A stretch of DNA of 36,331 nucleotides from Melioribacteraceae bacterium (GTDB lineage Bacteria; Bacteroidota; Ignavibacteria; Ignavibacteriales; Melioribacteraceae), in assembly GCA_026417375.1 (NCBI GenBank), contig JAOADJ010000055.1, positions 1-36,331 on the forward strand, given 5' to 3'. Below, one piece after another: positions 1 through 36,331 of this stretch. The notes beneath the pieces are model-generated. The model was not told where the DNA came from, did no database searches, and saw only the letters and a list, made by a program, of their open reading frames with translations. The position numbers were made by a program, and so were the translations under genes. Numbering within the stretch: position 1 is the stretch's first letter; each line of letters begins with the position of its first letter.

Positions 1-2120
1 GCAAGAAAGCTTATTGAACTAGATAATCTTGTGCTGGCAAATGAAAGAATAATTTTTTCAAGAAGAAAATTATCTTTGTAATAATAAAGTAAAATTGTAA
101 AGAGCAGAGAAAAGGTAGCAGAAACAAGTAACATTAATAATGTTGTATGAAATGAAGAAATAATTCTGTGGTCTCGGATATCAGCAAAGAAATTATATGA
201 TTTTAAAAGGGCTCTAGAAGCATCTTCTCTGAATTTTCTTTTTGAATTAATTAGAATAGCCATCATTATTGCCAGAAACAAAGCAATTAATATAAACTCA
301 ATCGGATTTTCTTCTTTTCTGATTCCAATTGGTATAGCTACTTTACTTCCATTGTTTAGATTTGATTCTAATACTTTGTAAGATAAATTATTTGTATTTC
401 TATATTTGGAAAGCACACTGATTTTATAATTTGAATCACCAGTATAACCTGAAAAAAATGATTCATAAACACCTTTATAGTTTAAAAGTGTATTTATGAA
501 AAAGCCATTAATATTTAATTCTTCAGTTAAATTAATAAAATCATCATAGTATTTTGCTTGTGCCTCAACTGAATTTTTAACTAAATAACCAGAAGTAGTT
601 CCTTTATAATTTGAATATGTCAATTCAGATACAAACAATGTGTTTTTAATTGAAGGATTAATTTCTGTAAAAGAATTTTTAATTGATTCAATTGGAGAAG
701 AAAAAATTTCAACTCCATAGAAATCTAAATTACTGATTGTATTTTTTTGTAAACCAACAAAGGAAGCATAGTTTAAGATATTGTAGTAATTAATTTCTTT
801 GGTTACTTGCGAAATGAATTTTTCTGTTATGTCGCTGTTTGGTAAAAAACTACTTCCAATTCCAAATAAAAAAGTATTAGAAAAATTTAAGTATGTGGAA
901 ATAAAATCTTTTTCAAGCGAAATAACTTTTAATTTGAATTCATTATTTTCAAAAAAATTTTCGGGAATTGAATTTAAAGGGGTTTCAATTAAAGCAAATA
1001 AACCAATTTCGTTGCACAACTTAATTGCAAATGGATGAGGAAAACTTTTTGAAAATCTAACTGAATTAAATCCAGTTTGTTTTATTAATAATAAATCCTT
1101 TTTAATTATATCATAAATATCTTCGTATTCATTTTTAGTTTCATTTAATAGATAAGTAGTTCCTTTAAAGGAAAAGGAATTTCCATTTAAAGTAAGTGAG
1201 TTATTTTTTTCAAATTTATAAAATGAAATTTGTTTTAGCTGCTTATCTACTAAAACACCATCTTTAATTAAATTAATTTCACACGAATAAGAATTTGGAT
1301 TTTCCGGAGACCATGGAATAATGTTAGAAACCTGTACTTCAAAATTTGCATCAGTAATTTCTTTTGTTCCAAGTGATTGGGTGAAATCAAATTTTAACAG
1401 TTGTTGGTTCGGCGAAAAAATATTTACATTTATAATTACATCGTTGCTTTGACCAAACTTTGGTTTTGGTAAATAATTTTCAATTTTAATGTTGAAATTA
1501 ATTTTTCCTGAAGTAGCATTTGAATTTAATTTATTAATGCAATCAATTCTGGAAATATTTACTTTTGGTAAAATCTTAACATAAACATCACGGATAATAC
1601 CTTTGCCAATTTCAGGGAATAAAAATCTTTGTTTAATTGGAATTGTATTTTCTGAATCAATTTTATATTTAACTTTTACAGAAATAATATTTGATTTATC
1701 TGCTCTTAAAAAATCTTTTGGCAATATTATTTCAAAAGGGAGAATGGCATTTGAATTATTGAAAATATTATTCCCATTTATAAAAATTTCAGCAACATTA
1801 TTAATTCCTAAAAATCCAATTTTTACAATCGAATTATCAATTTGACTTTGCGTTAATTCGAGTTTCCTTTCAAAAACTAATTCATCATCGCCAACAAAAA
1901 CAGCAGGCAGGTTAGTTTTAGAAAATTTTGATGATGAGTTTTCTTTATAAACTTTCCAATTATCATTAATTAAAAAAACAGTTCTTGTTGATGAATTTCC
2001 AAAAATAAAATTATCAATAGAGTTGTTTTTATTAGAAATTAAAGATGTAACTTTAATTTGAGAGAAAATTGAAACTGTTCCCAATAAGATGAGAGTTATT
2101 ATCCTGAGAAGTTTATCCAT
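1..2120 (-). CDS. GH2-like membrane-anchored protein, 3' end outside window
   Basis: Exported protein with a glycoside hydrolase family 2 architecture; 706 codons are visible and the C-terminus lies beyond base 1. Residues 1-20 form a signal peptide ending near SIFSQ. A beta-sandwich N-terminal region is followed from about residue 300 by a TIM-barrel-like part containing FKGTTYLLNET and NSVRFSKSFPHP (352-363), equivalent to the GH2 'GxNxHE...VRTSHYPHP' region. Two hydrophobic segments follow, about 608-627 and 661-681. The expected acid/base motif (GNE) reads GSS at 422-424, while a nucleophile-like Glu remains at E499 in FVSELTYS. Catalysis is therefore doubtful and the protein may be a binding or structural derivative. 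The start is ATG at 2120, with a promoter-like TATATTTG at 2150-2157. Family assignment is from motif similarity only; the substrate is unknown. Confidence 0.72.
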   Translation of the reverse strand, partial: MDKLLRIITLILLGTVSIFSQIKVTSLISNKNNSIDNFIFGNSSTRTVFLINDNWKVYKENSSSKFSKTNLPAVFVGDDELVFERKLELTQSQIDNSIVKIGFLGINNVAEIFINGNNIFNNSNAILPFEIILPKDFLRADKSNIISVKVKYKIDSENTIPIKQRFLFPEIGKGIIRDVYVKILPKVNISRIDCINKLNSNATSGKINFNIKIENYLPKPKFGQSNDVIINVNIFSPNQQLLKFDFTQSLGTKEITDANFEVQVSNIIPWSPENPNSYSCEINLIKDGVLVDKQLKQISFYKFEKNNSLTLNGNSFSFKGTTYLLNETKNEYEDIYDIIKKDLLLIKQTGFNSVRFSKSFPHPFAIKLCNEIGLFALIETPLNSIPENFFENNEFKLKVISLEKDFISTYLNFSNTFLFGIGSSFLPNSDITEKFISQVTKEINYYNILNYASFVGLQKNTISNLDFYGVEIFSSPIESIKNSFTEINPSIKNTLFVSELTYSNYKGTTSGYLVKNSVEAQAKYYDDFINLTEELNINGFFINTLLNYKGVYESFFSGYTGDSNYKISVLSKYRNTNNLSYKVLESNLNNGSKVAIPIGIRKEENPIEFILIALFLAIMMAILINSKRKFREDASRALLKSYNFFADIRDHRIISSFHTTLLMLLVSATFSLLFTILLYYYKDNFLLEKIILSFASTRLSSSISFL

Positions 2121-2149
2121 TCTTACCAAAAATTTTGAAAAAAATCATG

Positions 2150-2184
2150 CAAATATACAAAATTGAGGGTAGGGGTATCAATAA
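2150..2184 (-). promoter_or_regulatory. Promoter of the GH2-like gene
   Basis: On the minus strand TATATTTG (2150-2157) matches the Bacteroidota -7 element TAnnTTTG. TTGATA lies 18 bp upstream of it, one mismatch from TTGACA. The element is about 30 bases before the start codon and just downstream of the tpiA terminator, so the GH2-like gene is probably transcribed on its own. Confidence 0.5.
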
Positions 2185-2195
2185 AATATTAAAAT

Positions 2196-2222
2196 AAAAG
2201 GCTCTTTAAAAGAGCCTTTTTT
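2196..2222 (-). terminator. Intrinsic terminator after tpiA
   Basis: Perfect inverted repeat AAAAGGCTC / GAGCCTTTT around a 7-base loop. On the minus strand the right arm runs into TTTTATTTTAATATTTTA, a reasonable U-rich tail. It sits 24 bases beyond the tpiA stop and closes the mrp-nfuA-tpiA operon. It is T-rich on the other strand as well. Confidence 0.75.
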
Positions 2223-2246
2223 GAGTAAAAAGCATGTTTTTTAAAA

Positions 2247-3002
2247 TTAATTTGCAGCTTCAATTATTTTAAGGAAGGAATCGGCTTTTAAGCAAGCTCC
2301 ACCAACTAAAGCTCCATCAATATTTGGTTGTGAAAGCAATTCTTTTGCATTTTCTGGTTTAACACTTCCACCATATTGAATTATAATTTTTTCAGCTAAT
2401 GATTTGGAATACATTTTTTCAATTAAATTTCTTATGAATAAATGAACTTCTTCAGCCTGCTGACTGGTTGCTGTTTTTCCGGTTCCAATTGCCCAAACTG
2501 GTTCATATGCTATTATTAAATTGTCTAGTTCAGTTTCTGAAATACCTTCTAAACCATTTCTAACTTGTCTTTCACAAATATCAAATGTAATTCCTTTTTC
2601 TCTTTCTTCTAAAGTTTCACCGATACAAAAAATTGGTATCAAATTATTTTTTATTGCTGACTTAATTTTTTTATTAATTAATTCATCAGATTCATTAAAA
2701 ATTGTTCTTCTTTCAGAATGACCAATAATAACATAATCGCAACCAAGACTTTTTAACATCAAAGGAGAAATTTCACCAGTGAAAGCACCGCTTTCTTCAT
2801 AATACATATTTTGTGCGCCATATTTAATTGTGCTATCTTTTAACAAAGTTTGTGCTGTTTCTAAAGAAGTAAAAGGTGGACAAACAATAACAGTTGCATT
2901 TGTTTTTTCGTTAAGACCTTTTTTTAGTTCAGTTATTAAATTAATTGAACCGGAAATATCATTATTCATTTTCCAGTTACCAGCAATAATTTTTTTACGC
3001 AT
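2247..3002 (-). CDS. tpiA: Triosephosphate isomerase
   Basis: Interconverts dihydroxyacetone phosphate and glyceraldehyde 3-phosphate in glycolysis and gluconeogenesis. The 251-residue product has normal family length and all hallmarks: AGNWKMN with catalytic Lys11, GHSERR with electrophilic His95, AYEPVWAIGTG with the base Glu167, and the phosphate-binding GGSV near the C-terminus. I chose ATG at 3002 because GAGG lies 7 bases ahead of it. The in-frame start 12 bases upstream (3014) would place this SD inside the gene. It is the last gene of a minus-strand run after mrp and the NfuA-like gene, and is followed by a clear terminator. No internal anomaly seen. Confidence 0.97.
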   Translation of the reverse strand: MRKKIIAGNWKMNNDISGSINLITELKKGLNEKTNATVIVCPPFTSLETAQTLLKDSTIKYGAQNMYYEESGAFTGEISPLMLKSLGCDYVIIGHSERRTIFNESDELINKKIKSAIKNNLIPIFCIGETLEEREKGITFDICERQVRNGLEGISETELDNLIIAYEPVWAIGTGKTATSQQAEEVHLFIRNLIEKMYSKSLAEKIIIQYGGSVKPENAKELLSQPNIDGALVGGACLKADSFLKIIEAAN

Positions 3003-3026
3003 CGTAATCCTCATTTTATTTATAAG

Positions 3027-3260
3027 TTAAACTGCTTCAACCCTTCTTATACCGGGAACTTCGCGAATTAAAGCCCTTTCAACACCAGCTCTTAATGTCA
3101 TTTGAGACATTGGACAGTTTGAACATGCTCCGGTTAATCTTACTTCAACAATTCCTTCTGGTGTTACATTTACAAGTTCAACATCACCTCCGTCGGCTTT
3201 TAAATATGGTCTAATAGTTTCTAATGCTTGTTGAACTCTTTGATTTAATGTTGTTTCCAT
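3027..3260 (-). CDS. NifU C-terminal-domain Fe-S carrier
   Basis: A 77-residue stand-alone Nfu domain that carries and delivers Fe-S clusters to target enzymes. The cluster-binding motif is CSNCP with Cys46 and Cys49, preceded by the typical 'RPYLKADGGDVELV' helix-strand segment; cysteines from two protomers normally hold one [4Fe-4S] cluster. It lacks the N-terminal A-type domain of E. coli NfuA, as many short homologues do. It starts 12 bases after the Mrp stop, and Mrp is a cluster-loading ATPase, so the two very probably act together in Fe-S assembly. Transcription likely begins ahead of mrp. Confidence 0.93.
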   Translation of the reverse strand: METTLNQRVQQALETIRPYLKADGGDVELVNVTPEGIVEVRLTGACSNCPMSQMTLRAGVERALIREVPGIRRVEAV

Positions 3261-3272
3261 TTTTTCCTCAGA

Positions 3273-4370
3273 TTAATCTCCAAGAGAAATTTCAATTTTT
3301 GGAGAAGACATATTAAAATAATTTTTACTTATTTCTGCAGCTAAATTTCTACTTATTTCTAAAAATTTATTTGCTTGTTCAGAATCAGGTTGAGAAAAAA
3401 CAATTGGTTTTCCTGAATCGCCACCTTCACGTACTTTTTGATTTATTGGAAGCTGACCTAACAATTTTAAAGATAATTGTTCAGCTAATTTCTTTCCGCC
3501 GTCTGTACCAAAAATATCGTATCTCTTTCCTGTATCTGGAGCAATAAAATAACTCATATTTTCAACAATACCAAGTATTGGAACATTTACACGTTGAAAC
3601 ATTGAAACAGCTTTTTTAACATCTATTATAGAAACTTCTTGGGGAGTTGTAACAACAACAGCACCAGTCAATGGAATAGTTTGAACAAGTGTTAATTGAA
3701 TATCACCGGTACCGGGAGGTAAATCGAAAATTAAATAATCAAGTTCGTCCCAATGAACATCGCTCATAAATTGTTTAATGGCGCCACTTGCCATAGGTCC
3801 ACGCCAAATTACCGGGGCATCGTCATCAATCAAAAATCCAATTGAAATAACTTTAATTCCATAATTTTCCAACGGAAGCATTTTTTGAGTATTTGGGTCT
3901 TGATATATTCTTGGTTTATTGTTAATTCCTAACATTGTCGGAATACTTGGTCCATAAATATCAGCATCAATTAATCCAACTTTAGCTCCATCTAATGCTA
4001 AAGCCACGGCAAGATTTACTGCAACAGTGCTTTTTCCTACTCCACCTTTACCACTAGCAACTGCAATAGTATTTTTAACTCCGGGTAATAGTTGATTCAT
4101 TTTTTGTGTTAAACTTGGTTGCACTTTTGCAGTCATTGTTATTTCTATTCTACCAACATTTGGAATTTCATTTTTAATAGCTGTTACACAATCTGCTTCA
4201 ATTTTTCCTTTTAAAGGACAAGCTGGAGTTGTAAGTTCAACAACAACTTTAACATTATTATTATCAATAGTTATTTCTTTAATCATATTTAAAGAAACAA
4301 GGTCTTTATGTAAATCCGGATCATTTACTTTTTTTAATGCATTTAGAACAGAATCTTTATTTAATATCAT
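3273..4370 (-). CDS. mrp: Mrp/ApbC-type P-loop ATPase, Fe-S cluster carrier
   Basis: Nucleotide-dependent Fe-S cluster scaffold/carrier of the Mrp/NBP35 family, 365 residues. The N-terminus (about 1-85) is a MIP18/DUF59 domain, followed by the deviant Walker A SGKGGVGKST (106-115), 'DADIYGPSIP' and 'IFDLPPGTGD'. The C-terminal CPxC motif that bridges the cluster in most family members is missing: the segment after ENMSYFI reads APDTG (A277, T280), with no cysteine. From memory, some Bacteroidota homologues also lack it, so this may be lineage-specific rather than mutational. GGAG precedes the ATG. The gene heads an operon with the NfuA-like gene and tpiA. Confidence 0.93.
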   Translation of the reverse strand: MILNKDSVLNALKKVNDPDLHKDLVSLNMIKEITIDNNNVKVVVELTTPACPLKGKIEADCVTAIKNEIPNVGRIEITMTAKVQPSLTQKMNQLLPGVKNTIAVASGKGGVGKSTVAVNLAVALALDGAKVGLIDADIYGPSIPTMLGINNKPRIYQDPNTQKMLPLENYGIKVISIGFLIDDDAPVIWRGPMASGAIKQFMSDVHWDELDYLIFDLPPGTGDIQLTLVQTIPLTGAVVVTTPQEVSIIDVKKAVSMFQRVNVPILGIVENMSYFIAPDTGKRYDIFGTDGGKKLAEQLSLKLLGQLPINQKVREGGDSGKPIVFSQPDSEQANKFLEISRNLAAEISKNYFNMSSPKIEISLGD

Positions 4371-4391
4371 TTATTCTCCAAAATTTCGTTG

Positions 4392-4399
4392 CAAAAATA
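4392..4399 (-). promoter_or_regulatory. -7 element of the mrp operon promoter
   Basis: TATTTTTG on the minus strand matches TAnnTTTG exactly and lies 22 bases before the mrp start codon. A -33 TTTG is not clear; TTTA occurs 21 bp upstream. Identical octamers precede the candidate sRNA gene and the fmdB-type gene in this window. Confidence 0.45.
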
Positions 4400-4422
4400 A
4401 TTCTTTTGTTTATATCTACCTA

Positions 4423-4446
4423 AACATAGTTATTTAAATTTATGTT
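4423..4446. promoter_or_regulatory. Inverted repeat between mrp and the feo operon, possible metal-regulator operator
   Basis: AACATA (4423-4428) and TATGTT (4441-4446) form a 6-bp inverted repeat with a 12-base AT-rich spacer. It lies between two divergent operons concerned with Fe-S clusters and iron uptake. Its position fits a Fur/DtxR-type operator, but the sequence does not match a consensus I can name. Confidence 0.25.
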
Positions 4447-4539
4447 CAAATTGAAATCTATTTCATATTCAGTTATTAATTGTATAAGTTAAAACTAAGT
4501 ATTAGATTTATTTCAGCAATTGAAAAGAAATATAAAAGT

Positions 4540-5526
4540 ATGATTTATTTATTAATTACAATAATAGTTTTGTTAATTGGAATAATTATTTATTCAGAGT
4601 TTACAAAAAAACAAAAGATAAATAATCAAAAAATATTAATTGAAGATTCATTAAAGCATATTTATGATTGCGAGCATCGGAATACAGATTGCACAAATTT
4701 TAGTCTTTCTGGTAGTTTATCTTTATCCAAAGAAAAAACTTCTAAAATCATTGATCTTTTAATAGAAAAAAAATTAATAAATGTAATAGGGAATAAATTT
4801 AGGTTAACTTCAGAAGGTAAAAATTATGCTTTGCAAGTAATAAGAATTCATAGATTATGGGAAAAATATTTAGCAGAAAAAACAAGTGTTGGAGAAAATG
4901 AATGGCATACAATCGCAGAAATTGAAGAACATAACACGTCAATAGAAAAAGCAAATAAATTAGCAGCACAACTCGGGAATCCATTTTTAGACCCTCATGG
5001 AGATCCAATACCAAATGAAAATGGGGAAATAATTTACAATGAAACTTTAACACTTAATCAAGTTAAAATAAATTCTATTGTTAAAGTTGAACATATTGAA
5101 GATGAACCAAAAGAAACTTACAAGAAACTTTTTAATAATGGAATTTACATTGGAACAATATTAAAAGTTAAAAATGTTTTAAATGAAAAAATTATTATTG
5201 AAGTTAATGGAAAAGAATTATCTCTTTCTATTTCCGAAGCAGATAACATAAATGTTTCAATAGTTTCAGAAGTTAATTATGAAAATGTAATACCCTTATC
5301 TTCATTAAAAATTGATGAATCTGCAGTTATTTCATTTCTATCAAATGGTATAAGAGGACAACAGAGAAGAAGATTATTAGATTTAGGAATTGTTCCTAAT
5401 ACTATCATAACAGCAAGAATGAAAAGCTTGAATGATGACCCAACTGCCTATGAAGTAAGAGGTACTTTAATTGCATTAAGAAAAAATCAATCTGATTTAA
5501 TTTTTGTTAAAAAAAATGAAAGCTAA
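4540..5526 (+). CDS. Membrane-anchored DtxR-like metalloregulator fused to two FeoA/SH3 domains
   Basis: Domain order, numbered from ATG at 4540 (328 residues): a membrane helix at 1-19; a DtxR-type winged helix at about 30-95; a DtxR metal-binding/dimerisation domain at about 96-165; a first FeoA/SH3-like domain at about 172-240; and a second, typical FeoA domain at about 250-328 with [13 protein letters not shown]. Metal-ligand-like residues are retained: H104, E108, H123, E127, E130, H131. E127 sits where DtxR has Cys102, as in MntR. FeoA partners FeoB in ferrous iron uptake, and DtxR proteins are iron or manganese repressors. The in-frame TTG at 4480 would add 20 residues ahead of the membrane helix and looks unlikely. 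FeoB G-protein and permease genes follow directly. Whether the tethered protein binds DNA or is only a metal sensor for FeoB is unknown. Confidence 0.8.
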
Positions 5527-5527
5527 T

Positions 5528-6316
5528 ATGAAAGACATAAATAAAAATTGTGAAACTTGTCCTGCACACAATTTAAGCAACCTGGTTAAACTTGGTGTTG
5601 ATATGACACATTTTGATTTTGTTGTTGCATTAGCAGGAAATCCAAATGTTGGTAAAAGCACAGTTTTTAATTCTCTAACAGGTTTAAAACAACATACAGG
5701 AAATTGGCCTGGTAAAACAGTTGGAAGAGCTGAAGGTGCATTTCAATACAATAATAAAAGGTATAAAATAGTTGATTTGCCCGGTACATATTCTTTATTA
5801 TCAACAAGTGTTGATGAAGAAATTGCACGAGATTTTATATTATTCGGGCAACCAGATGTTACAGTTATTGTAGTTGATGCAAGTAGATTAGAAAGAAATC
5901 TAAACCTAACACTACAAGTTTTAGAAATAACAGATAGAGTTGTATTATGCCTGAATTTAATTGATGAAGCTGAAAGACATAATCTTAAAATTGATGACAG
6001 ATTGTTATCTAAAGAATTAGGAATTCCGGTAGTAAAATGTTCTGCAAGACAAGGATTAGGCATCCCTGATTTACTAAGTAGTATTCACAAAGTGGCTACT
6101 AAAGAATTCATATGTAAACCATACAGAATGACAAACACATCAAAAAAAATTTCAAATGCTATTGACGATATAAACAAAAAATTAAAAGAACAATTTCCAA
6201 ATTTGGCAAATACAAGATGGATTGCATTAAGACTTTTAGAAGGGGATCAAAATATAATTGATGCAATTAAATCTGGAGAAATAGGAAAATTATCATTTGT
6301 TGAAAACGAAAATTGA
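5528..6316 (+). CDS. feoB: FeoB GTPase domain, separate subunit
   Basis: Soluble N-terminal half of the ferrous iron transporter FeoB as a gene of its own, about 262 residues. It has G1 GNPNVGKST (37-45), G3 DLPG (83-86), G4 NLID (143-146), a G5-like SAR segment, and then a helical regulatory domain to the end. Two cysteines (CETCP) precede the GTPase. Starts at 5516 or 5528 are both possible; 5528 follows the upstream stop directly and has a weak GAAAG. The sequence ends in the helical linker where ordinary FeoB would continue into the membrane part. The next gene starts one base after this stop in another frame, so the two halves are probably co-translated subunits that reassemble. Confidence 0.9.
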
Positions 6317-6317
6317 T

Positions 6318-7730
6318 ATGGATAAAAAAGAAGAAATATTAAAACTTGCAAATAAATACAGATGGGAACTTGGTGAAAATCTTCACGATTCAATTTTAGA
6401 ATCTATTTATAGTGATGCTTCCAACATTACAAATAAAGTGGTTTCAAAAATCGGAGAAAAACCAAAATTTGATTGGGATAGGTTAATAGATAAACTTGTA
6501 ACAGGAAAGCTAACAGGTTTTCCAATTATGTTTTTATTATTAGCATTAGTTTTTTGGTTAACAATATCTGGTGCAAATTATCCCTCACAATTTTTGTCCT
6601 GGATATTAATTGATAATGTACATCATTACCTAAAAATGTTTTCTCAATTCTTATCGTTTCCCAATTGGCTATCTGGATTATTGATTGATGGTGCTTATTT
6701 AGCAACTGCATGGGTTGTTAGTGTAATGCTTCCACCAATGGCTATATTTTTTCCACTCTTTACCTTATTAGAAGATTTTGGTTATTTACCAAGAGTAGCA
6801 TTTAATTTAGATTTTCTTTACAAAAAAGTTGGAGCACATGGAAAACAAGCTTTAACAATGAGCATGGGTTTTGGTTGTAATGCTGCTGGTGTAGTTGCAA
6901 CAAGAATAATTGATAGTCCACGCGAAAGATTAATAGCAATTATTACTAATAATTTTTCATTATGCAACGGAAGATGGCCCACACAAATTTTAATTGCTAC
7001 AATTTTTATTGGTGGTGCTGTTCCAAATTATTTAGCCGGTATTGCTTCTTCTGCTGCAGTTGTTTTTATTGCATTACTTGGAGTAAGCTTTAGTTTTATT
7101 GTTTCTTTATTTTTATCAAAAACTTTATTAAAAGGAGAAGTTTCATCATTTAGTTTAGAATTGCCACCTTATCGACCACCGAGAATTCTTCAAACAATTT
7201 ATACATCGCTAATAGATAGAACTTTGATTGTTTTATGGCGAGCGGTTGTTTTTGCTGCTCCTGCAGGAATTATTATTTGGTTAGTTGCTAATATTTCCAT
7301 AAACAATATTTCTTTGGCAGAATATTTTATTAACTGGGTAAATCCGTTCGGATTATTAATTGGCTTGAATGGTGTTATAATTTTAGCTTATGTTATTGCA
7401 ATTCCAGCTAATGAGATTGTAATTCCGACAATTTTAATGCTTACTGTATTGACAAATAATATAACAGGTTTTGGTAGTGGTGCAGGTGTAATGTTCGAGT
7501 TAGATTCTGTTCAACAAACAGAATATTTATTAAGAAATAGTGGTTGGAGTTTGCTAACGGGAATTAACTTAATGCTTTTCAGTTTACTTCATAATCCATG
7601 TTCTACAACAATTTTTTCAATTTATAAAGAAACTAAAAGTGTGAAGTGGACTTTAATTTCTACATTCCTACCAATTGTGCTTGGTATTTTAATTTGCTTT
7701 TTAGTTGCATCAGTTTGGAATATGATTTAA
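6318..7730 (+). CDS. feoB: FeoB membrane permease domain, separate subunit
   Basis: Transmembrane half of FeoB, 470 residues, which moves Fe2+ across the inner membrane. After a 50-residue cytosolic linker come multiple membrane helices with the two Gate regions. Diagnostic features are [13 protein letters not shown] (Cys187), the second conserved cysteine in LCNGRWPT (Cys216, replacing the usual SCGARLP), [10 protein letters not shown], and [17 protein letters not shown]. The start is ATG at 6318, one base after the G-protein stop TGA; a longer TTG start at 6297 would overlap that gene. The LCNGRWPT variant suggests a divergent FeoB subfamily. The gene ends 5 bases from the convergent ppk stop with no terminator hairpin between them. 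Confidence 0.9.
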
Positions 7731-7735
7731 TTAGA

Positions 7736-9859
7736 TCAATAATTTTTTAATTTTTCCTTATAATTTTTTTTGTTAATGTTTTCCATCATCCATTCCTGAT
7801 GATTAATAATTTCTTCATTATAAACCGGATAATTAAATACATATTTACCCGTTGGAAGCAATACTCTTGCTTTTTGATTATCGTTAACTAAAGTTTTTAA
7901 TAAATTGTTAATTATGAAATATTTCAATTCATCATTTTCAATTGGAAAAGTTATCTCAACTCTTCGATCTAAATTTCTTTGCATTATATCAGCAGAGCTA
8001 CTGTAAATTTCTTCTTTTCCATTGTTGTAGAAATAATAGATTCTACTATGTTCTAAGAATCTTCCAACTATTGAAATTACTCGAATATTTTCACTTAAAC
8101 CTTGAACTTGTGGAATTAAACAACATACACCACGAACAATTAAATCAATTTTAACTCCTTGTTTCGAAGCTTCATATAATGCAGCAATTAAAATCGGATC
8201 AACAAGAGAATTCAACTTGAAAATTAATCTTCCGTTTTTTTTATTCTTTTGATTATTAATTTCTCTTTCAATCAATTCAAGAAATTTTTCTCTTTTGTTA
8301 ATAGGTGCAACAGAAATTTTTCTGTAGGTTTTTTGTTCAGAATAACCTGTTAAATAATTAAAAATTTCAGAAATATCTGAACATATATTTTCATCGCAAG
8401 TAAAGAAACCTAGATCGGTATAAATTTTTGCAGTTGTAGTATTATAATTTCCTGTGCTTAAGTGAACATATCTTTTAACGCCATCTAATTCTTTTCTAAC
8501 AATTAAAGTCATTTTAGCATGTGTTTTTAATCCAACTAAACCATAAACAACATGAACGCCAGCTTTTTCTAATTCACGTGCCCAAAAAATATTGTTTTCT
8601 TCATCAAAGCGAGCTTTAAGTTCAACCAAAACAGCAACTTGTTTTTTTCTTTCAGCGGCTTCAATTAAATATTTTACAATTGGGGAATTTGTTCCTACTC
8701 GATACAGAGTTTGTTTGATTGCTAAAACATCAGGATCGCGGGAAGCTTGTTTTATTAAATCTACTACTGGATTAAATGAATCATAAGGATGATAAAGAAT
8801 GAAATCCTTTTTTTGTATTAGTGAAAATAAATTTTCCTCTTCAAAAATTTCATTTGTATATGGATGAAATGGTTTTTCCTTTAAATGAGGGAAGGGGAGA
8901 TTATACAAAAGCATTATATCACTTAAGCCTAAATTTCCGTCAATAATATGAACGTCTTCTTTAGAAATTTCTAAATTTTCGATTAGAATATCTAACATAT
9001 ATTCAGGCATTTGTTTTTCTACTTCCAACCGAACAACACTGCCAAATTTTCTTTGTTTAATATTTTCTTCAATCACTTGAAGCAAATCATCAGCTTCATC
9101 TTCTTGAATTTCAAGATCTGTATCGCGAGTTATTCTAAATTTATAAGCTTCTAAAACTTCAATACCAGGGAAAAGATAATTTAAATTGGATCTTATTAAA
9201 TCACCAATCCAAATAAATTTTATTGAATTGTTGTTTCCATTCTTTTGTTTAGGTTTAATTATTTTATCAATTTGAAGTAACCTTGGTAAATTTGAAGGTA
9301 CTTTTATTCTTGCAAAATTTTTTTCGCCATTGGGTTTCTTAATTCTAACTGCTAAACTAATACTCAAATTTGATATATATGGGAAAGGTCTTCCTGGATC
9401 AAAAGCTAAAGGAGTTAAAACCGGATAAATTTCTTTTAAGAAATATTCATTTAATAAATCTTTTTCATCTTTAGATAATTTATTAATGTCATATATATAA
9501 ATTTTATTTTCTTTTAATTCAGGAATTATCACATTATGCCAATATTCATAAATTTCTTTTAACATTGGCTGTAAACAATTTTCTATTTGTTTTAGTTGTT
9601 CAAGCGGGGTTAGTCCATCAATCGAAGTGTCAATAACTTTTGCTCTGATTTGTTCCTTAATACCCGCAACACGAATCATATAAAATTCATCAAGATTAGA
9701 AAAGAAAATAGAAATGAATTTTATTCTATCAAGTAATGGTAATTTTGGATTAGTAGCTTCCTGTAAAACTTTTCTGTTGAATTCCAGCCAGCTCAAATCA
9801 CGGTTGAAAAAATTTTCAGGTCTTAGATATTTGGATAGAACTTCTTTAGACATTTTCAT
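7736..9859 (-). CDS. ppk1: Polyphosphate kinase 1
   Basis: Synthesises polyphosphate reversibly from ATP. Its 707 residues fit the PPK1 family (N, head, C1 and C2 domains). The opening 'FFNRDLSWLEFNRKV' is the classic N-domain signature. The autophosphorylated histidine is His466 in RYVHLSTGNYN and the second catalytic histidine is His604 in LEHSRIYYF. Two adjacent ATGs exist; AAAAGG sits 6 bases before the first (9859), which I use. It lies 16 bases downstream of the dCMP deaminase gene and is probably co-transcribed. Its 3' end nearly abuts the convergent feoB permease gene. Confidence 0.97.
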   Translation of the reverse strand: MKMSKEVLSKYLRPENFFNRDLSWLEFNRKVLQEATNPKLPLLDRIKFISIFFSNLDEFYMIRVAGIKEQIRAKVIDTSIDGLTPLEQLKQIENCLQPMLKEIYEYWHNVIIPELKENKIYIYDINKLSKDEKDLLNEYFLKEIYPVLTPLAFDPGRPFPYISNLSISLAVRIKKPNGEKNFARIKVPSNLPRLLQIDKIIKPKQKNGNNNSIKFIWIGDLIRSNLNYLFPGIEVLEAYKFRITRDTDLEIQEDEADDLLQVIEENIKQRKFGSVVRLEVEKQMPEYMLDILIENLEISKEDVHIIDGNLGLSDIMLLYNLPFPHLKEKPFHPYTNEIFEEENLFSLIQKKDFILYHPYDSFNPVVDLIKQASRDPDVLAIKQTLYRVGTNSPIVKYLIEAAERKKQVAVLVELKARFDEENNIFWARELEKAGVHVVYGLVGLKTHAKMTLIVRKELDGVKRYVHLSTGNYNTTTAKIYTDLGFFTCDENICSDISEIFNYLTGYSEQKTYRKISVAPINKREKFLELIEREINNQKNKKNGRLIFKLNSLVDPILIAALYEASKQGVKIDLIVRGVCCLIPQVQGLSENIRVISIVGRFLEHSRIYYFYNNGKEEIYSSSADIMQRNLDRRVEITFPIENDELKYFIINNLLKTLVNDNQKARVLLPTGKYVFNYPVYNEEIINHQEWMMENINKKNYKEKLKNY

Positions 9860-9875
9860 TATTTACCTTTTAGAG

Positions 9876-10373
9876 CTACTTATTAAATTTTTTTGCACTC
9901 GAATAATTTTTTAAATCATAGTTAATCATTTTATCCGGCATTTGTAATCTTTTAATTTTTACTTTTGCAATATCAAAAAATTTTTCTGCCATTGTATCGT
10001 GATAATCAGAAAAAATAACTATTTCTTTAATTCCTGCAGCAATTAAAGCCTTAGCACAATTTGTACAAGGCATGTTAGTTATATAAGCTGTAGCATCTTG
10101 AGTACTTATTCCATGTTGCGAGCATTGGAGTAAAGCGTTCATCTCTGCATGAATAGTTCTTACACAATGATTATCAACAATCCAGCAACCTTCATCTTCA
10201 CAATGACCATCACCCGGAATTGAACCATTATAACCAGTTGATAAAATTTGACGATCTTTTACAAGAACGCAACCACAATGCATCCTTGGGCAGGTAGCTC
10301 TTTCAGAAACAAGCATTGCAACTTTTAAAAAATATTCATCCCAAGAAGGTCTTTTACTTTTTTTCTTTTTCAT
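9876..10373 (-). CDS. Deoxycytidylate (dCMP) deaminase, ComEB type
   Basis: Zinc-dependent deaminase converting dCMP to dUMP for thymidylate synthesis; 165 residues. The zinc site is seen as HAE (His75, catalytic Glu77) and PCTNC (Cys103, Cys106). The extra Cys/His cluster at about residues 28-70 (TCPRMHCGC, GHCEDEGC, NHC) is typical of dCMP deaminases and separates it from cytidine deaminases. The lysine-rich start MKKKK follows a promoter-like TAAATTTG at 10390-10397. First gene of a two-gene unit with ppk1. Confidence 0.94.
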   Translation of the reverse strand: MKKKKSKRPSWDEYFLKVAMLVSERATCPRMHCGCVLVKDRQILSTGYNGSIPGDGHCEDEGCWIVDNHCVRTIHAEMNALLQCSQHGISTQDATAYITNMPCTNCAKALIAAGIKEIVIFSDYHDTMAEKFFDIAKVKIKRLQMPDKMINYDLKNYSSAKKFNK

Positions 10374-10389
10374 AGAATTAATCTTTTTG

Positions 10390-10397
10390 CAAATTTA
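10390..10397 (-). promoter_or_regulatory. -7 element of the dCMP deaminase/ppk1 promoter
   Basis: TAAATTTG on the minus strand fits TAnnTTTG exactly, 17 bases before the start codon and just downstream of the terminator hairpin of the upstream RNA. No TTTG is found at the expected -33 distance, so this is a partial match. Confidence 0.4.
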
Positions 10398-10418
10398 TAT
10401 AATATTTACAAAACATTT

Positions 10419-10516
10419 AAAATAAAAACTGCTAAGGATGAGGGCGGTCCTTAGCAGCTCGATCAGTAATTTAAGGAGGGGTTACTGATATCCAGTGTGA
10501 AAATTATCTTTTCACA
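10419..10516 (-). ncRNA. Candidate small RNA, three hairpins with C-rich loops
   Basis: Three perfect inverted repeats lie in tandem in transcript order (minus strand): TGTGAAAA/TTTTCACA with a 5-base loop (10516-10496); ATCAGTAA/TTACTGAT with loop CCCCTCCTTAAA (10489-10462); and CTGCTAAGGA/TCCTTAGCAG with loop CCGCCCTCA (10457-10429), followed by TTTTTATTTT, an intrinsic terminator. A full Bacteroidota-type promoter stands immediately upstream. The stretch is clearly more GC-rich than its surroundings, has no ORF, and gives an RNA of about 95-100 nt. The loop of hairpin 2 contains CCTCCTT, the same bases as the 16S rRNA anti-Shine-Dalgarno core, so both C-rich loops could pair with SD sequences of mRNAs. 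The alternative is a long 3' UTR and terminator of the histidine kinase transcript. I know no named family it matches. Confidence 0.68.
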
Positions 10517-10519
10517 TCA

Positions 10520-10550
10520 CAAAAATAATCAATAATTAAAAAAAAACAAA
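10520..10550 (-). promoter_or_regulatory. Promoter of the candidate small RNA
   Basis: Minus strand TTTG (10547-10550), 19 bp, TATTTTTG (10520-10527) fits both elements of the Bacteroidota primary-sigma promoter (TTTG / TAnnTTTG). It lies between the histidine kinase stop and the first hairpin. Transcription would start about 4-7 bases on, at the base of hairpin 1. Confidence 0.6.
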
Positions 10551-10567
10551 TAAATAATAAAATATTT

Positions 10568-11776
10568 TTATTCGGGTAAAATTATCTTAAATGTTGTGCC
10601 TTCATTTAATACTGAATTTTTAACAAAAATTTTACCTTTATGATAATCTTCTATTATTCTTTTTGATAAACTAAGTCCTAAACCCCAACCTCTTTTTTTA
10701 GTGCTAAAACCAGGTCTGAAAATATCTTTTTTCCTGCCAGGTTCAATTCCTTTTCCATTATCTGATACTTCAATTTCAATTTTATTTTTAATTTTTTGTA
10801 CGGAAAATTTTATTATACCATTTTTATTCTCTATAGCATCTAGAGAATTTTTTATTAAATTTTCAATAACCCATTCAAACAATTCAGCATTGATTTTTGA
10901 TTTACATTCAATATCACCATCAATTTGAATTGAAACGTTTTTGCCAAGTTGCGGTAATCTTCTTTGAAAATAATTAATTACTTTTTCTATTATTAAATAT
11001 GGAGAGTTTTCAATTAATTCTGGCTTTGAACCAATTTTGGAAAATCTTCTTGTAATTTTATTTAATCTATTTAAATCATTTTCAATTTCTTCAGAGGTAT
11101 CAAGTACTTTATCAGGATTATTATAATTCATTTTTAGAATTTCATTCCAACCCATTAAACTAGAAATAGGTGTACCTAATTGATGAGCAGTTTCCTTAGA
11201 CATTCCAACCCATATATTACTTTGTTCGCTTCTTTTTATATAACTAAAACTTAAGTAAGAAATTAAAATGAAAATGAATGCAAAAATTATTTGCAAAAAA
11301 GGATAATATTTAAGTCTATTTATAATTTCAGAATCGCCATAATAAATTTTTTGAAGAACAACTCCATCTTTTGTAGTAACTAAAATTGGTTGATGTGATT
11401 TTGCTAATTCATAAACTTGTTTTTGTAAATAATTTTTTATTTCATTTTTGGTAAAAGTAGAATCAATCAGAATATTTTTATAACCAAATCCAACTTCAGT
11501 TGAAATTATTTTGTCATTTTTATCTGTTAAAATAAGAGGGAAGTCAATTCGATTAATAATATTATTAAAAATAAAATTTAAGTCGTTAGTTTCAGAATTT
11601 GGGTCGGCAGCATATTCTAATCCACTTGCAAATAACTGTACAATATCTTTTTCACGCTGTTGAAGTTTTTCTACTAAATTTTGTGTGTAATATAAAGTAG
11701 AAAATGCAATTAATGAGCCAATTATAACAAGTGATAATTTTATTTTTAATGAAGATATAGTTAAAGCAAAATTCAT
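10568..11776 (-). CDS. Membrane sensor histidine kinase, orphan
   Basis: Two-component sensor kinase, 402 residues. Membrane helices at about 11-31 and 159-180 flank a sensor domain of about 125 residues; no HAMP domain is evident. The H-box is SKETAHQLGTPISSL with phospho-acceptor His198. The ATPase domain has the N-box 'ELFEWVIENLIKNSLDA', G1 SDNGKGIEPG and G2 GWGLGLSLSK. The start ATG directly adjoins the purA stop (TAAATG), so it is translated from the purA message. No response regulator is in the window, so partner and signal are unknown. Confidence 0.9.
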   Translation of the reverse strand: MNFALTISSLKIKLSLVIIGSLIAFSTLYYTQNLVEKLQQREKDIVQLFASGLEYAADPNSETNDLNFIFNNIINRIDFPLILTDKNDKIISTEVGFGYKNILIDSTFTKNEIKNYLQKQVYELAKSHQPILVTTKDGVVLQKIYYGDSEIINRLKYYPFLQIIFAFIFILISYLSFSYIKRSEQSNIWVGMSKETAHQLGTPISSLMGWNEILKMNYNNPDKVLDTSEEIENDLNRLNKITRRFSKIGSKPELIENSPYLIIEKVINYFQRRLPQLGKNVSIQIDGDIECKSKINAELFEWVIENLIKNSLDAIENKNGIIKFSVQKIKNKIEIEVSDNGKGIEPGRKKDIFRPGFSTKKRGWGLGLSLSKRIIEDYHKGKIFVKNSVLNEGTTFKIILPE

Positions 11777-13098
<1,322 letters not shown>

Positions 13099-13119
13099 AT
13101 TAAAAATGTAAATTTGATT

Positions 13120-13461
13120 TTAGTTATTAAAACTATTAATTGCTTCTTCAACTGTTGCATAATTTTCAAAGATTGTAATAAGTTTTGTTATCACTAAAAG
13201 GCTTTCAATTTTTTCTGTTGCTCCAGCTAATTTAAAATAACCTCCACCATTTTTCATAGTTGTATAGCCACTAATTAACATTCCTAAACCAGAGCTATTC
13301 ATAAAAGTTGTTTCAGATAAATTAACTACAACATTTTTTTTGTTCTCATCTAATAATTTGTGAAGTAAATCGCTAAACTCTTGAGTTTCTGCTCCACCCA
13401 TAATGTTACCGGAAAGTGTAATTACAACGGCATTATACTTCTCTTCATATTTAATTTTCAT
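13120..13461 (-). CDS. STAS-domain anti-anti-sigma factor
   Basis: Small STAS protein (113 residues) of the SpoIIAA/RsbV type, which binds an anti-sigma kinase when unphosphorylated. The phosphorylation loop reads FMNSSGLGML: Ser56 occupies the position of SpoIIAA Ser58, with Asn in place of the usual preceding Asp. It starts at ATG 13461 with AAAGGAG ahead. It is divergent from the ECF sigma gene and its partner-switching cluster. A second STAS protein is encoded at 17436, so the two may respond to different phosphatases. Promoter-like TAACTTTG at 13549-13556. Confidence 0.9.
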   Translation of the reverse strand: MKIKYEEKYNAVVITLSGNIMGGAETQEFSDLLHKLLDENKKNVVVNLSETTFMNSSGLGMLISGYTTMKNGGGYFKLAGATEKIESLLVITKLITIFENYATVEEAINSFNN

Positions 13462-13548
13462 TTTATCTCCTTTATGTAAGTTATAAATTTATTTTTCAAG
13501 AAAATGGTTATATAGAATAATTTATTTATAAATATTTATATTGCTAAC

Positions 13549-13556
13549 CAAAGTTA
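13549..13556 (-). promoter_or_regulatory. -7 element of the STAS gene promoter
   Basis: TAACTTTG on the minus strand fits TAnnTTTG. TTTC lies 19 bp upstream, one mismatch from TTTG. The 5' leader would be about 80 bases. Confidence 0.4.
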
Positions 13557-13580
13557 TTCAAAGAAAGATTAAAAAGAAAG

Positions 13581-13606
13581 TATCTTAAATTTTTGTTTTT
13601 AAGATA
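13581..13606. promoter_or_regulatory. Inverted repeat upstream of the ECF sigma promoter
   Basis: TATCTTAAA and TTTAAGATA are a perfect 9-bp inverted repeat with an 8-base spacer. It ends 4 bases before the GAAAC element of the predicted ECF promoter. It may be an operator for a regulator of this divergent region, or a hairpin in an RNA from further upstream. Confidence 0.45.
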
Positions 13607-13610
13607 TTAA

Positions 13611-13635
13611 GAAACATATTTTAATTAAAAACGTC
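13611..13635 (+). promoter_or_regulatory. ECF-type promoter of the sigma factor gene
   Basis: GAAAC (13611-13615), 16 bp, CGTC (13632-13635) resembles ECF promoters such as that of B. subtilis sigma-W (TGAAAC-N16-CGTA). The start point expected 7-8 bases after the -10 falls on or beside the ATG at 13643. No Shine-Dalgarno is visible there, so the message may be leaderless and autoregulated. Confidence 0.5.
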
Positions 13636-13642
13636 TTATCAT

Positions 13643-14242
13643 ATGAATTTAACAAAAGAAAATGATCATTTTGATTTAAGTGATTCAAATAATGAAAGAG
13701 AAGAAGATTTTGATTTGATTAGAAGATTTAACAAAGGTGATCAAACTACATTTAAATTATTAATGATAAAACATAAAGATAAAGTAAGGAACTTAGTATT
13801 TTTAACTCTTGGTGATGTTGATTATGTAGATGATATTTCTCAAGATGTTTTTATAAGTGTTTATCATAAATTAAATGAGTTTCGATTCGAATCGAAGTTT
13901 ACAACTTGGCTTTATAGAATTACAATTAATAAATGCAAGGATTATTTAAGAAAGAAAAAAGTTCGAAATATTTTTGTTGCCATTCAGGATAATGAAACAG
14001 ACTATGGAGCAAAACCTTTTACTGAAAATATTGATATTCCGAATCTTGTTCGGAGTGCAATAGATAAACTACCTGAAAAACTTCGGATCCCATTAATAAT
14101 GAGAGATATAGATGGTTTTAGCTATAAAGAAATTGCTGATGAATTAGGAACTGAAGTTGGAACAATAAAATCAAGAATATTTAGAGCTCGGGAGACTTTG
14201 AAAATAATTTTAGAACCATTTCAAAAAGAACTTAGATTTTAA
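13643..14242 (+). CDS. ECF (group 4) sigma factor
   Basis: RNA polymerase sigma factor of 199 residues with region 2 ('VDDISQDVFISVYHKL' and FTTWLYRITINKCKDYLRKKK) and region 4 ('LIMRDIDGFSYKEIADELG' and TEVGTIKSRIFRARETL, a helix-turn-helix). No region 1 or 3 is present. An acidic stretch of about 25 residues precedes region 2. No SD precedes the ATG, and an ECF-like promoter ends 7 bases before it. Downstream there is no typical zinc-binding anti-sigma gene. Instead an unknown membrane-anchored protein and a full partner-switching set follow in the same direction, which suggests unusual control. Targets are unknown. Confidence 0.95.
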   Translation: MNLTKENDHFDLSDSNNEREEDFDLIRRFNKGDQTTFKLLMIKHKDKVRNLVFLTLGDVDYVDDISQDVFISVYHKLNEFRFESKFTTWLYRITINKCKDYLRKKKVRNIFVAIQDNETDYGAKPFTENIDIPNLVRSAIDKLPEKLRIPLIMRDIDGFSYKEIADELGTEVGTIKSRIFRARETLKIILEPFQKELRF

Positions 14243-14267
14243 ATTGAGCGTTGAAAAAAATTCAATA

Positions 14268-15392
14268 ATGAAAAATTGGAAAAAATATTTGATTTATTTT
14301 TTTCTTTTTGTTTTAACTTTAGTTTTAATGATAAACTTTAAGCATAAAAAAAGTTTATTTAAATATTACGATGACAGTAAAAATAAATTAATATCATACA
14401 TAAATAATCTAAATCCACTTTTTGCTAAAACAAATTTATCTAATGAAGATATTTTTAATTTTGCTTTTTATAAAACATTACCAATTGATAAAGAAAAAAA
14501 TAAAATATTAATTGTTGATAATATTAATAACAAGAATTTAATTGAAATAAAAACTTTACCAATCCACAAAACTGAAAATCTAAAATCATATTTAAGTTAT
14601 ATCAATTCCGAAGAAAAAAATAAAAGAAAGATTGATTCAGTTTTAAATAAGTATAAAAATGAAGTTTACCAAAACATTTTTACCGGTGATGAATCATATG
14701 CAATAAATCCAAATATAATATTGATAAGAGAAAATTTATTGAACGATTTAGTTAGAATATCTCAAAAAATTGATATTAAAAAATCTGAAGTTATTTTCTC
14801 AACAAACAAAATTAAAGAACTTAATAATTTTAGCATAAATAAAAAGGATATTAATAAGCATAATTATTTTATTATTACTAAAGATACTGTGATTGAAACC
14901 AAGCTATCTTTTAATAAAGAAATGTTTGAAAAGCATATTAAGAAGCTTGATGAAAATTTAGTTCCTATTAATAATGAATTGAATAAACCATTTATAAAAT
15001 TTAAAGCTGATTTAAATAAAAATTTACAAAGTGGTAAAATTATTAATTTAAAATTAGATACATCTCAAATCAAAATATTTTTTGATGACGAACTTGTTAA
15101 CAACTTAGTTAATGATAGCTTAAGACAACAATTTGATAAAAATATCAGAAACACAATTATTAAGTATGACAGGCATAAATATCAAAAAGAAAAAAACATA
15201 AAAAAGCCAATAATTATTTTTCACAATCCAAATGAAATTAATAATAAAATTGTTAATGATGCTGTCAACAAAAATTTTTATGATAAAAAAAATATAAATG
15301 ATTCTATCAGATTTCATAAAATCAAAAAAGATTTAAAAAGAGCTAATCAGGAACTAAAAAAATTAAACTTAGATACAATTAAAATATATTAA
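14268..15392 (+). CDS. Unknown protein with one N-terminal membrane helix
   Basis: I do not recognise this 374-residue protein. A short basic N-terminus (MKNWKK) leads into a single membrane helix (about 7-25). A long Lys/Asn/Ile-rich region follows, probably extracytoplasmic and partly helical. No cysteine cluster, protease motif or known anti-sigma domain is visible. It occupies the usual place of an anti-sigma gene, just after the ECF sigma, and overlaps the next gene by one base (TAATG), so it is co-translated with the first phosphatase. With so short a cytosolic part it cannot be a classical zinc-finger anti-sigma. A sensory or scaffold role is possible. The TTG at 14244 is an alternative start. 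Confidence 0.7.
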   Translation: MKNWKKYLIYFFLFVLTLVLMINFKHKKSLFKYYDDSKNKLISYINNLNPLFAKTNLSNEDIFNFAFYKTLPIDKEKNKILIVDNINNKNLIEIKTLPIHKTENLKSYLSYINSEEKNKRKIDSVLNKYKNEVYQNIFTGDESYAINPNIILIRENLLNDLVRISQKIDIKKSEVIFSTNKIKELNNFSINKKDINKHNYFIITKDTVIETKLSFNKEMFEKHIKKLDENLVPINNELNKPFIKFKADLNKNLQSGKIINLKLDTSQIKIFFDDELVNNLVNDSLRQQFDKNIRNTIIKYDRHKYQKEKNIKKPIIIFHNPNEINNKIVNDAVNKNFYDKKNINDSIRFHKIKKDLKRANQELKKLNLDTIKIY

Positions 15393-17416
15393 TGAGAAAA
15401 AAAATAAATTTTATCAATATAAATAGTTTTGAAAATGTAATTGTATTTTCTTCAATTCTTTTCTTAGTAAATCTAATTTTTCCTTATCATAGTTCGGGAT
15501 TTGTTTATTTAATCAATGAACTACTTTTGTTCATAACTATATTTTTACTTTATAAAAGTTTATTGAAATTATTACAGGAAAAATCTTATTCTCCATTATC
15601 ATTAATCTTAAATTCAGGAATATTAGCAGCCATATTATTTTTTATTTTATCCTTAACCAATTCGGGATTCACATTAAACAACGACGGAACTGTTTATTAT
15701 AATTTTTTTAATTCACTTCTTTCTACATTAATAATTTTTGTTTTCATAGGATCAATTGTTTTTATCTTCACTTCTTTTCAGATATTATTTTTTTTAAGAA
15801 GTAAAAAAGATCTTTCAACATATTTTAATGTAATGTTATTTTTCTTGGCGATAAGTTTTCTTTCAAATTTATTATTAGTCTTTGATCCATCTTTAGATTA
15901 TCCACGCGATACATTTTTTATTGTATCAATTTTACTTATAACAATTAATTCTGTTCGTGTGGCATGGATTGCATTTCTTAATAAAAAACAAAAAAAATAT
16001 TTATTAATAATTTCAATTGTTTTAACAGTTATTTATAGTCTCACTTTTTCTCTTTTAATTGAATCGAACGTTGTAAAAAAAATTATTTATGCATTCTCCC
16101 CCGGATTTCATACAATTTTTAGTTTAGTTATGATCTACGGAGCAATTTATTTTCTTGTTATATTCTTTACAACTCTATTTCACTTACCAACTGCAGAAGC
16201 ATTTGACAGAAAAGCTCTCCAGGTTTCGTCACTAATGGACATTACAAAATTAATGACACAAGTTTTTGACTTTAAAGAATTAGCAGATACTATAACAGCA
16301 ATGACTACAGAAATTTGTAATTCTAATTCTGCATGGCTTGTTACAAAAGAAAATAATAAAATAGTTTTAAACTCAGTTTACAAAATTGGCTTTGTTGATG
16401 CAGATAAAATCAGCTATTCGCTTTTAGAAAAAAATAATATTAATGAAATTTTAGTTATAAATAATTCAGATAATAAAATTTATGGTCAGAATTACAATTC
16501 TATAGTTATTGCACCATTGAAAGTTTATGATAAAATAAATGGATATTTATTTACAGCCAGAGTTAAAGAAAATAATTTTGATGATGACGAAATAAAATCT
16601 GTTGAAGCATTTGCGAATTATGCTTCAGTCGCTTTAGAAAATGCAATGCTGATAAAAAAATCAATTGAAAAAGAAAGACTTGAAAAAGAACTTGATGTTG
16701 CAAGAGAAATACAAAGAAAAATTCTGCCACTTAAAACACCTAAATATGATAACCTTGAAATTTCAGCATTATTTATTCCTGCTTTTGAAGTAGGTGGTGA
16801 TTATTATTATTTTTTTGAATTAGATAATAACAATCTTGGATTTGTTGTTGCTGATGTATCCGGAAAAGGAATTTCTGCGGCTTTTATTATGGCACAAGTT
16901 GAAGGTGTTTTTGAATCACTTTCAAAAATGATTTCATCACCCAAAGATATTTTAATTAAAGTTAATGAAATATTAATTAGAAATTTAGGAAGAAAAAATT
17001 TTGTAACAGCAATCTATGGTAAATTAAACTTTGATTCTGGTAAATTAACAGTTGCAAGAGCAGGACATACACCAATATTGTATTTAAATAAAGAAAAAAT
17101 ATTTCAATTAAGACCCAAAGGAATTGGTTTAGGACTTGATGCTAAAGAAATTTTTCAAAATTCTTTGGAAGAAATGGAAATTAATTTAGAATATAATGAT
17201 ATTTTAGTGTATTATTCAGATGGTATTCCCGAAGCAAAAAATAATACTAACGAAGATTTTGGATATAAAAGATTGGAAGAAATTGTATTTAAAAATCGTA
17301 ATAATGATACCGACACTATAACAAATGAAATAATGAAAGAATTAAGTTTATTTACGAAAGATAAACCACAACATGATGATATAACATTGTTAATTTTCAA
17401 ATGGAAAAAAAATTAA
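15392..17416 (+). CDS. Membrane SpoIIE/RsbU-type PP2C phosphatase with GAF domain
   Basis: Serine phosphatase that would dephosphorylate a STAS antagonist; 674 residues. About eight membrane helices fill residues 15-262, a GAF-like sensor domain spans about 290-415, a coiled linker 'KERLEKELDVAREIQRKILP' follows, and the PP2C/SpoIIE domain occupies about 440-672. Metal-site motifs are VGGD (Asp470), VADVSGKG, DGIPEA and HDDITLL. The residue three after Asp470, often Asp in this family (GGDxYD), is Tyr. The start ATG overlaps the preceding stop (TAATG). A membrane sensor coupled to a phosphatase is a usual input module of partner switching. The STAS target probably lies 20 bases downstream. 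Confidence 0.92.
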   Translation: MRKKINFININSFENVIVFSSILFLVNLIFPYHSSGFVYLINELLLFITIFLLYKSLLKLLQEKSYSPLSLILNSGILAAILFFILSLTNSGFTLNNDGTVYYNFFNSLLSTLIIFVFIGSIVFIFTSFQILFFLRSKKDLSTYFNVMLFFLAISFLSNLLLVFDPSLDYPRDTFFIVSILLITINSVRVAWIAFLNKKQKKYLLIISIVLTVIYSLTFSLLIESNVVKKIIYAFSPGFHTIFSLVMIYGAIYFLVIFFTTLFHLPTAEAFDRKALQVSSLMDITKLMTQVFDFKELADTITAMTTEICNSNSAWLVTKENNKIVLNSVYKIGFVDADKISYSLLEKNNINEILVINNSDNKIYGQNYNSIVIAPLKVYDKINGYLFTARVKENNFDDDEIKSVEAFANYASVALENAMLIKKSIEKERLEKELDVAREIQRKILPLKTPKYDNLEISALFIPAFEVGGDYYYFFELDNNNLGFVVADVSGKGISAAFIMAQVEGVFESLSKMISSPKDILIKVNEILIRNLGRKNFVTAIYGKLNFDSGKLTVARAGHTPILYLNKEKIFQLRPKGIGLGLDAKEIFQNSLEEMEINLEYNDILVYYSDGIPEAKNNTNEDFGYKRLEEIVFKNRNNDTDTITNEIMKELSLFTKDKPQHDDITLLIFKWKKN

Positions 17417-17435
17417 TTAGAAACGGAGCAAACGA

Positions 17436-17795
17436 ATGGCAGATTTCAATGTAAACTTACGGGAAAAAGATTCTGTAAGTGTAATTGATGTAAAAGGATT
17501 TCTTGATGCTCATACAGCCCCAGAACTTGAAAATGTTTTCAATAAACTTATCGATACTAATCAGTTCAAAGTTGTTGTTAACTTCAATGAACTAAACTAC
17601 ATAAGTAGTGCTGGTCTCGGTGTTTTTATGGCTTATATAGAAACTATGAGAGAAAATAATGGCGATATTAAATTTTCTAATATGAAAGAAAATGTATATA
17701 ACATATTTGACCTTCTTGGTTTTCCTTTATTGTATGAATTCTTTAAAAATGAAGATGATGCTATTAATAAATTTTTAGAATCAGGAAAATTTTGA
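17436..17795 (+). CDS. STAS-domain anti-sigma antagonist (RsbV-like)
   Basis: A 119-residue STAS protein. The regulatory loop is NYISSAGLGVF, with Ser58 aligned to the phosphorylated Ser58 of SpoIIAA; the preceding Asp is replaced by Ser, as in many STAS proteins. It lies between a SpoIIE-type phosphatase and an RsbW-like kinase, the canonical order of a partner-switching unit. The start ATG at 17436 has GGAG upstream. Its TGA overlaps the TTG start of the kinase gene (TTGA), implying translational coupling and matched amounts of the two proteins. Confidence 0.93.
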   Translation: MADFNVNLREKDSVSVIDVKGFLDAHTAPELENVFNKLIDTNQFKVVVNFNELNYISSAGLGVFMAYIETMRENNGDIKFSNMKENVYNIFDLLGFPLLYEFFKNEDDAINKFLESGKF

Positions 17796-18226
17796 ATACC
17801 TCCAACAAAATATCGAATGTTCAATTAAAAATTAAAAGTAAAACTGAAAATCTTTCTGAAGTGAGATCTTTTGCAGAAAAAATTGCAAATCAATTAGGTT
17901 TTTCAGAAGATTCCATAAGTAAAATAATTCTTGCAATTGATGAAGCATGCACAAATATTATTAAACATGCTTATAAGTATGATCCAGATGGTGATATAAT
18001 AATTTCATTTAGTTTTAATGGTAATAAACTTTCAATTTCTATTCTTGATTATGGAAATCATTTTGATCCTGATAAAATTCCTGAACCAGATATAAAAGAA
18101 TATTATAAACAAAAGAAATCCGGTGGACTGGGAATGTTTTTAATGAAAAAGTTAATGGATGAAGTAGTTTACTCTACAACTTCAGGAAGTTATAACCAAG
18201 TTACACTTATTAAATATCTTTCATAA
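17792..18226 (+). CDS. RsbW/SpoIIAB-like serine kinase, anti-sigma type
   Basis: GHKL-fold kinase of 144 residues that would phosphorylate the STAS protein and, in known systems, sequester a sigma factor or other output. The N-box is LAIDEACTNIIKHAYKY, the G1 box SILDYGNHFDP and the G2 box SGGLGMFLMKKLMDEV. I use TTG at 17792: no ATG is in frame nearby, AGGA stands 5 bases before it, and it overlaps the STAS stop. Its partner could be the ECF sigma of this cluster, which would be atypical, or a regulator encoded elsewhere. Confidence 0.92.
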   Translation: MNTSNKISNVQLKIKSKTENLSEVRSFAEKIANQLGFSEDSISKIILAIDEACTNIIKHAYKYDPDGDIIISFSFNGNKLSISILDYGNHFDPDKIPEPDIKEYYKQKKSGGLGMFLMKKLMDEVVYSTTSGSYNQVTLIKYLS

Positions 18227-18227
18227 A

Positions 18228-19913
18228 ATGTCATCATATCAAAATAATGCAGCACTTAGAAATTTTTCTGCTCTTGTTGATTTTGGAAATTTAATTAACT
18301 CAAGTTTAGATTTAGAATTTACCCTTAATAATATACTTCTTACATGTTTTGGAAAGTTTCATACAACTAAAGGAATAATTGCATTAATTAATGAAGAAAA
18401 TGTTTTTGTTATTAAAGCTTCCAAAGGTGTTAGCAAAAATGTATTAAACGATTTTCCTCTTATAACTACCATCAATTACGATATTAATGATCGATTCTCT
18501 GAATATTTAACTAAAAATAATTTTCAGGTTTATCAAGAAATTAAAGCATCTGAGGGATTAAAAGGATTAATTCTTTTAGGTAAAAAGATTACAAACCAAG
18601 ATTATGATAAAGAAGATATAAATTTTTTAAAAACTATTGTTAATGTTGGAGCAACAGCAATTGAAAACTCGTTAATAGTAGATAAACTTAAAAAAATAAA
18701 TCGTGAACTGGATAGCAAAGTAAATCAGCTAAGTTCTCTATTCGATTTAAGTAAAGAATTTAGTGGGCTATTAAAAACCGAACAAATTGCTAAACTTTTA
18801 GTTTATTCATTAATCGGACAATTATTAATTTCAAAGTATTCAATCATAATTTCTGAAAGAAATCAATTAAATATCCTCGAAAGTAGTTTCGAAAAAGAAA
18901 ACATTTTAAAGATTCTTAATAACATTGAAATTGAAAATATTAATAGTGTTATTTCAATTAAAACTTGTGAAGAAAATTTAATAAAAGAACTTTTATCAAT
19001 TGGAATTGAATTAATAGTTCCGATGCAAATTAAAAATAAAACAAAAGGACTAATTGTTTTAGGTAAAAGAAGAAATAATACCGATTACACAAATTCTGAT
19101 ATTGAATTTATAAGTTCACTTGGAAGTCTTGCAATAATTTCAATTGAAAATGCAAGATTGTTTAATGAAACAATTGAAAAACAAAAACTTGAAAAAGATT
19201 TAGAGACAGCAAGAAACATCCAGAAAAATTTATTACCTCAAAAAATTCCAATCACTAATAATTTTGAAATTGCAGCCTATAACAAAAGTGCAAAAATGGT
19301 AGGTGGGGATTATTACGATATTATTAAATTGAGTGAAGATAAAATTTTATTTGCAATTGCAGATGTTTCTGGTAAAGGGGTTCCGGCTTCACTTCTAATG
19401 GCAAATATTCAGGCATTTTTAAAAACAATTTGTAAAATGAATTTACCATTAGCTGAAGCTACAAACCTGTTAAATGATTTAGTTGCAGAAAATACATCTA
19501 ACGGAAGTTTTATAACTTTCTTTTGGGGAATATTGGATGATAAAACTAAAACTTTGACTTATGTTAATGCTGGTCACAATCCACCTTTGTTGGTTCGTAA
19601 TAATGAAATAATAAAACTAAAAAAAGGGGGAATGATTTTAGGTGTTGTTCAAACAATTGTTCCTTATTTATCTGAAACACTTCAATTAAATAATGATGAT
19701 TTAATAATTTTATTTACCGATGGAATTACAGAAGCAATGAATAAAAATTGGGAAGAATTTGGAGATGAAAGGTTAGATAAATTAACTTTAGAAAATTCAA
19801 CTTTATCAGCAAATCAATTTTTAGAATTACTAAAAGTAAAAATTGATGAATTCACAAGTGGGGCAGAACAATCTGACGATATTACTACGCTAATTATAAA
19901 AGTTAAGAAATAA
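18228..19913 (+). CDS. Tandem GAF, SpoIIE-type PP2C phosphatase
   Basis: Second Rsb-type phosphatase, 561 residues, with no membrane helices and so probably cytosolic. Two GAF-like domains (about 15-150 and 165-310) precede a coiled linker with EKQKLEKDLETARNIQKNLLP and a SpoIIE domain (about 335-561). Metal motifs are complete: VGGDYYD (Asp361, Asp364), IADVSGKG, DGITEAMN and SDDITTL. It starts one base after the kinase stop. With the membrane phosphatase at 15392 it would give the STAS/kinase pair two inputs, one from the envelope and one from the cytosol. GAF ligands cannot be told from sequence. Confidence 0.93.
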   Translation: MSSYQNNAALRNFSALVDFGNLINSSLDLEFTLNNILLTCFGKFHTTKGIIALINEENVFVIKASKGVSKNVLNDFPLITTINYDINDRFSEYLTKNNFQVYQEIKASEGLKGLILLGKKITNQDYDKEDINFLKTIVNVGATAIENSLIVDKLKKINRELDSKVNQLSSLFDLSKEFSGLLKTEQIAKLLVYSLIGQLLISKYSIIISERNQLNILESSFEKENILKILNNIEIENINSVISIKTCEENLIKELLSIGIELIVPMQIKNKTKGLIVLGKRRNNTDYTNSDIEFISSLGSLAIISIENARLFNETIEKQKLEKDLETARNIQKNLLPQKIPITNNFEIAAYNKSAKMVGGDYYDIIKLSEDKILFAIADVSGKGVPASLLMANIQAFLKTICKMNLPLAEATNLLNDLVAENTSNGSFITFFWGILDDKTKTLTYVNAGHNPPLLVRNNEIIKLKKGGMILGVVQTIVPYLSETLQLNNDDLIILFTDGITEAMNKNWEEFGDERLDKLTLENSTLSANQFLELLKVKIDEFTSGAEQSDDITTLIIKVKK

Positions 19914-19915
19914 AA

Positions 19916-19937
19916 AACCCCGAAAAATTTCGGGGTT
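19916..19937. terminator. Bidirectional terminator between the phosphatase gene and secF
   Basis: Perfect inverted repeat AACCCCGAAA / TTTCGGGGTT. The minus-strand tail is TTTTTT, so it best fits the end of secF, but it lies 2 bases after the convergent phosphatase gene and can serve both. Confidence 0.75.
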
Positions 19938-19963
19938 CCATTTCACAAAAATAATTTAAGAAA

Positions 19964-21103
19964 TTAAAAAGTAACTTTACTTTTTGTTCTGTTTGCATAT
20001 TCAAGAACAAATGCACTAGCAACAAAAACTGATGAGTAAGTTCCGGTAATCATACCTATAAATAAAGCAAATGCAAATCCTCTTAATACTTCACCACCAA
20101 AAATTAAAAGAACTATAATTGTGAGTAATGTTGTAAAAACAGTTATTAAAGTTCTGCTCATAGTTTTGTTGATTGCTAAATTCATATTTTCTTCGAGAGG
20201 TAGAGTTTTATGAATTTTTATTTGTTCGCGAACGCGGTCGAAAACAATTACAGTATCGTTAATTGAATAACCAACAAGTGTTAAAAATGCAGCAACAACT
20301 GTAATTGAAATTTCTAAGTTAAAACCCGGAATCATACCATAAAGGATAACAAAGATTCCAAGTGTAATTAAAACGTCGTGGAATATAGCAATAACTGCAC
20401 TCAAAGCAAAAGCAAATTTAAATCTGAAAGCAAGGTAAATCATAATTACAATTAAAGAAAGAATAACAGCAATTACCGCATCACGTTTAAGTTCTTGTCC
20501 AACTTTAGGTCCAACTTTATCTTCCTTTAAAACTGTGAACTTATTGTCTTTAACTTTTTCACTTAAGTTTTCTTTAATCCAATCAGAAATTCCAAGCTTA
20601 ACAACAATACCAGACTTTGCAACTTCTTCTGCAGTTTTAGTTGTAGTAAAACCATATGCAAATAATTTATCTGAAACAAGTTCTGCAGTTGAATCATTAG
20701 GAAAAGAATAAGTCAATGAATTTACTGTGCTTTCAATTTCTTGTTTCTCAATATTTGGGAAATTAGAACTTATAATATTTTCAACTCTTGATTTAACAAC
20801 CGGTAAAACATTAGTCGGTATTTCTTGAAGAGGAGTTCTTATTAAAACACCAGTAGAACCACCAAAAGTTTTAACTTCAACTTCACCTAAACCAATTTTA
20901 CTTACAACATTTCTTATGTAAGAAATTTCAACCGGTTTTTCAAACTGAATTGCAACTTCGGAACCACCTTTAAAGTCAATTCCAAATTCCAATCCTTTAA
21001 TCAAGATGCTTAACAGACCTATGAGCAAAATAAAACCAGAAACAAAATAAAAGTAAGTTCTTTTGCCCATGAAATCGATATTTATATTTTCAAAAAGTCG
21101 CAT
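19964..21103 (-). CDS. secF: Protein translocase subunit SecF
   Basis: Inner-membrane RND-type accessory of the Sec translocon that uses the proton gradient to pull substrates across; 379 residues. It has an N-terminal helix, the SecF signature IDFKGGSEVAIQFE, a periplasmic domain and a five-helix C-terminal block with 'VGYSINDTVIVFDRVRE'. AAGGAG precedes the ATG by 11 bases. SecD is encoded 19 bases upstream, so the two are separate genes rather than the SecDF fusion common in many Bacteroidota. The periplasmic part is longer than in E. coli SecF. It ends at a strong terminator. Confidence 0.96.
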   Translation of the reverse strand: MRLFENINIDFMGKRTYFYFVSGFILLIGLLSILIKGLEFGIDFKGGSEVAIQFEKPVEISYIRNVVSKIGLGEVEVKTFGGSTGVLIRTPLQEIPTNVLPVVKSRVENIISSNFPNIEKQEIESTVNSLTYSFPNDSTAELVSDKLFAYGFTTTKTAEEVAKSGIVVKLGISDWIKENLSEKVKDNKFTVLKEDKVGPKVGQELKRDAVIAVILSLIVIMIYLAFRFKFAFALSAVIAIFHDVLITLGIFVILYGMIPGFNLEISITVVAAFLTLVGYSINDTVIVFDRVREQIKIHKTLPLEENMNLAINKTMSRTLITVFTTLLTIIVLLIFGGEVLRGFAFALFIGMITGTYSSVFVASAFVLEYANRTKSKVTF

Positions 21104-21122
21104 CTATTTTTTTTCTCCTTAA

Positions 21123-23024
21123 TTAACCTACATTTATTTTGTAGCCTTTTAGATTCATGAAATCAAAAATCAATCTAACAAGAACTAACTGAGAGAATAA
21201 GCTTGTAACAATACCAATCATCAAAGTTAAAGCAAAACCCTGAATTGGACCGCTTCCAAATTGATATAAAATAATACCAGTAAAGAAGGTTGTTATGTTA
21301 GAATCGAAAATAGCTGAATATGAATTTTTAAAACCCATATCAACTGCGGCTTTAATTGTTTTTCCGGTTTTTAATTCTTCTCTTATTCTTTCAAAAATAA
21401 TTACGTTGGCATCAACAGCCATACCCATTGTTAAAACAATACCAGCAATACCGGGTAGAGTTAATGTACCTTTAAAGCCAGCTAATATTCCGAGAATTAA
21501 TAATACTGTTGTTATCAATGCAAAATCAGCAAATGAACCAGCAGTTTTATAGTAGAATATCATAAACAAAGCAACTAACAAGTATCCAAACAAAGCTGAG
21601 TTTACACCTTGAGAAATTGAGTCTTGACCGAGAGAAGGACCAACAGTTCTTTCTTCAAGAATATCAACAGGAGCAGGAAGAGCACCGGCTTTTAATACAA
21701 TTTCCAAAAGTTTTGCTTCATCCATATTTGCACTACCGGTTATACGAGAACTACCGGTTGGTATTTTATTAATAATTGTTGGAGCAGAATAAACAACACC
21801 ATCAAGAACAATTGCACAACGTTTATCAATATTTGCACCTGTTATTCTCGACCATTCTCTTGCTCCTTCAGCATTCATTTGCATAGTAACTTCCGGTGAG
21901 CCAGTTGTTTGATCTATTTCTGCTCTTGCATCGGTAATTACACCACCAGTTAATTCTGGTTCTTTATTTACCATATATAAGCGATAAAAATTTTCTCCAT
22001 CAGGTCCAAGAGTTGGTTTTGCATCAAAAATAAATTCAACGTTATCCGGAATTACTTTTTTTACATCATCTCTTTGAAGAAATTCAAATATTTTACTTCT
22101 GTCAGATTCTTTCACAAATGCATCTGCAATTCTTCCCTGAGGATCAATTAAACGGGCAATTGCAAAGAATGGATGTTCTTTTGCAAATTGTTCTTCGGTT
22201 AAATTTTTCTTTGAAGTATCTTTTTTGGCAACTGTTTCTTTATTCGCTAAAGTAGAATCTTTTAATTTGCTTGCAAGTACTTCATCAATTCTATTCATAA
22301 TTGGAATTGCAAATGCTGCATCTTTTACAAGTTTAAATTCAAGCAAAGCTCTTCCTTGAAGAAGTCTTCTGGCTTCTTCTTCTCTTGCAATGCCTGGTAA
22401 TTCAACAACAATTCTTCTTGAGCCTTGTTTTTGAATACTTGGTTCTGAAACGCCATATTGGTCAACACGATTTCTAATAATTTCAATTGCACGAGTAACT
22501 GCATCAGTTTCTTGTTCCAGTAATCTTTGAACAATTCTTTCATCATCTTCTCTTATAGAACCAAAATAGCGGCTCATACGAATATTTTTTTCTTTCATTT
22601 TTCTAGCTAAAATTGAAACAACATTTTCATCAGATATTTTGGATTCAGCTTCTGCTTCCTTTAAAATATCTAAATAAAGTTGATCCGGATCTTTAGCTAA
22701 TTTTTCAAGTAGTTTTGCAGTATTCACTTCCATTACAAGATACATTCCGCCCTGAAGATCGAGTCCAAGTTTAACTCTTTTTTCACGTGCGCTTCTGTAA
22801 TCTGGATGGTTAGAAAGAATACTGTCTCTTTTAGATGTAACAATATCTTTTAGTTTATTATCGGTGATTGTTGGATTTTTTGCTTTTATTTCTTTTTCAA
22901 TTTTGGTTAGACTTTTACTAACTTCTTTTGAATTGAGATAATCTTGAAAAGTAGGGTAGAGGAGATACAAACTTAATCCAACAAAAACTAATATTAATAT
23001 TAATCTAAATCTTAGTTCTTTCAT
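21123..23024 (-). CDS. secD: Protein translocase subunit SecD
   Basis: Partner of SecF in the SecDF complex. It has an N-terminal helix (LILILVFVGLSLYLLYP), the P1 head signature 'LGLDLQGGMYLVMEV', a long periplasmic domain, and the C-terminal six-helix block with 'GMAVDANVIIFERIREEL'. The start is uncertain. ATG at 23069 gives 648 residues but falls in the loop of a perfect 10-bp hairpin and has no SD. ATG at 23024 (633 residues) starts MKELRFRLILIL directly before the membrane helix and is my choice, also with a weak SD. Follows rplI. Confidence 0.94.
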   Translation of the reverse strand: MKELRFRLILILVFVGLSLYLLYPTFQDYLNSKEVSKSLTKIEKEIKAKNPTITDNKLKDIVTSKRDSILSNHPDYRSAREKRVKLGLDLQGGMYLVMEVNTAKLLEKLAKDPDQLYLDILKEAEAESKISDENVVSILARKMKEKNIRMSRYFGSIREDDERIVQRLLEQETDAVTRAIEIIRNRVDQYGVSEPSIQKQGSRRIVVELPGIAREEEARRLLQGRALLEFKLVKDAAFAIPIMNRIDEVLASKLKDSTLANKETVAKKDTSKKNLTEEQFAKEHPFFAIARLIDPQGRIADAFVKESDRSKIFEFLQRDDVKKVIPDNVEFIFDAKPTLGPDGENFYRLYMVNKEPELTGGVITDARAEIDQTTGSPEVTMQMNAEGAREWSRITGANIDKRCAIVLDGVVYSAPTIINKIPTGSSRITGSANMDEAKLLEIVLKAGALPAPVDILEERTVGPSLGQDSISQGVNSALFGYLLVALFMIFYYKTAGSFADFALITTVLLILGILAGFKGTLTLPGIAGIVLTMGMAVDANVIIFERIREELKTGKTIKAAVDMGFKNSYSAIFDSNITTFFTGIILYQFGSGPIQGFALTLMIGIVTSLFSQLVLVRLIFDFMNLKGYKINVG

Positions 23025-23057
23025 CACAGTTCTTAATTTTTGTTTTAGAATATTATA

Positions 23058-23084
23058 AAAGTCCTTCATAAAAAGAAGGACTTT
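23058..23084 (-). terminator. Hairpin between rplI and secD, possible terminator or translational control element
   Basis: AAAGTCCTTC / GAAGGACTTT, a perfect 10-bp stem with a 7-base loop, begins 13 bases after the rplI stop. Its minus-strand tail is TATAATATT, only weakly U-rich. The upstream candidate secD start codon lies at the loop/stem edge. Confidence 0.5.
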
Positions 23085-23097
23085 ACAAATTAGTTAA

Positions 23098-23541
23098 CTA
23101 TTCACGAACAACCCAAGTTTTTACGGCAGCTGTAACGTTTGTATGAAGTTTTACAGCTACAGTGTAAATACCAAGGGATTTAATTTGTTCGGTGATTTCA
23201 ATTTTGCGTTTATCAATATCAAATCCTTTTTCCTTAAGAGCATCAGCAATCATTTGATTTGTAACAGTACCAAAAATTTTGTCTTCTTCACCTACTTTTA
23301 CAGGAATTGTAACAGAAACTTTTTCCAATTCGAGAGCTAATTTTTGAGCTTCTTCTAATTCTTTAGCTTCTCTTTTTTGGATTTGTTTTTTTTCTTCTTC
23401 TAAAGCGCGAATATTGCCTTCAGTTGCTTGATAAGCAATTTGACGTGGAATAAGATAGTTTCTTGCATAACCATCTTTTACATTTACAATATCGCCAACT
23501 TTACCAAGTTGATCGAAATTTTTTCTTAATATTACTTTCAT
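23098..23541 (-). CDS. rplI: Large-subunit ribosomal protein bL9
   Basis: bL9, 147 residues, the usual length. The N-terminal RNA-binding domain has the family signature MKVILRKNFDQLGKVGDIVNVK...GYARNYLIPR. A long central helix rich in Glu/Lys (about 42-75) joins it to the C-terminal domain. AGGAG stands 8 bases before the ATG. It closes the conserved rpsF-ssb-rpsR-rplI order and is followed by a hairpin before secD. Confidence 0.98.
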   Translation of the reverse strand: MKVILRKNFDQLGKVGDIVNVKDGYARNYLIPRQIAYQATEGNIRALEEEKKQIQKREAKELEEAQKLALELEKVSVTIPVKVGEEDKIFGTVTNQMIADALKEKGFDIDKRKIEITEQIKSLGIYTVAVKLHTNVTAAVKTWVVRE

Positions 23542-23550
23542 CGCAAACTC

Positions 23551-23772
23551 CTATTTAACTGCTTCAGATACGAATGGTAAAATTGCTAAATGACGGGAGC
23601 GTTTAATAGCAGTTACTAATTCTCTATGTTGTTTAGCAGTTAAACCAGTAATTCTGCGTGGAATAATTTTGCCCTGATCTGTAAGGAATTTCTGAAGAGT
23701 TTTCGAGTCTTTGTAATCTATGTAACCTTCGATTACTCTTTTAACCTTTTTTGTCGGTGTTGCATTCTTCAT
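23551..23772 (-). CDS. rpsR: Small-subunit ribosomal protein bS18
   Basis: bS18, which binds 16S rRNA as a heterodimer with bS6. It carries the signature [30 protein letters not shown] (given in part: [14 protein letters not shown]). I start at ATG 23772 (73 residues) because GAGG lies 7 bases ahead; the in-frame ATG at 23784 would absorb that SD. The gene begins just after the ssb stop. Confidence 0.97.
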
Positions 23773-23780
23773 ATTATTCC

Positions 23781-24245
23781 TCATGATTTATCCTTCATTA
23801 AATCTGATTCTTCATCTGTCAAAAATTTATCGAAAGAATTATCTTCATAATCTGAATCATCGGATTCAACAACTACATCATCGCCGTTTCCAGCTTTTGA
23901 TGCTTTGTTTAAGAATTGAATTCTTTTAGCTTTTATTTCAACGATTGTTCTATTTTTTCCATCTTCAGTTTTGAAAGTTCTGCTTTGTAATTCACCATCA
24001 ATTAAAACAGCACTTCCTTTTTTGAGTCTATCTTTGCAGCTATCTGCTAATTTATTCCATGCAACAATACCAACATAGCAAACATCTTCTTGCCATTGAT
24101 TTGTGCTATCTTTATATCTTCTATTAGCTGCAATATGAAAATTTACAACAGGTGTACCGTTTGAAGTTTGTCTAAATACAGGATCTTTAGTTAAGTTACC
24201 TGCAACAATTACGCTATTTAGTTCAGGCATCTTTAATTCAGCCAT
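23781..24245 (-). CDS. ssb: Single-stranded DNA-binding protein
   Basis: OB-fold SSB, 154 residues, in the classical place between rpsF and rpsR. The core (about 8-115) shows [50 protein letters not shown] and [11 protein letters not shown]. The tail is acidic ([22 protein letters not shown]) but ends in LMKDKS instead of the DDDIPF-type tip that recruits partner proteins in most bacteria. It may use an internal acidic site, or the genome may hold another SSB with the tip. AGGAGG precedes the ATG. Confidence 0.96.
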
Positions 24246-24264
24246 CGTTTCCTCCTACACTTAA

Positions 24265-24651
24265 TTAATTATTCTGGCTTTCTGTTGATTGATTAGTTAT
24301 TTCTTCTGCAACAGTATTGCTGGAAGATTCTTTTTGTTTTGAAATTGCTTCTAAAGCAAATTTGTCGAGCACAATCGTTAAGTAACGATAGATGTTTTCT
24401 TCGAGTCTGTAATTTCGCTCGAGAGTTGAAATTAAATCTGGTGTTGCTGTAAATCTGAAAATAGCATAGTAACCACTTTTAGTTTTTCTGATTGGATATG
24501 CTAATCTTTTACGTCCCCATTTGTCAACTTCGATTATGGAGCCACCATGATTTGTGATTGTTTCTTGAATTTTGTTAAGAATGACCTCAATTTGGTCATC
24601 TTCAAGAGCAGCGTTGATAAGAACAACACTTTCATATGTGCGTTGTTTCAT
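24265..24651 (-). CDS. rpsF: Small-subunit ribosomal protein bS6
   Basis: bS6 with the opening RTYESVVLINAALED, VDKWGRKRLAYPI and GYYAIFRFT; 128 residues including a Gln/Ser-rich tail. The longer frame would start with a GTG at 24663 that overlaps the SD GGGAGGTG, so ATG at 24651 is preferred. No promoter-like TAnnTTTG occurs in the 83 bases between pth and this gene; a small palindrome TCTGAA-T-TTCAGA lies at 24685-24697. The operon therefore probably runs on from prs-rplY-pth, and I cannot show an S6:S18-type leader. Confidence 0.97.
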   Translation of the reverse strand: MKQRTYESVVLINAALEDDQIEVILNKIQETITNHGGSIIEVDKWGRKRLAYPIRKTKSGYYAIFRFTATPDLISTLERNYRLEENIYRYLTIVLDKFALEAISKQKESSSNTVAEEITNQSTESQNN

Positions 24652-24734
24652 GAAGAGATTCACCTCCCTTTGGACTTATTGGCCTCTGAATTTCAGAAGC
24701 AGGGTTATTGATTTATTGTTATTTATTAAAAGAA

Positions 24735-25328
24735 CTATATTAAAGGATTATTATCCGGATTTGAAATTCTGCTATAATAATCCAACATTGGTTGAATTCC
24801 ACTCGAAATAAATTTTTCTGCCACATCAATTGTTTTTGAAACTTGTGGTGCAATTAATAACAATTCTTTATCACTAAATTCAGACAGAACATAATCTATC
24901 ATTCTTCCTTTCTCAAATCGATTCCCAATTCCAAATCTTACTCTTGGAAATTGGTCTGTATTTAAACTAGAAATGATAGAACGAATTCCATTATGCCCAC
25001 CATCTCCACCACATTTTCTGATTTTTATTCTACCAGCCTCAATATTTAAATCATCAAATATTACTAAAATATCTTCGGGTTTTAAGTTATGTGTATTTAA
25101 CAAATCTTTAACAGCTAAACCACTCATATTCATAAAAGTGGTTGGTTTAACAATCATAAATTTTGAAGAATCTTCTAATTGTCCTTCAGCATACTGGTAA
25201 TAAAACGCAGAAGACTTAATACTAAGATTATATTTCTCGGCAATTTTATCAATTATATAGAAACCAACATTGTGTCGAGTAAACTCATATTTTTTACCAG
25301 GATTGCCAAGCCCTATTACTGCACGCAA
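24735..25328 (-). CDS. pth: Peptidyl-tRNA hydrolase
   Basis: Frees tRNA from peptidyl-tRNA dropped off ribosomes; 197 residues. It shows the signature VIGLGNPGKKYEFTRHNVGF with the catalytic His, KPTTFMNMSG, 'ILVIFDDLNIEAGRIKI' with the active-site Asp, and GGDGGHNGIRSI. The start must be TTG at 25328: the residues directly after it already belong to the first beta strand and no ATG is nearby. It follows rplY by 7 bases, the common rplY-pth pairing. Confidence 0.96.
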   Translation of the reverse strand: MRAVIGLGNPGKKYEFTRHNVGFYIIDKIAEKYNLSIKSSAFYYQYAEGQLEDSSKFMIVKPTTFMNMSGLAVKDLLNTHNLKPEDILVIFDDLNIEAGRIKIRKCGGDGGHNGIRSIISSLNTDQFPRVRFGIGNRFEKGRMIDYVLSEFSDKELLLIAPQVSKTIDVAEKFISSGIQPMLDYYSRISNPDNNPLI

Positions 25329-25335
25329 TTTTTAA

Positions 25336-25971
25336 CTATTCCTCTTCTTCTGTTTGCTTACCTTTAGAAATTACTTCAGGTTCTTTCATTTCTTCACCAG
25401 GCAGTAATGTTGTTGGTTCACTAGCAGCTTTTGGTGAAGTTACAGAAACTACAATTACATCTTCATTTTGTAGAATTTTAACGTTTGGTATTTTAATATC
25501 CTTAACGTGAATTGCTTTTCCGAGTCCTAAATCGGTAACATTAATTGTAATATGTTCTGGAATGAAAGAAGGTAAACATGATACTGTTAATTTATGTAAT
25601 GAATGTTGAAGTAATCCACCTTCTTTAACACCTTTAGCTTGACCTTCTAAAACTACAGGAACTTCAATTTCAATTTCCTGATCTGCAGAAATTCCCTGAA
25701 AATCACAATGAATTATTCTATCTGTAACAGGATCGAATTGAACACCTTTCAAAATTGATTTAATTTCCTGTTCATCAATTTTTAAATTGACAATGTGAGT
25801 TTCAGAGGTATAAACCAAAGGTTTTAAAGAAATCTCTGGTAATTGAATTGGTATTGGTTCAACTCCTTTAGAATAAAAAATACCAGGAACGTTTCCATTT
25901 CTTCTTAATTGTGTTAAAGCACTTTTTGTTGTTAGGTTTCTTTTCTGTGCTTGTACTGTTATTTCAGACAT
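25336..25971 (-). CDS. rplY: Large-subunit ribosomal protein bL25, CTC/TL5 type
   Basis: 5S rRNA-binding protein, 211 residues, of the long form with an added C-terminal beta domain (general stress protein CTC/TL5). N-terminal LRRNGNVPGIFYSKG and 'VQFDPVTDRIIHCDF' are family hallmarks. The C-terminus has an acidic, proline- and Glu-rich tail (GEEMKEPEVISKGKQTEEEE). GGGAG precedes the ATG. It lies between prs and pth in one operon. Confidence 0.96.
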   Translation of the reverse strand: MSEITVQAQKRNLTTKSALTQLRRNGNVPGIFYSKGVEPIPIQLPEISLKPLVYTSETHIVNLKIDEQEIKSILKGVQFDPVTDRIIHCDFQGISADQEIEIEVPVVLEGQAKGVKEGGLLQHSLHKLTVSCLPSFIPEHITINVTDLGLGKAIHVKDIKIPNVKILQNEDVIVVSVTSPKAASEPTTLLPGEEMKEPEVISKGKQTEEEE

Positions 25972-25998
25972 TTTCTATTTACTCCCAAATAATAATTT

Positions 25999-26943
25999 TC
26001 AATTTTTATCTTTATCTATTTCAAAAAGAGAACTAATAGATTCATTTCTGTGTGAACGAATAATTGCTTCAGCAAATAAGCCTGAAGCAGTTCTAACTAC
26101 AATTTTGTCATTTTCAGAATTAAGAGGAATTGTATCAGTCACATATAATTTTTTTATTTCACAGTTAATTATTTTTTCAATTGCATCGCCAGATAAAAGA
26201 GCATGAGTTACAGCTCCATAAATTTCTTTAGCACCTTTTTCTTTAAGAGCTTTAACAGCACTTACAAAAGTTCCACCAGTGTCAATTAAATCGTCCACAA
26301 TTAAAACATTTTTATTATTAACGTCACCTATAATTTCCATAGCTTCAATTTCATTTGGTTTTGGCCTTCTTTTATCAATAACAACCAAACCAGCATTCAA
26401 TCTTTTTGCATAAGAACGAGCTAATTTAATTCCACCAACATCAGGTGAAACAAGAACTAAGTTTTCAATTTTATCTTTAAAGATATTAGAAAAAACAGGT
26501 GAAGCATATAAATGATCAAATGGAATATCAAAAAATCCCTGGATTTGGGAAGCGTGCAAATCCATTGTAATCACCCTATCAGCTCCGGCGGTTGTAATTA
26601 AATTTGCAATTAATTTTGCTGTAATTGCAACACGCGGTTGATCTTTTCTATCTTGCCGTGCATAACCAAAATATGGAAGAACAGCTGTTACTCTGTATGC
26701 TGATGCTCTTTTAGCAGCATCAATCATAATTAGTAGTTCCATTAAATTTTCGGCAGGAGGCATAGTAGATTGAACAATAAATACATCCCTCCCGCGAATA
26801 TTATCCTGAAACTTAACCCAAATTTCACCGTCGCTAAATTTTTTTATATCAACTTTTCCGGGTACTAAGTTAAGATAATCGCATATTTTTTTTGTTATTT
26901 CAGGATTTGATGTTCCTGAAAAAATTAAAGGTTGTTGTGTCAA
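25999..26943 (-). CDS. prs: Ribose-phosphate pyrophosphokinase
   Basis: Makes PRPP from ribose 5-phosphate and ATP for nucleotide and amino-acid synthesis; 314 residues, normal length. Visible are the N-terminal FSGTSNPE, 'GKVDIKKFSDGEIWVKF', ATP-site FGYARQDRK, metal-binding DLHASQIQGFFDIP and the PRPP loop VLIVDDLIDTGGT. The start is TTG at 26943; the frame has no ATG before the conserved N-terminus. It has the best promoter in the window and leads the prs-rplY-pth-rpsF-ssb-rpsR-rplI run. Confidence 0.97.
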   Translation of the reverse strand: MTQQPLIFSGTSNPEITKKICDYLNLVPGKVDIKKFSDGEIWVKFQDNIRGRDVFIVQSTMPPAENLMELLIMIDAAKRASAYRVTAVLPYFGYARQDRKDQPRVAITAKLIANLITTAGADRVITMDLHASQIQGFFDIPFDHLYASPVFSNIFKDKIENLVLVSPDVGGIKLARSYAKRLNAGLVVIDKRRPKPNEIEAMEIIGDVNNKNVLIVDDLIDTGGTFVSAVKALKEKGAKEIYGAVTHALLSGDAIEKIINCEIKKLYVTDTIPLNSENDKIVVRTASGLFAEAIIRSHRNESISSLFEIDKDKN

Positions 26944-26979
26944 AGCCTAATCTTCGTAACTAGTTAAAATTTTGGTCGC

Positions 26980-27010
26980 CAAATATAAAGAAATGAAATT
27001 GGTCTGTCAA
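26980..27010 (-). promoter_or_regulatory. Strong promoter of the prs-ribosomal protein operon
   Basis: On the minus strand TTGACA (27005-27010), 17 bp, TATATT (26982-26987) is a near-perfect sigma-70 promoter, and the -10 also reads TATATTTG, fitting the Bacteroidota TAnnTTTG. The leader would be about 30 bases. Confidence 0.65.
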
Positions 27011-27040
27011 CAAAATGAATCGAACTTAAACTATTTTGCC

Positions 27041-27703
27041 TTATTTGATTTTTCTGCTGAATAAATAAACTACAACTACAGAAAATACAAATAGTGCAAT
27101 AACATAAATCCAAATTGGGGTCTCTTTTAGCTTAAAAGGTCTGTAGGTCGCAGTTATATATTTTCCCATTCCAATTTCAGAAATTGAATATCTCCAGGTA
27201 AGTCTATTCCTATATTGTTCAATTGCATTATGATTTAAAATTTCTCCTGGTAAATAATAAATAAATGTTAATGAAAAATTTGTGTTTTCAAATCCAAAAC
27301 CGGTTGCAATAGGAGGAATAAATTGGGAAAATATTTTTATGTTTTTTTCTCCATCTTTTACTGTTAGTTGTGATTTACGAAATGCCGGAGTTCTATTTAA
27401 TGAATCTAAACTAAAAAAGTTAAGTTCAACTTTTGCGTGAAGAGTACTATCATTTAAATTTTTATAAACTTCAACATTTGTAACGTTACTAAATTCTGAT
27501 GAAAATTCTTTATAAACAGAATCTTTATTAAATATTCCTAATTGTTCAATAATTGTGGAATCTTTTTGATTTGTCCATTTCATAAAATAATGAATGAACA
27601 TGTTGCCAGAACCATCTGTTTTTATAGTTGTAATTTGTGTGTAGTCTAAACATGCGTTAGAAATAAGTAATAGAAATGAAATGACAAATAAATTTTTTCT
27701 CAT
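27041..27703 (-). CDS. Putative lipoprotein with a C-terminal membrane helix
   Basis: Function unknown; 220 residues from ATG at 27703. The N-terminus MRKNLFVISFLLLISNAC looks like a lipoprotein signal with lipidated Cys at 18. A soluble region of about 165 residues follows, and a C-terminal helix (about 195-214) ends in a basic tail (SRKIK). Lipid plus C-terminal helix at both ends recalls LppM/DUF3153-like proteins, but I cannot confirm homology. A TTG start at 27727 would add eight residues ahead of the signal and is less likely. It is divergent from the fmdB-type gene. Confidence 0.7.
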   Translation of the reverse strand: MRKNLFVISFLLLISNACLDYTQITTIKTDGSGNMFIHYFMKWTNQKDSTIIEQLGIFNKDSVYKEFSSEFSNVTNVEVYKNLNDSTLHAKVELNFFSLDSLNRTPAFRKSQLTVKDGEKNIKIFSQFIPPIATGFGFENTNFSLTFIYYLPGEILNHNAIEQYRNRLTWRYSISEIGMGKYITATYRPFKLKETPIWIYVIALFVFSVVVVYLFSRKIK

Positions 27704-27759
27704 AATGTTCAAAATTTTGATGGACAAATATGCAAAAATTAAAACTAATAAAATAGGTT

Positions 27760-27790
27760 TTTGAAATTGGAATCTTGTGAATTATTTTTG
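27760..27790 (+). promoter_or_regulatory. Promoter of the FmdB-type gene
   Basis: TTTG (27760-27763), 19 bp, TATTTTTG (27783-27790): the same two elements and spacing as the candidate sRNA promoter at 10520-10550. About 25 bases of leader with GAGAGG before the ATG. Confidence 0.6.
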
Positions 27791-27821
27791 CATCCAATCT
27801 TTTAAGAAATGAGAGGAATTT

Positions 27822-28052
27822 ATGCCAACATATGATTACAAATGTTTAGATTGTGAAAACAGATTTGAATATTTTCAAAGTATAATTGATGAACCACTTT
27901 CGATATGTCCCAATTGTGGTGGAACAGTTAAAAGACTAATCGGGGCAGGGGCTGGTCCAATTTTTAAAGGTAGCGGTTTTTATCAAACAGATTATAAAAG
28001 TAACGGTTCTTCTTCAAAATCTTCTAAAACATCTTCAGATAAAAAAGAATAA
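27822..28052 (+). CDS. FmdB-type zinc-ribbon protein
   Basis: Small 76-residue protein of the FmdB/CxxC_CxxC_SSSS putative regulatory family. It opens MPTYDYKCLDC, and two CxxC knuckles (Cys8/Cys11 and Cys29/Cys32) form a zinc ribbon. The conserved GPIFKGSGFYQTDYK follows, and then a Ser/Lys-rich tail. The biochemical role is not established for the family. It has its own promoter and terminator, so it is monocistronic. Confidence 0.93.
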   Translation: MPTYDYKCLDCENRFEYFQSIIDEPLSICPNCGGTVKRLIGAGAGPIFKGSGFYQTDYKSNGSSSKSSKTSSDKKE

Positions 28053-28061
28053 ATAAATTTC

Positions 28062-28095
28062 AGCTGATCATTTTGAAAGAATAAAATGATCAGCT
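28062..28095. terminator. Bidirectional terminator between the fmdB-type gene and the barrel-fusion gene
   Basis: Perfect 13-bp inverted repeat AGCTGATCATTTT / AAAATGATCAGCT with an 8-base loop, flanked by TTATTT on the plus strand and GAAATTTATTT on the minus strand. It lies 9 bases after one stop codon and 4 bases after the other. Confidence 0.85.
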
Positions 28096-28099
28096 TTAT

Positions 28100-31000
28100 T
28101 TAAAAATCTAAACCAATCGAAAAATAATATCTTGGTTTTGAAAATTTATCTAAGTCATATTTCCATGCAATGTCAATTCTCCATAGGAATAACATATAAA
28201 TTCTAAATCCAACCCCAGTGCCAAGTAATAAGTCTTTAGTTACGGTATCACCAAACTGATTTGTGCCGATGAATTTAAGTTTGTTTGTGTTATCCCACGC
28301 TGAACCAGCATCAAAGAAAGCAACTCCTAAAATGTTTTGAAAGAAAAGAGGAAGTCCACCTGTCAATAAATATCTAATAACAGGAACTCTAAATTCCAGA
28401 TTAAGAAGTGCATATTTTGTTCCCATCTGTTCTGCATAGTCGTAACCACGTAAAGGTAAAGCGGGTGTAAGAAATGCAAAATCTGATGCGGAGGAAATTG
28501 GAATGCCGCCGGTTTTGAATGCTCTATTAATCCAATTATCAGTTCCACCAACAAAAAACCTTTGAGCATTGCCACCAACAGAAGCTCCACCTGAAAATCT
28601 AAAAACAAAACTGTTATCGTACCAAAACCTGAAATATTTTCTATAGTCAAGAGTAAAAGAGAAGAAACTTTGTCTTGATTTAACAATACCGGGATCAGAA
28701 AAAGCTGTTAAGTTATATCTAGTTCCTTCAATTGGAGAGGTATAACCCCAAAGAACGTTATCGTGAACAAAGCTTAAACTTGGTAATAAAAATGTTGTTG
28801 ATTCGGTTGGTATTAAATAATTGTCTAAATTTTCTGAAGAAACTTTTAATAAGCTCAAACCAAAATCCATTCTGTAAAAACGACTGAACGGATAACTTGC
28901 AGTTGCAACGAAACCAAAATTTCTGAAACGATATAATTCATCTCCAAAAAAAGTTGAACGATATAAAAATCTTGCTGTATGAAATGCCTGAAATCCAACG
29001 TCCAATCTTTCTTTTAAATAAAAATAAGCTAAACCATAATCACTATTTTTAACATCAATCTGTAAACTTGTTTGACCAATTAATCTATGATTACCAAGAA
29101 CATCGCTAAATGAAAGAATTGTTGTTCCAAGTAATCCATATAAGGTTGAGTAACCTGCATTTGCATAAACTAAATCTGGTGAAAAATTTACTTTGTATTT
29201 ATTAACTATAAAGTTGCCTTCATCGTCAAGTTTTTCTGTAAATAATTTATTTCTTTTTGCAATTCTGGCACTATCGCTTTCCATTTTATTGTTTGTGAAA
29301 ACAAATCTTTTGTAATTGGAAGAAGTTGAATCAATTTTTTCATCTTTTTTGCTGATGTATTGACCAACAAAAATTCTTGTATTCGAAGTTGTATCTGAAA
29401 CTGCAACAGAAGTTGTATCATTTACAGTTTTATCTTCTTTTTTAATTTCTGCTTTAGTTTGAGTTAATTCACTATTACTTATTTTAGGAAAAAGAACTGA
29501 AGTCATATAATTAGTAAGTTTTAAAGTGTCTGATTCAACTTTCATTTCAAAAGGATTATTAAGCATGTAAATATTGTAACCAAGATTGTAAAGAGAAGAG
29601 AAAACTAATTTTTTATCATTTGCAGAAATTGATATTTGATTTATTTCACTTAAAGAATTTGTTATTGGGATTGCTTTTGAAGCTGGTTTTCCATTTTCAA
29701 TTTTCATTCTGTAAATATTGTTTATTCCATTATAATCTGAAACAAAAATTAAATCGTTACCATTAGAAGAAATAGCTGAATATTTTTCATCACTATTTTC
29801 CCAATTTGTAATTCTATTTAATTCTTTGGTTGAAATGTTAATTGAATACAAATCAAGTTGTTTATAGTTGTGTTTATACATTTCGAAATTATTGTTTTGA
29901 GATAATAAATTATTTCCTCTGTCAGATGAAAAGTAAATAAATTTATTATCGGGGGACCAAATTGGATCTGAATCACTAAAAATATCATTTGTCAAATTGA
30001 TTAATTCTTTTGAATCAAAATCATAAATAAAAATATCAGATTGACTATTGCTCAAACCGATAAGGGCAATTTTTTTACCATCTCTTGACCAGTTAACAGA
30101 TTCAATCCCGGGAAGTTTAAAAGGTAATTCTTCTTTTTCATTAGTTTCGGTATTGATAATAGTAACAACATCATAACCGCCGGATTTAAGAGAAAGAGCA
30201 ACTCGTTTATTATCCGGCGCCCAGGTTAATGATGGATGCAAAACACTTAGTTCTTCAAAATCGGTTGTTCTTCCACTTTCAACAATTTTTTTTATTACTT
30301 TTCCATCGGTTGCATCCATAATGTAAACATTCAGAAAAATATCTCTATCGGAAATAAATGCGATTTTATCTCCTTGAGGTGAAATTGCAGGACTTGCATT
30401 ATAAAATCCACCATCTTTTCTATTGTTTGTTAAACGTTTTGCAAAAATATCAGGATCGACATAATCTTTAATATCAGGCCAAAATTCTTTTTTGACGCTT
30501 TTTTTCCAACGTTCATTTAATTCTTCTAAATCAATACCAATTGATGATTTTAGAGCTTGTTCAAATCCATTAAGGTTTTGAGTTTTATTAATTAGTTCAC
30601 CAATTTTTTCACGTCCATAAGTTTCTGCAATAAATCTGAATAATGATTGTCCACCACGATATGCTAAATAACCATTTAATTGTGGGATATCGGGTAGAGC
30701 ATCATTCATTATTGCATTTCTAATAAACATGTCGCTGTTGGTTTCCCAACCTTGTGAAAGATATTCAGCGGTTCCTTCCCAAAACCAAATAGGCAACTGA
30801 AGTGTTATTCCTCGTGAAATAATATTTTGAATTGTTCCACCGTAATAGAGATCTCTCATAACTGCATGAACAAGTTCGTGTGCAATTACATGTTGAAATT
30901 TTTTATATGAGCCTTCAAAAGGAAACACGACTCGATTTTTAAAAGGTTCAGTAAATCCACCAGTTCCTCTTGAAAGATATTCATCAGTAACATTTGTTTC

Positions 31001-31291
31001 TTGAAAATCATTATGAGAGTTGTAAATAATAATTGAAATACGATTACTTATTTCAAATTTTAAATCTTTTTGAATTGAAGCTAAAGCTTTTTCGGCTTCG
31101 AATGCTGTAAATTCAGCTGCTTGTTCACCACCTTGTGTAAAATAAATATCAAAATGTTTTGTTTGAATAAAATACCAATCATAGTTCTTATAGTTTACTT
31201 TGTTTTGTCCAAATTGTGCAAAACTTATATTTGTTAAAAGAAAAAATGTTAGAACAAAAAAACATTTTAATTTTATGTTAATATTTTTCAT
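28100..31291 (-). CDS. Metallopeptidase-like / TolB propeller / Omp85-type barrel fusion
   Basis: Outer-membrane protein of 1063 residues with three parts. After a signal peptide (1-25), residues about 36-290 form a gluzincin-like domain with HELVH (His138, Glu139, His142) and a possible third ligand in WEGTAEY (Glu172 or Glu176), as in the peptidase-MA-like family. Residues about 290-590 are TolB/PD40-type propeller repeats (SPQGDKIAFISDRD, SPDNKFIYFSSDRG). A low-complexity linker (about 610-720) leads to a BamA/TamA-like barrel ending in aromatic GLDF. POTRA domains are not evident. It is the third gene of the TamB-RNase R operon (13-base gap, AAAGGTGA SD). It may assist outer-membrane assembly or act as TamB's barrel partner; this is inference. 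Confidence 0.85.
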   Translation of the reverse strand: MKNINIKLKCFFVLTFFLLTNISFAQFGQNKVNYKNYDWYFIQTKHFDIYFTQGGEQAAEFTAFEAEKALASIQKDLKFEISNRISIIIYNSHNDFQETNVTDEYLSRGTGGFTEPFKNRVVFPFEGSYKKFQHVIAHELVHAVMRDLYYGGTIQNIISRGITLQLPIWFWEGTAEYLSQGWETNSDMFIRNAIMNDALPDIPQLNGYLAYRGGQSLFRFIAETYGREKIGELINKTQNLNGFEQALKSSIGIDLEELNERWKKSVKKEFWPDIKDYVDPDIFAKRLTNNRKDGGFYNASPAISPQGDKIAFISDRDIFLNVYIMDATDGKVIKKIVESGRTTDFEELSVLHPSLTWAPDNKRVALSLKSGGYDVVTIINTETNEKEELPFKLPGIESVNWSRDGKKIALIGLSNSQSDIFIYDFDSKELINLTNDIFSDSDPIWSPDNKFIYFSSDRGNNLLSQNNNFEMYKHNYKQLDLYSINISTKELNRITNWENSDEKYSAISSNGNDLIFVSDYNGINNIYRMKIENGKPASKAIPITNSLSEINQISISANDKKLVFSSLYNLGYNIYMLNNPFEMKVESDTLKLTNYMTSVLFPKISNSELTQTKAEIKKEDKTVNDTTSVAVSDTTSNTRIFVGQYISKKDEKIDSTSSNYKRFVFTNNKMESDSARIAKRNKLFTEKLDDEGNFIVNKYKVNFSPDLVYANAGYSTLYGLLGTTILSFSDVLGNHRLIGQTSLQIDVKNSDYGLAYFYLKERLDVGFQAFHTARFLYRSTFFGDELYRFRNFGFVATASYPFSRFYRMDFGLSLLKVSSENLDNYLIPTESTTFLLPSLSFVHDNVLWGYTSPIEGTRYNLTAFSDPGIVKSRQSFFSFTLDYRKYFRFWYDNSFVFRFSGGASVGGNAQRFFVGGTDNWINRAFKTGGIPISSASDFAFLTPALPLRGYDYAEQMGTKYALLNLEFRVPVIRYLLTGGLPLFFQNILGVAFFDAGSAWDNTNKLKFIGTNQFGDTVTKDLLLGTGVGFRIYMLFLWRIDIAWKYDLDKFSKPRYYFSIGLDF

Positions 31292-31304
31292 AAATCACCT
31301 TTAG

Positions 31305-33401
31305 TTATTCACAAAGAATGAAATCAATTTCGTGTCTCTCTTCGTCAATTCTTACAAGTTTTACATTAATCTTATCGCCAAGTCTAAATCTTCGTTTTGA
31401 ATTTTTACCGACAACGGAATAATTTTTTTCATCAAAAGTATAATAATCATCATCTAAATCTTTAAATCGAATTAATCCTTCTGCCAAAGTAGAACTTAGT
31501 TCAACAAAAATTCCAAAGTGAGTTATTCCGGAAATAACACCATGAAATTCCTGACCAACTTTACTTTTCAAATATTCAATTTGTTTCAACTTAACAGAAT
31601 ATCTTTCTGCATTAATTGCATTTCTTTCTTTAGCTGAAGCATGTTCACATATTTCTTCCAACTCTTCATTTGTAAATTTTTTCAACTTGTCTTTTTCTAT
31701 GTAGTTGTAAATAAGATGATGAACAATCAAATCCGGAAATCTTCTTATTGGAGAAGTAAAATGTGTATAATATTTGAATCCTAATCCATAATGACCAATA
31801 TTTTCAGTTGAATAAATTGCTTTTGCCATAGAACGAATTGCTATTTCATTTACGACAGCTTCTTCTTCTGTGCCTTTTACTTCTTCCAACAACATTTGAA
31901 ATTGTTTTGATTTGTTTGCAGCGTTTGGGTCAAAACTATATCCCAATGATTTAACAAATCTTGAAAATTCAAATAGCTTTTCTTTTTCGGGTAAATCATG
32001 TATTCTATAAACAAAAGGAAATTCTAATTCGTTCTTTTTTGGTTTAACATGTTCCGCAACTATTTGATTTGCTAGTAACATCAATTCTTCTATTAAATTA
32101 TGACTTTCTCTGACTTCTTTAATTTTTATATCAATTGGAACACCATTTTTATCGAGTTTAAAGACAACTTCAGGTGAGAAAAAGTTTATGCTTCCTTTTT
32201 TCATTCTATTGGAACGAAGCGTTTTAGAAATTTTATTTAAGAGCAATATTTCATAAGAAAAATCACCAACTCCTGTTTCAATAATTTTTTGAACTTCATC
32301 GTAAGTAAATCTTCTTTTACTATTTATAATTGATTTTTTTATTTCATAATGAACAACTTTTCCACGAGGTGTTAATTCTGCAATAACAGAATAAGTTAAT
32401 CGATCTTCGTTTGGAACTAAAGAGCAAATTCTGTTTGATAATTTTTCCGGTAGCATTGGAATTACTTTCCCGACAAGATAAACACTAGTTCCTCTTTGAA
32501 GTGCTTCATCATATAAAAAAGTTTCTGGTCTAACAAAATGACTTACATCGGCAATATGAATTCCAACTTTGTAGTTACCATTTTCTAAAATTTCAACAGA
32601 AACAGCATCATCAAAATCCTTTGCATCTTCGGGATCAATAGTAAAAATATTTTGATTTCGTAAATCGAACCTTTTTTTAATTTCATCTTTAGAAATTTTT
32701 TCCGGAATATCTTCTGCTTCTTTTAATGTTTTTTTGTTAAACTTAAACGGTATGTTGAATTCACGGGCAATTGTTGCTAATTCAGTATCATACAAACCGG
32801 ATTTGCCTAAAACTTCTGAAATAACTCCTTCTGGATTTGGTTGATTTTTATTCCAGGTAACATTGGTGACAACAACTTTATCATTTGATTTTGCATCATT
32901 TAAATATTTTGAATGAATAAAAATATCATGGTGAATTTTGTCATCATCAGGAATTACAAAATAATATGAGCCATTTTTTTTAAGGGTTCCAATAATTTCT
33001 TTACGACCTCTTTCAATAACAGAAATAATTTTACCTTCTAAGTTTTTTCCTTTTTGTACATTAGTCAATTCAACTTCAACAATATCACAATCAAGAGCGT
33101 TGGATAAATTTTTACCTGCAATAAAAATGTCTTTTATTTTATTTTCTTTTAATGTTACGAAACCAAAATCGCCTTGCTTAACAACCTGTAAAGTGCCGAT
33201 TAATTTTTGTGAATCATCTAATTTAAGTTGGTAACGTTTGCCAATTTTTTCTAAAAAATTTTCTTCAGTTAATTGAAATAAAAAATGTTTTAGTTCAGCA
33301 ATTTGATGGTCATTAATTAAACCAAATTTTTTAGCAATTTCTTTTGATTTAATCTTTAAACCGGGTTTGTCTTTAAATAAAGCTTTAATTTCTTTTTTCA
33401 T
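31305..33401 (-). CDS. rnr: Ribonuclease R
   Basis: Processive 3'-5' exoribonuclease that degrades structured RNA; 698 residues. Order: N-terminal winged-helix region (about 1-65), cold-shock/OB domains, the RNB catalytic domain with DPEDAKDFDDA (Asp256, Asp262, Asp264, Asp265 coordinating Mg2+) and HYTHFTSPIRRFPDLIVH, and a C-terminal S1 domain (GVISGITHFGIFVEL). It lacks the long basic tail of E. coli RNase R. The start ATG overlaps the TamB stop (TAATG), so translation is coupled to tamB. Confidence 0.96.
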   Translation of the reverse strand: MKKEIKALFKDKPGLKIKSKEIAKKFGLINDHQIAELKHFLFQLTEENFLEKIGKRYQLKLDDSQKLIGTLQVVKQGDFGFVTLKENKIKDIFIAGKNLSNALDCDIVEVELTNVQKGKNLEGKIISVIERGRKEIIGTLKKNGSYYFVIPDDDKIHHDIFIHSKYLNDAKSNDKVVVTNVTWNKNQPNPEGVISEVLGKSGLYDTELATIAREFNIPFKFNKKTLKEAEDIPEKISKDEIKKRFDLRNQNIFTIDPEDAKDFDDAVSVEILENGNYKVGIHIADVSHFVRPETFLYDEALQRGTSVYLVGKVIPMLPEKLSNRICSLVPNEDRLTYSVIAELTPRGKVVHYEIKKSIINSKRRFTYDEVQKIIETGVGDFSYEILLLNKISKTLRSNRMKKGSINFFSPEVVFKLDKNGVPIDIKIKEVRESHNLIEELMLLANQIVAEHVKPKKNELEFPFVYRIHDLPEKEKLFEFSRFVKSLGYSFDPNAANKSKQFQMLLEEVKGTEEEAVVNEIAIRSMAKAIYSTENIGHYGLGFKYYTHFTSPIRRFPDLIVHHLIYNYIEKDKLKKFTNEELEEICEHASAKERNAINAERYSVKLKQIEYLKSKVGQEFHGVISGITHFGIFVELSSTLAEGLIRFKDLDDDYYTFDEKNYSVVGKNSKRRFRLGDKINVKLVRIDEERHEIDFILCE

Positions 33402-36331
33402 TAGAACTCGAATTTATATTTTAATGCCATTTCTAAAATTTTGTCATCCAAACCAAAAGTTTTAATGATTGGATCTTTTCTTTCCAAACGAGCTTTTAAA
33501 TTTGTTGGGTAAAATCGATATTCCAACATAAGGTTAGCTTTGCTCAGATTTGTAAATGTTTCCGTAGTTCCACCAATTGTGTAACTAAAATTTTCAATTC
33601 TTCCGGAAAGACTAAATTTAGTTTGGTCGCCGGATGAATTTATTGAAATATTATTAATTAAATCTCCAACCTGTGAATTAACGAAATTTGTAAGAACAGT
33701 GCCGAGAAAGGAAGTTGCTGTACTTCCAATTGCATCTTGAGTTTGACCAGCCACAATTGCTTTATCTTGTGCTGTTAAATCATCTTTAAATTTTCCAATA
33801 AGTATAAAAGAAAATGCATCAGCATAATCATATTTAGATTCACGAATATTGTTTTGAATATTTCTGGCGCCAACATAAACACTCAAAGCATTTTGATCGC
33901 TTGATAAATTTTTTCCAAGGTCGCTTAGTGGTCCTCTGATATTTATTTTAATTGCAACATCCTGTACTTCCTGTTTTTCATCACGGGGATTAATATAATT
34001 TGAATTATAAGTTGCGGTTATATCTAAATAAGGATTTGTAACATCACCTTCAAATCGTAAAAATCCAACAGCATCAAAAGTTTTAAAGAATTCTAATTTA
34101 CTTCCTTGCAATAATTCAAAAGTACCTTGAGCTCTGGAAACATTATTGATGTTTTCATATCTCATTGAACCACTTAAATTTACAATCAACTTTTGGTTTA
34201 AAGCTTGTCCAAGAATAAAAGTTAATCTTCCATCTTTACCAGAACGTAAACCTATTTCGTAATCCAAATTAAAGTTGTTATTAGAATAAGTGGAAATTTT
34301 CTTTTGTGCATTTTCTAAAGTTAAAACATTTTGAAAACGAATTATTTCTTTATCAATTTTGGATGAATCTACAACATAAACAAAATCAAAATTTTTATTT
34401 GTACTTGCTGCTTCATTTCTGCCTGTTGTGTAATACAAATCGGTTTTATCCATTAACATATTTGCTTTGAAGAAAAATTTATCACCTTGTTTAGTCAAGA
34501 GCCAATCACCATCGGTTGAAATTTTTAAATCACCATAAAAAAATGGACTTACATTTTGAGTTTGTTGAGAGAGAAGGGCAATATCTCCGAAGAAGCGAAG
34601 ATTAACATCTTTCATTCTAAATCCGTCAAAAACTATTGATCCTAAACCTTTAATTTCACCCGGGAAATTTGTACCTCCGGCATTTGCTAAACTTAAACTA
34701 TCGACTAATATTCCTTTCTTTTCAAATTTTAATTTTGCACCTAATTTATAGTCAAGATTGGTAGAAGTTGTTTTAAAGAATCCATTTGTCAAATGTGCAA
34801 ATCCTTCAAATTCTGGATTATCAAATGTTCCATTTACTTTTATGTTAGCTTTTAAATTGCCAGATTGATTTGAAATAAACGGAATTACATTTCCAAGTTG
34901 TTGAAGATTAAAATTATCAGAAACAAGTTCAATTGATAATTGCTCATTATTTAAAAATCTTTCTTCAACTGAAGAGAAACTTAAATCAATCGGAAAATTG
35001 CCGTTAAAAACAAATAAAGGTTTATTTAGATTTTTATTCTTATCTAAAAAAGAAAAATTGGTTGAGAGGTTTTTGTTTGTATAGATTAAATATCCTTTAA
35101 TATTTCCTAAATAATTGTTTTCTATTTTCAAATCATTAGCTTCAAATGAAATATTCATCAATGGATTTTCAAATTTGCCAAAAATTTTTGCTTGGGCTGT
35201 TCCGTTTGCAACTAATGATGAATTTTTAATACCAAATAAATATTTCTCTAAAATTTTTCCTGTGATACTCTTTGCAGTAATTGTTAAATCCTGTTCACCA
35301 TTATTTTGAATTATTCCGGTTGCAAAAATAAAAGTTGTATCATTAAATAATTCACAATTTTCAATTTTGAAGTAGTTAGGATTAAAGTTTGCAACAATCG
35401 GTTGGTTGTTTGTCCAGTCAATTCCATCGTATGAAAAAGTTAAATCATCAAAAATAAATTGTTGTTCAATTGGTGTCATTAAAATTTTACCATCACCTTC
35501 AAGAGTAAAGAGATCATCAAAATTTAAACCTGCATTTATAAAAAGTTTACTTTGGTTAAAAACTAAATCCGCATGAATTGATTTAACATTACTACCGAAA
35601 TAAAATCTTTTTCCTGTTAATGAAAGAGAACCAAAAATATTATCGAATGAAGTAGAATTATTATCTCGGGAAAAATTAAAATCAACATCAAAGTTTGAAA
35701 GGTATGTCATTTTGCCTTTGTTCATTAAAACCATATATTCAATATCAAGTTCCGTTGATATATTGAAATTCGGATTTTTATTTTCAACTATTCCTTTTCC
35801 ACTTCCGGCAATATCAAGTTTTTCATTACCAATTAAGTTTGTGATTAATTCAAAGTCTTTAAATTTAAAATCGTAACTGAATTTTAAATTTTCTTCAATT
35901 GATGTCGGTTTTGTTACAAAAGTTGTATCAATAATTTGTTTTTGATCTATAACGTTTAAAGGATTCAATTCTGAAATTTTATTTGAAATTATTTTTGAAA
36001 TTGATTTTGATTCATAACTGATTAAATCTATTGCTTTTGAAAGTGAAAACTCTCCATTAATTCTAAAATCGACAAAATCAGAATTTAATTTTATTTCCCT
36101 GGTATTTTCATCTTTTAATATTTTCAATTCTACAATTGAAGAATTAATTTTTTTATTCCCTACAATTGATGAATCAATTCCAAAAGTTAAACTTGAATTC
36201 ATTTCATCTATGTTGAAATTTTTCCCATCAATTGAAAAGTAAAGATTGAGATTTGTTCTTTTGTCATTAACATCTAAAAATTTATCGAGACTTAAATTTT
36301 TAATATCACCAATTATAGAATAATAAGGAAT
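33401..36331 (-). CDS. tamB: TamB-like translocation/assembly protein, N-terminus outside window
   Basis: The last 976 codons of a TamB (DUF490/AsmA-like) protein. The reading frame stays open to the window edge beyond the first internal ATG at 36202, so the true start lies upstream. TamB-type proteins form long hydrophobic beta-grooves across the periplasm for phospholipid transport and autotransporter assembly. The sequence is repetitive beta structure with many Asn/Asp/Phe ('NGTFDNPEFEGFAHL', GDLKISTDG). The C-terminal DUF490 part covers roughly the last 350 residues, with FELLQGSKLEFFKTFDA, PYLDITATY and 'VAIKINIRGPLSDL', and ends KYKFEF. It overlaps rnr, with the barrel-fusion gene next. 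Confidence 0.88.
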   Translation of the reverse strand: MPYYSIIGDIKNLSLDKFLDVNDKRTNLNLYFSIDGKNFNIDEMNSSLTFGIDSSIVGNKKINSSIVELKILKDENTREIKLNSDFVDFRINGEFSLSKAIDLISYESKSISKIISNKISELNPLNVIDQKQIIDTTFVTKPTSIEENLKFSYDFKFKDFELITNLIGNEKLDIAGSGKGIVENKNPNFNISTELDIEYMVLMNKGKMTYLSNFDVDFNFSRDNNSTSFDNIFGSLSLTGKRFYFGSNVKSIHADLVFNQSKLFINAGLNFDDLFTLEGDGKILMTPIEQQFIFDDLTFSYDGIDWTNNQPIVANFNPNYFKIENCELFNDTTFIFATGIIQNNGEQDLTITAKSITGKILEKYLFGIKNSSLVANGTAQAKIFGKFENPLMNISFEANDLKIENNYLGNIKGYLIYTNKNLSTNFSFLDKNKNLNKPLFVFNGNFPIDLSFSSVEERFLNNEQLSIELVSDNFNLQQLGNVIPFISNQSGNLKANIKVNGTFDNPEFEGFAHLTNGFFKTTSTNLDYKLGAKLKFEKKGILVDSLSLANAGGTNFPGEIKGLGSIVFDGFRMKDVNLRFFGDIALLSQQTQNVSPFFYGDLKISTDGDWLLTKQGDKFFFKANMLMDKTDLYYTTGRNEAASTNKNFDFVYVVDSSKIDKEIIRFQNVLTLENAQKKISTYSNNNFNLDYEIGLRSGKDGRLTFILGQALNQKLIVNLSGSMRYENINNVSRAQGTFELLQGSKLEFFKTFDAVGFLRFEGDVTNPYLDITATYNSNYINPRDEKQEVQDVAIKINIRGPLSDLGKNLSSDQNALSVYVGARNIQNNIRESKYDYADAFSFILIGKFKDDLTAQDKAIVAGQTQDAIGSTATSFLGTVLTNFVNSQVGDLINNISINSSGDQTKFSLSGRIENFSYTIGGTTETFTNLSKANLMLEYRFYPTNLKARLERKDPIIKTFGLDDKILEMALKYKFEF

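Follow-up and report, generated by a model that had tools for sequence, protein, structure and literature searches.

A conserved small RNA gene of the Ignavibacteriales with C-rich loops and a sigma-54-type promoter in most of the members examined

A short GC-rich island lies between a histidine kinase gene and a deoxycytidylate deaminase-like gene on contig JAOADJ010000055.1 of a Melioribacteraceae bacterium (the window, i.e., the whole stretch of DNA analyzed, comprises 36,331 nucleotides). Does this island hold a gene, how is it controlled, and what might its product do? A sequence-only reading had proposed that the minus strand harbors a complete small RNA gene, whose C-rich loops cover ribosome-binding sites. 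The letters on which it relied, namely TTTG-N19-TATTTTTG, three hairpins and a TTTTTATTTT tail, are correct on that strand: from 10550 to 10419, a promoter-like pair is followed by three perfect hairpins and then by a terminator tail. The positions of the promoter and of the first hairpin place the predicted RNA start near 10514-10516. The features of the locus are as follows:

10568 to 11776, minus strand: histidine kinase gene, the usual upstream neighbor (Pfam HATPase_c; HisKA just below the cut-off)
10547 to 10550, minus strand: -33-like element TTTG of a Bacteroidota housekeeping-type promoter (sequence; promoter score)
10520 to 10527, minus strand: -7-like element TATTTTTG, of the TANNTTTG type, 19 bases past TTTG (promoter score)
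10419 to 10516, minus strand: predicted small RNA (fold z -5.7; matches of covariance model R2)
10496 to 10516, minus strand: hairpin 1, at the 5' end, 8 bp with a loop of 5 (fold; sequence not conserved)
10462 to 10489, minus strand: hairpin 2, 8 bp, 6 bases past hairpin 1, exposing CCCCTCCTTAAA (fold, alignments)
10470 to 10481, minus strand: C-rich loop CCCCTCCTTAAA, putative seed 1 (sequence; count of CCCTCC among relatives)
10429 to 10457, minus strand: hairpin 3, the terminator stem, 10 bp, 4 bases past hairpin 2 (covariation)
10439 to 10447, minus strand: terminator loop CCGCCCTCA, putative seed 2 (count of GCCCTC among relatives)
10419 to 10428, minus strand: terminator tail TTTTTATTTT (sequence)
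9876 to 10373, minus strand: deoxycytidylate deaminase-like gene, downstream (profile matches)

The RNA from 10516 to 10420 has a predicted folding energy of -30.4 kcal/mol, which none of 200 dinucleotide shuffles reached, and in the predicted fold hairpin 3 gains three pairs from linker and tail. A simple terminator scan misses this hairpin because it takes loops of 3 to 8 bases, and the loop here has 9. As the sequence-only reading had held, no open reading frame (ORF) accounts for the island: none of at least 60 amino acids crosses the RNA stretch, and each of the three reading frames on the RNA strand is interrupted within the window. A small protein gene was ruled out by these interruptions, by the covariation of the stem and by insertions and deletions among relatives, and no tRNA was found at the locus. 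The genome itself contains a single match to the RNA sequence at E 0.001, and one copy per genome is the usual number in the family.

By BLAST, the other five genomes of the genus all have a convincing match, as does one genome from another genus. A covariance model built from six same-genus sequences (R1) found 67 of the order's 164 genomes at E 0.05, and its matches in two of these 67 (G068 and G101) were rejected. The second model (R2) was trained on 63 matches, which it recovers by construction, and has the terminator stem as its sole structure. At E 0.001 it matches 118 of the 164 genomes of Ignavibacteriales (sequences were read by eye for part of these 118), corresponding to 54 of 68 genera and to 85 of 109 good-quality genomes; there was no match in the other 46, including the four of g18. 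Beyond the order, a class-wide sample gave 80 matching genomes out of 391 at E 0.01, of which 73 belong to the order, six to one further family (f13), and one was weak and was rejected. The phylum-wide sample gave 39 of 395 at E 0.001, with 38 inside the order and the single outside match rejected. A pattern search of genome contigs yielded 114 stretches, many in unrelated phyla; rescoring 58 of them left three matches at E 0.05, namely two contigs from the same class and a bare terminator. Matches dropped as false were L080, L081, L087 (twice), L234 (G438), those on the opposite strand and G604, which has a hairpin without the GCCCTC loop. Partial, contig-end or poorer matches were also dropped, namely L042 and L044 (from the 106-copy promoter count; L042 in A5), L084, L085 and L257 as well as, in f13, L226, L227, L229 and L231. 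Contig PNNF01000018.1 (L149), publicly labeled Chlorobiaceae, carries an RNA match that agrees with G050:C18 of the Ignavibacteriales family f3.

No Rfam family was matched at its gathering score. Nine sub-threshold matches up to E 10 were taken as chance, including the best one, RAGATH-23 (RF03099), with 20 bits over its full length at E 0.086 as compared to a gathering score of 92.6 bits. In the open-access literature on small RNAs or sigma-54 in Ignavibacteria, searched by title and the start of the abstract and with subscription papers mostly outside its scope, no such RNA appeared. The comparison thus shows a noncoding small RNA gene that is conserved across much of the Ignavibacteriales and forms a so far unnamed family.

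Some genomes depart from the single copy. One genus (L252-L257, in G119 and G023) has several copies, G119 alone giving five matches at E 0.01; some are in tandem about 110 bases apart, their 5' hairpins differ and their terminator loop is identical, and none of the copies scored has a perfect sigma-54 site. Tandem pairs about 200-290 bases apart were also seen in three further genera (L260, L243, and L250), where each copy has a sigma-54-type site with 8 or 9 of 9 positions.

The sequence-only reading had expected stems with compensatory changes and unchanged loops, and relatives bear this out for the terminator. In a structure-free MAFFT alignment of six sequences, pairing was 100%, three pairs were changed on both sides, and the covariation score was reached by 1 of 500 shuffles. 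With 58 distinct rows aligned, 97.2% of cells in the terminator helix are paired, and 9 of its 10 pairs vary on both sides; for the first helix, 85.4% of lettered cells are paired. The alignment is biased in favor of the structure, and slid controls have 23-41% paired cells. Covariation over the whole structure was 0.410 as compared to 0.157 after shuffling and was reached by none of 500 shuffles, the alignment being fitted to the model. The terminator helix has 24 G-U cells; read on the opposite strand they would become C-A, which supports the minus strand. As to the other two stems, the sequence of hairpin 1 is not conserved, and the stem of hairpin 2 is kept within the genus but is weaker elsewhere.

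The loops differ in how well they are kept. Column information was 1.56 bits in the terminator loop, 1.28 in the stem, 1.23 in the first C-rich segment, and 0.77 in the remaining columns. The best-kept part in these alignments is thus the terminator loop, which is dispensable for termination, with GCCCTC present in 57 of the 58 rows. By the same measure, the first C-rich segment does not exceed the terminator stem in conservation, and CCCTCC occurs in 44 of 58 rows. One genus (L045, L048, and L049) has a further GCCCTC in the 5' region; for the single member that was folded, it falls within the loop of a hairpin. Over 71 copies, predicted unpairedness averaged 0.92 in the terminator loop, 0.90 in the C-rich run (a segment selected for its C content, with no shuffled control) and 0.53 at all positions. 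Taken together, fold, conservation, the covarying terminator stem and the persistent C-rich loops support the view that the minus strand holds a complete small RNA gene, equipped with promoter-like and terminator sequences of its own; the terminator stem and the loops recur in relatives, where the sequence-only reading would have been contradicted by a lack of conservation.

A second type of promoter, which the sequence-only reading had not foreseen, is visible only through the relatives. In 106 copies (exclusive of genomes matched only in the order-wide R2 search and of some class-wide matches), we inspected the zone 55-150 bases before the terminator loop for TGGYAY-N5-TTG, taking the -24/-12 consensus of sigma-54 to be of the TGGCAC-N5-TTGC type. 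The site was perfect in 77 copies, and 8 more had 8 of 9 positions (85 of 106 in total). The corresponding numbers of perfect and 8-of-9 sites were 0 and 2 on the reverse strand, 2 and 0 in the next upstream segment, and 0.1 and 2.4 in mononucleotide shuffles. The 106 copies are related and do not represent independent events, and their flanks and spacers differ between genera. With the start set 12 bases past the -12 position, the predicted RNA of 71 sigma-54-type copies (the 77 perfect ones less four of f13, L259 and one of L243) measures 75-105 nt, with a median of 87, and 21 of these 71 have a 5' hairpin of 6 bp or more that begins within 8 nt of the predicted start, where 3.8 would be expected. 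The gene rpoN is present in 158 of the 164 genomes of the order, including that of the window. These data strongly indicate that most members examined are transcribed from a sigma-54 promoter, an assignment from sequence that holds for the family and not for the window copy. A search of 52 loci recovered no clear activator-binding motif upstream of the RNA; no dyad was common to more than 6 of the 52, and the words enriched over shuffles were mostly A/T rich. In f13, L224, L225, L228, and L230 have several consecutive C-rich segments and TGGCAY-N5-TTG 106-108 bases before the loop, and L232 and L233 are without the site.

The genes around the RNA bear on a simpler view, according to which the stretch is just the terminator and structured 3' untranslated region of a kinase operon, without function in trans. 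Indeed, in 42 of 67 loci the kinase gene immediately precedes the RNA in the same orientation. This view is nevertheless hardly credible, since the sigma-54-type sites counted above stand shortly before the RNA, the best-kept part is a loop that termination does not need, and the RNA is retained in extra copies elsewhere and in 16 of 67 loci behind an opposite-strand gene, presumably nadA-like, with the kinase end beyond it in 7. In the remaining 9 loci, some of them at contig ends, neither gene adjoins the RNA. The best NCBIfam models for the kinase include AtoS, PnpS, ZraS, and PrsK, all far below their cut-offs; AtoS, ZraS, and PrsK work with NtrC-type activators. Near the RNA gene, at 13643-18226 of the window, the translations suggest an ECF-type sigma factor, a SpoIIE-type phosphatase, a STAS protein and an anti-sigma-type ATPase.

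In the window copy, control appears to have been exchanged. The sigma-54 site is absent from the window species and from Stygiobacter electus and present in four relatives of the same genus. Against the housekeeping consensus that we assume for Bacteroidota, the window copy scores 10/10 (TTTG-N19-TATTTTTG) and that of S. electus 9/10 (CTTG-N19-TATTTTTG), at the nearly equal distances of 74 and 76 bases from the loop. Three members of another genus have TTTG-N19-TATATTTG (10/10) and one of a third genus CTTG-N19-TATATTTG (9/10), and these pairs are 68-93 bases away from the loop. Of 22 copies classed as having no sigma-54 site (the second copy of L252, which has 8 of its 9 positions, is one of them), 4 score 10 and 5 score 9 (shuffles, 0.1 and 1.1), although L041, L233 and the second copy of L252 are poor by eye among these nine. 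Among 39 sigma-54-type copies, a housekeeping score of 9 was obtained in 3 and of 10 in none (shuffles, 1.2 and 0.0).

A tree of 40 neighboring kinases, 8 of them beside site-lacking copies, requires three changes of promoter type, forced by well-supported branches. The window pair and the genus of L045 are placed among sigma-54-type relatives, and the third group (L051, L056, and L058) is near the root, which is arbitrary; directions of change are not fixed, and three changes need not mean three losses. Loss of rpoN as the cause of the exchange was ruled out, as the gene is present in the genomes of the window species (G000) and of S. electus (G005).

What the RNA does was approached through its loops. 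The sequence-only reading amounted to a global anti-Shine-Dalgarno (SD) regulator that covers many ribosome-binding sites. In agreement with it, strong SD sequences are complementary to CCCCTCCTT, GGAGG-type ribosome-binding sites occur in several genes of the window, and GGAGGG-N3-11-ATG occurs 20 times in S. electus versus 11 for the reversed pattern. In the genome of the window itself, this arrangement is rare (6 versus 7), and GAGGGC-N1-16-ATG falls below its reversed control in both genomes (19 versus 43 in the own genome and 21 versus 30 in S. electus). Thus, apart from GGAGGG in S. electus, loop-complementary sites before ATG showed no overall enrichment in the two genomes. The comparison of targets between them covered 30 of 40 GAGGGC matches and all 26 GGAGGG matches, and such a site is common to both species in three genes, i.e., a gene for a 167-amino-acid protein and two that we take to be uppS and a DUF1641-like gene. 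The DUF1641-like candidate was followed across 30 loci and rejected, as GAGGGC precedes 2 of 25 located starts, those of the window and S. electus only. The claim that the RNA covers ribosome-binding sites was thus not sustained by these counts, and coverage of many such sites is very unlikely. The 16S gene of the window genome runs off its contig, and its 3' end is absent from the assembly.

Two groups of genes were noted for their starts. At 23781-24651 of the window, genes that are presumably ssb-like and rpsF-like have GGAGG and GGGAGG before their starts and would be natural candidates for a C-rich RNA. Related lipoprotein-like genes in S. electus (L285, L286, and L291) and in the window genome (L321) have GGAGGGGGAATG or GAGGGCTAATATG starts, which are complementary to the loops.

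Hfq was above the cut-off in none of 59 genomes of the order, the own genome included, so that any pairing would have to proceed without it; one genome (G029) has a single sub-threshold match, which is broken by stops. To our knowledge, Hfq-free small-RNA biology is little charted in the Bacteroidota branch. A study on RoxS of Bacillus subtilis describes C-rich regions that pair with targets, including the SD sequence of ppnKB (PMC8216469). The likeness of the present RNA to RoxS and to RsaE of Staphylococcus lies in these C-rich regions, here in open loops. It differs in that it has no Rfam match, RoxS/RsaE not being among the nine matches to E 10, and in that those RNAs are from Firmicutes, whereas this one is from a different phylum and has a sigma-54-type promoter in most members examined.

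GlmZ reportedly alternates in promoter type among enterobacteria. As an RNA driven by sigma-54 and located next to a kinase gene, GlmY is the nearest parallel; three papers describe it as linked to QseE/QseF and as having an alternative housekeeping promoter (PMC7073468, PMC6075780, PMC8745638). The present RNA does not match the Rfam models of GlmY and GlmZ. In contrast to GlmY, no response regulator was noticed among its immediate neighbors, most of which were grouped rather than domain scanned, and its two promoter types alternate between lineages.

The main rival to mRNA pairing is a decoy role, in which the partner of the repeated C-rich single-stranded segments would be an RNA-binding protein and not mRNAs, as in GlmY; CrcZ is another RNA of the decoy type. 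A short motif repeated in loops, the further GCCCTC in one genus and the lack of overall target enrichment agree with this role, as does the example of GlmY, a decoy that is likewise sigma-54 driven and adjoins a kinase gene (PMC7073468, PMC6075780, PMC8745638). On the other hand, there are merely two to three motifs per molecule, no candidate protein is known here, and the motif complements the ribosome-binding consensus, as in RoxS (PMC8216469). We consider a decoy unlikely. More likely, the loops would pair with G-rich mRNA starts, which would make this a trans-acting small RNA.

The best overall explanation, to which we assign a probability of roughly two in three, is a conserved small RNA, made from a sigma-54 promoter in most members, that uses C-rich seeds on G-rich mRNA stretches without Hfq. 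Most members would produce an RNA of about 75-105 nt and, given the sigma-54 promoter, only once an enhancer-binding activator is switched on. The C-rich segments would act as seeds that pair without Hfq, mostly with the GGAGG-type ribosome-binding region, and pairing would lower translation. The adjoining kinase may be part of the path that switches the RNA on, which is a guess. The window species and S. electus would have swapped the sigma-54 promoter for a housekeeping type, as would another genus, and a third lineage is without the site. A more far-reaching version is held tentatively, its chances being close to even: an order-wide Hfq-independent RNA of the Bacteroidota branch would connect sigma-54 signaling to translation via two anti-SD-like segments, and its control would have moved between sigma-54 and housekeeping promoters in three lineages while the RNA was kept.

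The family offers a handle on regulation in these bacteria, with mostly one gene per genome, a recognizable promoter, a nearly invariant loop, and named hosts such as Stygiobacter electus 09-Me. The exchange of promoters separates the timing of RNA synthesis from the function of the RNA and, if true, would be a natural experiment in the rewiring of a small-RNA regulon.
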